Assembly (NCBI GenBank): GCA_028285305.1
Contig: JANQPV010000073.1
Location: forward strand, 27,351-91,350
From: Alphaproteobacteria bacterium
Lineage (GTDB): Bacteria; Pseudomonadota; Alphaproteobacteria; SMXP01
DNA: 64,000 nucleotides
Direction of reading: 5' to 3'
Shown here: positions 1 to 64,000 of the stretch, one piece after another
How the letters are laid out: each line of letters begins with the position of its first letter
How positions within the stretch are numbered: position 1 is the first letter of the stretch
Made by a program: the position numbers and the translations under genes
Notes under the pieces: generated by a model
What the model was told of the DNA's origin: nothing
Databases searched by the model: none
What the model saw: the letters and a program-made list of their open reading frames with translations, nothing else

Positions 1-672
1 GCCGCGAGCCGCGAGTGTGAACGTCTCCTGTTGGAACGCCGTGGTGTCACCGGAACCTGCGGCATCAGCAAAAGCACCGGTCGTAAAGGTCCAGTTGTCG
101 CCATTGAAACCCGCGCCGATGCCGATCTGACGTCCAAGCCCGAAGGCGTCGGTGATGAAAGCGCGTTCCGTAAATGTAATGTAGTTCGAAGAGGTCTGTT
201 CCTCTAACGAATTAGGCGTCCGAAATTGTCCGATTTTTACGGTCGCAGGTCCCCATTTTTGAGCCAGATATGCGTCAGTAATCTCGACAGAATTTTCGGC
301 AAAATCGACCTCGAACAGATACTTGGTCTTTTTCATGATCTTGCCTTCAGCACCCAAACGCGCGCGGCGAAACTCACCGCCGTGGGAGGAGGCTTCAGTA
401 GCACCTAAATCAACGTCTTGAATGCTATAGTCAGCCTGGATACGGCCACGTATTTTGAACGACCAGCCGTCTTGACTCCAACGAGGAGCTGCTTTCCATT
501 TCGGCTCAAGGCCGCCGGCTCCAGCCTTTTCTTCCAAAAGAAGAACCCGGCGCTGCAAATCTTCAACTTGATCGCAGCAATCACCTGCCCCTGCATTCGC
601 AGATCCGGCAAATCCTGCCACGAGTGCCGCAGCTGCAGCTGATGACAGAAAAACTGACATTCCCCGCTTCAT
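1..672 (-). CDS. Phosphate-selective porin O/P-type outer membrane protein (5' part only)
   Basis: The minus strand is open from an ATG at 672 to the window edge, giving the first 224 residues of a longer protein whose end lies outside. Residues 1-27 form a clear signal peptide (MKRG start, hydrophobic Ala-rich core, cleavage near SANA). A short helix with CCDQVEDLQRR, probably coiled coil, follows. After it come alternating beta-strand segments typical of porins, such as FKIRGRIQADYS, FRRARLGAEGK, KYLFEVDF and VKIGQFRTPNS. The order (coiled-coil start, R-x-R-x-Q strand, G-E-F-R-R-A-R-L-G) is that of the OprO/OprP porin family, which forms outer membrane channels for anions such as phosphate. 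An AGGAAA ribosome site lies about 10 bases upstream. Substrate choice cannot be told from this part; the family call is fairly sure. Confidence 0.82.
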   Translation of the reverse strand, partial: MKRGMSVFLSSAAAAALVAGFAGSANAGAGDCCDQVEDLQRRVLLLEEKAGAGGLEPKWKAAPRWSQDGWSFKIRGRIQADYSIQDVDLGATEASSHGGEFRRARLGAEGKIMKKTKYLFEVDFAENSVEITDAYLAQKWGPATVKIGQFRTPNSLEEQTSSNYITFTERAFITDAFGLGRQIGIGAGFNGDNWTFTTGAFADAAGSGDTTAFQQETFTLAARG

Positions 673-1076
673 AATATTCACTCTTTCCTAGTTATCAGAA
701 TATGGTTCAACGCAATACTCACGAAGTCACTGTCCGTGCACAACGTCTACGGCCTTGCGCAACACATAATCGTCAGCCATCCGCATGGATCGCAACCTTT
801 AACCTGTCCGTGGACAAAGCTTATACCGATAGTCAGTGACGACACCGCATTTGTCGTTGTGTACGGTCTTTCTGTCAGACCAAGTCTGTGTGCTCAATGA
901 TTGATCATTACTCTGCACAAGTCGCTTCCAGTCCTGTGACAAACAAGCAACGTTTGTTAAGGCTATGTTTAGATTGGTTAACGAAGGGTAAATTTTCGGC
1001 CTGAAAATAACCGGATTTGCGATCAAATGGTTAACGCGCGATAACCAATGAACCACAGTCCAAACGGAGCGATGCG
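673..1076. other. Intergenic region between divergent porin and enoyl-CoA hydratase genes
   Basis: This 404-base stretch has no convincing gene; short frames on either strand have no homology that I recognise. It must hold the promoters of the two divergent genes. An inverted repeat AATGA-TTGA-TCATT lies at 896-909. Several TTAAC-type words lie between 955 and 1045, two of them spaced roughly like CtrA half-sites (at about 979-993 and 1031-1045), but neither matches fully. Confidence 0.5.
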
Positions 1077-1889
1077 ATGTACGAAACGATCTTGGTCGAG
1101 AAAGTAGGCCGAACAACGATAATCAAGATGAACAGGCCGGAAAAACTAAATGCATGGACTCACCAGATGGGGACAGAGATGCGCAGCGCGATCAGTCACG
1201 CCAACGAAGATGAGGACGTGAGCGCGATCATACTGACAGGCGAGGGACGGGGGTTTTGTGCCGGAGCGGATATGGAAGACACGTTCAAGTCCCGTCTGGA
1301 CGGCCCCTCGTCTGAGGGCGAATCCGAAACGCCTGGAGGCGCAGATGGCTGGGTAGAGCTCGCGCGCGCCTCGAAACCGCTCATTGCCGCCGTGAACGGT
1401 CCGGCGATCGGGGTCGGTATCACTCAGATTTTGCCCTTTGACGTCATTGTGGCCTCCAAGGCGGCCAAGTTCTGCCTCATGTTCGTTCGTGTTGGCTTGG
1501 TGCCCGAGCTGGCCAGCAGTCACTTCTTGGTGAGTCGAATCGGTTTTGGAAAAGCAAGTGAATTGATGTTGTCCGGACGCATCATATCCTCCGAAGAGGC
1601 TTTGGACCTGGGACTGGTGGATCGCTTGGCTGAACCAGAGGATCTCCTGCCCGAAGCATTGCGTGTGGCGTCGTCCATGACCAACAATCCGGTTCCGATG
1701 ATGAAAATGATCAAAGAGCTCCTTTCACAGAATGCGTGCGAAACGGATTTGACGAAAGTACAGGAGCGCGAGATTGAGCTGTTGAACAAGTGCTACGATC
1801 TGCCCGAACACAAGGAGGCCGTTTCCGCCTTCTTGGAGAAGCGCGACCCCGATTTTAAGAAGGCTCGGGCGGTCGCGATGGATCAATAG
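1077..1889 (+). CDS. Enoyl-CoA hydratase/isomerase family protein
   Basis: The 270-residue protein has the crotonase fold layout throughout. NRPEKLNAW lies near the N-terminus, the oxyanion-hole segment GRGFCAGADM at about residues 60-69, and the second oxyanion segment AVNGPAIGVG near 105. The family hydrates or isomerises acyl-CoA esters in the cytosol, most often in fatty acid or side-chain beta-oxidation. GGAGC lies 7 bases before the ATG. The nearest gene is another crotonase in the opposite orientation, so the two face each other tail to tail with only 13 bases between. Substrate specificity is not visible. It resembles the enzyme at 53882-54706 in its N-terminal region (NRPxxxNAWT). 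Confidence 0.88.
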   Translation: MYETILVEKVGRTTIIKMNRPEKLNAWTHQMGTEMRSAISHANEDEDVSAIILTGEGRGFCAGADMEDTFKSRLDGPSSEGESETPGGADGWVELARASKPLIAAVNGPAIGVGITQILPFDVIVASKAAKFCLMFVRVGLVPELASSHFLVSRIGFGKASELMLSGRIISSEEALDLGLVDRLAEPEDLLPEALRVASSMTNNPVPMMKMIKELLSQNACETDLTKVQEREIELLNKCYDLPEHKEAVSAFLEKRDPDFKKARAVAMDQ

Positions 1890-1902
1890 AATATATGCCG
1901 AA

Positions 1903-2739
1903 TTACTCGGCCCAGCGGGGCGGTCGCTTTTCCAGAAAGGCCCCAATGCCCTCTTCGGCTTCGTCCCGCAACATGTTCGCCGCCATGATTTCGCTCGCTA
2001 GCGCATAAGCTTTCTCGAGACTGAGAGATTGCTGAGCGTAAAAGGCGCGTTTCCCGAGGGCCACGATTGCGTCCGGCTTGGACGCGATTTTTTGCGCCAG
2101 CTCGATTGTTTGCCGCTCCAGATCGACACTCGGAACAACGCGATTGATCAGGCCGATCGATTGCGCCGAATAGGCCGAAACGGGGTCTCCTGTCATCAGC
2201 ATCTCAAAGGCGTGCTTGGGGAGTACGTTGCGCGTCAAGGCAACCATAGGCGTTGAACAGAAAAGGCCGATATTCACACCCGGGGTCGCAAATGCGGCTT
2301 CGGTGCTCGCCAGTGCTAAGTCACAGCTGGCAACCAGCTGACAGCCGGCTGCAGTTGCCGTGCCTTGCACTTGGGCGATGGTCGGCTTTGTGCAGTTCGT
2401 GATGGCCATCATCATCTCACTGCACAAACTGAAGACCTGACTGTAAAAAGCTCCGCCTGCGTCTTTTGCGCGTCGCGCGCGCTCCATTTCTTTGAGATCG
2501 TGACCTGCACAGAAGACGGGGCCGGCGGCAGCCAAAATGACAACTTTGATGCGTTTGGCTTCGGACGCTTCCTCAAATGCGGCCTTAAGAGAAGCAATCA
2601 ACTTCGAGGACAATCCGTTGCGTTGGCGTGGCCTGTTTAAAGTCAGGCGGAGCAGTCCTCCCGGCAGAACTTCCACGGTCAGGTCTTGTTCATGATCACC
2701 GGTCGCCTTTGCCGCCAAGGCTTCATTCAAGGCTCGCAT
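1903..2739 (-). CDS. Enoyl-CoA hydratase/isomerase family protein
   Basis: A crotonase-family protein of 278 residues from the chosen ATG at 2739, which follows a strong GGAGGAG ribosome site. An in-frame ATG at 2757 has no such site. Seen are LNRPRQRNGLS near the N-terminus, the oxyanion segment GPVFCAGHDLKEM, the second segment QGTATAAGCQLVASCDLA, and a C-terminal EKRPPRW tail usual in this family. The FCAGHDLKEM motif is typical of ECHDC3-type or methylglutaconyl-CoA-like hydratases, but the true substrate is unknown. The protein is cytosolic. A perfect 10-base palindrome TACTATAGTA at 2764-2773 sits just upstream and could be an operator. Confidence 0.87.
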   Translation of the reverse strand: MRALNEALAAKATGDHEQDLTVEVLPGGLLRLTLNRPRQRNGLSSKLIASLKAAFEEASEAKRIKVVILAAAGPVFCAGHDLKEMERARRAKDAGGAFYSQVFSLCSEMMMAITNCTKPTIAQVQGTATAAGCQLVASCDLALASTEAAFATPGVNIGLFCSTPMVALTRNVLPKHAFEMLMTGDPVSAYSAQSIGLINRVVPSVDLERQTIELAQKIASKPDAIVALGKRAFYAQQSLSLEKAYALASEIMAANMLRDEAEEGIGAFLEKRPPRWAE

Positions 2740-2818
2740 CCGCAGCTCCTCCAGCATTTGTAGTACTATAGTAACTCATCTACATCCAATTGAAATCAAA
2801 AGAGAAAATACATTTGGG

Positions 2819-2848
2819 TTGACATGCTTAGCCGCCCCCATGTATGCG
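2819..2848 (+). promoter_or_regulatory. Putative promoter of rplM-rpsI
   Basis: A perfect -35 box TTGACA lies at 2819-2824, and a TATGCG -10-like box at 2843-2848 with an 18-base spacer. The first in-frame ATG of the L13 reading frame (2824) overlaps the -35 box, which argues that translation begins further downstream. The -10 match is only partial. Confidence 0.45.
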
Positions 2849-2907
2849 TTCCCGCCAACGGAGCGCTCCGCTCAACTGATCCTAACATGGCCAAGTGGAA
2901 TGAGGGA

Positions 2908-3372
2908 ATGAAGACCTATTCGGCGAAACCGTCAGAGATTGAAAAGAAATGGATTGTCATCGATGCCGAAGGCGTCGTTGTCGGCCGTTTGGCATCCTTT
3001 GTAGCCCATCGGCTGCGTGGAAAGCACAAACCGACCTACACCCCGCATATGGACTGCGGGGACAATGTGATTATTGTGAACGCGGACAAGGTGGTGTTCA
3101 CCGGGAAAAAGCGGACAGACAAGATCTATTACCGGCACACGGGTTATCCTGGCGGAATCAAACAGCGCACCGCCAGACAAACACTCGAAGGTCAGCATCC
3201 GGAGAGAGTCGTTGAGTTGGCTGTGCAAAGAATGCTGCCGCGCGGACCGCTCGCCCGGCGCCAGTTCAAAAATTTGCGTGTGTATGCCGGCGGCGAACAC
3301 CCCCATGAGGCACAAAACCCGGAAGTGGTAGATTTCGCATCCCGCAATAAAAAGAATGTACGGACACTGTAA
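2908..3372 (+). CDS. rplM: 50S ribosomal protein L13
   Basis: This is large-subunit ribosomal protein L13, which binds 23S rRNA early in assembly. The 154-residue product starting MKTYSAK shows the family signature regions [22 protein letters not shown], the G-K-x-K-P-T-Y-T-P segment, [18 protein letters not shown] and [10 protein letters not shown], and ends near [17 protein letters not shown]. Starts at 2824 and 2887 are in frame, but 2824 overlaps a -35 box and neither has a ribosome site. The MKTYSAK start matches the usual alphaproteobacterial N-terminus, although the GAGG upstream is very close to the ATG. Its stop overlaps the ATG of rpsI (TAATG), so the two are translationally coupled. 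Confidence 0.96.
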
Positions 3373-3899
3373 TGGCTGAAGAAACAAAATCCCTGGAAGA
3401 TTTGGGCGATGCTCTCGCGAAGGCGGAGCCGGCGGGCGAAGAAACCGGAGCAGACCTGTCGACTGACATTTCTGAAGATGCACCGCGAACGTATGAAAAG
3501 GTTATTGACGAACAAGGCCGTTCCTATGCGACCGGGAAGCGAAAAGATGCCGTGGCCCGCGTATGGATTAAGCCAGGCGTTGGCAATGTGACCGTGAACG
3601 GGCGCGATCAAAAGCAGTATTTTGCACGGCCGGTTCTTCAGATGATCCTGAATCAGCCCCTGGCCGCTGTAAACAGGGCGGGGCAGTACGACGTGGTCTG
3701 TACGGTCAAGGGCGGCGGATTGTCCGGCCAAGCGGGAGCCGTGCGCCATGGGATCTCCAAGGCCCTTGCGCTTCATGAGCCGGACCTTCGACCGGATCTA
3801 AAGCAAGGCGGCTTCCTGACGCGAGATTCTCGGGTTGTCGAACGCAAGAAGTATGGTCGGCGCAAGGCCCGCCGCAGCTTCCAGTTTTCCAAGCGCTGA
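3372..3899 (+). CDS. rpsI: 30S ribosomal protein S9
   Basis: Small-subunit ribosomal protein S9, whose basic C-terminal tail reaches the P-site tRNA. The 175-residue protein has an acidic N-terminal extension of about 45 residues (rich in E, D and A), which many alphaproteobacteria carry. After it comes the conserved core: [18 protein letters not shown], a V-N-G-R-D segment, [19 protein letters not shown] and the C-terminal [20 protein letters not shown] with terminal KR. The start codon overlaps the stop of rplM by one base. In many alphaproteobacteria argC lies nearby downstream; here an iron locus of six genes separates the two. Confidence 0.96.
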
Positions 3900-3982
3900 T
3901 GCGTCATGGGGGCTGCTGCTCCCAAATCGGAACATTACCTGCGAATAGCGGCGTGCACCAAATAGGTGCCTGCACGGAACGG

Positions 3983-4885
3983 TTACTTCAAACCGGCGAT
4001 CGCAAACTCGATGCGAGCAGCAACGCCGTACAGCAGGGTTGCGTCGGTCTCGAGCGTTTCGGGTGGCATCACGCCCGGCCAAGCGACATCGAGTTCATTC
4101 AAAGATGCAGCCACCTCCGTGAGTGTGTCGGCGACACCTGGGTCAGCGCTCGTTTGCAGATCCGCAACGATGGTCTTGGCGACCTCAGTAAAACCATAGG
4201 CATCTTGGTACTCGTGCGCATTCGCCAGCTTACCATCCACCACGCCGATCGCGTACTCATCCCCCGCCGTGCGAACCAAGTTGACCACGACTTTCAGCTT
4301 TTCCTCAACGCTAGATTTGGTCGTCTCGGCGATTTTGGACTCTGATTTACTGATTGCTTCTGTGAGAGCCGCATACGCGGCTTCGACGATGTCCGCCTCT
4401 TTGTCTTGCTCAATCGCCACGGCCAGCGCTTCCAGCTCATCGGCAAACCCCTCGGAGCCTCTTGCTTTGAAGGCAGCGACAGCATCGGCATAGAGCTCGG
4501 CGCTGGGGTGTTTCATATGTGTCTTGGCATGATCAATGGCGCCCGCGCGAAAGAGTTCCAGGCCCACCAGCAGATGCCCGCGCATCAAACCCAATTGGGT
4601 GAGGTACGCCACGTCGTCGGTTTCCAAGCGGGCGGAGTCTGACCCGGCCCCTTCGCCTTCGCCCTCTCCGCCGCCTTCGCCTTCTCCTCCTTCACCTTCT
4701 CCCCCACCAAACCAGGCCAAATCAAAGGAGCGCGCGTGGTCACTATGTGCTCCCGCACCGGACGATTTCAGCACGTCCTGCTCTTCAGCGGCTTCGGCGC
4801 TCTTTTGCTGACCGGCTGTAAGGGCGAGGGTGCTCACCATCGCCGCGGTCGTCATACTGGTCCAAATCTTCCGTCTTTTTGTCAT
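3983..4885 (-). CDS. Exported Gly/Glu-rich protein of unknown function in the iron locus
   Basis: A 300-residue protein with an N-terminal signal peptide (MTKRRKIW start, Ala/Leu core, cleavage near SAEA). A low-complexity stretch of alternating Gly and Glu follows at about residues 63-80, and then a helical domain. This domain opens with DDVAYLTQLGLMRGHLLVGLEL and AKTHMKHPSAELYADA and continues to the end. I do not recognise an established family; I recall similar conserved hypothetical proteins near iron or haem genes in alphaproteobacteria, but cannot verify that here. His, Met and Glu residues in GHLLVG and THMKHP could bind metal (inference). It diverges from the PKHD hydroxylase gene, with a Fur-like box between them, so iron-dependent expression is likely. 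Periplasmic location is inferred. Confidence 0.72.
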   Translation of the reverse strand: MTKRRKIWTSMTTAAMVSTLALTAGQQKSAEAAEEQDVLKSSGAGAHSDHARSFDLAWFGGGEGEGGEGEGGGEGEGEGAGSDSARLETDDVAYLTQLGLMRGHLLVGLELFRAGAIDHAKTHMKHPSAELYADAVAAFKARGSEGFADELEALAVAIEQDKEADIVEAAYAALTEAISKSESKIAETTKSSVEEKLKVVVNLVRTAGDEYAIGVVDGKLANAHEYQDAYGFTEVAKTIVADLQTSADPGVADTLTEVAASLNELDVAWPGVMPPETLETDATLLYGVAARIEFAIAGLK

Positions 4886-4975
4886 TGATTGTTCCCACTC
4901 GTTGGATGAGCTTCCGCCCCCTGGCGCCCCGATTGCTTTATCTGAAGATCGCTTCTATCTATAGACCGGCACAGT

Positions 4976-4990
4976 TGCAATTCATTCTCA
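4976..4990. promoter_or_regulatory. Fur-like box between divergent iron genes
   Basis: TGCAATTCATTCTCA fits a 7-1-7 inverted repeat, with the right half ATTCTCA matching classic Fur half-sites and the left half less well. It lies 10 bases before the hydroxylase ATG and 90 bases from the start of the Gly/Glu-rich protein gene. Its place in an iron gene cluster supports the call. Confidence 0.45.
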
Positions 4991-5000
4991 TTTAGATCTC

Positions 5001-5663
5001 ATGATTTTTTGCATTTCACAAGTCCTGGATCGATCCGTCACAAAAGAAATCCGCAGAGCGCTTTCCGGTGATGACCTCTTTGAAGATGGCAAGAAGACGG
5101 CCGGCAAACAGGCAAGAACGGTAAAGGCGAACCTCCAGGGCAAGCGCGAGCATCCGTTGGTGCAGACAGCATGTGATCAGGTCAAGCAGGCTCTGGCGCA
5201 AAACGACGTGTTCAAATCAGCGGCCATGCCGCTGAAGTGGGCGAGGCTTCTGATCTCCCGGTGTGAGCCTGGCATGTATTACGGTCCTCACATCGACAAC
5301 CCCAGGATCGACAGTGTGCGAACCGACATTTCTTTCACCGTGTTCTTGTCTCCTCCTGGGGATTATGACGGAGGCGCACTGGTGATTGACCGTGTCGACG
5401 GCGAAGAGGAAGTGAAGTTGGAGGAGGGCAGTGTGGTCGTTTACCCTTCATCCTCCCTGCATCACGTGCAGGAAGTGACATCGGGCACGCGCCTTGCCGC
5501 TGTCGGCTGGATCCAAAGCCAAGTTAGATCGCCGGAAAAACGCGAATTGCTCTTTGGGCTGTCAAGGTCGGTGACCCAGCTACGTCAAGACGGAGTGACG
5601 TCCAGCGCTGTGACCGAAGTCGCCCGCGTCCATGCCAACTTGGTACGTATGTGGGCGGACTAA
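5001..5663 (+). CDS. PKHD-type Fe(II)/2-oxoglutarate hydroxylase (PiuC/YbiX family)
   Basis: A 220-residue protein close to the usual 220-227 of the PiuC/YbiX family of Fe(II)- and 2-oxoglutarate-dependent oxygenases. The metal ligands are visible as H97 and D99 in GPHIDNP and H154 in SLHHV, and R164 in GTRLA would bind 2-oxoglutarate. The double-stranded beta-helix context (TVFLSPPGDYDGGALVI, GSVVVYPSSSLH) agrees. Members are commonly Fur-repressed and sit beside siderophore receptors or iron transporters; their substrate is not established. Here it is followed tail to tail by the ferric-binding protein gene, and a Fur-like box precedes it, so an iron-starvation role is likely. Confidence 0.9.
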   Translation: MIFCISQVLDRSVTKEIRRALSGDDLFEDGKKTAGKQARTVKANLQGKREHPLVQTACDQVKQALAQNDVFKSAAMPLKWARLLISRCEPGMYYGPHIDNPRIDSVRTDISFTVFLSPPGDYDGGALVIDRVDGEEEVKLEEGSVVVYPSSSLHHVQEVTSGTRLAAVGWIQSQVRSPEKRELLFGLSRSVTQLRQDGVTSSAVTEVARVHANLVRMWAD

Positions 5664-5675
5664 TCGCACGAGTTG

Positions 5676-6692
5676 CTACTTCCATCCCGCCCGGTCGAAC
5701 ACTTTCACCGCCAGCGGCTGATTGACGCCTAAGACGTTGGCGTTGACCTGGTCTTCTTCAAAGTCGCCCAGACTGGCAACCGGTCCGGAAACAGCAACCG
5801 AAGCCACAGCGGGGTACTCATTATTCCCCTCGGCCAAGATTTTCTGCGCATAATCGCTAGAGAGAAACTCGATAAATTTGATCGCATTCTCTCTATTGGG
5901 CGCATGTGTGAGAACCCCGGCACCACTGATATTGACATGGGTACCGGTCGTCTCTTGGTTCGGAAACAAAACACCGACGTTCTCAGCCGTTTTCCTTAGC
6001 TTTTCGTCCTCTGACCCAAGAAACCTTGCAACGTAGTACGTGTTTACAATCGACAGTTCACACTCCCCGGAGGCAACGGCTCTGATTTGGGAGGTATCAT
6101 TGCCCTGAGGTGGCCGCGCAAAGTTGTCGACAACTGCCTTTGCCCAAGTTTCCGCCTCTGCTTCTCCGGCCCTTTCGATAATCGACGCCATGAGTGAGAG
6201 GTTATAGATGTTGGAAGACGTCCGGACACAGACAAGTCCTTTGAATTCGGGCTTTGCCAAATCTTCATAGCTGGACAGCCCTTCCGGCAATCCGGCCGCG
6301 GCGCGATAGATGATCACGCGCGCCCGCTTCGATAGGCCGAACCATTTTCCTTCGGGATGCTGCAAGTGGCTTGGGATGCGTGAGGAAAGAATCTCCGATT
6401 GGATGGGTTGAAAAAGCCCGCGCTCTTCGGCTCGCCATAGACGCCCTGCATCGACGGTTATGAGAACGTCAGCAGGGCTAAACTGGCCTTCGTTTGCAAC
6501 CCGTTCGATGAGTTCATCGGCCTTGCCCTCAATCAAATTGACCTTGATGCCAGTCTCCTTCGTGAACTGATCATAAAGCGCCAGGTCGGTGTCGTAATGA
6601 CGGCCGGAATAAACGTTCACATTTTCAGCCAGAGCCGCATTCGCAGCGAATGAAAGGACGGCCGCTATCAGAGTCAGGAGATGCAATTTCAT
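5676..6692 (-). CDS. Periplasmic Fe(3+)-binding protein of an ABC transporter
   Basis: A 338-residue solute-binding protein of the FbpA/FutA/AfuA type. Residues 1-22 are a signal peptide (cleavage at ALA-EN). The mature protein begins VNVYSGRHYDTD, a family hallmark, and has the paired tyrosines Y219-Y220 in VNTYYVARFLG, which bind ferric iron in FbpA, plus Y33. The C-terminal half has ISGAGVLTHAPNRENAIKFIEFLSS. It captures ferric iron in the periplasm and hands it to the permease at 7938-9617. It is transcribed in the same direction as the ATPase gene upstream, but a 107-base gap holding a Fur-like box suggests its own promoter. Confidence 0.93.
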   Translation of the reverse strand: MKLHLLTLIAAVLSFAANAALAENVNVYSGRHYDTDLALYDQFTKETGIKVNLIEGKADELIERVANEGQFSPADVLITVDAGRLWRAEERGLFQPIQSEILSSRIPSHLQHPEGKWFGLSKRARVIIYRAAAGLPEGLSSYEDLAKPEFKGLVCVRTSSNIYNLSLMASIIERAGEAEAETWAKAVVDNFARPPQGNDTSQIRAVASGECELSIVNTYYVARFLGSEDEKLRKTAENVGVLFPNQETTGTHVNISGAGVLTHAPNRENAIKFIEFLSSDYAQKILAEGNNEYPAVASVAVSGPVASLGDFEEDQVNANVLGVNQPLAVKVFDRAGWK

Positions 6693-6716
6693 CGATTACC
6701 CTCAACGTGTAAGTCT

Positions 6717-6731
6717 TGAAAATCATTCTTA
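6717..6731. promoter_or_regulatory. Fur-like box upstream of the ferric-binding protein gene
   Basis: TGAAAATCATTCTTA is a 7-1-7 imperfect inverted repeat in which both halves resemble the Fur half-site TGATAAT. It lies 25 bases before the ATG of the ferric-binding protein. A partly overlapping extension continues as TTCGCAAT. This is the best of the Fur-like words in the window. Confidence 0.55.
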
Positions 6732-6799
6732 TTCGCAATAGGAGCGCATGTCCAGGCTCCATGCGGAAAGAGCAAGTGCCTTGAGAAGAAGGCCTCTGT

Positions 6800-7846
6800 T
6801 CAAGCAGGAAAGACGAAGACCTGGTCTGCGTCGAACTCCAATTCAACCGGTGCTCCCAATTGGAGGTCCGCCACGTCCTGCAGCTTCAATTGGATGGGGG
6901 GTGCCGGGTGCGTTGGCTTGGCAGGCTCGACAAAGACAAGCCAGTGATCGCCCATGAACCGCATATCGAGGATGCGGCATGCGGGACTTGAGGTCCGGGC
7001 GACCGGTCTCACGCCAATCGCGTCTGGTCTGGCGGCCACCAGCACGTGAGAGAGATCGGCAACACCGCTTGCGGCGATGAGACCAAACGGCGTGACAATG
7101 GATCCAGACTCGACCGTCCCCGAAATCGATTGTGCGCCTCCAAAGAACTCGGCGACAAAGGCAGACTCGGGACGTCTGTAAAGATCCTCGGGCGTGCCCA
7201 CTTGAACAAGATAGCCTTCCTCAAGAATGGCAACGCGGTCGCTGATTTCCATGGCCTCCTCGGGATCATGTGTCACCATCAGAGCAGTGGTTCCGGACTT
7301 CCGCAGGAGCTGGCGTGTTTCATCGCGCAACCGCGAGCGAAGGGAGATATCGATGCTTGCGAACGGCTCATCCAACAACAGGATTTGCGGCGCCGACGCC
7401 AAGGCGCGGGCCAAGGCCACCCGTTGTTGTTGACCGCCTGAAAGGGTATGGGGAAACCGGTCTTCAAAGCCGCCCAAACCCACAGCTTGCAATTGGGACC
7501 GAACGCTAGAACTCACTTCGCGCTTATCTTGGCCGCGTATCCCAAACGCGATGTTGTCTCCGACGGTCATGTGGGGGAACAAGGCATGATCCTGAAAGAC
7601 AAGCCCGACATCGCGGTCTTCGGGTTTCGTGTGAATCTTGGACGAAGCGATTAGGCGCTCAGCAAAATAGATCTCCCCTGACTGAAGACGCTCCAGCCCG
7701 GAAGCCAACCGAAGCAACGTTGATTTCCCGCTGCCCGACGGTCCCAAGAGACTTACGATTTCGCCTTCATGGATATCGAGATCGACACCGTTTAAAGCCG
7801 GTAAACGAGAAAACGCATGACGGATGCCGCAAAAGCGCAATGTCAT
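6800..7846 (-). CDS. Fe(3+) ABC transporter ATP-binding protein
   Basis: The 348-residue ATPase of the ferric transporter, homologous to FbpC/AfuC. Walker A is GPSGSGKST, the signature is LSGGQQQR, Walker B is LLLDEPF and the switch histidine lies in VTHDPEEA. A C-terminal TOBE-like regulatory domain follows (about residues 240-348), as in the FbpC/PotA group. The chosen ATG at 7846 starts MTLRFCGIRHAF, where homology begins. A longer frame to 7957 would overlap the divergent permease gene. It powers uptake of iron through the permease encoded on the opposite strand, from which it is separated by 91 bases. That gap contains a weak Fur-like word (TTGCAAATGAGAGCC at 7865-7879). Confidence 0.93.
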   Translation of the reverse strand: MTLRFCGIRHAFSRLPALNGVDLDIHEGEIVSLLGPSGSGKSTLLRLASGLERLQSGEIYFAERLIASSKIHTKPEDRDVGLVFQDHALFPHMTVGDNIAFGIRGQDKREVSSSVRSQLQAVGLGGFEDRFPHTLSGGQQQRVALARALASAPQILLLDEPFASIDISLRSRLRDETRQLLRKSGTTALMVTHDPEEAMEISDRVAILEEGYLVQVGTPEDLYRRPESAFVAEFFGGAQSISGTVESGSIVTPFGLIAASGVADLSHVLVAARPDAIGVRPVARTSSPACRILDMRFMGDHWLVFVEPAKPTHPAPPIQLKLQDVADLQLGAPVELEFDADQVFVFPA

Positions 7847-7937
7847 TAAAATAAACCACTCCAGTTGCAAATGAGAGCCAATATGACTTAACTGCGCCGT
7901 CCCAGGATAACAAGAGCGAGCAATCAGGATCGTCAAG

Positions 7938-9617
7938 GTGCGCACCCGCTCAGGCACTCAGTCAAGGCTTCGGCCCACGTCCTTTCGTCCCACAGCCGCG
8001 GGGATTTGGATTATTGCTCTGGTCTTGGCCTTTCCGATCTTCGTTGTCGTGAGCGCCTTGTTCGCGCCCGCGCCAGAGGTCTGGAGCCATCTGCGGTCTA
8101 CGGTGTTGACGAGCTATGTCATCAACACTGCCGCACTCTCTCTCATGGTGGGGGCATTTGCGCTGATCCTCGGCGTAGGAACCGCTTGGCTTTCGGTTGC
8201 CTATGAGTTTCCAGGACGAAGGGTCTTTGGGTGGGCGCTTGTGCTTCCCTTGGCCTGTCCCGCCTATATCATCGCATATGTGTACACGGACTTGCTCGAA
8301 TTCTCAGGTCCTGTGCAAGCCGGTCTTCGCGCGCTCTTTGGTTGGAATGCGAACGAGTACTGGTTCCCGAATATTCGCTCGCTTTATGGGGCCGCGCTTG
8401 TTTTGGGTCTTGTCCTTTATCCCTATGTCTACCTTGCAGCGCGTGCGTCATTCTTGCGCCAATCTACCACTCTCTTTGAAGCGGCGAGAGTGTTGGGCGC
8501 GGGACCTTACACAGCTTTCGTCCGCGTCGCTCTGCCGACGGCCCGCCCCGCCATCGCTGGAGGGCTCGCATTGGTTCTGATGGAAACGGTCGCAGACTAC
8601 GGCGTTGTTGAATATTTCAGCATCCCCACATTCACGACAGGAATCTTCAGAACCTGGTTCGAAATGGGTGAACGATTGGCGGCTTTGCAACTGGCGGGCT
8701 GGCTCTTTATGGTTGTGGCAGCCATCGTGCTCTTTGAGGCGATCTCGAGGCGGGGCCAGACGAGCAATCCAGTCTCAAGGGACCGGGCGATGGAGCCCGT
8801 GCGTCTCTCGGCTGGGCGCGGCCTCCTCGCAGCACTGGTTTGTTTAGCGCCGATTGCACTTGGGTTTCTGGTGCCCATGATTTCTTTGGCGAACTATGCC
8901 TTCACGGAAGGCGATCCTTTACTCGGGCGGAGCTTTTTCGAATTCGCGAGAAACAGCTTCTTTGTAGCTGGAGCTGCGGCACTTGTTGCAACGTGTTTGG
9001 CCATGACTTTGGCGCACGGCGCCAGAGTGCAACAAAACTTCACGAGCCGCGCGGGGATCCGCTTAGCGACTTTGGGTTATGCGATGCCTGGGACCGTTTT
9101 GGCGCTTGGGGTGCTTGTTCCGTTGACGCAAGCGGATAGGGCGATCGCGGGTTTTTTTGCATCCCATACAGATTGGTCGGTCGGACTGCTGATGACCGGA
9201 ACAACGGCCGCGCTGATCTATGCGTATGTGAGCCGGTTTCTGACGGCTGCGTTCAATGTCTATGACGGGAGCTTGCAACGCATTCACAAAAATATTGATG
9301 GCGCTGCGCGGATGCTGGGAGCTTCAGGGCTAAAACAATTCAGTACCATTCACTTGCCGCTCTTGCGGGGCGCCATTCTTAGCGCCGCACTTTTGGTTTT
9401 TATCGACGTGATGAAAGAGCTTCCTGCAACGCTCCTATTGCGTCCGTTCAATTTTGAAACGCTCGCAACACGCGTCTATCGTTTGGCATCCGACGAAAAA
9501 CTTGCAGAGGCGTCGACGGCTGCCCTGACGATTGTAATTCTTGGCATGATACCGGTCATTTTGCTGACCCGTTCGATTGAACGTTCAAGAACAACCGAAA
9601 CAAGCACAAATCCCTGA
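7938..9617 (+). CDS. Fe(3+) ABC transporter permease (fused two-domain)
   Basis: An inner membrane protein of 559 residues with two homologous permease halves, each of about six transmembrane segments, as in FbpB/SfuB/HitB. The two cytoplasmic EAA-type loops that dock on the ATPase are visible as EAARVLGAGPYTAF (first half) and GAARMLGASGLKQF (second half). Translation begins at GTG with AGGA 8 bases upstream. It is divergent from its ATPase and binding-protein genes, so the transporter is encoded by two opposing units that share a control region. The tight fit with the neighbouring iron genes makes ferric iron the likely substrate. Confidence 0.92.
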   Translation: MRTRSGTQSRLRPTSFRPTAAGIWIIALVLAFPIFVVVSALFAPAPEVWSHLRSTVLTSYVINTAALSLMVGAFALILGVGTAWLSVAYEFPGRRVFGWALVLPLACPAYIIAYVYTDLLEFSGPVQAGLRALFGWNANEYWFPNIRSLYGAALVLGLVLYPYVYLAARASFLRQSTTLFEAARVLGAGPYTAFVRVALPTARPAIAGGLALVLMETVADYGVVEYFSIPTFTTGIFRTWFEMGERLAALQLAGWLFMVVAAIVLFEAISRRGQTSNPVSRDRAMEPVRLSAGRGLLAALVCLAPIALGFLVPMISLANYAFTEGDPLLGRSFFEFARNSFFVAGAAALVATCLAMTLAHGARVQQNFTSRAGIRLATLGYAMPGTVLALGVLVPLTQADRAIAGFFASHTDWSVGLLMTGTTAALIYAYVSRFLTAAFNVYDGSLQRIHKNIDGAARMLGASGLKQFSTIHLPLLRGAILSAALLVFIDVMKELPATLLLRPFNFETLATRVYRLASDEKLAEASTAALTIVILGMIPVILLTRSIERSRTTETSTNP

Positions 9618-9751
9618 AGCGCCATGCTGACAGAGGTTGATTTCGCCGGGTCGGCCCACCAAATCCCAGCAAAAGCGTAACGTAGACACGCCACGGATGC
9701 GGGTGTATGACACGCGCCTAATTTTTGGCTGCGGCCAGGCGGGTAGAAACC

Positions 9752-12067
<2,316 letters not shown>

Positions 12068-12080
12068 CACTACCTCCTAG

Positions 12081-12107
12081 ACGCACTGAAAGAAATGAGC
12101 AGTGCGT
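12081..12107. promoter_or_regulatory. Perfect hairpin in the leader of the candidate small gene
   Basis: ACGCACTG at 12081-12088 pairs perfectly with CAGTGCGT at 12100-12107 across an 11-base loop. Read on the minus strand it ends 8 bases before the AGGAGG ribosome site of the 55-residue frame, so it could control that gene's translation, or be a terminator without a T tract. Confidence 0.35.
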
Positions 12108-12251
12108 TAGAAAAAGGTAGCATCATCTTCGACGCAGCAAACAATCGCCCAGCCGAAAAAGACAAGATTTCCGACGTTCGCGCGGTCCTTAGGCAACCTG
12201 AAGTAGATTTGATTAGGCCATGAGCAATTTTATCAAACGCGTTGCCATCAA

Positions 12252-12679
12252 TCAGGAGGTCCCTGCCTCGGTCAGGCGTTTGACGGTGTCTGCAAACTTG
12301 TCGAACGAGGGCTGTAAGTTGGGCATGGAGTTCCAGATCACTCCTGACAAGAGACCGGAGAAGTCTTCGCGCATATAGAACTCGGTTTGATCGCCGCTAC
12401 GGGTCAGGTTGAATTGGCGCACGCCCTTGAAGAGACCGAGCGGCACGCCGCCGCTCTAAACCGTTCGCTCCTCAGGCTCAAACTCGCTCACCACTAAGTC
12501 GAACGCGCGCTCCGGACTGACTTCGGAAAAAGCTTGAATCGTGCTCCCGCAACGATCGATCCTTCAATCTTGGTGCTTCCGCAGCCGGATGATTGCAATT
12601 TGGCCGCATCGGTAAGGATCGCCCAAATCCGCGACGGCTGGGCATTGATTGTTCGCCTCACTTCAACAGACTTTGACAT
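12252..12679 (-). pseudogene. SRPBCC (polyketide cyclase/START-like) family gene, broken
   Basis: From ATG 12679 the minus strand reads MSKSVEVRRTINAQPSRIWAI and continues to ARFKLF, the start of an SRPBCC ligand-binding domain. An extra T in a T run near 12527 then shifts the frame. In the next frame the domain resumes as SEVSPERAFDLVVSEFEPEER. It meets an in-frame TAG (probably a former TGG tryptophan) near 12457 and continues as SGGVPLGLFKGVRQFNLTR to a proper end at 12252. Two lesions in about 140 codons with otherwise intact homology suggest a recent loss. A GAGGAGATAGAGGC ribosome site remains upstream. A functional relative would bind a hydrophobic ligand; its role here is unknown. Confidence 0.75.
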
Positions 12680-12819
12680 GCCTCTATCTCCTCTGGATTG
12701 GCACTGTCTTCAAAACCTACAAAGACCGAGATACCGAAATGGTCAGGATCCTGCGACAGTCTTTTGCCATTGGCGACGACTGAGCCACGGATCACAGCAC
12801 GTTCGCGTTTGCTGAACAT
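12658..12819 (-). CDS. Candidate small protein upstream of the broken SRPBCC gene
   Basis: A 53-codon frame from ATG 12819 to TGA 12658, beginning MFSKRERAVIRGSVVANGKR and containing HFGISVFVGFEDSANPEE. Its end overlaps the start of the broken SRPBCC gene by 22 bases in another frame, an arrangement seen in coupled genes. It has no strong ribosome site (only AAAAG). The composition is protein-like, but no family is recognised and the call is tentative. Confidence 0.3.
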   Translation of the reverse strand: MFSKRERAVIRGSVVANGKRLSQDPDHFGISVFVGFEDSANPEEIEACQSLLK

Positions 12820-12924
12820 CTTTTAAATCAATGAGTTATCGCAAAAGAGTCCGCCCAGGAGGCTCCCCATCAGGCATCCCCAAAGCGGGCGCGATCTGTT
12901 GAGGACGAAATGATTGTTGCAAAT

Positions 12925-12939
12925 GCAAGTTCATTCTTA
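12925..12939. promoter_or_regulatory. Weak Fur-like word
   Basis: GCAAGTTCATTCTTA shares the TTCATTCTTA/TTCATTCTCA half with the boxes at 4976 and 6717. No iron gene lies next to it, so it may be chance or serve the small frames to its left. Confidence 0.2.
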
Positions 12940-13092
12940 TGCGGAGGAGAGCCTCATCGCAATTAGGTGATTGCCACACCGGCAAATTCCACTACAGTTT
13001 TAGGCAGCCCCTCAACGACGTCACCATGCAAAAGGTGAACAAAGGGGCAGCGCGCTTTGGCCCGAATGTCAAAGCCTCAAGCGGAGGAAATC

Positions 13093-14679
13093 ATGGAACA
13101 ACTAACCGGCATGGATGCCGCCTTCTTGTATTTGGAAAGGCCGAACGCACCGCTTCATATTGGGGGACTGGCCATATATGACCCCTCGACCGCGCCGAAC
13201 GGCAAAGTGCGGTTCAAAGAGATTCTTCGGTTTACGGAGGAGCGCCTACACCTGGCACGGACATTTCGCCAGCGGCTGGTGAAGGTGCCTTTAGGCGTTG
13301 ATCATCCCTATTGGATTGAAGATCCCAATTTCGATTTGGAATATCACATCAGGCACATTGCACTTCCGGCTCCTGGCGACTGGCGGCAACTCTGCATCGT
13401 GGCGTCCCGGATCTATGCCCGGCCGCTTGATATGGAACGCCCGCTCTGGGAGTACACAATTATCGAAGGTCTGGACAATGTCGCCGGCGTACCGAAAGGC
13501 AGCTACGCCATTCTCACAAAGATTCATCATTGTGCGATCGATGGGATGTCCGGCATCGACATTATGAACGCCGTCCACACAATGGCCCCGGACGACGTCT
13601 CCGTTGCACCTCCGCGACAACCATGGGTGGCGGACAAGATTCCCAGCGGAGCAGAACTCTTGGCTCGGGCGCAAGTGAACAACGTGCGTCAACCCATCCG
13701 TCTTGCAAGCGTGGCGGCGCGCACGGCTCCCGGTGTTGCAAAGGCCGTACGCGGAATGATCTCCGGCGCGGTAAAAGCCCCAACGCCGCCCAACCGTGTC
13801 CCCAAGACGCGGTTCAGCAAGAATTTATCGTCCCACAGGGTCATCGAAAATCGCACATTTACGCTGGAAGACATTCGAGACATTAAAAGCCGCCGAACCG
13901 GAACGACCGTGAACGATGCGGTCCTCGCGATTGTGGGTGGCGCGTTGCGGAAATACCTGCAGTCAAAGAACGATTTGCCGGAGCGCTCCCTCGTGGCCAT
14001 GGCGCCGGTTTCAACGCGGGCCCAAGAAGAAAAAGACTCCATGGGCAACCAGGTCTCTGCCATGTCCATTGCACTGGGAACGGACATCAAGGATCCGATT
14101 GAGCGTATGGCCTTCACCCACGAGGGTGCTGCCGCACAAAAAGTCTTTACGAACGCCATAGGCGCTCGTCAGCTCACAGATTATACAAAGTTCTCACCTG
14201 CGGTGCTGACCGGTTTGGCGGCCCGCCTGACGGGCCAAATGGGGATTAACCCCCCATTTAATACGGTAGTGACAAACGTACCTGGGCCGCAAATTCCTCT
14301 CTACTCGGTCGGCGCCCGTATGGTCACTCATATTGGCTTGGGATGCCCCGTGGACGGCATGGGCATCTTCCACGCGATCGGCAGCTATTGCGGAAACATG
14401 ACGATCGCCGTCACGGCGTGCCGCGATGCGCTCCCCGATCCCGAATTCTACGCCGCCTGCCTTGACGAGGCGTTTGGCGAGTTGAAGGCGACCACTGTGA
14501 AGCGTCCGCAGGCTAAGAAGAAGGCGAATGGCGCCAAGCGCAAGACGGCTGCGAAAAAGGCCCCACGATCAAAAATCAGGGCAACCACGGTCAAACGCAA
14601 AAGCGCTTCTCCGAGGGCGAAGTCTTCGCCTGCCCGTAAAAAGCGAACGGCAAAGTCTGCGAGTGCACCGCGAAGCTAA
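13093..14679 (+). CDS. Wax ester synthase/diacylglycerol acyltransferase with basic C-terminal tail
   Basis: A 528-residue acyltransferase of the bifunctional WS/DGAT family, which esterifies acyl-CoA with fatty alcohols or diacylglycerol to make storage lipids. The catalytic HHxxxDG motif is present as H145-H146-CAI-D150-G151. Also seen are the N-terminal TGMDAAFLYLE start, PLWE (about 117-120), the middle ND-type motif VNDAVLAIVGGALR, and NVPGPQIPLY near the C-terminus. GGAGGAA precedes the ATG at 13093; an upstream in-frame start at 13057 lacks one. Residues 470-528 form a tail with 24 Lys/Arg and no acidic residue, like histone H1 or AlgP, which is not part of the usual family. The tail suggests binding to nucleic acid or an acidic surface (inference). 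Confidence 0.92.
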   Translation: MEQLTGMDAAFLYLERPNAPLHIGGLAIYDPSTAPNGKVRFKEILRFTEERLHLARTFRQRLVKVPLGVDHPYWIEDPNFDLEYHIRHIALPAPGDWRQLCIVASRIYARPLDMERPLWEYTIIEGLDNVAGVPKGSYAILTKIHHCAIDGMSGIDIMNAVHTMAPDDVSVAPPRQPWVADKIPSGAELLARAQVNNVRQPIRLASVAARTAPGVAKAVRGMISGAVKAPTPPNRVPKTRFSKNLSSHRVIENRTFTLEDIRDIKSRRTGTTVNDAVLAIVGGALRKYLQSKNDLPERSLVAMAPVSTRAQEEKDSMGNQVSAMSIALGTDIKDPIERMAFTHEGAAAQKVFTNAIGARQLTDYTKFSPAVLTGLAARLTGQMGINPPFNTVVTNVPGPQIPLYSVGARMVTHIGLGCPVDGMGIFHAIGSYCGNMTIAVTACRDALPDPEFYAACLDEAFGELKATTVKRPQAKKKANGAKRKTAAKKAPRSKIRATTVKRKSASPRAKSSPARKKRTAKSASAPRS

Positions 14680-14740
14680 GAGGGAAGCCCCAAGCCAATA
14701 GATGTGCTAAGCGAGCGGCGGCGCAAGAAAGTGAGGGGGA

Positions 14741-16357
14741 ATGAGTTCTAACGGTATGATCGTCGCGCCTCAGCCGGAGGCGGTTGAGGCGGGGGCTCTC
14801 GTTCTGAAGAAAGGCGGTAACGCCGTCGATGCGGCCATCACCTGCGCCTTGGTTCAGGGGGTTGTCGATCCTCAAATGACCGGGATCGCCGGTTTCGGCA
14901 GCCTTCAACTCTATCTCCCGAAAACAGGCGAGCATTACTGCATCGACTTTCACGGCCGCTCCCCGTCGGCGGTGAAGCCCGATATGTGGGAAGATCTTAT
15001 CGAAGGCGAAACGGCGGACGGCTTTGGCTTCATTCTCAAGGGCCGCATCAACGATGTGGGTTACCAAGCGGTCACCGTACCTGGCAGCCTCAAGGCCTAT
15101 TTCGAGGCCCAGACCCGCCATGGAACCATGGATTGGTCGGACGTGGTTGCACCCGCCATTCAGTGGGCGGAGGACGGATATCCGATCCGGCCACACATGC
15201 TTGGCTTTTGGACGCGGGACGAAGGCTTTGGACGAGCACCGGTGACCGACCGGCTGGCCTTCACCCAGAGCGGACGCAAGATCTATTTCAATGAAGACGG
15301 CAGTCTCAAGGCTCTGGGTCAGATCCTCAAAAATCCGGACATGGCCGAAACCTTGCGCCGCATTGCGCGGGACGGGGCCGACGTATTCTACCAAGGTGAG
15401 ATCGCGCGGCGGATCGCCGAGGACATGGCGGCCAATGGCGGGCTTATCTCTCTCGAAGATCTGAAAACCTATGAGACGACACGCATAGATCCTTTGTGGG
15501 GCGAATATCGCGGGTATCGCTTTGCAACCAACAATCCGCCCGGCGGCGGGATCATGCTCGCGCAAATGCTCAACATACTGGAGAACTTTGATCTTGGGGA
15601 GATCGGTCACAACAGCCCCGACTATATCCGTATCGTCGCCGAGGCCATGAAGCGGGCTACATCGGACAAGGATAAGTTTGTGGGCGACCCGGCCTTCTTT
15701 GATGTGCCGGTTGCCAAGTTAACCGACAAAGCTTACGCGAGAGAGATAGCGCAGGCCATCAAGGCCGGCGAAAAGGCGTCCGTAGACAGACTTCCCCAAG
15801 GCAGCGCTAAAGAAAGCTCGAACACCACTCATGTGGCGGTCATCGATCAGGCCGGCAACGCGGTCACCATGACCCATTCTTTGGGCATGCCGTCCGGGGC
15901 CATCACGGACGGCTTGGGCTTCATGTACAACGGCTGCATGGCGGTGTTCGATCCTCGGCCCGGTCGGGCAGGGTCTTTGGCCCCCGGCAAAAGCCGCTTC
16001 TCGTCCTTGTGTCCGACCATCGTGTTTAAGGGAGACAATCCCCACATCGTCCTCGGCGCGCCGGGCGGTACGCAGATCGCCATGGGCGTTTTGCAGGGAA
16101 TTCTGAATGTTCTCGACTTTGGGATGGACATGCAACAGGCAGTTTCGGCTCCGCGCTTTTCAGCGACGTCCGATGTTATCGACGTGTGCAATCGGATACC
16201 GGCCTACATCACGAACGAGGTCGCGGCCCAGGGCTATGAGATCCGCCGCAACCCGTTGAGTTTCGCCTTTGCCATGGTCCACGGCATACGCATAGAGGAC
16301 GGGGGCATGGACGGCGGCGCCGACCCGGCCGGAGACGGTATGGCGTTGGCGGTGTGA
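14741..16357 (+). CDS. Gamma-glutamyltransferase family protein
   Basis: A 538-residue N-terminal-nucleophile hydrolase of the gamma-glutamyltranspeptidase family. The autoprocessing nucleophile is T362 in SSNTTHVAVID. The large-subunit start SSNGMIVAPQPEAVEAGALVLKKGGNAVDAA and the small-subunit GLGFMYNGCM, PGKSRFSSLCPT and LGAPGGTQI segments are in family order. There is no signal peptide, so unlike the E. coli enzyme it should be cytoplasmic. Family members cleave glutathione, gamma-glutamyl amides or cephalosporin-like compounds; the substrate here is not clear. A GAGGGGG ribosome site sits very close to the ATG; a second in-frame ATG lies at 14756. Confidence 0.9.
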   Translation: MSSNGMIVAPQPEAVEAGALVLKKGGNAVDAAITCALVQGVVDPQMTGIAGFGSLQLYLPKTGEHYCIDFHGRSPSAVKPDMWEDLIEGETADGFGFILKGRINDVGYQAVTVPGSLKAYFEAQTRHGTMDWSDVVAPAIQWAEDGYPIRPHMLGFWTRDEGFGRAPVTDRLAFTQSGRKIYFNEDGSLKALGQILKNPDMAETLRRIARDGADVFYQGEIARRIAEDMAANGGLISLEDLKTYETTRIDPLWGEYRGYRFATNNPPGGGIMLAQMLNILENFDLGEIGHNSPDYIRIVAEAMKRATSDKDKFVGDPAFFDVPVAKLTDKAYAREIAQAIKAGEKASVDRLPQGSAKESSNTTHVAVIDQAGNAVTMTHSLGMPSGAITDGLGFMYNGCMAVFDPRPGRAGSLAPGKSRFSSLCPTIVFKGDNPHIVLGAPGGTQIAMGVLQGILNVLDFGMDMQQAVSAPRFSATSDVIDVCNRIPAYITNEVAAQGYEIRRNPLSFAFAMVHGIRIEDGGMDGGADPAGDGMALAV

Positions 16358-16388
16358 GTATGGAGTTCAGTGGGCGCGCCAAACAAAA

Positions 16389-16760
16389 CTAGATGCCAAA
16401 CACGATAAGAACGACGGCGGCAGTCAACATCATCCAGCCTGGATGCCGACCTCGCGTCGCCCAAGCATTAATGAGCGCCGCGCTGCCATAAACCGCCACG
16501 CCGATTGCAGAGACGATAGTTCGCCCATCGTCATCGAAATAGTGGGGCGCGGCCACCAGCGATACGCCGACAACGAACCAGCAAAGAGTGCTGTAGTGCA
16601 CCATGACCGGAATCAGCCGAACCAAGGGAGGGTTCATGCCTTGGCTGTTGGCTCCGTAAATCACAAAGGGCCTGACCATCCTCTTTTGCAGAATGACTCC
16701 ATGGATCAGCGAAACCAAGAGTCCCATCCCGCCGGCACACATAAGCAAGAGATCTTCCAT
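16389..16760 (-). CDS. Small inner membrane protein, unknown function
   Basis: A 123-residue protein with four predicted transmembrane segments: LLLMCAGGMGLLVSLIHGVIL at the start, then a segment around STLCWFVVGVSLV, one around IGVAVYGSAALINAW, and the terminal MMLTAAVVLIVFGI. The ATG at 16760 follows GGAGGACAAG; an in-frame ATG at 16772 lies inside an operator-like repeat. It is divergent from a TetR regulator, with two matching inverted repeats in the 77-base gap, so it is the likely regulated target. No family is recognised with confidence. Confidence 0.75.
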   Translation of the reverse strand: MEDLLLMCAGGMGLLVSLIHGVILQKRMVRPFVIYGANSQGMNPPLVRLIPVMVHYSTLCWFVVGVSLVAAPHYFDDDGRTIVSAIGVAVYGSAALINAWATRGRHPGWMMLTAAVVLIVFGI

Positions 16761-16768
16761 CTTGTCCT

Positions 16769-16827
16769 CCATACATTAGTGTATGGTTATAAGGCACTAC
16801 ATTGCTTTAAACAATACAGTGGTGTAT
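16769..16827. promoter_or_regulatory. Paired TetR-type operators
   Basis: Two copies of ATACA-N4-TGTAT lie in the divergent gap: one at 16771-16784, extending to the 18-base CCATACATTAGTGTATGG at 16769-16786, and one at 16814-16827. Their centres are 43 bases apart, about four helical turns. One copy lies just upstream of each divergent gene, as expected for a self-regulated TetR system. Confidence 0.65.
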
Positions 16828-16837
16828 GGAGTGATGT

Positions 16838-17374
16838 ATGGCAAAACGTCTCACTGCCGACGACTGGACAAATTTCGGATTAAGAGAACTAGCGAAAAGC
16901 GGTCCCGCCTGTCTGCGCGCGGACGTTCTTGCAAAGAGACTAGGCGTATCGAGAGGAAGCTTTTACTGGCACTTCAAGAATATTGACGACTATGAGACGA
17001 TTGTCTTGGCCGCCTGGCGGGAGCGGACCACAGAACGTGTGATCAGCGAATTGGAGTCGAAGCAAACGCCGCTCGAACGCTTAAGAGATCTCGTTGGGCG
17101 GGCCATGACCATTAACATCGATCTTGAGCGTGCGATCAGATCATGGGCGGCCAATGATCCCAAAGTCGCTAAAGTGGTTGCCGCGGTCGACCAACGTAGG
17201 CTGGACTATGTTGAAACGCTTCTGGACGAGCTAGGTGTCGATCACAGCGACGCACCCGTTCGTGCCCGAACGGTCTATTGGGCCAGTTTGGGTCGAGTTA
17301 TGATGACGTCTCAACGCCTTCGCAAGGTCTCGAGCCAAGATATCGACCAAATGGTCAAGCTTATTATTGGCTAA
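16838..17374 (+). CDS. TetR/AcrR family transcriptional regulator
   Basis: A 178-residue regulator. The N-terminal helix-turn-helix reads LRADVLAKRLGVSRGSFYWHFKNIDDYETIVLAAW (about residues 25-60), the TetR signature. The remaining helices form the ligand-binding domain, with ERLRDLVGRAM at about residue 83. It lies divergent from the small membrane protein gene with two inverted repeats between them. It probably represses both that gene and itself until a ligand binds. The gene ends tail to tail with the PHA synthase gene, overlapping it by four bases. The inducer cannot be told. Confidence 0.88.
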   Translation: MAKRLTADDWTNFGLRELAKSGPACLRADVLAKRLGVSRGSFYWHFKNIDDYETIVLAAWRERTTERVISELESKQTPLERLRDLVGRAMTINIDLERAIRSWAANDPKVAKVVAAVDQRRLDYVETLLDELGVDHSDAPVRARTVYWASLGRVMMTSQRLRKVSSQDIDQMVKLIIG

Positions 17375-19410
17375 CTCCGCACCTTTACGAACCGACCCGG
17401 CGCATCCTCGATGACCTCGAGCTCGCCGTCGCCCGGTACGCGGGCCGGCACCTTGTCGCCTGATTTTTCCGACAGCCAAGCATCCCAATCGTTCCACCAG
17501 GAGCCCGGATATTCCGTCGCGCCCTCCCACCAGTCTTCGATTGTGGCAACGTCTTCATCGTCATTGATCCAATGCTGATATTTCTTCGCATCGGGATGAT
17601 TGATGACCCCGGCGATATGGCCTGAGCCTGCCACCATAAAGCGCACCGGGCCTCCTAAGAGACCCTTTGCTTTGAACACGGAATTATAAGGCGCAATATG
17701 GTCTTCTTTTGAGGCTTGCAAGTAGACCGGAATCTTCACCTTGCTCAGATCGAGCTTGGTGTTGTCGACGACGAGCTCGCCTTGGGCCAGTTTGTTCTTC
17801 TGATAGAACTCTCTCAGATAGTAAAGGTGCAGGGCTTGGGGCATGCGCGTGGCATCGGCATTCCAGAACAGAAGGTCGAACTTCTTGGGATCCTTGCCCA
17901 GCATATAATTGTTGATGACATACGACCAGATGAGATCGTTTGCCCTGAGCATGTTAAAGGTCTGAGCCATATCTTTGCCATGGAGGAATCCGCCGGCCGC
18001 CTCCATGCGCTGCTCCATGGCTTCCAATTGCTCATTGTCCACGAAAACGAGCAAATCGCCGGCTTCGCTGAAATCCATTTGCGCCGCAAAGAAGGTGGCC
18101 GACTTGATCCGGTCGTCGCCGTGCTCGGCCATGTAGGCCAAAGTCGAACCCAACAGCGTCCCGCCAATGCAATAGCCAATCGTATTGATCTCGGCGCACC
18201 CCGTCGCGGCCTCGACAGCATTAAGGGCCTCGAAGATGCCTTCGCGCATGTAATCTTCGAAGGTTTTGGCGGCCAGCTTGTCATCGGGGTTCACCCACGA
18301 CACAACAAAGACCGTGTATCCCTTCGACGTGGCCCATCGCACAAAGGAATTCTCTTCGCGCAGGTCAAGAATGTAGTACTTGTTGATCCACGGCGGGAAA
18401 ACCAGGAGCGGCCGCTCATACACTTCCTCTGTTGTCGGATCAAATTGCAGGAGTTGGATGAGCTCGTTTTCAAAGACGACCTTTCCTGGAGCCGTCGCCA
18501 CGTTCCGGCCGATTTCAAACTGAGCCATATCGGTCTGGCTGATTTGCAGTTGGCCGCCGCCTTGCTGCAGATCATGCAACAGATTGTTGAGCCCCTTGAT
18601 CAGGTTCTCGCCCCCCGTTTCGGCCGTCTTGCGGATCACTTCCGGGTTGGTGAGAGCAAAGTTGGAGGGCGAAAACGCATCCACCATCTGCTTGGTATGA
18701 AAGGCAACTTTTCGCTTTGTCTGCTCGTCCAGGCCGTCGACGTTATCGACCGTGTTCATTAGCCAACGGGAGGTCACAAGATAAGACTGTTTGATGACAT
18801 TGAAGACATCATTCTCCGACCAGTCTTCGTGACGGAATCTCTTGTCGCCTTTATCCGGCTCAATAAATGGTTTGACCTCTTCGCCGCGCATGCGGCGCGC
18901 TTGGTTTTCCCAGAGTTTCATGTGATCGCGCCACAGCGCATATTGCGCCTCAAAGACCTTCTGGGGACTGGCAACGAACTCCCCCATCAGTTTTGCAAAC
19001 GACTCCCCTATATTGAGCGGATCCGGCATGAGCTGAGATGACAATCTGCTGTGGTCCGCATCGAACACCTGAGACATAAGGTCTTGGGTTCGTCCGATCG
19101 CCTCAATCAGCTCACTGACGTGTTCAGGGTCCTTTAATGGCTCTTGGTCGGCCTTGGGCGGCATCTTCTTCGGCTTGTTTTTTGGCGCCTTGGGTGAAGG
19201 AGCGGTCTGCGAGCGTTTGGAGCGGTTAGAGGCGCCGCTATGAACTGTTGATCGAGATGCGCTCTTTGCTTCAGGTTCCTCGGCGGACCTCTGAGTCCTT
19301 TCTGGCTTCGCCGGCGGGTCTTCCAAAACGGTTTTCGGTGGCTTGATCGACCGGCTGCTTCGACTGCGCCGCGTGCGTGGAGTTGATGTCACTTCGTTTT
19401 TTGTTGCCAT
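17371..19410 (-). CDS. phaC: Class I poly(3-hydroxyalkanoate) synthase with basic N-terminal extension
   Basis: The 679-residue enzyme polymerises hydroxyacyl-CoA into polyester granules. The lipase-like box is GYCIGGTLLGS with catalytic C414. A likely catalytic histidine lies in the GSGHIAGVINHP segment, and the class I start of the core reads LMPDPLNIGESFAKLMGEFV. Typical class I enzymes have about 590 residues with the cysteine near 319; here about 90 extra N-terminal residues rich in Lys, Arg, Ser and Pro precede the core. The ATG at 19410 is chosen because the 40 codons upstream, to 19530, look non-coding. No phaA, phaB or phasin gene is next to it. Confidence 0.93.
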   Translation of the reverse strand: MATKNEVTSTPRTRRSRSSRSIKPPKTVLEDPPAKPERTQRSAEEPEAKSASRSTVHSGASNRSKRSQTAPSPKAPKNKPKKMPPKADQEPLKDPEHVSELIEAIGRTQDLMSQVFDADHSRLSSQLMPDPLNIGESFAKLMGEFVASPQKVFEAQYALWRDHMKLWENQARRMRGEEVKPFIEPDKGDKRFRHEDWSENDVFNVIKQSYLVTSRWLMNTVDNVDGLDEQTKRKVAFHTKQMVDAFSPSNFALTNPEVIRKTAETGGENLIKGLNNLLHDLQQGGGQLQISQTDMAQFEIGRNVATAPGKVVFENELIQLLQFDPTTEEVYERPLLVFPPWINKYYILDLREENSFVRWATSKGYTVFVVSWVNPDDKLAAKTFEDYMREGIFEALNAVEAATGCAEINTIGYCIGGTLLGSTLAYMAEHGDDRIKSATFFAAQMDFSEAGDLLVFVDNEQLEAMEQRMEAAGGFLHGKDMAQTFNMLRANDLIWSYVINNYMLGKDPKKFDLLFWNADATRMPQALHLYYLREFYQKNKLAQGELVVDNTKLDLSKVKIPVYLQASKEDHIAPYNSVFKAKGLLGGPVRFMVAGSGHIAGVINHPDAKKYQHWINDDEDVATIEDWWEGATEYPGSWWNDWDAWLSEKSGDKVPARVPGDGELEVIEDAPGRFVKVRS

Positions 19411-19574
19411 AGCCTCGTTGCATCTCAGTTTCTGGAAAGTGCCGCCCCCAGAACCGCTTAAACCTATACCACACAAATCGCCAATTTGGATGATTTGCAG
19501 CGTATGTATGGACAGTGATGGCGAATTCAACTTAAGTGCTGCTTAGAAAGTAGGCGGAGTAGAAAAATATTATC

Positions 19575-19847
19575 ATGTACCGGAGATTTCCGCGGCTCGC
19601 CTTGCTCGGATTGAGCGCGCTCCTCGCAGGCTGCACAACCGTTGCGCATGTGATGCCGGGGGCAGACGTCCTCTGGAAAGATGATGTCGTTTACGACGGC
19701 GACGGGCTCGAGTACCCCGAGCTGTCAACCGTGCCTGACCGGCCTGAGGCCTCGGGGGTCGAGACGGCAGAGGAAGAACTCGTCGAAACCCTCCAATCGG
19801 ACCTAGAGAGAGCGAAAGAGATCCGCAAAAGTGCGGACAATCCATAG
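19575..19847 (+). CDS. Small lipoprotein, unknown function
   Basis: A 90-residue protein with a lipoprotein signal: a basic start (MYRRFPR), a hydrophobic stretch and the lipobox LLAGC, so Cys20 would be lipidated. The mature part is short and acidic, with a helical C-terminus (ETAEEELVETLQSDLERAKEI) that could form a coiled coil. It is divergent from the PHA synthase gene and precedes the aminotransferase by 164 bases. No family is recognised. Confidence 0.7.
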   Translation: MYRRFPRLALLGLSALLAGCTTVAHVMPGADVLWKDDVVYDGDGLEYPELSTVPDRPEASGVETAEEELVETLQSDLERAKEIRKSADNP

Positions 19848-20011
19848 CCTTGGTGAGCTGGCGATGCTCACTTGGTGCCGATCTCGGGAATTGGAAAAGT
19901 GCGGTAATTTCCTAGCAAAGTCTTAGACTTTTCTGTATCAAACTCAGCCTGGCTCAAAACCGACATAATCTGGCGCAAGAACGCTGGCCGAAGCGCTGGC
20001 GGGAAGGAAAC

Positions 20012-21235
20012 ATGGATACAGAATTTCATCGCATTAAGAGGTTGCCCCCGTACGTCTTTGAGGAAGTGAACCTTCTCAAGGCGCGCGCGCGAGCGGCCGG
20101 CGATGACATTATCGATTTTGGCATGGGCAATCCGGACTTACCGACCCCTCAACATATCGTCGACAAACTCAAGGAAGCAGCTGACAAACCGAGAACACAC
20201 CGCTATTCGGCGTCCAAGGGGATCCCTGGTCTACGCCGCGCCATGGCCGCCTATTATGAGCGCCGCTTCGCTGTAAAACTTAATCCCGATACAGAAGTGA
20301 TCGCCACTCTGGGGTCCAAAGAGGGATTTGCCAACCTGGCGCAAGCGATCACGACGCCGGGCGACGCGATTCTGGTGCCCAATCCGTCTTATCCAATTCA
20401 TGCGTACGGCTTTATCATCGCGGGCGGCGTCATTCAGCATGTCCCAGCCCTGACGCCTGAGCAGTATCTAGAAAACATTTCCAAGATCGCCAATCAGTCC
20501 GCTCCGCGGCCGTCGGTACTGGTGCTTAATTATCCGTCCAATCCGACCTCCGCCGTGGTGGATTTAGACTTCTACAAAGAGATTGTGCGATTTGCCTCGC
20601 GCCATGATTTGATTGTCCTGTCGGACTTGGCGTACGCCGAGATCTACTTTGAAGGGGATCCCCCGCCGTCGATCCTTCAGGTGCCGGGCGCCAAAGCCCG
20701 CTCCGTCGAGTTCAACTCATTAAGCAAGACCTATTCAATGCCGGGATGGCGCGTGGGGTTTGCGGCCGGGAACGAACGCTTGATCGGTGCGCTCGCGAGG
20801 ATCAAGTCCTATCTCGACTATGGCGCCTTTACGCCGATCCAAGTCGCTGCCGCTGCGGCGTTGAACGGCCCCCAGGACTGCGTCGACGAAGTGCGCCGAA
20901 TCTACAAATCGCGCCGCGATTGTCTGGTTGAGAGCATGACCAACGCCGGCTGGGAGATTCCTTCCCCTCCCGGCACGATGTTCGCGTGGGCGCCACTGCC
21001 GAAGGAATATGTTCACATTGGTTCCCTGGAATTCTCTAAACTCTTGGTCGAACACGCCAAAGTCGCGGTGTCGCCGGGGGTTGGATTTGGCGAATACGGC
21101 GAAGGTTACGTGCGCGTGGCTCTGGTCGAAAACAAACACCGTATCCGTCAGGCAGCACGCAATGTTCGCAAGTTCTTGAAAGGAGCCGACGACATCCTTG
21201 CCGAATACACAAACCGCAAGACGGCTGTTCTGTGA
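20012..21235 (+). CDS. PLP-dependent aminotransferase, alanine transaminase (AlaC) type
   Basis: A class I/II aminotransferase of 407 residues. It resembles AlaC/YfdZ from its start (FHRIKRLPPYVF, then DDIIDFGMGNPDLPTP) through the PLP-lysine segment SLSKTYSMPGWRVGFAAGN. AlaC exchanges amino groups between glutamate and pyruvate; related enzymes are annotated as LL-diaminopimelate aminotransferase, and the sequence alone does not separate these fully. GGAAGGAAAC precedes the ATG. The stop overlaps the GTG start of homoserine dehydrogenase by four bases, so the two are translationally coupled, a pairing common in alphaproteobacteria. Confidence 0.88.
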   Translation: MDTEFHRIKRLPPYVFEEVNLLKARARAAGDDIIDFGMGNPDLPTPQHIVDKLKEAADKPRTHRYSASKGIPGLRRAMAAYYERRFAVKLNPDTEVIATLGSKEGFANLAQAITTPGDAILVPNPSYPIHAYGFIIAGGVIQHVPALTPEQYLENISKIANQSAPRPSVLVLNYPSNPTSAVVDLDFYKEIVRFASRHDLIVLSDLAYAEIYFEGDPPPSILQVPGAKARSVEFNSLSKTYSMPGWRVGFAAGNERLIGALARIKSYLDYGAFTPIQVAAAAALNGPQDCVDEVRRIYKSRRDCLVESMTNAGWEIPSPPGTMFAWAPLPKEYVHIGSLEFSKLLVEHAKVAVSPGVGFGEYGEGYVRVALVENKHRIRQAARNVRKFLKGADDILAEYTNRKTAVL

Positions 21236-22524
21236 CGTCACCATTGCGCATAGGGGTTGCCGGGTTGGGCACTGTAGGCGCCGCCGTTTGTGATATTCTC
21301 CTCAATTCTCAAGACCTCCTTGGCGAGCACGTAGATCGAACGATTGCGCTTTGTGGTGTCAGCGCCAGAGATCGGGAAAAAGACAGAGGCGTAGATCTCA
21401 CGGGAGTTGAATGGTTTGAGGATCCCGTCATTCTCGCCAAAGACCCCGGCATCGACGTTTTCGTCGAATTGATTGGCGGCGACAGCGGGCCCGCCTATGA
21501 CGCCGTCTCCGCCGCCCTGGCGCGGGGTACTCATGTGGTCACGGCGAACAAGGCCTTGATCGCCGCGCACGGCGTAGACCTGGCGTTGCGTGCAGAGGAA
21601 AGCGGAGCCCAGCTCAGCTTTGAGGCTGCCGTGGCAGGGGGCATACCAATCATCCGCACACTGCGAGAAGGATTGACTGGAAACCGGATCGACAAAGTAT
21701 TCGGAATTTTAAACGGCACCAGCAACTTCATTTTGACGGAGATGGAAAAATCGTCCCGCCCTTTCGCAGATGTGCTCAAAGAAGCACAAGCAAAAGGCTA
21801 TGCCGAGGCCGATCCCACATTTGACATCGAAGGACAAGACACCGCCCACAAGCTTTGCATCCTGGCCGCCCTAGGCTTTGGGATCGAAGTCTCCGACGAG
21901 AGTTTGTGCGTCGAGGGAATTTCACTGATTACTCCCGAAGACATTCGCTCGGCCGGAGAGCTCGGCTACCGGATCAAACTGTTGGGCTATGCAGCCCGGA
22001 AAGATGGGGACTGGGACTTGCGGGTCCATCCCGCATTCGTGTTGCTCGATTCACCGCTGGGCGCCGTCGACGGCGTCACGAACGCGGTGGTCTTGGAGAG
22101 CTCCCTATTGGGCCAGCTTGTTTTGGAAGGGCCGGGTGCGGGCGGCCAGGCGACGGCGTCATCGGTGGTTGCGGACGTTTGCTCCATCGCGCTTGAGAAG
22201 GCCCGGCCGGCCTTTGGTCGGAGAGCTGCCTCTCTGCGGCGCACCAATGCCTTACCCATTGGAGACATTGTGGGCGCCTTTTATCTCCGTCTCACTGTGC
22301 AAGATAAACCGGGCGTTTTGGCCCGAATCACCGACGAATGCGCACGGCATGACATTTCATTTGCGACGGTCCTGCAACGCGGAACCGACCCGGACGGAAA
22401 CGTGCCGATCGTCGTCGTCACCCACGCCTGTCAAGAATCTGCTATGGATCAAGCCATCGCTACCATCAATGAGATGCCGGAGACGATAGGATCGCCGAAA
22501 ACGATTCGGATCGTTGACTTGTAG
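21232..22524 (+). CDS. hom: Homoserine dehydrogenase
   Basis: The 430-residue enzyme reduces aspartate semialdehyde to homoserine for threonine and methionine. It has the Rossmann start GVAGLGTVGAAV, the TANKALIA segment, the catalytic core GILNGTSNFILTEME and EGQDTAHKL, and a C-terminal ACT domain (about residues 350-430, LTVQDKPGVLARITDECARHDIS) that usually senses threonine. GTG start overlaps the preceding gene by four bases. Asd, which supplies its substrate, lies about 10 kb upstream in the window. Confidence 0.95.
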   Translation: MTSPLRIGVAGLGTVGAAVCDILLNSQDLLGEHVDRTIALCGVSARDREKDRGVDLTGVEWFEDPVILAKDPGIDVFVELIGGDSGPAYDAVSAALARGTHVVTANKALIAAHGVDLALRAEESGAQLSFEAAVAGGIPIIRTLREGLTGNRIDKVFGILNGTSNFILTEMEKSSRPFADVLKEAQAKGYAEADPTFDIEGQDTAHKLCILAALGFGIEVSDESLCVEGISLITPEDIRSAGELGYRIKLLGYAARKDGDWDLRVHPAFVLLDSPLGAVDGVTNAVVLESSLLGQLVLEGPGAGGQATASSVVADVCSIALEKARPAFGRRAASLRRTNALPIGDIVGAFYLRLTVQDKPGVLARITDECARHDISFATVLQRGTDPDGNVPIVVVTHACQESAMDQAIATINEMPETIGSPKTIRIVDL

Positions 22525-22562
22525 TCCCGCCGGATAAGGCGCACAGAGAGTAGGAAACCCTT

Positions 22563-23549
22563 ATGTCCGAAGAATTGGCGAATTTAGATCGGATGCTGAC
22601 GATAGAGTTGGCGCGCGTAACGGAGGCGGCCGCCATAGCGGCAGCGGACTTGGTCGGTCGCGGCAACGAAAAAGAGGCCGACCAGGCAGCCGTTGATGCC
22701 ATGCGCCGGGCCCTCAACACAATGAACGTAGAGGGCACGGTGGTCATTGGAGAGGGCGAAAGGGATGAGGCGCCCATGCTCTATATCGGCGAAAAAGTGG
22801 GGACCGGAAATGGACCCAAGGTCGACATTGCCCTCGATCCCCTTGAGGGGACCACACTTACGGCAAAGGCCATGCCCAATGCACTGGCTGTCGTAGCGGT
22901 CGCCCAGGGCGGCACGCTTCTGCATGCCCCCGATGTTTACATGGACAAAATTGCCATCGGCAGCGGGTACAAAGAGGGTTTGGTGGATCTGGATAAATCA
23001 CCGTCCCAGAACATCAAGGATTTGGCTGAGGCCAAAGGCGTGGCCCCGAACGAAATCACCGCCTGCATTCTGGATCGGCCGCGTCATTCGGATATGATTG
23101 AAGAAGTGCGCGGCTTGGGCACAAGCATTCACCTAATTCCCGACGGAGACATAGCGGGTGTCATCCACACAACCGATCCATCGACGGGAATTGATATCTA
23201 TATGGGACAAGGGGGGGCGCCCGAAGGCGTGCTCGCCGCGGCCGCACTGCGCTGTATCGGTGGCCAAATGCAAGGCCGCTTGGTCTTTCGCAACGACGAC
23301 GAACGTGGCCGGGCCCGGCGCATTGGGATCGAAGATCTGGACAGAAAATACACGATGATGGAACTCGCAAGCGGTGACGTTATGTTTGCGGCAACCGGTG
23401 TAACCGACGGATCGATCCTCAAGGGCATCAAGGTCAAAGGGGACAAGGTTGAAACCAATACGGTGGTCATGCGCTCCCTCACGCACACGGTACGTTGGAT
23501 CACCGCGCTTCACGATGTGAACAACAAAAAGAAATACATGAAAAGCTGA
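22563..23549 (+). CDS. glpX: Class II fructose-1,6-bisphosphatase
   Basis: The 328-residue GlpX-type phosphatase removes the 1-phosphate of fructose-1,6-bisphosphate in gluconeogenesis. The metal-site sequences GEGERDEAPMLYIGEKVG and DIALDPLEGTTLTAKAMPNA are intact, as are AFxxCI-like ACILDRPRHSDMIEEVR and GQGGAPEGVLAAAALRCIGGQMQGRL. It lies 38 bases downstream of hom. Its stop is followed within about 15 bases by the likely recJ start, so hom, glpX and recJ are probably one unit. Confidence 0.95.
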   Translation: MSEELANLDRMLTIELARVTEAAAIAAADLVGRGNEKEADQAAVDAMRRALNTMNVEGTVVIGEGERDEAPMLYIGEKVGTGNGPKVDIALDPLEGTTLTAKAMPNALAVVAVAQGGTLLHAPDVYMDKIAIGSGYKEGLVDLDKSPSQNIKDLAEAKGVAPNEITACILDRPRHSDMIEEVRGLGTSIHLIPDGDIAGVIHTTDPSTGIDIYMGQGGAPEGVLAAAALRCIGGQMQGRLVFRNDDERGRARRIGIEDLDRKYTMMELASGDVMFAATGVTDGSILKGIKVKGDKVETNTVVMRSLTHTVRWITALHDVNNKKKYMKS

Positions 23550-23563
23550 TCGCAGCGCTGCAC

Positions 23564-25369
23564 ATGGTCATTGACGAAAGGAGCGATCAGTCTCATCTTG
23601 TTTTGAATGTCGAGCGCTCGCTGAGCGGCCGCGCCTGGCGGCCACGCATCCTCGACACTTCCCTTCTTGAACGTTACGCGTCCGTCGACGGAGTGTCGGA
23701 GCTATTGGCAAGGGTACTTGCCGGCCGCGGCGTTTCGCCGGACGATGTGGCCGCATACTTCCAGCCGACCCTGAAATCCGGCTTGGCGGACCCCAGCCTG
23801 ATCACCGATATGGACGCAGCTGTTGAGAGGGTCTGCGCGGCGATCGAGAATTCCGAAAAGATTCTCATTTTCGGCGATTATGATGTGGACGGCGCAACAT
23901 CAAGCGCGCTCCTCAAAAGATATTTGACCGAGATTGGCGTGGAGGCGTCAGTCTACATCCCGGATCGATTGACCGAAGGCTACGGGCCATCGGTCCCGGC
24001 CTTCGAAAAATTTGTCGAAGACCAGATTGACCTGATCATTACCCTCGACTGCGGCACCGTCGCGTTCGATCCGATTGAAGCCGCCGCTCAAGGTGGGATC
24101 GATGTGATCGTGATTGACCATCATCAACCCCCGGCCAGTCTGCCAAAGGCCTTTGCGATCATAAACCCTCATCGCACGGACGATCAATCTAACGCGGACA
24201 ATCTTTCCGCGGGCGGACTAAGCTTCATGTTTCTGGTGGGGCTGAATCGTGCTCTCCGTACCGCGGGGTACTTTCAAAAGACCGGCAGAACGGAACCGGA
24301 TCTTCGCAAGAATCTCGATCTCGTTGCCCTGTCGACCGTTTGCGACGTGATGCCGCTTCGCGGTCTCAATCGCATTTTCGTCGCCCAAGGTCTAAGAATG
24401 CTTGCCCAGACAGAAAATATGGGGCTCAGCTCCCTCCGCCGGGTCGCGGGGGCGAAAGGGGCGCCGACGACCTACGATCTGGGCTTCATTCTGGGACCCA
24501 GAATTAATGCGGGAGGCCGGATCGGCAGATCCGATTTGGGGTCCCGTTTGCTCAGCACACGCGATCCGCAAGAGGCCGAGCAACTGGCATGGTCCCTCCA
24601 TGAGCTCAACGAGCAGCGCCGGTCCATGGAGCGTCAAGTCCTGGAGCGGGCGATTGAGGGTGCCGAACGTCAGTTGGAAGAAGCACCGGACACGCGCATT
24701 CTCGTCGTATCTGAGACCGGTTGGCATCCGGGCATCGTTGGCATTGTCGCCAGCCGGATCGTCGAGCGGTTTCACCTGCCGGCCTTGGTGATCGGGATTG
24801 ATGAGGCCGGCGTGGGCAAGGGCTCGGGCCGCTCGGTTCAAAATCTTGACCTGGGCGGATTGATCGCAAGGGCCCTCGAGGCTGGGCTCCTTCGAGCGGG
24901 CGGCGGCCACGCCATGGCGGTGGGCGTCACTATAGACGAGGCGCAGCTCCAGGCATTTTCACACTTCCTTCAGGAAACGGCCACGGATCTTCAAATGGAG
25001 CCGGGAACACCGGTGCTGAAATTGGATGGAACGGTCCATCCGTCTGCGGTGTCGCGTGGAGTTTACAATGACATCCAGCGGGCGGCTCCCTTTGGCGAAG
25101 GAAATCCGGAACCGCGCTTTGCCCTTGAAGCGGTCACCGTGTCCTATGCGGATCAAGTAGGCGACGGCCATATCCGCTGTACACTGAAGGAGACCTCGTC
25201 CGGTAGGGGCATCCCGTCTATCGCCTTCCGGGTTGCCGGTGGCCCGGTCGGTGAGGCGCTTTTGAACCGCCAATTGCCCATCCACGTGGCGGGGAAAATG
25301 CGGCCTGACGCGTGGCGGGGCGGCGAGGCCATGCAGTTTCAGATCGAAGATGCCGCGCTGGCGGAGTAG
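23564..25369 (+). CDS. recJ: Single-stranded-DNA-specific exonuclease RecJ
   Basis: The roughly 601-residue 5'-3' exonuclease acts in recombination and mismatch repair. The DHH phosphoesterase motifs are visible: DYDVDGATSSALLKRY, LDCGTVAFDPIEAA and VIDHHQPPA. DHHA1 motifs follow (GWHPGIVGIVASRIVERF, RAGGGHAMAVGVTID), then a C-terminal OB-like region. The start is uncertain. An ATG at 23564 is used; an in-frame TTG at 23495 would overlap glpX by 55 bases, and no strong ribosome site exists for either. The rest of the protein is intact. Confidence 0.94.
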   Translation: MVIDERSDQSHLVLNVERSLSGRAWRPRILDTSLLERYASVDGVSELLARVLAGRGVSPDDVAAYFQPTLKSGLADPSLITDMDAAVERVCAAIENSEKILIFGDYDVDGATSSALLKRYLTEIGVEASVYIPDRLTEGYGPSVPAFEKFVEDQIDLIITLDCGTVAFDPIEAAAQGGIDVIVIDHHQPPASLPKAFAIINPHRTDDQSNADNLSAGGLSFMFLVGLNRALRTAGYFQKTGRTEPDLRKNLDLVALSTVCDVMPLRGLNRIFVAQGLRMLAQTENMGLSSLRRVAGAKGAPTTYDLGFILGPRINAGGRIGRSDLGSRLLSTRDPQEAEQLAWSLHELNEQRRSMERQVLERAIEGAERQLEEAPDTRILVVSETGWHPGIVGIVASRIVERFHLPALVIGIDEAGVGKGSGRSVQNLDLGGLIARALEAGLLRAGGGHAMAVGVTIDEAQLQAFSHFLQETATDLQMEPGTPVLKLDGTVHPSAVSRGVYNDIQRAAPFGEGNPEPRFALEAVTVSYADQVGDGHIRCTLKETSSGRGIPSIAFRVAGGPVGEALLNRQLPIHVAGKMRPDAWRGGEAMQFQIEDAALAE

Positions 25370-25427
25370 GGAGCGGCCTTACGTGTCGTACTCGGAACAC
25401 GCCCGAGGACTCAGGAAAATCAGGTAG

Positions 25428-25526
25428 CGTCATCGCGAAGCCGCGATAGCGGCTGACGCGATCCAGGAAAGCAAAGTGCAGAACGTCTGGATTGCCGCGC
25501 CGAGCTTTGCTCGTCTCGCAATGACG
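25428..25526. repeat. Intergenic palindromic repeat (CGTCAT/ATGACG ends)
   Basis: An element of 99 bases bounded by CGTCATCGCGA and its near-complement TCGCAATGACG (10 of 11 match). Inside are the hairpin AGCCGC-GATA-GCGGCT (25439-25454) and opposed GATCCAG/CTGGATT words. It resembles the element at 53692-53823 in plan. No gene overlaps it. Confidence 0.6.
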
Positions 25527-25536
25527 TCCAGGGATC

Positions 25537-26406
25537 TCAATCTTTCAAAAACGCCGTCACGTGCTCGAGAAAGATCTCCAACTGGTCGTGGTGTACCCAG
25601 TGGCCGGCTTTTTCCACATTGATGGACTTTGCATTCTGAAAGTGTTTGATGCGACCGTCAACGAGCGGGTCGGACGCCCAGGATTCCGTACCGCGGATCA
25701 ACAAAACCGGACAGGTGATCCGCTCAAAGAGCTTATATTGATCCTCGAACGGAATGCCGATCGCCGGGAAGGCCCGGATATAATTGTCGAACTTCCAGGA
25801 ATAGGTGCCGTCTTCGTTCTGACTGATCCCATGAACGGTCAAGTGACGCGCCTGGTCGGCGGACAAGTGCGCGTTTTCCGCCTGCATCCGTTCGAAGGCT
25901 TCATCGAGCGTTTTGTAGCGTTTGGGCACCCGTCCCGAAATGCCGCGCATTTCGCCGATCCATTTGTCGAGCCGATCGGCGATGGGTTGGGAGATGCGTT
26001 CTTTGACAAATTCCGGCGGCGGCCCAAGGCCCTCAATGGCGACCAGCTTGGACACGTTCTCGGGATAGACGCCCGTATGCATCAGCGAGATGTTGCCGCC
26101 CAGGGAATGGGAGACGATTTTGACCGGTGCAATGTTCTTTTGATGAATCAGCTGCGCCAGGTCGTAAATGTAGTCCGTGTGGACATAGGCCCCGCCCTGG
26201 ATCCACTGGCTGTCGCCGTGCCCCCTCAAGTCCGGCGCGAGGATGTGATAATCCTTCTCCAGTTGCTCCGCGACCCAGTCCCAACTGCGGCAATGGTCGC
26301 GGCCGCCATGCACCAACAGCAGCGGCGGGGCGTCCGGATCGCCCCATTCGGCATAGTGCAGCCGTAGCCGCTGAGAGTAAAACGTGTGGGATGTCGGACC
26401 TTTCAT
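25537..26406 (-). CDS. Alpha/beta fold hydrolase
   Basis: A 289-residue alpha/beta hydrolase from the ATG at 26406. Visible are the oxyanion segment LLLVHGGRDHCRSWDWV, LAPDLRGHGDS, the nucleophile elbow SHSLGGNISLM (Ser in G-x-S-x-G-like context S-H-S-L-G-G) and the late acid and His segments (LIRGTESWASDPL, KAGHWVHHDQLEIFLEHV). The family covers esterases, epoxide hydrolases and haloalkane dehalogenases; I cannot choose among these. Alternative in-frame starts exist at 26457 and beyond, but the longest would overlap the divergent CHAT gene. No ribosome site is strong, so the exact start is open. Confidence 0.85.
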   Translation of the reverse strand: MKGPTSHTFYSQRLRLHYAEWGDPDAPPLLLVHGGRDHCRSWDWVAEQLEKDYHILAPDLRGHGDSQWIQGGAYVHTDYIYDLAQLIHQKNIAPVKIVSHSLGGNISLMHTGVYPENVSKLVAIEGLGPPPEFVKERISQPIADRLDKWIGEMRGISGRVPKRYKTLDEAFERMQAENAHLSADQARHLTVHGISQNEDGTYSWKFDNYIRAFPAIGIPFEDQYKLFERITCPVLLIRGTESWASDPLVDGRIKHFQNAKSINVEKAGHWVHHDQLEIFLEHVTAFLKD

Positions 26407-26471
26407 GGGCGGATTTATGGGGGAATTCGGGGCCGATGTCGAGGGGCGGGCGCACATCCACCAATCGTGTC

Positions 26472-26500
26472 TTGGCGCGGATGCCTGTTTAGGTTTTAAT
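26472..26500 (+). promoter_or_regulatory. Putative promoter of the first TPR-CHAT gene
   Basis: TTGGCG (26472-26477), a 17-base spacer and TTTAAT (26495-26500). The same two boxes with the same spacing and the flanking TGTC recur before the second TPR-CHAT gene, while the spacer sequence differs, which supports real function. Confidence 0.6.
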
Positions 26501-26532
26501 TGGTCAAGGGAACACGCAAGGAAATCGGGCGG

Positions 26533-29475
26533 ATGGCTGCCGGGACGCAATCGATATGGTTGTTGGAGTGTTGCAAATGGTTGACTGCGGCGGGGTTGGT
26601 TCTGCTTAATTCGAACGCAGCACAGTCCTGTGACTCCCAGCGATTGGTTGAACTTTACACAGAGTGGTATGGGCTCTATTCCGCTGGACAATATGCCGAA
26701 AGCGAACCTTTTGCTCTTGAAAGCGTCTCCGTCGCCGTTCAAACGTGCGGCCCGGACCATCCTGAGACCGCCAGCACCCTTGGCAATCTGGCGATTGTGT
26801 ACGAAAACCAGGGCCGCTATGAGGAGGCGGAGCCCCTCTATCTACGGGCTTTGAATATCAGGGAAGACTCGCTCGGTCCGGACCAACCCGAGACTGCCGG
26901 AACACTTCAAAACCTAGCGATTTTGTATAGCAACCAGGGCCGCTATGGAGAGGCCGAACGCCTTTATCTTCGGGCCTTGAAGATCAAAGAAGATAAGCTC
27001 GGCACCAACCATCCCGATACAGCTGGAACACTTCAAAACCTGGCGATTTTGTATTGGACCCAGGGCCGCCATGGAGAGGCCGAACCCCTCTTTCTGCGGG
27101 CCTTGAAGTTCTGGGAAGACTCGCTAGGCCCGGACCATCCCGAGACCGCCCGAACCCTTGGCAACCTGGCGGCATTGTATAGAAGCCAGGGCCGCTACGG
27201 GGAGGCTGAATCCCTCTATCTGCGGGCCTTGACGATCAGAGAAGACACGCTCGGCCCGGACCATGCCGATACAGCCACGACCCTTCAAAACCTTGCGATA
27301 CTATATAAGGACCAGGGCCGGTATGGGGAGGCCGAACCCCACTATCTGCGGGCCGTGAAAATCAGGGAAGACAAGCTCGGCCCGGACCACCCTGAGACGG
27401 CCAGAGCCGTTAGCAACCTGGCGTTTTTGTATGATGATCAGGGCCGCTACGAGGAGGCGGAGCCCCTATACCTTCGGGCATTGAAGATCATGGAAGACAC
27501 GCTCGGCCCGGACCATCCCTTGACCGCCATAACCCTTCGAAACCTTGCGGGTTCGTATGAAGTTCAGGCCCGCTATGGGGAGGCAGCGGGACTCTACCAC
27601 CAAGCCCTTATCAATCTGCAGGATCGCCTATTTATGGGGGCGGACGGGGAGATTGAAGACCTGGTGCGCACCAATCTGGTGCGGGATTGGATCCTTCCTA
27701 GCATTCACCTCTTCTTAGGACGGATTCCCCTGGAGCAAAGAAGGTTTCCCGATCTTTTTGCAGCGGGTTTTGATGTCTTTCAGCGTCTTAAGACCTCCTC
27801 GGTCGGGTCAGAAATAATTCGATCAGCTCTCGTCTTGCAGGCTGAGGATCCAGATCTACGAAGTCTGGTAAAGTCGGTTGATTTCGCAAACGTTGAATTT
27901 GAGCGAATTGCGGATCTCCTGCTCACCGCAAGAGAAAAAGGCGCCAGTCCGGAAACTATCGCCGAGCTCGAAAGAGATCGAGTAATTGCGCTTGAACGCC
28001 GGGCGAAGGCACAGCAGGCACTTGAACTAAAATACCCTGATTTCGCCCTGTTCGCTCGGCCGGAACCCACGACGTTCAAGGAATTCCAGAACGATCTCCT
28101 GAGCGACGGTGAAGCTCTCATAGCCTATGCTCAGGTCGGTTATCAAGGCATGTACCTTGCCTATGTTGTCACACAAGGGGCCGTCGAGTTTGTGCCTTTT
28201 GATCTGACGGGAGAGGAGATCGAAGCGCTTGTTTCCTCGCTTCGTGCGGGAACAGCCTTGCCCTCAGGCGGGTCTTTCAGCGTGCGCGACCTAGCCAACC
28301 TGGAATTTGATCTGGGGGCGGCTCATCAGCTCTATACCGGCCTCATCGCACCGCTGGAGCCTTATCTTGTCGGCATCGATCATCTCCTGATTGTACCAGA
28401 CGGACCGCTGGAAAGCCTCTCGTTCAACTTGCTCGCAACTTCCCTTCCGCGAACGGAGGAAACCCAATCCGTAGAAGATGAGGCTGTTGAAGAATCGGAA
28501 CCTGGCGCCGAAGACCCTTTGGGGCAAGCCCGAGCTATGGCGGAGAAGGCCTGGGCATGGCTGCAAACGACCGCCGCAAGTGTTCAAGCCTCCTTGCAAA
28601 CCGACGCGGGCGCTTTTGCCCCGTACCGGGAGCCGGCATGGCTTGGCGATAAGTACGCCATCAGCACACTGCCCACAGTGGGGGCCATTGAAGCGGTTCG
28701 CAAGCTGGAAGGCTCGAGTGCGCGTCAGCCCTTGCTCGGCTTCGGCGATCCGGTGTTAGAGGGGCCGTCCAGCCGCACTGCCCAATCAGCAGGCGCGGAA
28801 GATCTCCTCACCTTGGGACTCGGCGAGTCAGCGGACGTCACCAAGGTTCGCCAATTGACCCCCATCCCTCAGACCGGAGAGCTTTTGAATGAGTTGGCAC
28901 TCGCCTTGGAAACAACTGCGGTTCATCTGTACACGGGCTCGAAAGGCACCGAGCAAGACTTAAACCTCTTGAACGAGCGCGGCCTGTTAAGGGACTATAG
29001 AACCGTTGCGTTCGCCACACATGCTCTTGTTGCTGGAGAGCTGCCCAAGCTGGGTCTCGATGAACCCGCGCTCGTTCTCACACCGCCCGCGAACGACAAC
29101 GACGTCCTCTTCTCCAACGATGGCCTTTTGCGCGCCAGTGAAGTGGTGCAGCTCAATCTGAACGCAGATTGGGTGCTGCTGACCGCGTGCAACACGGCCG
29201 CGTCCGACGGAACACTAGGGGCGGAACCACTTTCGGGTCTCGCCAAGTCCTTCTTTAAGGCCGGCTCGCGTTCTCTTCTTGTGTCTCATTGGCCCGCCGA
29301 GGCGAATGCGGCGGCAAAGCTCGTCCCCGACCTCATCAAACGCACTGCGGCCGGTGAGCCCCGAGCCGAGGCCTTGCGCCAAGCCATGATCTCCTTACGG
29401 AACGACCCGGACAATCCCCATTTCGCCCATCCGGCCCTCTGGGCGCCGTTTGTCATCGTAGGCGAGGGGGGCTAG
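26533..29475 (+). CDS. Exported TPR-CHAT (caspase-like) protease, first copy
   Basis: A 980-residue protein. Residues 1-32 form a signal peptide. C33 and C72 flank the first helical pair and could form a disulfide. Residues 76 to about 369 hold seven 42-residue tetratricopeptide repeats of kinesin-light-chain type (N-L-A-x-x-Y-x-x-Q-G-R-Y-x-E-A-E-P-L-Y-x-R-A-L). A helical linker follows, and then a C-terminal CHAT domain, a peptidase related to caspases and separase. The catalytic dyad is H830 in FATHALVAG and C886 in LLTACNTAASDG. The ATG at 26533 follows AAGGAAA; an in-frame TTG at 26500 overlaps the promoter. Its neighbours are a close paralogue and an exported hydrolase. Periplasmic or surface location is inferred from the signal peptide. 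Its substrate is unknown. Confidence 0.88.
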   Translation: MAAGTQSIWLLECCKWLTAAGLVLLNSNAAQSCDSQRLVELYTEWYGLYSAGQYAESEPFALESVSVAVQTCGPDHPETASTLGNLAIVYENQGRYEEAEPLYLRALNIREDSLGPDQPETAGTLQNLAILYSNQGRYGEAERLYLRALKIKEDKLGTNHPDTAGTLQNLAILYWTQGRHGEAEPLFLRALKFWEDSLGPDHPETARTLGNLAALYRSQGRYGEAESLYLRALTIREDTLGPDHADTATTLQNLAILYKDQGRYGEAEPHYLRAVKIREDKLGPDHPETARAVSNLAFLYDDQGRYEEAEPLYLRALKIMEDTLGPDHPLTAITLRNLAGSYEVQARYGEAAGLYHQALINLQDRLFMGADGEIEDLVRTNLVRDWILPSIHLFLGRIPLEQRRFPDLFAAGFDVFQRLKTSSVGSEIIRSALVLQAEDPDLRSLVKSVDFANVEFERIADLLLTAREKGASPETIAELERDRVIALERRAKAQQALELKYPDFALFARPEPTTFKEFQNDLLSDGEALIAYAQVGYQGMYLAYVVTQGAVEFVPFDLTGEEIEALVSSLRAGTALPSGGSFSVRDLANLEFDLGAAHQLYTGLIAPLEPYLVGIDHLLIVPDGPLESLSFNLLATSLPRTEETQSVEDEAVEESEPGAEDPLGQARAMAEKAWAWLQTTAASVQASLQTDAGAFAPYREPAWLGDKYAISTLPTVGAIEAVRKLEGSSARQPLLGFGDPVLEGPSSRTAQSAGAEDLLTLGLGESADVTKVRQLTPIPQTGELLNELALALETTAVHLYTGSKGTEQDLNLLNERGLLRDYRTVAFATHALVAGELPKLGLDEPALVLTPPANDNDVLFSNDGLLRASEVVQLNLNADWVLLTACNTAASDGTLGAEPLSGLAKSFFKAGSRSLLVSHWPAEANAAAKLVPDLIKRTAAGEPRAEALRQAMISLRNDPDNPHFAHPALWAPFVIVGEGG
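26758..27639 (+). repeat. Seven 126-bp tandem repeats encoding TPRs
   Basis: Units begin at 26758 and recur every 126 bases, each encoding one 42-residue TPR unit beginning H-P-E-T-A or a variant. The repetition lies within the gene and is protein-coding, not a CRISPR or satellite. Confidence 0.85.
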
Positions 29476-29544
29476 AGCCCGATACATAAAAGGCTTGCGG
29501 TCTTGCTTGCTTTTGATGCTTCGATTTGTGCCTCGAAATGTGTC

Positions 29545-29573
29545 TTGGCGCTGTTGCATGGATCGGTTTTAAT
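29545..29573 (+). promoter_or_regulatory. Putative promoter of the second TPR-CHAT gene
   Basis: TTGGCG (29545-29550), 17 bases, TTTAAT (29568-29573). It is the same arrangement as before the first copy, about 70 bases after that gene's stop, so the two copies can be transcribed independently. Confidence 0.55.
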
Positions 29574-29604
29574 GAGGAACCAAACGTCCCTTTGGAGCAA
29601 GACA

Positions 29605-32544
29605 ATGCCTGTTTGTCACCGCAAAAAGCGTCTTTTATTTCTGCGAGTATGGGTTGCAGCCGCCGGTCTTTCGGTGCTTTCCATGTCCGGTGCCCAGGCT
29701 TGTGACCGCGCGCAGTTTGACGCGTTCGATGCGCAATTCAGTGCGTTATACGCGGCTGGAAAGTACGCCGAGAGTGATCCGGTGGTGGTCGAGTGGCATT
29801 CCGTTGCCGAAACCACCTGCGGCCCGGATCATACCGAGACCGCTTACAGCCTCAACAAACAGGGGCTCTTGTACAAGGCCCAAGGCCGCTATGGAGAGGC
29901 CGAGCCTGTCCTGTTGCGCGCAATCGCGATCTATGAAGAGCAAGTGGGCGCTGACAATCTTCGAACGGCCAACAGTTTGAACAATCTCGCAGTTTTGTAC
30001 CGGGACCAAGGCCGTTACGCTGAAGCGGAGCCATTATACTTGCGCGCTTTGAAAATCCGGGAAGACAAGCTTGGCCCCGATCACCAAGACACGGCAACCA
30101 GCCTTAACGATCTTGCGCTGTTCTACAATGACCAAGGCCGGGACGCAGAAGCCGAGCCTCTGTTTCTGCGCTCGTTGAAGATATATGAAGAGCGTCTTGG
30201 TCCGGACCATGTCTGGACCGCAACCAGTCTCAACAATCTCGCCTCATTGTACCATAAGCAGGGTCGCTACGACGAGGCCGAGCCGCTGTACTTACGCGTC
30301 CTGAAAATCGATGAAGCCCAGCTGGGGCCAGATCATCCCGACACGGCAACGAACCTCAACGACCTGGCGCTTTTGTACTCCGACCAGGGACGCTACGCGG
30401 AGGCGGAAGCACTTTATGAGCGAGTCCTAAAGATCTACGAAACCCGTCTCGGTCCAGAACATCCCTGGACGGCGACCAGCGTCAACAATCTGGCGCTGCT
30501 CTATTGGAATCAACGCCGGGACGATGAAGCCGAACGCTGGTACCGGCGGGCCTTGAGTATTCGGGAAAAGAGCCTTGGTCCCGACCACCCGGACACCGCT
30601 GCGTCTTTACGAAATTTGGCACTTATGTTCAGTGACGACGGGCGTTTCGGCGAAGCAGCCAATCTTTACACGAGAGCGCTCACCAATCTGGAAAGCCTCC
30701 TGTTTGGCGGCGAGAATGGTGAAATTGAAGATCTTGTGCGCTCCAACTTGGTGCGGGATTATATTCTTCCAAGCGTCCATCACTTGGGCACGGTCAGAGG
30801 CGCCGGTGGAGATCCGTTCCCTGAACTCACATCCGTCAGTTTCAACGTTTGGCAGCGTTTGAAAGTGTCTTCGGTCGCCTCCGAACTGGCCCGAGCGGCG
30901 AGCGTGCTTCAGTTGGACGATGCAGAATTGCAAGCGGCCGTAAAGGCTCTCGATGAAGCCCAAAAAGAATTTGCGCTGTTCTCCGAACTCCTGGGGCAGC
31001 AACGCCAAGCCGGCGCCACGGCCGATCGGATTGCGGCCCTCGAACGCCAGCGCGACGCCGCGTTGACCAAAAGACAGCAAGCCCAAGCAGCGCTTGAGCG
31101 CACAGACGAGGACTTTGCGCGCTTTGCGCGGCCCGAGCCCACACCGGTGAGCACACTGCAAAACGCATTGCTGGAAGACGGCGAAGCCCTGATCGCTTTT
31201 GCCCAACTCGGCCCAAGTGACGGCTACTTGGCTTACGTCGTTACCCAGACCGAGGCGCGCTTTGTTGCCCTGTCACCCTCTGGCAAAGAGGTGGAAGATC
31301 TTGTGTCGTCCTTAAGGCAAGGGACGGCCCTGCCGTCGGGCAGCGCGTTCGGCGTGGACGATTTGGCCGATCTTGAGTTCGATGTTCAAAGTGCACACGA
31401 ACTGTATCGTCTCCTATTTGAGCCGCTGGAGCCCTATATCTCCGGCATCGAGCACTTGCTGATTGTCCCTGATGGACCGCTGGAAAGTTTGTCCTTCGGG
31501 CTACTTGCGACATCTCTACCGGAAACAGGGCAAACGACGGAAACCGGGGGGCAAGAGCCGGAAACGGAGTCTGAGCCCGCCGATGCGCTCGGCCAGGCGC
31601 AAGCAATGGCCCAAGACGCCTGGGCTTGGACACAAAAAACGTTCGGCGAATTGCAAGCCCAGTTCAGCAGCAATGCAGGTGTGTTCGCCGGCTATCGGGA
31701 CACGGAGTGGTTGGCGGATCGATATGCCATCAGTGTGCTGCCCACGGTGGGCTCCCTTGAGGCGGTGCGAAAGTTGGAGCGCTCTTCCGGTAAGTGGCCC
31801 CTTCTGGGCTTTGGGGATCCAGCATTGGAAGGAACGGGCGCCCCGGCCGAGACTTCGGGCGGTGCCGAAGACTTGCTCACCCTCGGCCCGGGACGGGCGG
31901 CGGACATCACCAGAGTTCGCCAACTGACGCCCATTCCTCAGACCGGGCGACTGTTAACCGATCTCGCTCTCGCGCTGAAGACGCCGGCCGTTCATCTGTA
32001 TACGGGCGAAACCGGAACCGAGCAGGATTTGAACCTCCTCAACGAAAGAGGTTTGTTGCGGGACTATCGCACAATCGCTTTTGCGACCCATGCGTTGATC
32101 GCCGGGGAACTGCCGAAACTCGGTCTTGAGGAGCCGGCCCTTGTTCTCACGCCGCCGGCAGGCGACAGCGAAGTGCTGTTCTCCAACGATGGGCTCTTGC
32201 GGGCCAGCGAAGTGGTCCAGCTCAACCTCAACGCGGATTGGGTGTTGCTCACCGCCTGCAACACGGCGGCTTCGGACGGCACCCTTGGCGCGGAGCCCTT
32301 GTCGGGCCTTGCCAAGTCGTTCTTTAAGGCGGGCTCGCGTTCTTTGCTTGTGTCCCATTGGCCCGCCGAGGCAAGTGCCGCGTCCAAGCTTGTGCCCGAT
32401 CTCATCAAACGCACCGCGGCAGGCGAGCCCCGGGCCGAAGCCTTGCGCCAAGCCATGATCTCTTTGCGGAACGATCCGGACAATCCCCATTTCGCCCATC
32501 CGGCCCTGTGGGCGCCGTTTGTCATTGTCGGCGAGGGCGGCTAG
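29605..32544 (+). CDS. Exported TPR-CHAT (caspase-like) protease, second copy
   Basis: A 979-residue paralogue of the preceding gene with the same plan: signal peptide 1-32 (MPVCHRKKRL start), C33 and C72 at identical positions, seven 42-residue TPRs from residue 76, a helical linker and a CHAT domain with H829 (FATHALIAG) and C885 (LLTACNTAASDG). The repeats differ clearly from those of the first copy, whereas roughly the last 115 residues differ at only two positions. The ATG at 29605 follows GGAG with 9 bases between; in-frame starts at 29503 (TTG) and 29572 are less likely. The exported hydrolase gene follows after 29 bases and is probably co-transcribed. Substrate unknown. Confidence 0.88.
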   Translation: MPVCHRKKRLLFLRVWVAAAGLSVLSMSGAQACDRAQFDAFDAQFSALYAAGKYAESDPVVVEWHSVAETTCGPDHTETAYSLNKQGLLYKAQGRYGEAEPVLLRAIAIYEEQVGADNLRTANSLNNLAVLYRDQGRYAEAEPLYLRALKIREDKLGPDHQDTATSLNDLALFYNDQGRDAEAEPLFLRSLKIYEERLGPDHVWTATSLNNLASLYHKQGRYDEAEPLYLRVLKIDEAQLGPDHPDTATNLNDLALLYSDQGRYAEAEALYERVLKIYETRLGPEHPWTATSVNNLALLYWNQRRDDEAERWYRRALSIREKSLGPDHPDTAASLRNLALMFSDDGRFGEAANLYTRALTNLESLLFGGENGEIEDLVRSNLVRDYILPSVHHLGTVRGAGGDPFPELTSVSFNVWQRLKVSSVASELARAASVLQLDDAELQAAVKALDEAQKEFALFSELLGQQRQAGATADRIAALERQRDAALTKRQQAQAALERTDEDFARFARPEPTPVSTLQNALLEDGEALIAFAQLGPSDGYLAYVVTQTEARFVALSPSGKEVEDLVSSLRQGTALPSGSAFGVDDLADLEFDVQSAHELYRLLFEPLEPYISGIEHLLIVPDGPLESLSFGLLATSLPETGQTTETGGQEPETESEPADALGQAQAMAQDAWAWTQKTFGELQAQFSSNAGVFAGYRDTEWLADRYAISVLPTVGSLEAVRKLERSSGKWPLLGFGDPALEGTGAPAETSGGAEDLLTLGPGRAADITRVRQLTPIPQTGRLLTDLALALKTPAVHLYTGETGTEQDLNLLNERGLLRDYRTIAFATHALIAGELPKLGLEEPALVLTPPAGDSEVLFSNDGLLRASEVVQLNLNADWVLLTACNTAASDGTLGAEPLSGLAKSFFKAGSRSLLVSHWPAEASAASKLVPDLIKRTAAGEPRAEALRQAMISLRNDPDNPHFAHPALWAPFVIVGEGG
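29830..30711 (+). repeat. Seven 126-bp tandem repeats encoding TPRs
   Basis: Units start at 29830 and recur every 126 bases. They encode the TPR array of the second CHAT protein, with H-x-x-T-A at each unit start. Confidence 0.85.
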
Positions 32545-32573
32545 AGTTGGTCTCAGGGAAAGGGAGTTTGAAA

Positions 32574-34397
32574 ATGGTTTTAAAAGGTGTTTCCCTGAGA
32601 GTGATGTCTTGGTCGCTTGCGCTCTGCTTACTCGCAACGAGTACATGGGCAAGTCCTGACCTGATTAGAAAACTGGGTGAGGCCAGTGCCGCAGGTGACG
32701 TCCCGGCCTTGACCAGCCTGGCGGACGATATCATGGCGACGAATGCCGCGTCCCTCGAATTGCCCCTTGAGCTTTTTGAAGATCTGAAATCCGATTTGGC
32801 CGAAAAGCTCAGCGCTGAAGGCAACCAGGACAAAGCGGCCGAACTCTTGGAATCCGTTCTGCGAGACCAGGAGGAACGGGTTGGGCCGAACGCCTTTGAG
32901 TTGGTGGACACGCTCGACAAGCTCGCCGCCGTTGAACGTTTGCGGGGAAACACCGAGCGCGCCAACGCGCTTGAGTTCCGGGCCTTTGAAAACAGCCGCC
33001 GCAGCCTGGGCGATGGACATCCCACACTTAAGCCGCGCCTTGAGGCGTTGGCGGATCATTATCGGCAGCCCCCGCACGGTGTGGTCGAAGAATCCGGCGA
33101 GATCCCGGAAGAGCGGGCCGAAGTCGAAGAGGCGTTGGGCGAATTCGAAACAGATAAAGAAGACGATACGCTTGTGACTCTCGGCGGCGGATCCGAGCCC
33201 CGCGCCCGCGACACCACCCATGAAGTCGTCACAGTCTATTACGGAACCCACCGTAAGCGCACCGGCTCCAACAACATCAATTCTTTCTATGGCGCCGCCC
33301 GAAGCCGGACGATGGAGTACGGCACGGTGACCGTCAGTGTGCCGACCCGGGGCGAACTGGGCACCATCAGGCGACCAGGTATATGGCGCCAAGTAGTGCG
33401 GATCGACCCCGATGTCACAAAGCACGTTTTTCTGGAAAAGATTGATGTCGCCACCACGCGGGCGCGCTTTCTGCGCAGTCTCAGGCGGGACATCGCGGAC
33501 TCTGAGCTCAAAGAAATGTTCGTTTTTGTTCACGGCTTTAACGTAACGTTTCGCGGCGCTGTGGAGCGCACAGCCAAGCTCGCGGTCGATCTTGAACTGG
33601 ACGGGGCGCCGGTTCTCTACAGCTGGCCGTCAAACGGCAGTCTTTTGGGCTATATCTCCGACGGCGAGGAGCTCACCGCGCCCCTTAAAAAGCAGCTCAA
33701 AGACTTTCTTTTCGACCTGGCCATCCGGTCTGGTGCGGAGCGTGTGCACATCATCGCCCATTCTATGGGCAATCGTTATTTGATGGACGCCCTGGAAGCC
33801 ATCTCTGCGCCCGATCCAAACCGTGAGCCAATCTTTGACGAAATTATCTACGCTTCGCCTGATCTAGATGCGGAGGACTTTGCCGCCAGAGCGCCCGGCG
33901 TGGCCCATTTGGCGGACCGCTCAACGCTCTATGCCTCCGGCGTTGATAAGGCGCTTTTTGTATCGGGGTTGCTCTCCAACTATGCCCGGGCCGGAAACAT
34001 CAAACCGCCCCTCGTCGCCAAGCCTCTCGAAACCGTCGATACCACCAAGTCGACAGGCGGCCTCAGGATCATGGATCTGGGGGATGGCGGCCATAACGAT
34101 TTTGCCGGCACGGCTTTGCAGGACTTTCGCTCGATCATCTGGCTGAGCCTTGACCCCCAAAAGCGCTGTATCCTGAGCGAACAGCCGCAGCCGGACGGCG
34201 TTGTTTGGGTGTTCGGCACCGCCCGCTGCGATGCCAAGGCCTATGAGCGCGCTGTCGTTTATGCCCGCCGCAAAAAGTATGATTTTGACGCCGCCATCGC
34301 CGACCTCAATGAGGCGATTGCGACGCTCAGATCCTCCGGCGACGATCAAGGCGCCGCCGACCTGGAAAAGGTGAAGGCGATCGTTGCTACGTTTTAG
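32574..34397 (+). CDS. Exported DUF900-type alpha/beta hydrolase with N-terminal helical domain
   Basis: A 607-residue protein with a signal peptide (cleavage near STWA, residue 26). A helical TPR-like region spans about 27-165 and contains GNQDKAAELLESVLRDQE and GNTERANALEFRAFENSRRSLGDGHP. A strongly acidic linker spans about 166-215. From about 216 comes a DUF900-type alpha/beta hydrolase domain: YYGTHRKRTG, FVFVHGFNVTF (H320), nucleophile S397 in IIAHSMGNRY, acid in ASPDLDAEDF and H507 in GDGGHNDF. A further helical tail ends the protein. GGGAG precedes the ATG. It lies 29 bases after the second TPR-CHAT gene, and the two helical N-termini are of related type, which suggests partners. The natural substrate (lipid, ester or peptide) is unknown. 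Confidence 0.85.
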   Translation: MVLKGVSLRVMSWSLALCLLATSTWASPDLIRKLGEASAAGDVPALTSLADDIMATNAASLELPLELFEDLKSDLAEKLSAEGNQDKAAELLESVLRDQEERVGPNAFELVDTLDKLAAVERLRGNTERANALEFRAFENSRRSLGDGHPTLKPRLEALADHYRQPPHGVVEESGEIPEERAEVEEALGEFETDKEDDTLVTLGGGSEPRARDTTHEVVTVYYGTHRKRTGSNNINSFYGAARSRTMEYGTVTVSVPTRGELGTIRRPGIWRQVVRIDPDVTKHVFLEKIDVATTRARFLRSLRRDIADSELKEMFVFVHGFNVTFRGAVERTAKLAVDLELDGAPVLYSWPSNGSLLGYISDGEELTAPLKKQLKDFLFDLAIRSGAERVHIIAHSMGNRYLMDALEAISAPDPNREPIFDEIIYASPDLDAEDFAARAPGVAHLADRSTLYASGVDKALFVSGLLSNYARAGNIKPPLVAKPLETVDTTKSTGGLRIMDLGDGGHNDFAGTALQDFRSIIWLSLDPQKRCILSEQPQPDGVVWVFGTARCDAKAYERAVVYARRKKYDFDAAIADLNEAIATLRSSGDDQGAADLEKVKAIVATF

Positions 34398-34911
34398 GAG
34401 TAGTGACTGGAGTCCGTCATCGCCGATTTGCAAATGCACTTCGCGCAGATGTCATAAAGTACTGGGGCCGACAATTGTCCTACGGATGGAATAGATCCAG
34501 TTGCCCGAAACGGACAGTTCCGCGCGTCACCGATAGCTCGCAATGAAATCACTTGAGCGTATTGGAGAATGCGGGGGTTGAATCTCTGACGGTAGGTGTA
34601 ACCGGGTCCAAACGTATCGGTTCAACTCATCGACAGCCCCAACGAGAAGGAACCGGGTGGGAAGAGTCGTTTGGTCATGTAATCATCATACAGATGAAAG
34701 TGCGCAGCCGCCCGTTCGTGAACGGGACTTTAGGAACGTCTTGCTGGCATAATCGGGTCGCGTGAGAGTCCGGTTGCATGCCTGCGCTTCTCTCTTCTTT
34801 ATTGGAAGCCACCACATAAAAGCGCTATACCTGTTGTGATGCGTCAATGACGGATTAGTTGTGTCGTTCACAAATCAATACTCGAGTCAATTCTTAGAGG
34901 AAAATCTAAAA
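34398..34911. other. Long intergenic region before the efflux genes
   Basis: About 514 bases with no supported gene; the frame at 34553-34765 lacks a ribosome site and protein-like composition. A near-perfect palindrome CCCGTTC-GT-GAACGGG lies at 34711-34726 and may be an operator for the efflux operon. The rest shows nothing I can name. Confidence 0.45.
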
Positions 34912-36084
34912 ATGTTGGGTGGTACACTAAAGAAGGTTGGGAGTTTGATACTCTTCGGGCTGTTTCTTACAGGATGTGAACAGCAGTCAAGTTCCGCCCA
35001 GCAAACGTCTCAGTCAACCGCCGTGACGGTGGCCTCACCCTTGAGCCGGACGGTCACACTCTGGGATGAGTATACCGGACGTTTTGATGCCATCGAATCT
35101 GTCGATATCCGTGCACGAGTTAGCGGATATCTGAAAGAGATTCAGTTTCGTCCCGGCGAGATGGTCGAGGCGGGTCAGGTGCTGTTCGTGATCGATCAGC
35201 GGCCCTTCGATGCGGCTTTGCAATCGGCACAAGCTGATCTGGAAGCCTCGCGCGCTCAACTAAAGTTGGCGGAGAACGAGCTGGAGCGCGCCCAACCTTT
35301 GGTCTCTAGAGGCAATATTTCCCAAAGCGCTTTTGACGAGCGGGTCCAACAAAAGAACATTGCGAGCGCGTCCGTCAAGCGTGCGGAAGCGACGGTGACG
35401 CAGGCCGAATTGGATTTAGAGTTCACCGAAGTGAAGGCCCCAGTCTCCGGCCGCATTGGCCGAAACCTTGTGAGTATCGGTAATTTGGTGACAGGGAGCA
35501 TGTCAGGCTCAACGGTGCTTGCCTCGATCGTGTCGCTGGATCCCATCCACTTCTACTTCACCGTCAGTGAAGCGGACTATCTCAAATATGTGCGGCTCGG
35601 TAGATCCGGCGAACGAGAAAGTTCGCGCACACAAGCAAATCCTGTACAGATCAAACTTGCCGACGAGACTGAGTTTGTGCACAGAGGCGTCATGGATTTT
35701 GTCGACAACCGTGTAAGCGACAGCAGCGGCACGGTCGTCGGCCGGGCCATCTTGGACAATAAAGACCTCTTCCTCACCCCTGGCCTTTTTGGACGTGTCC
35801 GTCTTTTGGCGGCCGAAAACCAACAGGTCATTCTTATCCCGGACGCGGCTGTCGCGCGCGACCAAACTCGCCGTTTTGTCTACCTGGTTCAGGATGACAA
35901 CACGGTAGCTGACACGCAAGTGGAACTGGGCGGCTTCTATGAAGATATGCGTATTGTGGAAAGCGGTGTGACGTCTGAAGATAAGATCGTCGTCTCGGGA
36001 CTTCAGTTCCTGCGGCCCGGCGCTTCTATATTGCCGGAGACGGTAGAGCTTCAAGTTGCGAAATCCGAAGCCGGATCTCAGTGA
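34912..36084 (+). CDS. RND efflux periplasmic adaptor (membrane fusion) lipoprotein
   Basis: A 390-residue adaptor of the AcrA/MexA type that links the inner membrane pump to an outer membrane channel. The lipobox is LTGC (Cys about residue 22) after a short signal. Then come the barrel-sandwich half RVSGYLKEIQFRPGEMVEAGQVLFVID, an alpha-hairpin coiled coil (about residues 100-170), the second lipoyl half APVSGRIGRNLVSIGNLV, and beta-barrel and membrane-proximal parts. AGAGGAAA lies 9 bases before the ATG at 34912. The pump gene follows after 53 bases. No TolC-like gene is in the window, so an outer channel from elsewhere must serve. Confidence 0.93.
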   Translation: MLGGTLKKVGSLILFGLFLTGCEQQSSSAQQTSQSTAVTVASPLSRTVTLWDEYTGRFDAIESVDIRARVSGYLKEIQFRPGEMVEAGQVLFVIDQRPFDAALQSAQADLEASRAQLKLAENELERAQPLVSRGNISQSAFDERVQQKNIASASVKRAEATVTQAELDLEFTEVKAPVSGRIGRNLVSIGNLVTGSMSGSTVLASIVSLDPIHFYFTVSEADYLKYVRLGRSGERESSRTQANPVQIKLADETEFVHRGVMDFVDNRVSDSSGTVVGRAILDNKDLFLTPGLFGRVRLLAAENQQVILIPDAAVARDQTRRFVYLVQDDNTVADTQVELGGFYEDMRIVESGVTSEDKIVVSGLQFLRPGASILPETVELQVAKSEAGSQ

Positions 36085-36137
36085 ATGGCATCTATGCCTT
36101 TGGCACTTAGGGCTCAAAACCGATTGGCAGAACTCTT

Positions 36138-39100
36138 ATGAAATTCACTCATTTCTTTATCGAAAGGCCCATCTTTGCCGCTGTTCTTTCGATACTGATC
36201 GTGCTGGTCGGCGGCGTATCCTTCGTTACTCTGCCGATTACTCAGTATCCGGAAATAGCACCGCCAACGATACAGGTGACAGCCTCTTACCCCGGTGCAA
36301 ACGCGGAAATCGTTGCACAGACAGTGGCCACTCCGCTTGAGCAAGAGATCAACGGCGTTGAGGGCATGCTGTACATGCTCTCACAATCGACCAGTGACGG
36401 GCGCTTGACACTGACAATAACGTTCAAGCTCGGTACCAACCTCGATCAAGCTCAGGTGTTGGTTCAAAACAGGGTGGCACGGGCGGAACCGAGACTGCCC
36501 GAAGAAGTGAGAAGGTTGGGGGTGACCACCCGCAAGAACTCGCCGGATCTGATGATGGTCGTCCACCTCTTGTCACCAGACGGACGTTTCGATCAGCTCT
36601 ACATTTCGAACTACGTGAATTTTCAGATTCGGGATGTGCTCAATCGCATCGAGGGGGTGGGGGATGTCCAGGTTTTCGGCGGCAGCGAGTACTCCATGCG
36701 GGTTTGGCTCGACCCGGATAGGATTGCTGCACTGGGCCTCACAGCCAGCGATATCGTCAGCGGGCTAAGGGCGCAAAACGTTCAGGTGGCGTCGGGCAAT
36801 ATCGGCCAGGAACCCATGCCTCAGGCGGTCGACTTTCAGATGCCGGTTCAGACGCAAGGACGGCTTGTCAATCCCGGTGAGTTCGAAAACATCGTTGTTT
36901 ACGCCGAAGAGGGTGGGCGAGTCGTGCGGGTCCGCGATGTTGCGCGGGTGGAACTTGGCGCGCAGTCTTATGTGACGAAATCTTACCTCGACGAGTCCCA
37001 GGCAGTGGCTTTGCCAATTTTTCAACGTCCGGGCACCAATGCTCTAACGACTGCTGAAGAAATCATCGCGACCATGGATGGGCTGTCCGAGCGGTTCCCG
37101 GAAGGTCTTGAGTATAGGGTGGTCTACAATCCGACGGCCTTTGTCGAAGAATCCGTCAATGAAGTCTACAAAACTCTTATTGAGGCGACCCTCTTGGTTG
37201 TCGTGGTCATATTTGTTTTTCTTCAATCCATCCGTGCCGCAATCGTACCCATCATTGCGATTCCAGTATCGTTGATCGGCACCTTTTCGATCATGTCGGC
37301 GATGGGTTTTTCATTGAATAATCTGACCTTATTCGGTCTCGTCCTCGCGATTGGGATTGTCGTCGACGACGCGATTGTGGTGATTGAAAACGTTGAGCGG
37401 AACGTACGGGAAGGACTTGCGCCCAAAGACGCGGCCCACAAAACAATGGATGAGGTCGGCGGTGCTATCTTGTCGATGTCCACAGTTTTGGCGTCCGTAT
37501 TCATACCATCGGCTTTTTTGGGCGGCATATCTGGTCAGTTTTACCAACAGTTTGCTCTCACGATTGCCGTGGCGGCACTGATTTCGACCTTCGTCTCGCT
37601 GACCCTGTCGCCGGCTCTTTCAGCGCTTCTTTTGAAACCGCACACTGATGAACGTGCGAAGGGAACGGGTTTGCAGAGGATTGCGACCTCATTCTTTTCT
37701 CTCTTTAACGCGGGTTTTGACCGCGCACAGTCCGGCTACGGGTGGCTTGTCAGCAAAGTGATCCGAATAGGCGCAATTTTGCTCGTCGTCTATGTCGGGC
37801 TGAACCTCCTAACAGGGTACTTGTTTGAGCGGACACCGTCCGGATTTATTCCGCCACAGGACCAAGGATACTTCATTGTCGCCATTCAACTGCCGCCGGG
37901 AGCATCTCTGTCGCGGACCGATGAAGTCGTGAAAGAAGCGGTGTCCATCGCCGGGAGTACTCCAGGCCTAGAGAACGCGGTTGCCTTCGCAGGCTTTGAT
38001 GGTGCGACGTTTACGAACGCATCGAACGCGGCAGCCATATTCACAACTCTTCTTAGCTTTGAGGAACGCGCCCAACAGGGATTGTCCTACTACGACATCT
38101 TGAATGATTTGCGCGCCCGACTGTCCTCGATCCGTGATGCCTTTATCGTCGTGATTCCGCCTCCTCCAGTGCGCGGTATCGGCAATGCGGGCGGATTCCG
38201 GATGATGATCCAAGACAGAACTGGGCAGGGCTTGCCTGCCCTGGCAGAGGTCACGAACCGGCTTGCCTCGGCAGCCAACGAGCAACCCGGACTTACAAGT
38301 GTTTTCACCTTCTTCAACACAAGTACGCCGCAGCTTTATCTCGATATTGATCGTACGCGTGCTGAGATGTTAGGCGTTTCAGTTGAAGATATGTTCGCGA
38401 CTTTGGAAGTTTATCTTGGATCGGCATTCGTAAATGACTTCAATCTCCTCGGCCGAACGTTCAGAGTAACAGCCCAGGCCGACTCCGAGTTTCGACGGAC
38501 CCAAGAAGATATTCTTACGTTGCGCACGCGGAACGATGCGGGCGACACTGTTCCGATCGGATCCGTTGCGAGCGTGCGGGAAACGGTTGGGGCAGACCGT
38601 GTGCCTAGATACAATTTGTATCCGTCGGCTTCGATTTCGGGAGATGTCGAGCCGGGCACAAGTACAGGGGAGGCGCTTATCAGAATGGAAGAGTTGGCTG
38701 AAGACGTGCTGCCTCCCGGATTTGCTTATGAGTGGACCGAACTCGCGTACCAACAGCGCTCGCAAGGCAACACGGCCATGATGGTTTTCGTATTGTCCGT
38801 CATCATTGTCTTTTTGGTGCTCGCGGCTCAGTATGAAAGCTGGACCCTCCCATTTGCCGTCATTCTTATTGTCCCGATGTGTTTGCTCTCTGCGATTTCG
38901 GGCGTTCTTCTGCGCGGGATGGACAACAATATCCTCACGCAAGTCGGGTTCATTGTCTTGATCGGTTTGGCCAGCAAGAATGCAATCCTTATCGTCGAAT
39001 TTGCGCGGAATGCGGAAAAGGATTGCACTGACAGATTCAAAGCCGCCGTTGATGCAGCAAAGCTGCGCTTGCGTCCCATACTGATGACATCTTTTGCGTT

Positions 39101-39335
39101 CATCTTAGGCGTGATCCCGTTATTGTTGGCATCGGGCGCCGGTGCGGAAATGCGGCAGGCACTCGGGACCGCCGTTTTTTTCGGGATGTTGGGTGTGACC
39201 TTCTTTGGTCTGCTCTTTACTCCAGTTTTCTATGTCCTCATTCGCGGTCTTTTCTGTCATCCGTTAGACAGACGATTCGCTTTCTCCTGGAACTATAGGG
39301 GGTCGAAGTCTGTTTCAACCGAACCTGCGGAATGA
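36138..39335 (+). CDS. RND multidrug efflux pump, AcrB/HAE1 type
   Basis: A 1065-residue inner membrane proton antiporter of the hydrophobe/amphiphile efflux family. It opens FFIERPIFAAVLSILIVLVGG and continues LPITQYPEIAPPTI, as AcrB-type pumps do. Twelve transmembrane segments flank two large periplasmic loops. The proton-relay aspartates are seen in TM4 as GIVVDDAIVVIENVERN. The second half has GFIVLIGLASKNAILIVEFA and LRPILMTSFAFILGVIPL. Length matches the family (about 1030-1060). It follows its adaptor gene in one operon. Drug range cannot be told. Confidence 0.95.
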   Translation: MKFTHFFIERPIFAAVLSILIVLVGGVSFVTLPITQYPEIAPPTIQVTASYPGANAEIVAQTVATPLEQEINGVEGMLYMLSQSTSDGRLTLTITFKLGTNLDQAQVLVQNRVARAEPRLPEEVRRLGVTTRKNSPDLMMVVHLLSPDGRFDQLYISNYVNFQIRDVLNRIEGVGDVQVFGGSEYSMRVWLDPDRIAALGLTASDIVSGLRAQNVQVASGNIGQEPMPQAVDFQMPVQTQGRLVNPGEFENIVVYAEEGGRVVRVRDVARVELGAQSYVTKSYLDESQAVALPIFQRPGTNALTTAEEIIATMDGLSERFPEGLEYRVVYNPTAFVEESVNEVYKTLIEATLLVVVVIFVFLQSIRAAIVPIIAIPVSLIGTFSIMSAMGFSLNNLTLFGLVLAIGIVVDDAIVVIENVERNVREGLAPKDAAHKTMDEVGGAILSMSTVLASVFIPSAFLGGISGQFYQQFALTIAVAALISTFVSLTLSPALSALLLKPHTDERAKGTGLQRIATSFFSLFNAGFDRAQSGYGWLVSKVIRIGAILLVVYVGLNLLTGYLFERTPSGFIPPQDQGYFIVAIQLPPGASLSRTDEVVKEAVSIAGSTPGLENAVAFAGFDGATFTNASNAAAIFTTLLSFEERAQQGLSYYDILNDLRARLSSIRDAFIVVIPPPPVRGIGNAGGFRMMIQDRTGQGLPALAEVTNRLASAANEQPGLTSVFTFFNTSTPQLYLDIDRTRAEMLGVSVEDMFATLEVYLGSAFVNDFNLLGRTFRVTAQADSEFRRTQEDILTLRTRNDAGDTVPIGSVASVRETVGADRVPRYNLYPSASISGDVEPGTSTGEALIRMEELAEDVLPPGFAYEWTELAYQQRSQGNTAMMVFVLSVIIVFLVLAAQYESWTLPFAVILIVPMCLLSAISGVLLRGMDNNILTQVGFIVLIGLASKNAILIVEFARNAEKDCTDRFKAAVDAAKLRLRPILMTSFAFILGVIPLLLASGAGAEMRQALGTAVFFGMLGVTFFGLLFTPVFYVLIRGLFCHPLDRRFAFSWNYRGSKSVSTEPAE

Positions 39336-39460
39336 AAGACCTAGTCCGTGTCCGCCGCTTGTTGGTGCCTGTGAGATCGAGGCCTTCTCGTGGCCTGCAT
39401 TCCAAGCCCAATAGCATTATTTTTTGATTGCCATGCGTATTATATTGATCGTGAGCAGAT

Positions 39461-41191
39461 ATGACAAAGACTGATACTCAGAACACCGCGTCACGCGAAG
39501 CGCCCCCCTGGGCGGCCGGAACGGAAAATCGATATCACGAACTCTATCCCGCCCTTAGCGATCAAGAGATTGCTGTCGTTTGCGGGTACGGTGAGCACCG
39601 TACGTTTGCGGACGGCGAGATTCTGTGGGAGGTGGGAGATCGGGGTGTGGACTTCCACTTAGTCCTTGAGGGCAAAATGGATATTGTGCGCCGGGACGAG
39701 ACGGGTGAGCACATCCTGATTACCCATGATCGTGGACGGTTTAGCGGTGAAACTGTCACGATGTCCGGTAAGTCCGCTCTTGTTGCGGGCAGGGCCAATG
39801 GTGAACTGACGACCATCTCCGTCAATCATGAATCACTTCGTGATCTGCTTGCCTTGGAAGCAGAGCTGGGCGAAAAGATCCTGCTCAGCTTCATCTTGCG
39901 CCGCATGCGAATGATCTCTGAGCATCTAGGCGATGTATTCATCATCGGAGATCCGCTGGAGCAAAAAACGTCCCAAATTAGGGAGTTTCTCTCGCGCGGC
40001 GGTGTGCCTCATAGGATCGTTTCACCCCTCGAAGAGCCTGAGCTTTCCGCTCAATTGGTTGGAGATCTTGGCGAAACACCGGTGGTGTTGTGCGGTGAGA
40101 ATGCGTTGGTGAGGCCCTCGCTCAAAGAAGTTGCGGATTGTATCGGCCTGTCTTCTGACATTGATACGGAACGGACTTACGATTTGGCCATTATCGGAGC
40201 GGGTCCCGCGGGGCTTGCCGCCGCAGTCTACGGCGCCTCCGAGGGGCTAGACGTGATCGTATTAGAAAAGTGCGCGATTGGTGGTCAGGCAGGGTCTTCA
40301 TCTCGGATCGAAAACTATATGGGGTTCCCCACTGGAATCTCAGGTCAGGCCCTGACGGGCCGTGGTTTTCTGCAAGCGGAAAAGTTTGGCGCCAAAGTTG
40401 CGATTGCGTGTGAAGTCACCCGGCTGGAGCGTGATGGACCCTTTCACGCGATTCAGCTTGAGAGCGGGGATCGCGTTAGGGCGGCCAGCGTGCTGATCGC
40501 TTCGGGCGCGGTCTACCGTCAACCAACGATACGAGATCTTGATTTGTACGAAAGCTCGAGCATTCACTATGGGGCGAGCCACATCCAAGCGATGTTGTGC
40601 AGCAACCGGGATGTTGTGATTATCGGAGGGGGCAATTCCGCCGGACAGGCTGCAGTCTATTTGTCTGGGCGCGCACGGCATGTCACGTTAATGGTGCGCG
40701 GCGACGGTCTTGTCAAAAGTATGTCGCACTATTTGATCCGCCGTATCGAGAAGATACCCAATATAGACGTAGCAAGCTATTCCGAAACCGTTGCTGTGAA
40801 TGGTGAGGATGGAAATATCCATAGTCTTACGGTTCGAGATACGCGGTCGGGTGAAGAACGTGAGATGTCCGCGTCTCAATTGTTCATCTTTATTGGGGCC
40901 GTTGCGGCCAGCGCCTTTTGCGGTGAAAGGATCGCGCTCGACGAAAAGGGCTTCATCAAAACCGGGGGAGATCTGACCCAAGAGGACCTGAACGGCGCCG
41001 GATGGACCCTGGACAGATTGCCTTATCTTGGCGAAACAAGCTGCCCAGGAGTCTTTGCGGCAGGTGATATCCGGTCCGGGTCGGTAAAGCGCGTAGCCTC
41101 CGCCGTGGGAGAAGGCTCTGTCAGTATCCAATTGGTGCACAGAATTGTGGAGGGGGTGAGACGTGACCACGGCGATAGCGCCACCCTGTGA
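39461..41191 (+). CDS. Cyclic-nucleotide-binding domain fused to thioredoxin-reductase-like flavoprotein
   Basis: A 576-residue fusion. Residues about 25-155 form a cNMP-binding/Crp-like beta-roll (FADGEILWEVGDRGVDFHLVLEGKMDIVRRD, GRFSGETVTMSG). About 165-230 form a thioredoxin-like spacer (LSRGGVPHRIV, VVLCGENALVRPSLKEVADCIGL). From about 240 comes the flavoprotein with FAD site AIIGAGPAGLAAAVYGASEG, NAD(P)H site VVIIGGGNSAGQAA and the C-terminal GVFAAGDIR. The redox CxxC of true thioredoxin reductases is missing where expected (YGASHIQAMLCSN), so it does not reduce thioredoxin in the normal way. The gene overlaps the downstream MFS transporter gene by 29 bases. Electron acceptor and ligand are unknown. 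Confidence 0.88.
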   Translation: MTKTDTQNTASREAPPWAAGTENRYHELYPALSDQEIAVVCGYGEHRTFADGEILWEVGDRGVDFHLVLEGKMDIVRRDETGEHILITHDRGRFSGETVTMSGKSALVAGRANGELTTISVNHESLRDLLALEAELGEKILLSFILRRMRMISEHLGDVFIIGDPLEQKTSQIREFLSRGGVPHRIVSPLEEPELSAQLVGDLGETPVVLCGENALVRPSLKEVADCIGLSSDIDTERTYDLAIIGAGPAGLAAAVYGASEGLDVIVLEKCAIGGQAGSSSRIENYMGFPTGISGQALTGRGFLQAEKFGAKVAIACEVTRLERDGPFHAIQLESGDRVRAASVLIASGAVYRQPTIRDLDLYESSSIHYGASHIQAMLCSNRDVVIIGGGNSAGQAAVYLSGRARHVTLMVRGDGLVKSMSHYLIRRIEKIPNIDVASYSETVAVNGEDGNIHSLTVRDTRSGEEREMSASQLFIFIGAVAASAFCGERIALDEKGFIKTGGDLTQEDLNGAGWTLDRLPYLGETSCPGVFAAGDIRSGSVKRVASAVGEGSVSIQLVHRIVEGVRRDHGDSATL

Positions 41192-42611
41192 TGAAACCGT
41201 TGGTTTCGAAGATGCCCAGAAGCCGTGCACAAACAAGACCGGTACGCTGATAGCAACGATTTTGGGATCGAGTCTCGCGTTCGTCGTTGGCTCCATCGTC
41301 AACGTGGCTTTGCCCGCGATGCAGGAGGCGTTCGACACGAACGCCGCCGGCGCCCAGTGGATCATCAACGCTTACCTCTTGCCGGTCGGTGCGTTCGTCT
41401 TGATCGGCGGCGCGCTCGGAGATCATTTTGGCCGTAAACGCCTTTTCTTGCTCGGGCTCAGTCTTTTCACTGTTGCGACCGTTGCATGTGCACTGGCTCC
41501 CTCTTTGGCGTTCTTGTTCATAGCGCGTGTCATACAAGGCATTGGGGCAGCGCTACTCGCACCCAATAGTCTTGCGATAATCGCCGACGGCTTTTCCGGC
41601 GAGGCGCGCGGCCGCGCCGTTGGTACTTGGGCAGCTGCAGGTGCTATCGCCGGTGCAATCGCCCCTTTGTTGGGGGGATGGCTGGTCGACACAGCTGGAT
41701 GGCGCTGGGCATTTGGAATCGTTATACCGCCTGCTCTCGGCGCTTTTGTGATTGGACTGAGTGCCCTAGAGGAGAGCCGCAAAGAACAGTCGGCGCGCGC
41801 GCCTTTGGATTGGGCTGGCGCAAGCACGGCGACGTTCGGCCTTCTTGCTTTGATCTGGGCTTTGACTGCCTTGCCGATATATGGGGTCTTTGCCGTTCCT
41901 GTTTTGACGGCGTTCTTGTCAGGCCTTGTCCTCGTGTGCGCCTTTATTTTCATTGAGCGGAAAAAGCAGGCGCGCGCCATGATGCCGCTCTCGCTTTTTG
42001 AGAGTTCGAGTTTTTCGGGGATCTCAATTCTCACTCTTTGTCTTTATGCGGCGCTGGGCGGCCTTATCGTCCTTTTGCCATATATGTTGATCAGTGTCTT
42101 TTCCTACTCCGCCACGCTGGCGGGGGCTGCGATACTGCCCTTTCCTCTGGTCATGGCGCTCCTTTCCCGCAGCGCCGGCGGGCTCGCCGAGACGTGGGGC
42201 CTCAAGCGAATGCTGACTATTGGGCCACTAGCCGTCGCATGCGGCTTCTTCTTGTTTACGTATGTTCCTTCTACGGACTTAAGCTATTGGCTTCATATAT
42301 TTCCAGCGTTGTTTGTTATGGCGCTGGGGATGGCCGCCAGTGTCGCGCCATTAACAACCGCCGTAATAAATTCAGTCGAACCTGATCGGGTCGGTGTTGC
42401 ATCCGGTGTAAACAATGCCATTTCACGTGTTGCCGGTCTGCTGGCAACGGCTCTGTTGGGCCTCGTTCTCATTGAAGCAGCTGCCGGCAGCGAACAATTC
42501 GTCTCCGGTTTCCGTGCCGCTGCTATTGTGGGGGCCGGATTGGCCTCCGCAGGGGGGCTAGTGGCGTTTGTTATGGTTGGTGATGAGCGAAAGGAAACAG
42601 CAGAGAGTTAA
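41163..42611 (+). CDS. MFS drug-efflux transporter, DHA2 (EmrB/QacA-like) type
   Basis: A 482-residue inner membrane transporter with about 14 transmembrane segments. The start SLAFVVGSIVNVALPAMQEAFDTNAAGAQWIINAYLL matches DHA2 antiporters. The loop-2/3 motif is GALGDHFGRKRLFLLG, and motif C-like glycine-rich segments follow (AAAGAIAGAIAPLLGGWLVD). GTG start is preceded by GGAGGGGG inside the end of the flavoprotein gene, so translation is coupled. The pairing with a cNMP-flavoprotein suggests that export is tied to a redox or nucleotide signal (inference). No EmrA-type adaptor is present. Confidence 0.9.
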   Translation: MTTAIAPPCDETVGFEDAQKPCTNKTGTLIATILGSSLAFVVGSIVNVALPAMQEAFDTNAAGAQWIINAYLLPVGAFVLIGGALGDHFGRKRLFLLGLSLFTVATVACALAPSLAFLFIARVIQGIGAALLAPNSLAIIADGFSGEARGRAVGTWAAAGAIAGAIAPLLGGWLVDTAGWRWAFGIVIPPALGAFVIGLSALEESRKEQSARAPLDWAGASTATFGLLALIWALTALPIYGVFAVPVLTAFLSGLVLVCAFIFIERKKQARAMMPLSLFESSSFSGISILTLCLYAALGGLIVLLPYMLISVFSYSATLAGAAILPFPLVMALLSRSAGGLAETWGLKRMLTIGPLAVACGFFLFTYVPSTDLSYWLHIFPALFVMALGMAASVAPLTTAVINSVEPDRVGVASGVNNAISRVAGLLATALLGLVLIEAAAGSEQFVSGFRAAAIVGAGLASAGGLVAFVMVGDERKETAES

Positions 42612-43057
42612 GCTTTGCGCGTGAGTCTGTTGTTTAAGCAAACAACCACCAATCCGGCGACGTTTCCTGCTTGAGTTGGATACGGACAAACCAAGACGTA
42701 CTCGGTGTCCGCCATCCCGGTCACGCGAAAGCTCACTCTATAGAATCGGATCTCGAAGTCCGGAATGGAACAAATGCCGTCGCTGTAAAGGATATCTCGA
42801 ACCAGGCTTTCCAGAATCAAATTTGATTTCTCGTCCGGCCAATAGTTTGCCGACTCCCCCTCATAAGAAATTGTGAACCCCAGAGTCTTAGTAAGGTGAA
42901 GGATCGAAGCCTGCGGGTCTGAGGAGGTCGGACGTTCACTCCAAGTCTTTAGGGCATCAAGTGTTTCTTGGTCGCACCACTCTTGCGGATCTTCCTCGTG
43001 GACAATTTGTATCACGATTTCCGGGATGCTGTGTTCTTCGTCTTTGAATGTGTTCAT
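42608..43057 (-). CDS. Hypothetical acidic cytosolic protein
   Basis: A 149-residue protein without signal or membrane segments. The N-terminal third is acidic (HEEDPQEWCDQE), and the C-terminal half looks like alternating beta strands (FEIRFYRVSFRVTGMADTEYVLVCPYP). ATG at 43057 is preceded by GGGTAGGAC. It converges on the MFS gene and overlaps its stop by four bases. No family is recognised. Composition and length support a real gene. Confidence 0.6.
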   Translation of the reverse strand: MNTFKDEEHSIPEIVIQIVHEEDPQEWCDQETLDALKTWSERPTSSDPQASILHLTKTLGFTISYEGESANYWPDEKSNLILESLVRDILYSDGICSIPDFEIRFYRVSFRVTGMADTEYVLVCPYPTQAGNVAGLVVVCLNNRLTRKA

Positions 43058-43260
43058 GTCCTACCCTGTCGAACGTCCACGCTCTAGTCTTAGCGGATAG
43101 CGCGCCCATTGTCTTGAGGAAACCGAGGAATTCTGTGTCCCGATGGAAAATGTGATGTTGGAGTTTTGGCGAGAGCTTCAGCGGTCAGCCTTGAAGGGAT
43201 TCTCGAGTCACAGCTTCCTATATCCCTTGCACAGAGCGACATGATTCTAACTCTGAAACT

Positions 43261-43638
43261 GGATCACTAAAGAGACCCCAGTCAGAACAACTCCTTGATC
43301 GGATCGTTGAAGCCAGGATTCCGTGCGTCATCTTTGCTCACGAGAAGCGTCTTGCGAAACTCGAACGCGACAAGCTGGTGGCTCAGGAACGGCTTGAAAA
43401 GTGCGGCCAGCTGAACAAGCCCATTGGGGAAATGTTCGAACACGCTTTGCGTTTCCTTGAGCACCCGCTAAGTACTTGGAATTCCTCATTTATTGTAAAG
43501 CGGACTCTGCTTAAGCTCGCCTTCGTTGACCGCTTAGCCTATGACCGGAAATCGGGATTTCGAACACCCGAAATCACGCTACCTTCCAAGGTGTTGGGAG
43601 ATTTCAAAGACGGGAACTGCAAAAATGGCGCGCCCTAG
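43261..43638 (+). pseudogene. C-terminal remnant of a large serine recombinase
   Basis: The plus strand reads GSLKRPQSEQLLDRIVEARIP, then EKRLAKLERDKLVAQERL, MFEHALRFLEHPLSTW, LKLAFVDRLAYDRKSGFRTPE and LPSKVL. This is the C-terminal coiled-coil and end region of large serine (resolvase/invertase) recombinases. The catalytic resolvase domain, recombinase domain and zinc ribbon are absent; upstream of 43195 the frame is closed. The stop TAG at 43636-43638 lies within tRNA-Glu on the opposite strand. So it is a truncated relic of an element that once sat at this tRNA. An internal ATG at 43378 could give an 86-residue product, but it would lack any activity. Confidence 0.7.
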
Positions 43639-43699
43639 GGGAATCGAACCCCTCTTTCCAGGTTGAAAACCTGGCGTCCTAACCGATAGACGAAGGGCG
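43625..43699 (-). tRNA. tRNA-Glu (TTC)
   Basis: The minus strand folds as a cloverleaf. The acceptor GCGCCCT (5' end at 43699) pairs with AGGGCGC. The anticodon arm is CCAGG-TTTTCAA-CCTGG with anticodon TTC, and the T arm is AGGGG-TTCGATT-CCCCT. The discriminator is G, followed by an encoded CCA (43627-43625). Length with CCA is 75 bases. Confidence 0.96.
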
Positions 43700-43869
43700 C
43701 GTAGCGGAATGAACGAGCCTTATAAGGGCCCGGCGGGACGGATGCAAGCAATCCTGTCGTGCTTCCATGTGGGGAAATACGGGAGGATTTCAACATAAGC
43801 TTTGGGTCTCAGGTTGTTGAAATGCGAAAAACGAGTGGTAGGATCGGGCATCGAGCTAGGGAGAGCGCC

Positions 43870-44781
43870 ATGTCCAATTCGCAAGTCATCCAACTTTCAG
43901 ACTCAGAAAACAAAGTCGCCACGTCGGTGCATCAGGAGCGGGGCGGTCTGAGCATCCAATTCGATACAAGCGCCGGCGGTGTCCAGACCTCCGACGAGTG
44001 GATGTTTGCCGGACGGGCGTTGCAATTTGCCTGTCTCGGTTCCGAGGAGCAGCTCGGTCTTGACCAGTCCCGCGGCCGCGTCTTCGTAAAAGTCATCACC
44101 GGCGCCCTAGACGATCCCGCGCGGACGGCGTTTTGCGAACCGCGCGGCATCCAAAACACCGAGGTGGAAAGCGAAGCCATCACGGCCGGACCGGACGGCG
44201 CCCTCATTACCGTTTTGACGGAAACAGGCGGCGCGCCTCAACCGATCACCGCCATGGATCAGCTCGCCTTCAGCGGCCCGAAAGCCGAGGCACTTCAATG
44301 GCGCACTTTTGAAGAGCACTTCAAACAGTTCACGGACTATTTCGACGGCATGGACGCTTACATTGGGCCAGGTATCCACGTGCTGGATGAGACGGGCGCG
44401 GAGATTACGTACGTGAACATCTGGACGGCGGGCAAAGGCGTAGATCTCTCGACCCACAATCACGGCCAGGATCCGTCTCCGATGATGCCCGCCTTTGCCG
44501 AGATCCATTGGACCGTCTCAAACGGAACAGGCGCTGGCGGCATGTACGAAACCTCAGAGCCCGGCGCACCGGAGCGCACACGCTATCCGGTTCAAACGGG
44601 CGAGGAGCACGGGCCTTTCTTTGCCTTTGACGCGGCGAGCGGAGCGCCTCGTTTGCTGGACAATGGCGCGGTCGACTATCCCTGGCATGGTTGGGAGGCG
44701 GGTACTAACGATGCGGCGGAACAAGCCTACGATGTGATTGCGGCCTTTGAGACGGCGCCCCAATACGTAAAGATCGTTTGA
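43870..44781 (+). CDS. Cupin protein related to the aldos-2-ulose dehydratase/isomerase cupin domain
   Basis: A 303-residue protein from the ATG at 43870, which follows GGGAGAGCGCC; a longer frame to 43759 has no ribosome site. The likely metal-binding histidines lie in DLSTHNHGQDPSPMMPAFAEIHWT, a motif I associate with the cupin domain of aldos-2-ulose dehydratase/isomerase. The N-terminal half (ISIQFD, WMFAGRALQFACLG, GRVFVKVITGALDDPART) looks like a second beta-barrel. No signal peptide is present. A sugar-related or other small-molecule role is possible but not shown. The gene is not in an obvious operon. Confidence 0.62.
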   Translation: MSNSQVIQLSDSENKVATSVHQERGGLSIQFDTSAGGVQTSDEWMFAGRALQFACLGSEEQLGLDQSRGRVFVKVITGALDDPARTAFCEPRGIQNTEVESEAITAGPDGALITVLTETGGAPQPITAMDQLAFSGPKAEALQWRTFEEHFKQFTDYFDGMDAYIGPGIHVLDETGAEITYVNIWTAGKGVDLSTHNHGQDPSPMMPAFAEIHWTVSNGTGAGGMYETSEPGAPERTRYPVQTGEEHGPFFAFDAASGAPRLLDNGAVDYPWHGWEAGTNDAAEQAYDVIAAFETAPQYVKIV

Positions 44782-44894
44782 TTACGACCTAGTCTGGCTC
44801 AGGATGTTTAAATCCATGCTTGCCTCCATCTCCCGTTTGCGCAATAAGAACAAAACAAGAACAAGCGTGAAGACTTCGAGAGGGAGAGACGCAA

Positions 44895-45107
44895 ATGTCG
44901 CCAGGGCGAACCCAAAGAACCGGACTGCAATCCTCAGAAATCGAAAAGGTGATTGGCGCCTTGGAAGATGCGCGTCAGAACGCCATAGAGGTCTTACGTC
45001 ACTACCGTCCGTTCGGCCCGGAGTACAAAGCCGCCCATGATGTGACCGAAGCCATCGACAAACTCATCCGCGAGCTGACGGGCGAGCCGGAGCGTGTGAC
45101 CGGCTAA
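44895..45107 (+). CDS. Small hypothetical protein (70 residues)
   Basis: A helical, soluble protein beginning MSPGRTQRTGLQ, with EIEKVIGALEDARQNAIEVLRHY and VTEAIDKLIRELTGE. GAGAGGGAGAGAC stands a few bases before the ATG, a strong ribosome site. It looks like a two- or three-helix bundle. Function unknown. Confidence 0.62.
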   Translation: MSPGRTQRTGLQSSEIEKVIGALEDARQNAIEVLRHYRPFGPEYKAAHDVTEAIDKLIRELTGEPERVTG

Positions 45108-45149
45108 GCAACTTCTAATGAAGTCATCTTTCGTCAGTTTCTCATGTTG

Positions 45150-45178
45150 TTGACTTGAGAGGAAAGTGCTGATGTAAC
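45150..45178 (+). promoter_or_regulatory. Putative promoter of the metallo-hydrolase gene
   Basis: TTGACT (45150-45155), a 17-base spacer and TGTAAC (45173-45178), about 40 bases before the ATG at 45220. The -35 is good and the -10 moderate. Confidence 0.4.
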
Positions 45179-45219
45179 TATTAGCACAGCGAGTGACAAT
45201 TTATTGGGAGGGCGATCCG

Positions 45220-46293
45220 ATGGGCCGAGTCTTGGTGGGATTGGCAGTTGTAGCTGCGATTGGGTTCGGGGCGTTCAAGACCTTCGAGCGCCAGATCAGC
45301 TTGAGCCTCATGGGACGAGTGGTCGAACGCAACATGCTGGAAACGGCACTGACGGGGCTGCCCGACGGGCTTCATGTGGCATTATGCGGTGCAGGCTCGC
45401 CCATGCCGGATCCCAATCGCTCGGGCCCCTGCATAGCCGTGGTCGCTGGGGGCAAGGTCTATATTTTCGACGCTGGCACGGGCGGCTCGCGCACGCTGGG
45501 CCAAATGCGCATTCCGGTGGGTCTCGTTGAGGGTATTTTCATCACCCACTTTCACTCTGATCACATCGATGGATTGGGCGAGATGATGCTCCAGCGCTGG
45601 GTCAATGGGACTGCCCAGGCGCCGGTTCCCATCTATGGACCGGAAGGTATCGAGGACGTCGTGGACGGATTCAACGATGCGTACGAGCTCGATTCCGGCT
45701 ACCGGGTTGCCCATCACGGCGAAGACATTGTGCCGCCAGGCGGCTTTGGCGGCCGAGCGATCGAAATTGAAGGCATCACCAGCACCAATTTGGTTGAGGT
45801 CTTGTCTGACGGAGATCTGACTATTTCGGCCTTCGAAGTCGAGCATATGCCCGTCGATCCGGCGGTGGGATACAAAGTCACGTACAAAGACAGAACCGTC
45901 GTGATCTCCGGCGATACCAAAAAATCAGCACGGATTGCAGAAGTCTCTAAAGAGGCCGACCTGTTGGCCCACGAAGCTCTTCATCCAGGCCTTGTGGGGG
46001 TGATGGAGGCGCGGGCGAGAGCCGCCGGGCGGGACAATCTCGCCAAGATTATGGCCGACATCCTCGATTATCACGCATCGCCGGTGGAGGCGGCGGAGAC
46101 GGCCGAGGAGGCAGGAGTCGAACACCTGCTCTTCTATCACATTGTTCCACCGCTGCCGCTGCAAGGGCTCGAACAAGAGTTCGTGCAGGGAGTGGGGGCG
46201 GCCTACGGCGGCGACGTGACACTCGGTCGGGACGGGACCTTTGTCATCATGCCGGCTGGTTCCGACGAGATCACCGTAAAGAACCTGCTGTAG
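45220..46293 (+). CDS. Metallo-beta-lactamase-fold hydrolase, membrane-anchored or exported
   Basis: A 357-residue protein from the ATG at 45220, preceded by GGGAGGGCG. An N-terminal hydrophobic segment (VLVGLAVVAAIGFGAF) acts as anchor or signal. The zinc-binding motif is THFHSDHIDGLGE (HxHxDH), with later ligands in ISGDTKKS (Asp) and YHIVPP (His). The start ALCGAGSPMPDPNRSGPC and the middle VEHMPVDPAVGYKVTYKDRTVVISGDT resemble the RNase Z/AtsA-like arylsulfatase group of the superfamily. An exported phosphodiesterase or sulfatase-like role is plausible; substrate unknown. It ends before a strong terminator. Confidence 0.85.
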   Translation: MGRVLVGLAVVAAIGFGAFKTFERQISLSLMGRVVERNMLETALTGLPDGLHVALCGAGSPMPDPNRSGPCIAVVAGGKVYIFDAGTGGSRTLGQMRIPVGLVEGIFITHFHSDHIDGLGEMMLQRWVNGTAQAPVPIYGPEGIEDVVDGFNDAYELDSGYRVAHHGEDIVPPGGFGGRAIEIEGITSTNLVEVLSDGDLTISAFEVEHMPVDPAVGYKVTYKDRTVVISGDTKKSARIAEVSKEADLLAHEALHPGLVGVMEARARAAGRDNLAKIMADILDYHASPVEAAETAEEAGVEHLLFYHIVPPLPLQGLEQEFVQGVGAAYGGDVTLGRDGTFVIMPAGSDEITVKNLL

Positions 46294-46478
46294 CGCGCGG
46301 CTCCGCCTGTAGTTGTATTTGCGCCACGTTGCGCAACGAGAGTGTCACAGCCCGTGGGAAACCATTGGACGCACAAATTTCAACCGCTTAAGCTTCATTT
46401 AAGGTTGGGAGGGGGAAATACAACCTTGCTGCTCCAATCGGTGATGTTGGGGGTAAAGCATCTACGACTGGGTAGCTG

Positions 46479-46508
46479 GTGGGCTTGCCAATTTTATTGG
46501 CAGCCCAC
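46479..46508 (+). terminator. Rho-independent terminator
   Basis: GTGGGCT (46479-46485) pairs with AGCCCAC (46502-46508) and GCCAA (46487-46491) with TTGGC (46497-46501), giving a 12-pair stem with one bulged T and a TTTTA loop. T-rich TTTGCTTTTT follows on the plus strand. It lies between the convergent metallo-hydrolase and VWA genes, ending 21 bases before the VWA stop. Confidence 0.75.
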
Positions 46509-46529
46509 TTTGCTTTTTGGCGTCGTACT

Positions 46530-48272
46530 TCACCGCTCCAAGACAGGTAAGGTTGCCGCTGACTCCGCTAGCCGCGCCAACTGAATGAACTCCGCCCGAT
46601 ACCCAAACGGATCGTCGCCTTTTGCTCCTTGTGCGATCTCGACAATTTGCGCGTAAGTGAGGCCGTTTGTGTGCGTACCACCTTCGAGCAACTGACCGAG
46701 CCCGGCAACAGCGGCAGCAAACCGTATGTCCTCGCCCGCGCTGTCAAATGTCTCGAGAACATCCGCTCTCGTAATCGGCCGCTCGATGAGATTGCTTTCG
46801 TCTTCATCGGGAAGTTTGTAGCGGATACGCAAGAACGCGAGTTCATTGGACGCATCCTCCGCTTCGTCTTGCGTACTTCCATAACGTAGTGGGTCGCTCA
46901 ATAGCGCGTCACTGCCCACAGGAGTGACTTCGTAGAGCGCGGTGACCGTGTGGCCGCTGCCGATATCGCCCGCATCGACTTTGTCGTTGTTGAAATCCGT
47001 CCGATCAAGAATTCGAGTCTCGTAACCGATCAATCTGTATTCGGATATTTGCGCCGGATTAAACTCAACTTGCAGCTTCACGTCTTTGGCAATCGGGAAG
47101 AGGGTCCCGCCGATCTCGTCCACCAGGACTTTGCGGGCTTCGTTCAGCGTGTCCACATAGGCCGCGTTTCCGTTGCCCGCCTGAGCGAGCTTTTGCATCA
47201 TCACGTCGTTGTAATTGCCGCGTCCAAACCCGAGAACGGTCAGAAACGTGCCGCTCTCGCGCTCGCGGGCAACGAAGTCCTCAAGCCGTTCAGGATCGGC
47301 AATGCCCACATTGAAGTCGCCGTCGGTCGCCAAGAGGACCCGGTTCACACCGCCGTCGACGAAGTTGGCTTTTGCCAGGCTATAGGCTTGGCGAATGCCC
47401 TCCCCGCCGGCGGTGGAGCCGCCCGCATCGAGTTTGTCAAGGGCGGCCAAGATCTTTGTCTTTTCGGTACCTTTCGTCGGCTCCAGCACCGTACCCGCCG
47501 CACCGGCATAAACCACCATGGACACTGTGTCGTCTTCTCCCAATTCATTAACAAGAAGCCGCATTGCTTTTTTGAGCAGCGGCAACTTGTTTGGCTGATC
47601 CATGGAGCCGGAGACATCAAGGAGGAGGACCAGGTTCAGGGGAGGACGCTCCGCCGTGGGAATATCGAAGCCTTTGATGCCGATATGGAGTACTTGCGTG
47701 TCCGCATTCCATGGCGTTTCATAGACTTGCACCGAGGGTTGGAAGGGTTTCGATCGATCCTCCGGCAGCGGATAGTCATAGTTGAAATAGTTGATCAGTT
47801 CTTCCACGCGGATGGCGTCTTTCGGCGGAAGCGTTCCGTCGTTCAGATAGCTACGCATCACACCATAGGACGCTGTGTCCACATCGATGCTGAACGTTGA
47901 GACCGGCTCTTCACTGACGAGTTTCACCGGGTTTGGGTCAACGTCTTCATAACGCTCGGTGTCTTGGGGGTTCACGTTTGGCTTTGGCGGGAGAACATCG
48001 CCCGGGGGCATCCCGGCAACCATATCGTATGCGACGGAAGCGTTCGCTTTCCTCTCTTGCGATGTGACGATAATCTGTTGAACGGGCTCGGGCGCCGCTT
48101 CTGCTTCTTCCGTTGTGGAGAGCTCGGGTGCTTCGCTCACAACGGTTCTGTCATCTTGGTCGGTGGTGCCCCCGGTTTCCGTGTCTTGGGTACACGCGGC
48201 CACGAAAAGGAGTGAGGCTGTTAAGGCGATAACACTCACCGACGCTTTGAGATTTGAGGCTGAATTATACAT
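46530..48272 (-). CDS. VWA-domain lipoprotein (YfbK-like), downstream copy
   Basis: A 580-residue lipoprotein from ATG 48272 (AAGGA 8 bases upstream); an ATG at 48296 is alternative. The lipobox is FVAAC after a hydrophobic segment. An N-terminal domain contains ERYEDVDPNPVKLVSEEPVSTFSIDVDTASYGVMRSYL. It is followed by a von Willebrand A domain with MIDAS DVSGSM in NLVLLLDVSGSMDQPNKLPLLKKAM, and a C-terminal domain of the DUF3520 type ending in DPFGYRAEFIQLARLAE. This is the YfbK family plan. VWA MIDAS sites bind Mg2+ and partner proteins. It begins within a few bases of the stop of the upstream paralogue. Function unknown. Confidence 0.88.
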   Translation of the reverse strand: MYNSASNLKASVSVIALTASLLFVAACTQDTETGGTTDQDDRTVVSEAPELSTTEEAEAAPEPVQQIIVTSQERKANASVAYDMVAGMPPGDVLPPKPNVNPQDTERYEDVDPNPVKLVSEEPVSTFSIDVDTASYGVMRSYLNDGTLPPKDAIRVEELINYFNYDYPLPEDRSKPFQPSVQVYETPWNADTQVLHIGIKGFDIPTAERPPLNLVLLLDVSGSMDQPNKLPLLKKAMRLLVNELGEDDTVSMVVYAGAAGTVLEPTKGTEKTKILAALDKLDAGGSTAGGEGIRQAYSLAKANFVDGGVNRVLLATDGDFNVGIADPERLEDFVARERESGTFLTVLGFGRGNYNDVMMQKLAQAGNGNAAYVDTLNEARKVLVDEIGGTLFPIAKDVKLQVEFNPAQISEYRLIGYETRILDRTDFNNDKVDAGDIGSGHTVTALYEVTPVGSDALLSDPLRYGSTQDEAEDASNELAFLRIRYKLPDEDESNLIERPITRADVLETFDSAGEDIRFAAAVAGLGQLLEGGTHTNGLTYAQIVEIAQGAKGDDPFGYRAEFIQLARLAESAATLPVLER

Positions 48273-48295
48273 TGTTGAATCCTTGTTGATGTCCA

Positions 48296-49921
48296 TTAGA
48301 ACCGATCGAGGAACCGCCGCGAGAGAGGTTTCTCGCCTTCACTCGGAATGGCTTCGGCATCCTCAGCCAGCCGAACCAATTGAATAAACTCGGCCCGATA
48401 GCCAAATGGGTCTTCGCCTTTGGCGGCCTGGGCGATGTCGACCACACGGTCGAATGAAAAGTCATCTGTATAAGGAGTGCCTCTCATTAGGTGTCCCAGT
48501 CCTGCGACAGCCGCGGCGAACCTGATGTCGATGGCCGCTTGGTCAAACTGCGGAATGACGTCGGCCTTTGTTATTGGCCTCTCGATCAATTGGCTGGTGT
48601 TTTGATCGGGCAGCTTGTAACGAATCCTGAGATATGCGAGCTCGTTAGAAACTGTGGACACCTTTTTCTGCTCGGTTTGATAGCGTAACGGATCGGTCAA
48701 CCTGGACGGAGAGCCCACCGGCGTCACTTCATAGAGTGCCGTAACCGTGTGACCGCTTCCGATGTCTCCGGCATCGACCTTATCGTTTTTGAAGTCGGTA
48801 CGATCTAAGATGCGGGTTTCGTATCCGATGAGGCGGTATTCGGCAATTTGAGCGGGATTAAACTCAACCTGAATTTTCACATCTTTTGCAATTGGAAACA
48901 ATGTGGCGGCAATTTCATCCGTCATGACTTTGTGGGCCTCATTCAAGTTGTCGATATATGCCGCGTTTCCATTTCCGGACTGAGCAAGCTTCTGCATCAT
49001 CACATCGTGGTAGTTCCCGCGTCCAAATCCGAGAACCGTCAGGAATACTCCGCTTTCGCGTTTTCGTTCAACGAAGCCTTTGAGCCGTTGCGGATCCGAA
49101 ATGCCCACATTGAAGTCACCGTCCGTAGCAAGAACAACGCGGTTCACGCCGTCTTCGATAAAGTTGGCTTCAGCAAGCTCATAGGCGCGTCGGATGCCTT
49201 CACCTCCCGCCGTCGAGCCGCCTGCGTGTAGTTTGCTCAACGCATTCAAAATCTTCTCTTTTTGAGAGCCTTTTGTGGGTTCAAGCACAGTGCCGGCTGC
49301 TCCCGCATAGACGACCATTGAAACCGTGTCTTCCGGTCCGAGCTGGTTGACCAAGAGGCGCATTGTCTTCTTGAGAAGGGGGAGTTTTTTGGGCTCGTTC
49401 ATCGAGCCGGAAACATCGAGCAACATAACCAGATTGAGAGGCGGCTGATCGATTTGCGGAATATCAAATCCCTTTATACCGATATGCATCAACTGTGTGT
49501 CCGCACGCCAAGGCGTGTCATAAACGTGAATGGAAGGTTTAAAGGGCTGGCGGGGGTTTTCTGGTAAGGCGTAGTCATAGTCGAAGTAGTTGACGAGTTC
49601 TTCGATGCGAATGGCGTCTTTGGGCGGGAGCGTGCCGTCTTGGAGATAGCTTCGCATCACACCATAAGACGCCGTATCGACGTCGACACTGAACGTTGAG
49701 ACCGGTTCTTCAGCCGTTATCTTGACCGGATTATCCTGGAATTCTTCGTAGCGCTCCGTGTTCGGCTCAACGTAGGCGGAGGCGACGCGTCCGGAGTAGC
49801 CTTGGGGTGTCGATAAACTGACTGCTTCAATTTGGGGGGTGCAGCCGACGAGAAATGCTAAAGCAGTTGGCAGAATAACAACAGGTGTTGCGAATCTGTT
49901 CGCAGCATGACAAATGGTCAT
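48296..49921 (-). CDS. VWA-domain lipoprotein (YfbK-like), upstream copy
   Basis: A 541-residue paralogue of the next gene from ATG 49921, preceded by GAGAGGGAA; an in-frame ATG at 49966 lacks a site. The signal ends in a FLVGC lipobox (Cys about 27). Then come ERYEEFQDNPVKITAEEPVSTFSVDVDTASYG, the MIDAS DVSGSMNEPKKLPLLKKTM and the C-terminal domain ending DPFGYRAEFIQLVRLAEDAEA. Compared with its partner it lacks much of the acidic, low-complexity stretch after the lipidation site. The stop TAA shares bases with an ATG (TAATG) in the second gene's frame, so the pair is one operon from tandem duplication. Confidence 0.88.
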   Translation of the reverse strand: MTICHAANRFATPVVILPTALAFLVGCTPQIEAVSLSTPQGYSGRVASAYVEPNTERYEEFQDNPVKITAEEPVSTFSVDVDTASYGVMRSYLQDGTLPPKDAIRIEELVNYFDYDYALPENPRQPFKPSIHVYDTPWRADTQLMHIGIKGFDIPQIDQPPLNLVMLLDVSGSMNEPKKLPLLKKTMRLLVNQLGPEDTVSMVVYAGAAGTVLEPTKGSQKEKILNALSKLHAGGSTAGGEGIRRAYELAEANFIEDGVNRVVLATDGDFNVGISDPQRLKGFVERKRESGVFLTVLGFGRGNYHDVMMQKLAQSGNGNAAYIDNLNEAHKVMTDEIAATLFPIAKDVKIQVEFNPAQIAEYRLIGYETRILDRTDFKNDKVDAGDIGSGHTVTALYEVTPVGSPSRLTDPLRYQTEQKKVSTVSNELAYLRIRYKLPDQNTSQLIERPITKADVIPQFDQAAIDIRFAAAVAGLGHLMRGTPYTDDFSFDRVVDIAQAAKGEDPFGYRAEFIQLVRLAEDAEAIPSEGEKPLSRRFLDRF

Positions 49922-50028
49922 TCGGTTCCCTCTCAACGCGATGTGGTCGACTTGGGAACCGAACATGCAAAATGCTTGGCAAAAATGGGGCGATGTCAGG
50001 GCGATTGTTTCAGTTGTTTCAACGAGAG

Positions 50029-50059
50029 ATTATCTCCCCTGCAAAGCAAGGGAGATAAT
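50029..50059. terminator. Strong hairpin between amidohydrolase and VWA genes
   Basis: ATTATCTCCC (50029-50038) pairs perfectly with GGGAGATAAT (50050-50059), and an inner TGC/GCA extends the stem around an AAA loop. It follows the amidohydrolase stop by 51 bases on the minus strand, so it probably terminates that gene. No T tract follows, so a leader role for the VWA operon is possible. Confidence 0.5.
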
Positions 50060-50109
50060 GATACGTAAGCAGAACAAGTGTGACGTTGTCGGTTAGGTGA
50101 TCTAACCCG

Positions 50110-51840
50110 TTAAGCGGCCGGTGCTTCCTGCATCCCGCGCACCAGTTTGCCCGGCAGGGCGCCGGTAGGCAGGTTGTCCTTGTAAATCATCTGTCCCGAA
50201 ACGAATGTGGCCTCAATCCCGTCCGCATTTTGCAGGAAACGGCTGCCGCCCGCGGGCAAGTCATGGACAATATGGGGCGTCTTGAGCTTCAGATTGTCGA
50301 AGTCGATGATGTTGATATCAGCCTTCATCCCCGGCGCCAACAAGCCACGATCATTCAGAGAAAAGAACTCCGCAGGGTCATGGGTGATCATACGGATGCC
50401 TTGAGCCAAATCGAAGAGCTGTTCGTCGCGCACCCACTTGGTCAGCAAGAAGACGTTCGCGCTGGTGTCGCAGATGGACCCTACATGAGCGCCCCCATCG
50501 CCGAGGGCGGTCACCGTGTGAGGATGCTTCAAAAGCTCGGAAATTGTCGCTTTCGATTTGCTGGTCGCAGGGATGTAGACGAGGTTTTGTCCATCGTTCT
50601 CAAGGAAATAATCATAAAGCCAGCTCTGCGGATCCTCGCCGGCTTTTTGAGCCTGAACCGCGACGCTGCGCTCATTGTCGGGCAAGTAGTCGATAGGATC
50701 ATCCATCGGATACATCAAATGGTAGCTATCGCTAAGCAGTTTCACAAAGATATGCGGGTTTTCGTTTTCTTCTTTCAGAATTTGCGCCTTGATCTGTGGA
50801 TCGCTCAGTTTAGCAAACTTGTCTTCCCACGGAAGGTCCGCATATTTCATGAAGGTCGGCCGGTGATAGAAGGGACTCATCGTCGCCGGATGGCCCATCA
50901 GGATACCGACAGGCCGCGAGATAACTTGGCCTCTGATGTCGAGCCCCGCTTCTTGGGCGGCTTCAATGCGGTGCAGGTGCTGTTTCCAAGCTTCCTTTTC
51001 CTGGTTCATGCCGTCCGTCGGTGCCGACACAGGGACAAGTGTGAACGTTCCTTTGGCGCCGGTCTTGGCGCTTGTTTCCCGCAAGATGTCAAATTCTTCT
51101 TCCGGATCTTTGAAGTCGGAGATGAACTGCATCACCTGACCTTTTTCCCCCGACAAGCTCTCACCGAGCTGTTTCATCTCGGCGGCGGCCGCCTCAAAGG
51201 TCGGAACGTGATCGCCCGTTGCGCTTAAGTGCAAGAGGGTACGTGAGCTAGACAGTCCCATCGCGCCGGCTTCGACACCTTCTGCAAGCAGAGCTTTCAT
51301 CTGCTCAATGTCCTCGGGCGTCGCCGCTTGCCGGTTCACGCCGCGCTCACCCATGACATAGACCCGCAATGGCCCATGGGGCAGGAACGCAGCAATGTCG
51401 ATGTCCCGCTCCATCTCATCAAGGGCGTCCAGATATTCCGGGAAGCTTTCCCACGTCCAGGGAATGCCCTCGGCCATGGCGGTGCCCGGGATCTCTTCCA
51501 CACCTTCCATAAGCTTGACCAGCACATCCCGGTCTTCCGGTTTGCAGGGTGCAAAGCCGACACCGCAATTGCCCATGACCACTGTCGTCGTCCCGAGATT
51601 CGACGAGGGGTTGAGGTGTTTATCCCACGTGGCCTGACCGTCATAATGCGTGTGAACGTCCACAAAGCCCGGCGTCACCGCCTTACCTCCCGCATCGATC
51701 TCTTGTTCCGCAGTTCCTTCGATGCTTGGTCCCACGGCGGCCACTTTTCCGTCTTTAACGGCCACATCACCTCTGATGGGCACATTGCCGGTTCCGTCGT
51801 AGATTTCGCCGTTTCGGATGATGAGATCGAAGTCAGACAT
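50110..51840 (-). CDS. Amidohydrolase of the N-acyl-D-amino-acid deacylase family
   Basis: A 576-residue metal-dependent amidohydrolase. It starts SDFDLIIRNGEIYDGTGNVPIRGDVAVKDGKVAAVG and has the metal motif GFVDVHTHYDGQATWD (HxH). Then come TTVVMGNCGVGFAPC, SSSRTLLH, and the late GDGGAHVGSICDTSANVFLL with the conserved aspartate near the C-terminal third. This is the D-aminoacylase group, which removes acyl groups from D-amino acids, but many members act on other amides or cyclic ureides, so the substrate is open. It is cytosolic. It lies 102 bases downstream of the halohydrin-dehalogenase-like gene on the same strand. Confidence 0.88.
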   Translation of the reverse strand: MSDFDLIIRNGEIYDGTGNVPIRGDVAVKDGKVAAVGPSIEGTAEQEIDAGGKAVTPGFVDVHTHYDGQATWDKHLNPSSNLGTTTVVMGNCGVGFAPCKPEDRDVLVKLMEGVEEIPGTAMAEGIPWTWESFPEYLDALDEMERDIDIAAFLPHGPLRVYVMGERGVNRQAATPEDIEQMKALLAEGVEAGAMGLSSSRTLLHLSATGDHVPTFEAAAAEMKQLGESLSGEKGQVMQFISDFKDPEEEFDILRETSAKTGAKGTFTLVPVSAPTDGMNQEKEAWKQHLHRIEAAQEAGLDIRGQVISRPVGILMGHPATMSPFYHRPTFMKYADLPWEDKFAKLSDPQIKAQILKEENENPHIFVKLLSDSYHLMYPMDDPIDYLPDNERSVAVQAQKAGEDPQSWLYDYFLENDGQNLVYIPATSKSKATISELLKHPHTVTALGDGGAHVGSICDTSANVFLLTKWVRDEQLFDLAQGIRMITHDPAEFFSLNDRGLLAPGMKADINIIDFDNLKLKTPHIVHDLPAGGSRFLQNADGIEATFVSGQMIYKDNLPTGALPGKLVRGMQEAPAA

Positions 51841-51942
51841 TTGGGATTTACCTCAATAATTGACCTAAGTTCAGAATAGCAGAAGGACGAGCCCCCTGAC
51901 AATAATTTCGGGTGCATAGGGCTTTTGGCCTGATATCGCCTG

Positions 51943-52671
51943 CTAAACCCAACCGCCGGCGATGTTGAGCACTTGGCCCGTGAAGAATTCGGTTTCATCG
52001 TCCACCAGAAAGCGCACAAGGGCGGCCACTTCTTCCTGTTTGCCGAGACGCCCCACCGGAATTTTGCTCAGCACACGCGGCCCCTTAACCGGATCGTTCA
52101 TCAGCGCGTTGGGATAATAGTCCTCACTATACACATAATTGGGCGCGATCGCGTTCACTTGGATATGGTCCCGGGCCAGTTCCAAGGCGAGCGTACGGAT
52201 CATGCCGTTGATCGCCGAGCGGGCCGCGGCATAGGGCGTGAAATTGATAATGCCGCCTGCCGGCCCGGAGGACGTGAGGTAAACGATCTTGCCGCCACCT
52301 TGCTCTTTGAGGGCGGGTACAAATTCCTTTGTGAGCTCGTATGGAAAGAAGAAGAGCTGCTCGAACGTCTCGCGGACTTTGTCGAGGTCGGCCTCTTCGA
52401 TGGGCATGCGCAAGGCCGGATAGGCACTGTTTGCCACAAGCGCAGTTGTGGGCCCCGCCTTGTCATCGACTTCGATCTTGATGTCTTTGGGTGTTTGCGC
52501 GGCAAGCGCTACGGCGCCTTCATAGTCCTTCTCGAACGATCGGCGCGCCGTCTCATCGGTAAAGGAGAGGTCGTGACACAGAACTTGATATCCAACATCG
52601 AGGAGCGCTTGGGTGCCCGCCCGCCCGATAAAGTGCATGACATCGGTCATCACCGCCACTTTGCCTGTCAT
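51943..52671 (-). CDS. Putative halohydrin dehalogenase (SDR fold)
   Basis: A 242-residue protein of short-chain dehydrogenase fold with the features that separate halohydrin dehalogenases from true dehydrogenases. The nucleotide-binding glycine motif is replaced by T9-x4-F14-x-G16 (TDVMHFIG), and the catalytic set is S134-x12-Y147-x3-R151, with Arg instead of the usual Lys. These are the two family motifs. The N-terminus (T-D-V-M-H-F, then CHDLSF) and the C-terminal IAPNYVYSED also resemble HheC as I recall it. Such enzymes release halide from vicinal haloalcohols to form epoxides without a nucleotide cofactor. GGAAGGATAG precedes the ATG. The neighbouring amidohydrolase may be co-transcribed. 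Activity is inferred. Confidence 0.8.
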   Translation of the reverse strand: MTGKVAVMTDVMHFIGRAGTQALLDVGYQVLCHDLSFTDETARRSFEKDYEGAVALAAQTPKDIKIEVDDKAGPTTALVANSAYPALRMPIEEADLDKVRETFEQLFFFPYELTKEFVPALKEQGGGKIVYLTSSGPAGGIINFTPYAAARSAINGMIRTLALELARDHIQVNAIAPNYVYSEDYYPNALMNDPVKGPRVLSKIPVGRLGKQEEVAALVRFLVDDETEFFTGQVLNIAGGWV

Positions 52672-52754
52672 TTTCTATCCTTCCCTAGGTAAAATTGCCC
52701 GCGTAAGCTAAACAAACAAAAGAGCCGGTCAAGCAGTTGGAGAAAGCCAAGCAA

Positions 52755-53684
52755 ATGCGGATTGTTTCCCTCATCCCCAGTGCCACGGAGATCATCTGTG
52801 CCTTAGGCGCCCGCGAAAGCTTGGTCGGCGTATCCCACGAATGCGATTATCCCTTGGGCGTGGAAGGGCTGCCCAGCTGCTGCGAGCCCAAGATCCAAGT
52901 GGACCGCCCCTCCGGAGAGATTGACCAGTCGGTCAAGACGATTGTTGAACAAGGCTTATCCGTCTACCGCGTATTAGGGGAGATCCTCAAAGACCTGCGC
53001 CCCGACGTCATCGTCACCCAAACCCAATGTCAGGTGTGCGCGGTTGATGAACCGGAACTGAAAGCAGCAGTGGGGGAGTGGCTCGATTACGAGCCGTCCA
53101 TTGTTGCCCATAACGCCAACCAAATCCGCGATTTGTGGTCGGACATAACCGACACGGCCGAAGCTTTGGCGATTCCAAAGGGAGGCGACGATCTCATCCG
53201 AGCTTTGCAAATCCGGCTACAGAATTTGGCAAACGCGGTCCACGGACATTTACGGGACAAACCGAAGCCCCGCGTCCTCAATGTTGAGTGGATGGACCCC
53301 ATTATGATCGCCGGCCACTGGATGCCCGAGCTTGTAGAGATTGCCGGCGGAGACCCGATGCTGAATGAACCGGCCGGTGCATCTCGGACAGTGACACTGG
53401 AAGAGATCGCGGCCGCGGACCCGGAGGTCATTCTCGTTCAACCCTGCGGCTTCAGTCTGGAACAGACGACAAAACAATTGGCCGAACTCACCGATTTGCC
53501 CGGCTGGTCAGACCTCGGAGCGGTCCGGACCGGGAAGGTCTATCTTTGCGACGGCAATCAGTACTTTAACCGGCCCGGCCCGCGTTTGATTGAAACGACG
53601 GAAATTATAGCAGAGATCTTGCATCCCGACGTTGTAAAGCTGGGATATGAGGGAAAAGCATATGTGGCGGCGCCCATGGTCTAG
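52755..53684 (+). CDS. BtuF-like periplasmic-binding-fold protein without signal peptide
   Basis: A 309-residue protein of the cobalamin/ferric-siderophore-binding (BtuF, PF01497-type) fold. It begins MRIVSLIPSATEIICALGARESLVGVSHECDYP and has IVTQTQCQVCAV, HNANQIRDLWSDI and an ending DGNQYFNRPGPRLIE. GGAG lies upstream of the ATG at 52755. There is no signal peptide, unlike transporter-associated members, and no ABC partner nearby. The cytosolic location is odd for a binding protein, though signal-less relatives are often annotated cobalamin-binding. Cysteines in CCEP and QCQVC may bind a metal or cofactor (inference). It is divergent from the dehalogenase-like gene. Confidence 0.82.
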   Translation: MRIVSLIPSATEIICALGARESLVGVSHECDYPLGVEGLPSCCEPKIQVDRPSGEIDQSVKTIVEQGLSVYRVLGEILKDLRPDVIVTQTQCQVCAVDEPELKAAVGEWLDYEPSIVAHNANQIRDLWSDITDTAEALAIPKGGDDLIRALQIRLQNLANAVHGHLRDKPKPRVLNVEWMDPIMIAGHWMPELVEIAGGDPMLNEPAGASRTVTLEEIAAADPEVILVQPCGFSLEQTTKQLAELTDLPGWSDLGAVRTGKVYLCDGNQYFNRPGPRLIETTEIIAEILHPDVVKLGYEGKAYVAAPMV

Positions 53685-53691
53685 CGCCGAG

Positions 53692-53823
53692 CGTCATCCC
53701 CGACAAGCAAACGAAGTTTGCGCCGGTCGGGGATCCAGTAGCCCGCGGCCTCTGCGTGCATTTGCAGCCGCCCAGGGCGCACTGGATTCCGGCTCTAGCG
53801 CTCGCACAACGGCTGGAATGACG
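53692..53823. repeat. Intergenic palindromic repeat (CGTCAT/ATGACG ends)
   Basis: A 132-base element bounded by CGTCATCCC and GGAATGACG. It contains CCCCGAC/GTCGGGG enclosing GCAAAC-GAA-GTTTGC, and opposed ATCCAGT/ACTGGAT words. It has the same plan as 25428-25526 but different sequence. No coding potential was found. Confidence 0.6.
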
Positions 53824-53881
53824 ATCCTCCTAACGAAGAAGGAATGCAGCTTTGCATTCTAAGAGCGCACAAGGAAACAAC

Positions 53882-54706
53882 ATGGAACTCAAAACCATTC
53901 TTTACGATGTCCAAGACCGCATCGCGACCATAACGCTGAATCGTCCCCATCGCATGAACGCTTGGACCGGCAGGATGCACACGGAATACCGCTATGCGCT
54001 CGACCAGGCAGATCGCGACGGCAATGTGAGTGTGATCGTCGTTACCGGCGCCGAAAATAGCTTCTGCGCTGGCGCCGATACCGCAGCTCTTGAGGGCCAT
54101 GCGGCAAGGGGTGGCTATGATGCGGGCACGGCGCCCGATATCGTCACACCTGGCAAGGGCGATTTTTCACCTTTTCAGGAGAACTTCTCCTATCATTTCG
54201 CGCTGGAAAAGCCTGTCATTGCGGCCATTAACGGACCGGCCGCGGGGGTGGGACTCGTCCTCGCGTGTTTTGCCGATTTGCGTTTTGCCGTAGAGGGCGC
54301 GAAATTCACCACTGCCCACGGCCGTTTTAATCTGCCGGCGGAGTACGGTCTCTCCTGGCTTTTGCCGCGTCTGATAGGTTTGACGAAAGCCAACGATTTG
54401 CTTCTCTCGAGCCGCGTGTTCCTAGCCGAGGAAGCGATGGACTTAGGTCTTCTGAATGGGGTGATGTCCCGCGAAGAGCTTGTGCCCTATGTCTACGATT
54501 ACGCTCGGACATTGGCGGAAAAGGTTTCGCCTGGGTCTCTCAAAGAGACCAAGCGGCAGATCTACACGGACCTGCACCGGGATGTTGGCGAAGCGGTGCG
54601 CGAGGCCGATCAACTCTTGTCTGAAATGGTGAAGTCGCCCAATTACAATATTGGCGTCAAGGCTTTTATGAAGAAGCAGAAGGCCGATTGGGAGTATGGG
54701 GAGTAG
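53882..54706 (+). CDS. Enoyl-CoA hydratase/isomerase family protein
   Basis: A 274-residue crotonase-family enzyme starting MELKTILYDVQDRIATITLNRPHRMNAWTG, preceded by AAGGAAA. Oxyanion segments are AENSFCAGADTAAL and AINGPAAGVGLVLACFADLRFA; GRFNLPAEYGLSWLLPRLIG follows. It resembles the 1077-1889 enzyme in layout. Its role in acyl-CoA metabolism is inferred from the family; the natural substrate is unknown. An in-frame ATG at 53852 lies beside the upstream repeat and lacks a ribosome site. Confidence 0.88.
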   Translation: MELKTILYDVQDRIATITLNRPHRMNAWTGRMHTEYRYALDQADRDGNVSVIVVTGAENSFCAGADTAALEGHAARGGYDAGTAPDIVTPGKGDFSPFQENFSYHFALEKPVIAAINGPAAGVGLVLACFADLRFAVEGAKFTTAHGRFNLPAEYGLSWLLPRLIGLTKANDLLLSSRVFLAEEAMDLGLLNGVMSREELVPYVYDYARTLAEKVSPGSLKETKRQIYTDLHRDVGEAVREADQLLSEMVKSPNYNIGVKAFMKKQKADWEYGE

Positions 54707-54736
54707 TGCGCCTCATCAATAGATCGCCGATCACGG

Positions 54737-54940
54737 CCCCTCATCCCAACCTTCTCCCCGCCCGCGGGGAGAAGGAGCCCGTTTGTGCACCGATTGATTC
54801 CCTCTCCCCATAAATGGGGAGAGGGCTAGAGCCGTTTTGGTTTTGACGGAAACACAAAACGGCTCCAGCCTCCTTGTTTTGCGCGTTTCCTGACGGTGAA
54901 CCGGGTTCCACTTCACCTGGAAACGCTCTAGGGTGAGGGG
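54737..54940. repeat. Nested multi-hairpin intergenic element
   Basis: A 204-base palindromic element. The outer ends CCCCTCA (54737-54743) and TGAGGGG (54934-54940) pair. Inside are four further pairings: CTTCTCCCC/GGGGAGAAG (54751-54774), CCCTCTCCCC/GGGGAGAGGG (54800-54825), AGCCGTTTTG/CAAAACGGCT (54830-54864), and CTAGAGC (54826-54832) with GCTCTAG (54925-54931). It resembles the CCCTCTCCCC-type repeats of many proteobacterial genomes. Confidence 0.65.
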
Positions 54941-54962
54941 CTGAACGAGGCAAAGCTGGAAA

Positions 54963-56579
54963 TCACTCTCTCCGCACTTTGTCCAGCGCTTCCGGCGTAT
55001 CGATGTCTGTCAATACGGCAATGTCATCCATGGGCACATCGCGAACAAAATCCCGGTACTGACCGATCAGGTGTTTGGCGCCTGTATCGCCCGCAGCCTC
55101 GAGCATCTCAGGAATAAACTCGGCGGCCCACAGCACAGGATTGCCGCGTTTGCCCTCGAATGTGGGAACGCAGATTTTTCCATCTTGTGCCGGATCGAAT
55201 TTCGAGATGAGCGCGTCAATCGTTGGTGCTGAGACAAAAGGCATGTCGCCCAGGCAAACGAGAACCGCGTCGATATCGCCGCTGAGGTTAGAAAGGCCGC
55301 AGAGCAGCGAAGTGCTCAGGCCTTCAGCAAAGTCCGGATTGAGTACGAACTCTAGATCAAGACCTGCAAGTGCTTTTTTGACCGCCTCGCTTTCATGCCC
55401 CAGCACCACCGTCACACTATTCGCTTGGCTCGAAAGGACACCCTCCACCACATGTCGGACCATCGCTTTGCCGTTTACTTTGGCCAGAAGTTTGTTTTCC
55501 CGACCCATGCGGCGCGACTGTCCTGCCGCGAGCACAAGAGCAGCAACTCTTTTAGGCTTTTCCTCTGGTATCCGATGGTGTCCCTCCCGGGGCGAGGGGC
55601 GGATCGGAATCTCTTTAAGGAGTCCGCCAACGCCCAAGGTCATGATATCGTCGGGCACGATCGGCAAATTCGCATGCAGACGGGCAAGAACCCAGTCGGC
55701 ACCGTTCAGTTTAGGGGATCTCGCACAGCCGGGCAGACCCACTACGGGAACGCCCTCCAACTCGGCCAACAGCAAGAGGTTGCCGGGGTCCACAGGCATG
55801 CCGTAGTGGATCACGTGCCCGCCTAACTCGGTGATCGCCGATGGGACCACATCTTCCCGGTCAGCGATCGCCGAAGCCCCGGAAATCAAGAGGATGTCCG
55901 GACCCGCTTCCAAACACGTGCGCGCCGCGTCCTTGATGGCGTCCGCAGAATGGTCCGCCTCACGATGGGCCGTCAGTACACCGCCCAAGGAATTAACCCG
56001 GCTCCTTGTGATGTCCAGAGTTTTTTCGATCACCGACCGCTTTGTGCCCTCCACTTTAGTTGAAATGAGCGCAACACGCTTTTCAGCAAACGGAGCGACG
56101 GATAGCGCGGCGGTATCTTCCAAAAGTTTCAGCGCTTTAATGACTGCGGTCTTCGGGATGGAGTAGGGGATGATCTTCACGGTTGCGATGAGCTGGTCTT
56201 TGCCGACCGTTTCGTCCGGAAGCAGTGTTGCGACGGTCAGGCCTTCGTGAATGCGGTTGAGTTGGTGGATGTGCTCCGCGTCAAGCGTCAGAACACCCGC
56301 CGATTGGGCGTGGATGTTGCACCTGCCGGTTCCGACATCACGCACGGCGGTGAACGGCCCGGCAAGCGGGGCAGAGATCTGCCCGGCAGCCAAATCCTCG
56401 TGAACATCGTTCTCGTCCAGCCGCGCCGCAAAGACGCTAGTGTGCCCCGCTTGCTCTAAGTCTTGGACGTCTTGTTCAGACACCACGCGGCCCTTACGGA
56501 TCTTTTTTGAGCTGCAGTCAACAGAGTGGATGAGAATACATCCCACCGCATCCGCCAGAGGGAAAGTGCCAACTCTCAT
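54963..56579 (-). CDS. Molybdopterin-binding domain fused to MocA-like cytidylyltransferase
   Basis: A 538-residue fusion. Residues 1 to about 340 are a MoeA/MogA-like molybdopterin-binding region, with LISGASAIADREDVVPSAI and VVGLPGCARSPKLNGADWVLARL. From about 345 comes an NTP-transferase domain, with LVLAAGQSRRMGRENKLLAKVNGKAMVRHV and LVCLGDMPFVS. This is the MocA/MobA type that makes the cytosine dinucleotide form of the molybdenum cofactor for xanthine-dehydrogenase-family enzymes. It is the last gene of the Mo-hydroxylase operon, and its ATG overlaps the XdhC-like stop by four bases. So its job is to finish the cofactor of the CoxL-type subunit (inference from context). Confidence 0.9.
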   Translation of the reverse strand: MRVGTFPLADAVGCILIHSVDCSSKKIRKGRVVSEQDVQDLEQAGHTSVFAARLDENDVHEDLAAGQISAPLAGPFTAVRDVGTGRCNIHAQSAGVLTLDAEHIHQLNRIHEGLTVATLLPDETVGKDQLIATVKIIPYSIPKTAVIKALKLLEDTAALSVAPFAEKRVALISTKVEGTKRSVIEKTLDITRSRVNSLGGVLTAHREADHSADAIKDAARTCLEAGPDILLISGASAIADREDVVPSAITELGGHVIHYGMPVDPGNLLLLAELEGVPVVGLPGCARSPKLNGADWVLARLHANLPIVPDDIMTLGVGGLLKEIPIRPSPREGHHRIPEEKPKRVAALVLAAGQSRRMGRENKLLAKVNGKAMVRHVVEGVLSSQANSVTVVLGHESEAVKKALAGLDLEFVLNPDFAEGLSTSLLCGLSNLSGDIDAVLVCLGDMPFVSAPTIDALISKFDPAQDGKICVPTFEGKRGNPVLWAAEFIPEMLEAAGDTGAKHLIGQYRDFVRDVPMDDIAVLTDIDTPEALDKVRRE

Positions 56580-57268
56580 GACGATGGTTGACCGCGAAGC
56601 GCTTCGGTCATTTGCGCCAAGATGGAGACGGCGATTTCTGCCGGGCTCTTCGCCCCAATAGCAAGACCCACCGGCCCGTTTATCCGCGCCAACACCTCGG
56701 CCCCATGCCCCAAACCTTCAAGACGCGTAAGCCGTGCACTGTGTGTTTTCTTACTCCCCAAAGAGCCGATGTAGAAGCACTTTGAATTCAAGGCGCGGTC
56801 CAAGGCGGGGTCATCTAGTTTTGGATCATGCGTCAGAGTTACGACAGCAGTCCGTGTCGTGATTGTTAGCCCGTCTAAGGCCTCGTCGGGCCACTCTTCG
56901 ACCAAATGAATACCGGGGAATCGATCAGAGGTGGCGAACGCGCTCCTTGGATCGACGACGGTCACGTCGTACCCAGCCAGAACCGCCATCTGCGAGAGCG
57001 GTTGGGCAATATGGACAGCGCCCACAATGATGAGAGTGAGCGGCGGATTGAAAACGTTGATAAAGACACGGCCTTCGCCGGTTTCCACCGCCGCGCTGCG
57101 ATCGGACGCCAAGGCGCTCTCAATGGCTTGGCGCAAATCGCTGGGCTGCCGGTCAATGGCCTCACACGATAGAAACCGGGTGCTCCCGGTGCTGAGCGCG
57201 GTTAGGGTCACACACGGCGTGTGATCAGCTTGCGCCTGATTGAGTTGCTCAAGTATCTCGCGTTTCAT
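56576..57268 (-). CDS. XdhC/CoxF-like protein, C-terminal Rossmann part
   Basis: A 230-residue protein starting MKREILEQLNQA. Its middle part FINVFNPPLTLIIVGAVHIAQPLSQMAVLAGYDVTVVDPR is the Rossmann domain of XdhC, which binds and inserts the sulfurated Mo cofactor into xanthine-dehydrogenase-type enzymes. The later segment YIGSLGSKKTHSARLTRL and the end INGPVGLAIGAKSPAEIAVSILAQM are also typical. The N-terminal XdhC_CoxI-type domain is encoded by the preceding small gene, so one protein is split into two. The ATG at 57268 fits the gap after that gene; a longer frame runs to 57337. Confidence 0.88.
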   Translation of the reverse strand: MKREILEQLNQAQADHTPCVTLTALSTGSTRFLSCEAIDRQPSDLRQAIESALASDRSAAVETGEGRVFINVFNPPLTLIIVGAVHIAQPLSQMAVLAGYDVTVVDPRSAFATSDRFPGIHLVEEWPDEALDGLTITTRTAVVTLTHDPKLDDPALDRALNSKCFYIGSLGSKKTHSARLTRLEGLGHGAEVLARINGPVGLAIGAKSPAEIAVSILAQMTEALRGQPSS

Positions 57269-57288
57269 TCCGGTCCGTTGTGTATGAC

Positions 57289-57618
57289 CTAGCTGGCAAG
57301 GACAGGGTCCACATAGATTTGGATTTTCCCTCCGCACGCAAGGCCAACTTCCCAGGCCTTGGTATTGCTCACGCCGTAGTCCAGGAGTTTGGCTTGCCCG
57401 GTTTCCATCGCATCGAGCGCCTCTTCGACCACGGCACCTTCGATACAGCCCCCGGAAACAGACCCCACAAAGTCCCCGTTTTCGTTGATCCCCAATTGGC
57501 TGCCGACGGGTCGCGGCGCAGAGCCCCAGGTTTCGATCACGGTGGCGAGCGCTACGCTGAGACCTTCATCCTGCCAGGCCAGGCATTGTCCAATGATATC
57601 GTCAGCCGAATGAGCCAT
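57289..57618 (-). CDS. XdhC/CoxI-like protein, N-terminal domain as a separate gene
   Basis: A 109-residue protein that matches only the XdhC_CoxI domain: CLAWQDEGLSVALATVIETWGSAPRPVGSQLGIN and FVGSVSGGCIEGAVVEEALDAM, then LACGGKIQIYVDP. It starts at the coxM stop (TGATG) and precedes the gene for the Rossmann part by 20 bases. The two halves probably act together in inserting the molybdenum cofactor. Confidence 0.88.
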   Translation of the reverse strand: MAHSADDIIGQCLAWQDEGLSVALATVIETWGSAPRPVGSQLGINENGDFVGSVSGGCIEGAVVEEALDAMETGQAKLLDYGVSNTKAWEVGLACGGKIQIYVDPVLAS

Positions 57619-58412
57619 CAGCTTGCCTTCTCGACCGCTCGCTTCGCCATGACACCCACTAAATGAGCCCGGTAGTCGGCGCTCGCATGGAGGTCGCTAT
57701 TGAGGCTTTCCGGTGACTGGCGAATGGCCTCGATGGACCCCGGCGAAAAGTCGGAGGCAAGCGCCTGTTCCATCTCCATCTGCCGGAACACGCTCGGCCC
57801 GGCCCCAGTTACCGCAACCCGGGGGCCCGACGCATACTGAGCGACCATCACGCCGACAATGGCATAGCGGGAGGCAGGGTTGGGAAACTTCATGTAGGCC
57901 GCCTTTTGCGGGACCTTAAAGTCGACACCAACGACAATCTCCGTTTCGCTGAGCGCTGTCTCAAACATGCCGACAAAGAATTCCTCCGCCGACAATGAGC
58001 GGTCCGTGGTGTGGATCGTGGCATCCAGGCCCACACAGGCCGCAGGATAATCTGCCGCCGGATCGTTATTGGAAATTGATCCGCCCAGAGTTCCCATGTG
58101 ACGAACATGAGGATCGCCGATCATGCCGGCAAGATCCGCGAGGGCCGGAAGAGCGGACCGAATTTCACTCGATGAGGCAACGTCCGCATGCTTCTCTCCA
58201 GCTCCGATGGAGAGAACGTCGCCGGAAACGGCTATACCCTTAAGCTCAGCAAGCGACCCGATATCGATGAGGTCCGAGGGCATGGCTAAGCGTTGTTTCA
58301 TCGTCGGCAACAGGGTCTGCCCGCCGGACAACAGCTTGCCGTCATCGGCGCCCGCAAGCAGCGCCTTCGCTTCGTCGAGGGAACCTGCTTTTTTGTAGTT
58401 GAATTCGTACAT
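57618..58412 (-). CDS. FAD-binding medium subunit of a CO-dehydrogenase-like Mo hydroxylase
   Basis: A 264-residue CoxM-type subunit that carries FAD between the iron-sulfur subunit and the outside acceptor. It begins MYEFNYKKAGSLDEAKALL and has the FAD motifs KLLSGGQTLLPTMKQRLA and RHMGTLGGSISNNDPAADYPAA (the GGSISxxDPAxD type). GGGAGAAAG lies before the ATG at 58412. It sits directly after the large subunit gene and overlaps the next gene at TGATG. Cytosolic or loosely membrane-bound through CoxG. Confidence 0.92.
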   Translation of the reverse strand: MYEFNYKKAGSLDEAKALLAGADDGKLLSGGQTLLPTMKQRLAMPSDLIDIGSLAELKGIAVSGDVLSIGAGEKHADVASSSEIRSALPALADLAGMIGDPHVRHMGTLGGSISNNDPAADYPAACVGLDATIHTTDRSLSAEEFFVGMFETALSETEIVVGVDFKVPQKAAYMKFPNPASRYAIVGVMVAQYASGPRVAVTGAGPSVFRQMEMEQALASDFSPGSIEAIRQSPESLNSDLHASADYRAHLVGVMAKRAVEKAS

Positions 58413-58431
58413 GCTGAATTCTTTCTCCCCG

Positions 58432-60786
58432 TCAAAGGCCGTTTGCCGCGCGCCAGATTCGTTCCGGCGTTGCAGGCATTTCGATCGAGTCGACGCCCAA
58501 GGCATTGATAATAGCATTGATGACGGCCGGAGTGGCTCCGATGGCGCCTGCTTCGCCGCAACCTTTCATGCCGACCGGATTCGACGGACACTCCGTGACC
58601 GTCATACCGACGTCGAACGAGGGCACATCGTCCGCCCGCGGCATGGTGTAATCCATGAAGGATCCCGTCACCAACTGCCCGCTTTCTTTGTCATAGGTGC
58701 AGCCCTCCAAGATCGCTTGTCCAATGCCCTGAACGAGGCCGCCGTGAACCTGTCCCTCGACGATCATCGGATTGATAACGGTGCCGAAGTCATCCACAGC
58801 GACGAACGCGGCAATGTCCAGCTCGCCCGTCTCTGGGTCGATTTCCACTTCGCAGATGTGGCACCCCGCCGGGAAGGTGAAGTTCGACGGGTCGTAAAAG
58901 CAACTCTCCTTAAGGCCCGGCTCGATTTCGTCTGTTGGAAATCCATGGGCGGTGTAGGCCGCGAGCGCGATTTCGCCGAAGGCCAAGGACTTGTTGCTGT
59001 CTTTGCCCAAAAAGAGTCCGTCTTCAAAATCGACCGAGTCCGCAGGAACCTCCATCAAGTGGGCGGCGATCTTTTTGCCTTTTGTGATGACCTTATCACA
59101 AGCCACTGTAATCGCCGACATGCCAACAGCGCCCGACCGCGAACCGTAAGTGCCCATGCCGAATTGAACTTTGTCCGTGTCCCCATGAACAATTTCGACC
59201 GATTCAATGGGAATACCGAAGCGATGGGACACAAGCTGCGCAAAAGTCGTCTCGTGCCCTTGGCCGTGTGAGTGGCAGCCGGTAAGCACCTCCACATTGC
59301 CGGTCGGGTTCACCCGCACTTCTGCCGACTCCCAGAGGCCGACGCCCGCGCCGAGAGAACCGACGGCCGCCGAAGGGGCAATGCCGCAGGCTTCGATATA
59401 GGTCGAAAAACCGATGCCGCGTTTCTTGCCGGCCGCTTCCGATTGGGCCTTACGGGTCTCGAAGTCGCTATATCCGATACGTTCCAATCCCTCCTCAAGA
59501 GAGGCGTGATAGTCACCCACGTCGTAATTCATGATCACGGGCGTCTGGTAGGGGAATTGGTCGATGAAATTCCGTTTACGGAGATCCGCAGGATCGATAC
59601 TAAGTTCGCGGGCCGCCTTTTCGACGATGCGCTCAAGCAAATAGGTCGCTTCCGGCCGGCCGGCACCCCGATAGGCATCAACGGGAGCGGTATTCGTATA
59701 GACTCCATCGACTTCCACGTAGATAGCCGGAATTTGGTATTGCCCGGACAAAAGAGTGCCATAGAGATAGGTCGGCACCGCAGATGCGAACGTGGACAGG
59801 TAGGCTCCCAGATTGGCAATAGTCTTAACCCGCAGTCCGAGAAATTTACCGTCTTTGTCGAGAGCAAGTTCCGCCGAGCTGATATGATCCCGGCCATGGG
59901 CATCGGCGAGAAACGCTTCGCTCCGCTCCCCCGTCCATTTGACGGGCTTGCCGACCTTTTTGGCGGCCCACAAGCAGACCACTTCCTCCGCATAAATGAA
60001 TATCTTTGACCCGAAGCCGCCGCCTACATCCGGTGCGATGACCCGCAGCTTGTGTTCGGGCGCCAGTCCGACGAACGCGGAAATGACAAGGCGGGCCACA
60101 TGGGGGTTTTGGCTGGTCGTATAGAGGGTGTAATGATCCTCCGCCTGATTGTACTCGCCGATAGCCGCGCGCGGTTCCATCGCATTGGGTATGAGACGGT
60201 TGTTTGTGATGTCCAATTTGGTAACATGATCGGCCTTGCCAAACGCATCATCCGTGGGCTCCTTTTCGCCGAGCTCCCACTCAAAGCACACATTGTTTGC
60301 AGCTTCCTCGTGGACGGGGTTGGCGCCGCGTACGCTTTCCAAATCGACCACAGGATCCAACTCTTCATAGTCGACGCCCACCAGTTCCGCCCCTTGGCGG
60401 GCAATGTGGTTCGTTGTGCCAATGACGACGGCCACATGGTCGCCGACATAGCGGACCTTGTCGACGGCGAGGGCCGGGTGCTCTCCGGCGATCATGTCGC
60501 TGCCGTCTTTCGACTGCACGGTCCAACCACAGATGAGGCCGGCGATCCCGTCCTCTTTGAGTTGCGCGCCAGTGAGCACAGCTAACACCCCTTCAAGCTC
60601 CAGAGCGGCGGACGCATCGATCTCTTTTATGCGCGCGTGAGCAACCGGGGAGCGCACGAAGGCCGCATAGACTTGACCCGGGCGAGCAATATCATCTGTA
60701 TACTGCCCTTGACCTGTGATGAAGCGTTTGTCTTCTTTTCTCTGGATTGGAGCGCCGATGCCGGTGAAATTTGGTTTCGAAATCAT
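58432..60786 (-). CDS. Molybdenum-binding large subunit, form II CO-dehydrogenase-like
   Basis: A 784-residue CoxL/aldehyde-oxidase-type subunit holding the Mo cofactor. It opens [26 protein letters not shown], has [31 protein letters not shown] and a C-terminal [21 protein letters not shown] segment. The active-site loop is AYRGAGRPE (Y372), the form II type, not the AYRCSFR of proven CO dehydrogenases. Its true substrate may be CO, an aldehyde or an N-heterocycle. The start at 60786 follows the small subunit stop by one base. A longer frame to 60894 overlaps that gene. Confidence 0.92.
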
Positions 60787-60787
60787 G

Positions 60788-61255
60788 TCAGCTTGCCATC
60801 TGTTCAGCGGCGGATTTAATCGCCTTGACAATATTTTGATAGCCGGTGCACCGGCACAGGTTTCCTTCCAGCTCTTGCCGGATTGTTGGTTCATCTAAAT
60901 CGGGAATACGGCGTATCAGATCAACCGCGGACATAATCATGCCGGGGGTACAGAACCCACACTGTAGCCCGTGATACTCTCTAAAGGCGGCCTGAACCGG
61001 GTGAAGCGTGTCACCATCGGCAAGGCCTTCGACCGTCGTGATGTTGCAACCCTCCGCTTGCGCGGCGAGCATCGTGCAAGACTTTACGGCTTTGCCGTTC
61101 ACATGCACCACGCAGGCGCCGCATTGACTGGTATCACAGCCGATATGGGTGCCGGTTAAGCGGAGATGTTCACGCAAATAGCTGACGAGAAGAGTGCGAT
61201 CCTCGACATCCGCGGAACGCTCTTCACCATTTACCGTCGTCTTTACAGAAATCAT
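60788..61255 (-). CDS. [2Fe-2S] small subunit of the CO-dehydrogenase-like Mo hydroxylase
   Basis: A 155-residue CoxS-type subunit with two clusters. The plant-ferredoxin-like site is [22 protein letters not shown]. The second site is [10 protein letters not shown] with [15 protein letters not shown]. It passes electrons from the Mo site to FAD. It lies between coxG upstream and the large subunit, in the usual order for part of this family. Confidence 0.95.
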
Positions 61256-61291
61256 TCAGTCCCACTCCTTTAGGAGAGCGGCTCGGTGCGC

Positions 61292-61864
61292 TCACTGTTG
61301 GAAGGCTTGCGTTAGGAATATGAGAAAAGCAAGAAGCGTCGTCAATGCAACGATCCAAATGAGCGGGGGCACGGCTTGTTCTTCGCCAGGTTCCACGTCC
61401 GGCTCAATCTTTGTGGCACCCGCGCCGTCGCTTGCGATGTCCGACAGCGTCCCAAAGAAGTCATCAGCCATCTTCTTGGCGGTTGCATCGATGAAGCGTT
61501 GCCCGATCTGGGCCAGTTTGCCACCGACGGTCGCATCCACGTCGTAGTGAAGAAGAGTGCCGTCTTCGTGAGGGGCGAGATTGACAAGTGCAACGCCCTT
61601 TGCGAAGCCCGCCGCCCCGCCTTTCCCTTCTCCGGACAGTTTATAGGCATTGGGCGGGTCCATCTCCGACAAGAGAACCTTGCCGGTAAACTTCGCCTTT
61701 ACGGGACCGACACTTGCTTGGACGACCGCGTCCATCTCCTGCTCGTTCACTTTCTCAATCGATTCGCAGCCTGGGATCGCTTTTTTCAAAATTTCCGGAT
61801 CGTTGAGCGCATCCCAGACCCGCTGCTGACTGGCGGGGATTGAATATTCGCCCGAGAACTTCAT
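61292..61864 (-). CDS. CoxG-like SRPBCC membrane-anchor protein
   Basis: A 190-residue protein that starts with an SRPBCC (CoxG) domain: FSGEYSIPASQQRVWDALNDPEILKKAIPGCESIEKV, then LSGEGKGGAAGFAKGVALVNL and QIGQRFIDATAKKMADDFF. It ends in a hydrophobic segment (PLIWIVALTTLLAFLIFLTQ) for the membrane. CoxG helps dock carbon monoxide dehydrogenase at the inner membrane. It is the first gene of the minus-strand operon and so carries its promoter, within the 332-base gap to the cold-shock gene. Confidence 0.9.
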   Translation of the reverse strand: MKFSGEYSIPASQQRVWDALNDPEILKKAIPGCESIEKVNEQEMDAVVQASVGPVKAKFTGKVLLSEMDPPNAYKLSGEGKGGAAGFAKGVALVNLAPHEDGTLLHYDVDATVGGKLAQIGQRFIDATAKKMADDFFGTLSDIASDGAGATKIEPDVEPGEEQAVPPLIWIVALTTLLAFLIFLTQAFQQ

Positions 61865-61992
61865 TCAGATTTGTCCCTAATTCCTTGGTCTGGCGTTGTT
61901 TAGCGAGAAATCCACGGAAGGTCACTCCCCTGCAATGGCTGCTTGGTTAATTCAGTTTACGCCCCGTTAACATTATCGGCGTCTTCTAGGAC

Positions 61993-62021
61993 TCGGCGGG
62001 TCATTTTGGGACACCCGCCGA
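61993..62021. promoter_or_regulatory. GC-rich hairpin in the coxG/cold-shock gap
   Basis: TCGGCGGGT (61993-62001) pairs perfectly with ACCCGCCGA (62013-62021) around an 11-base loop. It lacks a T tract. It could lie in the cold-shock gene's leader or insulate the divergent promoters. Confidence 0.4.
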
Positions 62022-62077
62022 AAGTTCGATAGCGTAAAAAGTTCAGGAATTGCGTATCAGTTTTCTACTATTAGGAA

Positions 62078-62128
62078 AATCACAGCTTCAAAATTATCTT
62101 GAAACGCGAATTCTCGGATGCTGTGATT
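62078..62128 (+). promoter_or_regulatory. Long hairpin in the cold-shock gene leader
   Basis: AATCACAGC (62078-62086) pairs with GCTGTGATT (62120-62128); within the loop TTCAA (62087-62091) and TTGAA (62099-62103) may pair too. It ends 68 bases before the ATG. The position suits a thermosensing leader such as that of cspA, by analogy. Confidence 0.42.
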
Positions 62129-62196
62129 AGTTTTGTGGTAACTTTACGTGAGCCTTTTTCAACTGCGCTTGCGTAGGAAGAGGGGAGCACCTTGGC

Positions 62197-62739
62197 ATGA
62201 CCCAATTTGGTGGCTCTGAGATAAATGGTTCTCGCATGAGTGCGCTTGAGGTCCGGGGCACCGTCAAGTGGTTCGATGCGGTCAAAGGCTATGGCTTCAT
62301 CATCCCCGCCGACGGTTCGGGCGACATCCTGCTTCACATGACGTGTTTGAAAGAAGCGGGACACACAATCGCTCACGAGGGCGCGACCGTTGTGTGCGAA
62401 GCCGTTATGAGCTCGAAAGGTCTGCAAGCCAAACGAGTCTTGTCTTTAGATAACAGCACGGCCATTGCACCGAGCGAAGAGAGCTCGGCCTCACGTACGT
62501 CGGCGCACATTGTCGCCGGAGAAGACTTTGAGCGTGCTGAAGTCAAATGGTTCAATCGCGCAAGGGGGTTTGGGTTCTTGACCCGGGGTCCGGATACCGA
62601 AGATATCTTCATTCATATGGAGACCTTACGCCGAAACGGCATTCGAGAGCTCCAAGAAGGGGACCGGGTACAAGTTCGGTTTGGGACTGGCCCCAAGGGG
62701 CTCCAGGCAGCCGAAATCAGGCCGGACGAGCACCATTAG
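62197..62739 (+). CDS. Cold-shock protein with two cold-shock domains
   Basis: A 180-residue protein with two nucleic-acid-binding cold-shock domains. The first (residues 16-85) has VKWFDAVKGYGFIIP and DILLHMTCL. The second (about 108-178) has VKWFNRARGFGFLTRG and DIFIHMETLRR. Alphaproteobacteria commonly have such double-domain proteins. These act as RNA chaperones that melt structure in the cold. GGGGAG precedes the ATG at 62197; a second in-frame ATG at 62236 has none. The structured leader suggests control at the RNA level. Confidence 0.93.
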   Translation: MTQFGGSEINGSRMSALEVRGTVKWFDAVKGYGFIIPADGSGDILLHMTCLKEAGHTIAHEGATVVCEAVMSSKGLQAKRVLSLDNSTAIAPSEESSASRTSAHIVAGEDFERAEVKWFNRARGFGFLTRGPDTEDIFIHMETLRRNGIRELQEGDRVQVRFGTGPKGLQAAEIRPDEHH

Positions 62740-62752
62740 GCTCTAGAATTGA

Positions 62753-62786
62753 GTTGCTTATCGGCGTCTTGAACGTGATAAGCAAC
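62753..62786 (+). terminator. Perfect 10-bp hairpin after the cold-shock gene
   Basis: GTTGCTTATC (62753-62762) pairs with GATAAGCAAC (62777-62786) across 14 bases. It begins 14 bases after the cold-shock stop and ends 2 bases before an ATG at 62789. No T tract follows. It may stop or protect the cold-shock transcript, or control the next gene. Confidence 0.5.
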
Positions 62787-62827
62787 GCATGACCGCTTAC
62801 TTCGATTGTCCGCCCGGCCGGGCTCGT

Positions 62828-63316
62828 ATGCCGATGGGGCAGCGACTTGTCCGGACGTGTCTTCTCATGCTCGCCCTCATTTTGGCTTCAGCCTGCCAGG
62901 CTGACTCAGCCAAAGACGATCAGGTCCAGGGGAGCTATGATGAAGAGCTGTTCGTGGTCACCGATCAGGGCCGAACCCGCTTCGAAGTCGAATTGGCGGA
63001 TTCTGTAAAAGAACGTCAGATAGGGTTGATGCATCGGTCCGTCCTTCCCGAAGACGCGGGCATGCTGTTTATTTTCGATACGGATCAAGAAGTCAGCATG
63101 TGGATGAAAGACACCCTCATTCCTCTCGATATGCTGTTCCTTGATCGCAAAGGCAAAATTGTCTCCTTTGCCGAAAACACTGAGCCCTTCTCAACGCGCA
63201 ATATCACTTCAAAAGTGCCGGTGCGCGCAGTGCTTGAGTTAAATGCCGGCACAATGAAACGGCTTGGTGCAAAACGCGGCGACCGGATCGAGCATCGCCT
63301 TTTCAGTCAGCCCTGA
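62828..63316 (+). CDS. DUF192 family lipoprotein
   Basis: A 162-residue exported protein from the ATG at 62828. A signal sequence (MPMGQRLVRTCLLMLALI) leads to the lipobox LASAC. The rest is a DUF192 domain: FEVELADSVKERQIGLMHRSVLPEDAGMLFIF, MWMKDTLIPLDMLFLDRKGKIV and VLELNAGTMKRLGAKRGD. The domain's function is unknown. An ATG at 62789 is in frame but begins next to the hairpin and lengthens the signal needlessly. The end overlaps nothing; the thioesterase gene follows after 37 bases. Confidence 0.87.
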   Translation: MPMGQRLVRTCLLMLALILASACQADSAKDDQVQGSYDEELFVVTDQGRTRFEVELADSVKERQIGLMHRSVLPEDAGMLFIFDTDQEVSMWMKDTLIPLDMLFLDRKGKIVSFAENTEPFSTRNITSKVPVRAVLELNAGTMKRLGAKRGDRIEHRLFSQP

Positions 63317-63353
63317 TCGCAAGCGTCAGTCAGAGAAAAACGAAACAAGCATC

Positions 63354-63806
63354 ATGAGCAAGGCGGATCCACCGAAGAAAGATATAGAGGCTGTGGACGA
63401 CGATCCGCCTGAAGGCTTTCAGCTCAGCACGACGCGAGGCCCCTTTTCTACCAACAACGGTCCCTATTATCACAAGAACGCCAAAGACACGTTCTTTCAT
63501 GGGCTGAGAGTGCGGAAGAAACACTGCAATGCCCACGGCATCATGCATGGGGGCATGATGATGGCATTTGCCGACGGCCTGCTGGCCACCGCGGTCTGGA
63601 AAGAAACCGAAACCCGCACCGTGACCGTTAAACTGAACAGCGAATTTCTGTCGATGGCCCGCCCGGGCGATTGGGTCGAAGGAACGGCCTGGGTGACGCG
63701 GGCCACCAAGTCTGTGGCCTTCGCCGAATGCCGCGTTTATGTGGGCAAACGCACCATTTTTTTGGCCTCTGCCATCTTCAAACTCATGTCCAAACGCCCC
63801 ACTTAA
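63354..63806 (+). CDS. PaaI-type hotdog-fold thioesterase
   Basis: A 150-residue hotdog thioesterase. The helix motif is [24 protein letters not shown] (HGG...D), followed by [27 protein letters not shown]. Such enzymes cleave acyl- or aryl-CoA esters in the cytosol. ATG 63354 starts MSKADPPKK; in-frame starts further upstream overlap the DUF192 gene. The ribosome site is poor. It is followed by tRNA-Pro. Confidence 0.86.
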
Positions 63807-63893
63807 CTGCGAAGAGATTGTCGTCCCCGACCGGGCGATGATTCATCTCTTTCCAACGCGGATCGAATAAGATAGGTCTCCGGTTCAGTCTGT

Positions 63894-63970
63894 CGGGGCG
63901 TAGCGCAGCCTGGTAGCGCATCTGCTTTGGGAGCAGAGGGTCGGCGGTTCGAATCCGTCCGCCCCGACCA
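63894..63970 (+). tRNA. tRNA-Pro (TGG)
   Basis: The cloverleaf has acceptor CGGGGCG/CGCCCCG, D arm with AGCGCAGCCTGGTAGCGCAT, anticodon arm TCTGC-TTTGGGA-GCAGA with anticodon TGG, and T arm CGGCGG-TTCGAAT-CCGTCCG-like. Discriminator A and encoded CCA end at 63970. Length is 77 bases. Confidence 0.96.
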
Positions 63971-63987
63971 GTTTTCTGAGGACATTT

Positions 63988-64000
63988 ATGCTCGCTCGTA
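63988..64000 (+). CDS. Possible gene start at the window edge
   Basis: ATG at 63988 has GAGGA six bases upstream and is followed by three open codons (M-L-A-R) before the window ends. Too little is visible to judge; recorded only because the ribosome site is good. Confidence 0.2.

Follow-up and report, generated by a model that had tools for sequence, protein, structure and literature searches.

The window (the whole stretch of DNA analysed here, 64,000 nucleotides) encodes two consecutive TPR-CHAT proteins and a TPR-DUF900 alpha/beta hydrolase, which could together constitute a periplasmic switch in which exported clan-CD proteases gate a lipase-like enzyme; we favour this reading tentatively and rate it a little short of an even chance. 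The TPR arms of the CHAT proteins would bind a trigger, CHAT would then cut, and the hydrolase would be released or activated in the periplasm.

The gene set and its genomic setting

The order and coordinates of the genes in an earlier, sequence-only reading (two TPR-CHAT genes, with the hydrolase gene 29 nt further on) were confirmed by reading the sequence and by Pfam (Table 1), and 129 nt separate the two CHAT genes. The starting position of that reading, 26472, is the TTGGCG that opens the promoter-like element of CHAT1. Both promoter-like elements are contained in a 43-nt direct repeat (26458-26500 versus 29531-29573, 77% identity). Since near-identical elements lie at a like distance from both start codons, the promoters of CHAT1 and CHAT2 are probably of one kind, and judging from the sequence the two genes are probably under common regulation, with the hydrolase gene downstream of CHAT2. 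The elements were omitted by our promoter consensus scan, the rule of which demands A at position 2 of the second hexamer, and the hits of the promoter and terminator scan were not above those in shuffled sequence.

Table 1. Features of the three-gene set in the window
Feature	Position	Strand	Remarks
Promoter-like TTGGCG-N17-TTTAAT	26472-26500	+	32 nt 5' of CHAT1 start codon; putative function
CHAT1, TPR-CHAT protein, 980 aa	26533-29475	+	ATG start; TTG at 26500 also possible
Second promoter-like TTGGCG-N17-TTTAAT	29545-29573	+	31 nt 5' of CHAT2 start codon; putative function
CHAT2, TPR-CHAT protein, 979 aa	29605-32544	+	ATG start; predicted signal peptide cut near residue 30
TPR-DUF900 alpha/beta serine hydrolase, 607 aa	32574-34397	+	Predicted exported; signal peptide; TPR domain of KLC type at about 25-190, joined by a flexible linker (about 190-215) to the serine hydrolase domain (S397/D458/H507); cysteine pair, C532/C552

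The eight flanking proteins were assigned by Pfam to an aminotransferase, a homoserine dehydrogenase, GlpX, RecJ, an RND efflux pair, an oxidoreductase and a transporter, and another alpha/beta hydrolase gene lies on the opposite strand just upstream of the set. The setting is thus one of housekeeping and efflux genes, with no evident defence island around the three genes. Their GC content (0.57-0.59) is within the range of the rest of the window (0.53-0.59), and an origin from foreign DNA by GC signature was rejected. A whole-genome search found two CHAT genes, both in the window, and two DUF900 genes, namely that of the set and an 850-codon frame on L108 (G000:C9:42500-62400, 8168-10717). 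A PhaC polyhydroxyalkanoate synthase gene (17371-19530, minus strand) was found 7 kb from the set. The fold listed highest for the window hydrolase is that of a PHB depolymerase (PhaZ7), and the nearness of the two genes is probably a coincidence.

Catalytic domains, TPR arms and predicted export

The CHAT domain (PF12770) was found in CHAT1 with 151.7 bits (E 3.7e-44) and in CHAT2 with 148.6 bits (E 3.4e-43), against a curated cut-off of 24. The His/Cys dyad, which had been described as intact, is kept in all 40 aligned CHAT rows (H829/C885 in CHAT2 numbering). The seven TPRs ascribed to each protein also held up: Pfam finds seven TPR_12 stretches in CHAT1 and six in CHAT2, and the structure model of CHAT2 is predicted to contain seven TPR-like helix pairs (77-366, counted by eye), preceded by one further pair (35-72). 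The TPRs of CHAT2 are of the KLC type, and the Pfam TPR types are common to both proteins.

CHAT1 and CHAT2 are 60% identical in the TPRs and 58% in the middle part, versus 94% at 801-975, a segment in which the remaining 38 of the 40 rows are 43-65% identical to CHAT2. The two genes are near synonymous saturation, with 0.25-0.52 of the four-fold sites matching in the first nine blocks. Four-fold sites are alike at only 18 of 52 positions in CHAT1 794-893, by which gene conversion was rejected as the origin of the alike catalytic segments there, and at 32 of 53 in the last 87 codons, where recent gene conversion may have occurred. The identity of 94% despite so few four-fold matches indicates that constraint, not recency, keeps the segment alike. 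Strong selection on a shared catalytic surface, together with freer TPR arms, suggests the same substrate and different triggers; CHAT1 and CHAT2 are probably two sensors for one cut, in that the two arms would read two triggers and the near-identical catalytic segments would make the same cut. A conserved N-terminal disulfide between C33 and C72, which both window CHATs could form, was rejected, as C33 occurs in 3 and C72 in 2 of the 40 rows.

The hydrolase matched DUF900 (PF05990) with 138.6 bits (E 2.9e-40, cut-off 20.5), and its TPR match in Pfam is below the cut-off. The sequence-only reading had called it an exported helical-domain hydrolase of the DUF900 type; the family and the signal peptide stand, but the 'helical domain' is a KLC-type TPR domain. 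Among the 120 best hydrolase matches, S397, D430 and D458 are found in all 120 and H507 in 119, and the acid residue of the triad, which we take to be D458, was assigned by fold order. In the structure model, the protein is predicted to have a lipase-like fold, a disordered linker between the TPR and catalytic domains and a weakly modelled loop before the catalytic His. Linker and loop hint at gating of the activity, and with this fold the hydrolase would be the gated effector. The median linker length is 34 residues in CHAT-adjacent hydrolases (n=18), 45 in those with C14 only (n=8) and 38 in those with neither (n=61), and no conserved cleavage site was found in the linker across the 87 rows; as the linker sequence is variable and linkers beside CHAT have no extra length, no cleavage site can be named. 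The loop before the catalytic His comprises 17 residues in the window hydrolase, the longest of the 87 rows (median 10). As a mark of CHAT adjacency such a loop was rejected, because other CHAT-adjacent hydrolases lack it. A search for phage carriage of the hydrolase gave no match.

Export was predicted with a simple rule (charged start, hydrophobic stretch, and cleavage or lipobox motif), applied to the M-starting entries among the 120 best hydrolase and 120 best CHAT matches, the window's included, with CHATs restricted to those of more than 700 aa. By this rule 103 of 116 hydrolases have a predicted signal peptide or lipoprotein signal, as do 76 of 103 long TPR-CHATs, versus 2 of 219 internal control segments of the same proteins. 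Signal peptides had been claimed for all three window proteins: CHAT2 and the hydrolase are positive, and CHAT1 fails the rule, because its hydrophobic stretch LTAAGLVLL averages just below the cut-off, so that it has a weak possible signal peptide and its export rests mainly on its relatives. Read from their deposited starts, all eight genes for CHAT, caspase, hydrolase and WD40 proteins on two Sulfitobacter plasmids are positive (WD40 by a weaker rule), and of five other genes there, which include an ion channel gene within the gene row of the THAF37 plasmid, none is. On a Pseudosulfitobacter plasmid, the genes for CHAT and the two caspases are positive, as are three unnamed genes, a serine protease is positive by the weaker rule, the patatin scores as a lipoprotein, and the trypsin-like gene is negative. 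A permissive test with any ATG or GTG start found signals in 17 of 22 adjacent CHAT and 22 of 27 adjacent C14 genes, a weak result given 52 of 200 control ORFs.

Cysteine patterns in the main agree with this. The C532/C552 pair, situated at both ends of a predicted hairpin, is present in 119 of the 120 best hydrolase matches and could form a disulfide; it is absent from 6 of the 18 CHAT-adjacent hydrolases in the alignment (SAR324, Winogradskyella and G327). Of the 120 best CHAT matches, 85 have a single Cys beyond residue 60, presumably that of the catalytic dyad, and both window CHATs have two; five cytoplasmic neighbours in the window hold 24 Cys in 2365 residues. Export is thus supported by predicted signal peptides and cysteine patterns together.

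Recurrence of the set in genomes and on plasmids

Species genomes were scanned with an alignment of the hydrolase, and neighbours were scored with our own CHAT and C14 profiles (at least 55 bits). At the best 80 of at least 274 confirmed hydrolase loci, CHAT was found at 14 and the caspase family Peptidase_C14 at 19 (both at 12, either at 21), and neither at 59; 16 of these 80 loci span less than 9 kb, so that further neighbours may have escaped notice. CHAT genes lie within 10 kb of the hydrolase gene in Caulobacterales, Maricaulaceae, Rhodobacterales, Martelella, SAR324, Winogradskyella and Sulfitobacter plasmids. The arrangement is CHAT-hydrolase-CHAT in Glycocaulis and Oceanicaulis, caspase (-), hydrolase (+) and CHAT (+) in Martelella and Aliiruegeria, and hydrolase, caspase and CHAT on one strand in Winogradskyella, and in SAR324 CHATs flank the hydrolase on both sides. 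A conserved open frame of 740-790 codons also occurs beside the caspase in Aliiruegeria and Martelella (L030 5002-7218 and L047 4784-7150), the latter with no Pfam match.

Whole-genome searches of 49 genomes, from the first 50 loci, gave 133 Pfam CHAT matches. CHAT lies within 10 kb of the hydrolase in 8 of the 49, versus 0.61 expected (P about 3e-8 if independent); even counted as the roughly four lineages to which they belong, these 8 genomes exceed the expectation, and 7 of them have one or two CHAT matches in total. In an 87-row hydrolase tree built by a quick method, CHAT adjacency, which marks 18 rows, requires a minimum of 10 changes, and 7 of these are forced by well-supported branches. 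The C14 profile was built from 11 members of one cluster of hydrolase neighbours, of which the six checked with Pfam (from L014, L017, L030, L046, L047 and L061) are all C14. Pfam also confirmed C14 in two more genes, both at L060, whereas a further member of the cluster, L030 581-5185, gave matches to WD40 models and none to C14. The expectation for C14, 1.06, is too low because the genome search missed C14 genes in L017 and L032, and its P was not relied on.

A neighbouring CHAT or C14 was found at 13 of 33 loci with hydrolase scores of at least 550, 1 of 18 at 400-550 and 7 of 29 below 400 (best 80 of at least 274), the last comprising five Winogradskyella-type and two Sulfurovum loci. The link is concentrated in the long TPR-DUF900 hydrolases, and a link confined to them was rejected on these 7 low-scoring loci. 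In a class-wide sample of 385 genomes, DUF900 occurs in 61, CHAT in 79 and both in 21, and in only two of these 21, the window's own and G327, are they within 10 kb of each other. The 19 further DUF900 loci from this sample, long and short, with four stretches under 13 kb, gave no CHAT and one C14 (L088); a further region, L107, picked for its CHAT and C14 genes, is outside this count. DUF900 at large is thus not supported as a CHAT partner. CHAT was not found in four other genomes of the window's order, and no CHAT or C14 gene lies near the hydrolase genes of Hyphomonas, which are among the nearer relatives. The expectation of CHAT-hydrolase adjacency beyond close relatives therefore holds in its reach, from Caulobacterales to SAR324, Winogradskyella and plasmids, but not in its generality: the adjacency is real but patchy. 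The hydrolase had been put forward as a possible partner or substrate of the CHAT pair; Peptidase_C14 caspases are a third recurrent partner.

The hydrolase was found on 14 and the CHAT domain on 84 plasmid records, six of each being examined. The plasmid of Sulfitobacter sp. THAF37 carries in a row a CHAT-TPR, a caspase, an alpha/beta hydrolase, an ion channel and a second caspase, and that of Sulfitobacter sp. SK012 carries CHAT, caspase, hydrolase and a WD40 protein; Pfam confirms the CHAT, both C14 and the DUF900 of the former and the CHAT of the latter. Large WD40 proteins recur beside such sets (L110 10261-14427, L030 581-5185 and L109 12386-16804); the L109 one also has a caspase domain, and those of L109 and L110 score as having a possible signal peptide. 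The four other hydrolase plasmids (two of Paraburkholderia, one each of Klebsiella and Nostoc) have no annotated CHAT or caspase. On the Nostoc plasmid, genes for an ATPase and a TIR protein lie downstream of one for a DUF900 protein of 646 aa (L114, 8032-18966).

Among the CHAT plasmids, that of Pseudosulfitobacter sp. DSM 107133 encodes its CHAT in one stretch with a pair of caspases, two further proteases (a trypsin-like one and a serine protease), a sensor kinase pair and a patatin lipoprotein; a phospholipase (the patatin) appears here to take the place of the hydrolase. This stretch (L121, NZ_CP085162, 3915-20037), most of whose genes have predicted export signals, is followed by a CcdAB pair. 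An Azospirillum plasmid has two tandem CHATs and a caspase. In two Sphingobium plasmids (L119 and L120, the latter with an annotated CHASE2), CHAT precedes ShlB/FhaC-type two-partner secretion genes, which is a second recurrent CHAT setting. The Agrobacterium vitis CHAT plasmid has no such caspase or hydrolase annotated nearby, and the Niveispirillum record is unannotated.

Proposed function, rival explanations and known systems

In the proposed mechanism, exported caspases would add further steps in the relatives, and a patatin phospholipase could replace the hydrolase as effector. Defence, damage response and envelope turnover were all considered as the purpose; the most likely one, and at the same time the weakest step, is that damage to or an attack on the envelope would set the enzyme free to hydrolyse lipid or another envelope ester. 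A wider version, on balance doubtful, would be a periplasmic execution cascade of the caspase type, in which exported TPR-CHAT sensors and caspases unleash a lipid-attacking effector (TPR-DUF900 or patatin) that dismantles the envelope on attack, complement- or gasdermin-like and outside the cytoplasm, on chromosomes and plasmids across phyla. Bacterial immunity has as one of its themes the triggering of a co-encoded effector by a clan-CD (caspase-fold) protease. The systems compared below (Craspase, gasdermin pairs and canu) are intracellular, and CHAT and caspase proteases that recur around one hydrolase and are predicted to be exported point to the same logic in the envelope. Both DUF900 ('alpha/beta hydrolase of unknown function') and the many TPR-CHATs with export signals thereby gain a function that can be tested, and the plasmid versions, one with patatin in the hydrolase's place, make the effector idea directly testable.

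Alternatively, the enzymes could serve one envelope process in which the hydrolase is no CHAT substrate, being co-scaffolded through like TPRs for envelope turnover. The KLC-type TPRs on CHAT2 and the hydrolase, the same Pfam TPR types in CHAT1, the many genomes (Hyphomonas included) with the hydrolase and no CHAT or C14 nearby, and the linker in which a conserved site was not found are all consistent with this; the near-identical catalytic segment of the duplicated CHATs, however, fits a specific shared substrate, and caspases, another family of specific endopeptidases, gather at the same hydrolase, and we consider co-scaffolding rather unlikely. That CHAT activates or matures another envelope or surface protein, the hydrolase adjoining for co-transfer or co-regulation, could explain why the Sphingobium CHATs stand beside CHASE2 and ShlB/FhaC genes and the Azospirillum CHATs beside a caspase, in both cases with no annotated hydrolase of this kind, and why neither protease occurs at 59 of the best 80 of at least 274 hydrolase loci. 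Repeated adjacency in varied orientation and on separate branches is hard to obtain by co-transfer alone, which makes this explanation clearly improbable.

Ordinary secreted degradative enzymes, i.e. proteases and an esterase feeding on external polymers, are very unlikely in view of the TPR arms on all three proteins, and the CHAT/separase and caspase folds are those of specific processing proteases, not of bulk degraders. Finally, the adjacency in the window might be due to chance, and the pattern elsewhere to genomes rich in both families, as the two instances among the 21 both-family genomes of the class sample could suggest; with 8 of 49 genomes against 0.61 expected in about four lineages, one or two CHAT matches in 7 of the 8, and the only two of the window's genome lying within the set, we give chance hardly any credence. 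In its logic, the preferred reading of a gated hydrolase, which is also the best supported, resembles Craspase and the caspase-nuclease (canu) loci, with another compartment and another effector.

The likeness to Csx29, the TPR-CHAT protein of the type III-E CRISPR Craspase, and to separase lies in predicted structure, since the CHAT2 model matches both; by sequence, only TPR proteins of the PDB were listed for CHAT2. Csx29 is cytosolic and RNA-guided, whereas the window proteins are predicted to be exported and their neighbour gene encodes a hydrolase; separase is a eukaryotic, intracellular protease that cuts cohesin. No Cas family, Cas7-11/gRAMP or Csx30 was found among the eight flanking proteins scanned, and of the 33 direct-repeat families in 20-45 kb of the window, the 20 inspected include no CRISPR-like array. 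CHAT proteases act in defence (CHAT-gasdermin, Borvo BovA), and the general Pfam scan gave the scanned neighbours identities other than gasdermin.

In the canu loci, a pro-nuclease is activated by a caspase, i.e. a proenzyme is switched on by a partner protease (PMC12799240). For the protease-activated pro-nucleases of canu, Hachiman and AVAST, TPR domains in variable loci and an effector site likely blocked by disordered insertions are described, and the word 'periplasm' is absent from the text of the paper (PMC12799240). The likeness would be one of working principle only: a caspase-family protease gene beside a hydrolytic effector there, CHAT beside a serine hydrolase in the window, and caspase with hydrolase in its relatives. 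In contrast, the canu effectors are nucleases acting on DNA, while the candidate effector of the window is an alpha/beta serine hydrolase, predicted to be exported like the proteins encoded beside it, and not an MBL nuclease. Peptidase_C14 genes were not found in the window's genome. Prokaryotic metacaspase operons comprise caspase homologs whose N-terminal helices are likely signal peptides, with various hydrolases as neighbours, and the CHAT-caspase-DUF900 association is not described in the part of that work covered here (PMC3501461). A search of open-licence papers, with preprints outside its scope, found no published report of an exported CHAT/caspase-DUF900 association.

PADLOC gave no system-specific match for the window set, in which CHAT1 and CHAT2 matched generic TPR models only and the hydrolase no model. 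On the plasmids, caspases matched the caspase model (E 5e-21 and 1e-21). On the Pseudosulfitobacter plasmid, the trypsin-like protein matched a retron-protease model, the patatin weakly matched a phospholipase effector model, and the CHAT of L121 weakly matched BovA (E 8.7e-4).
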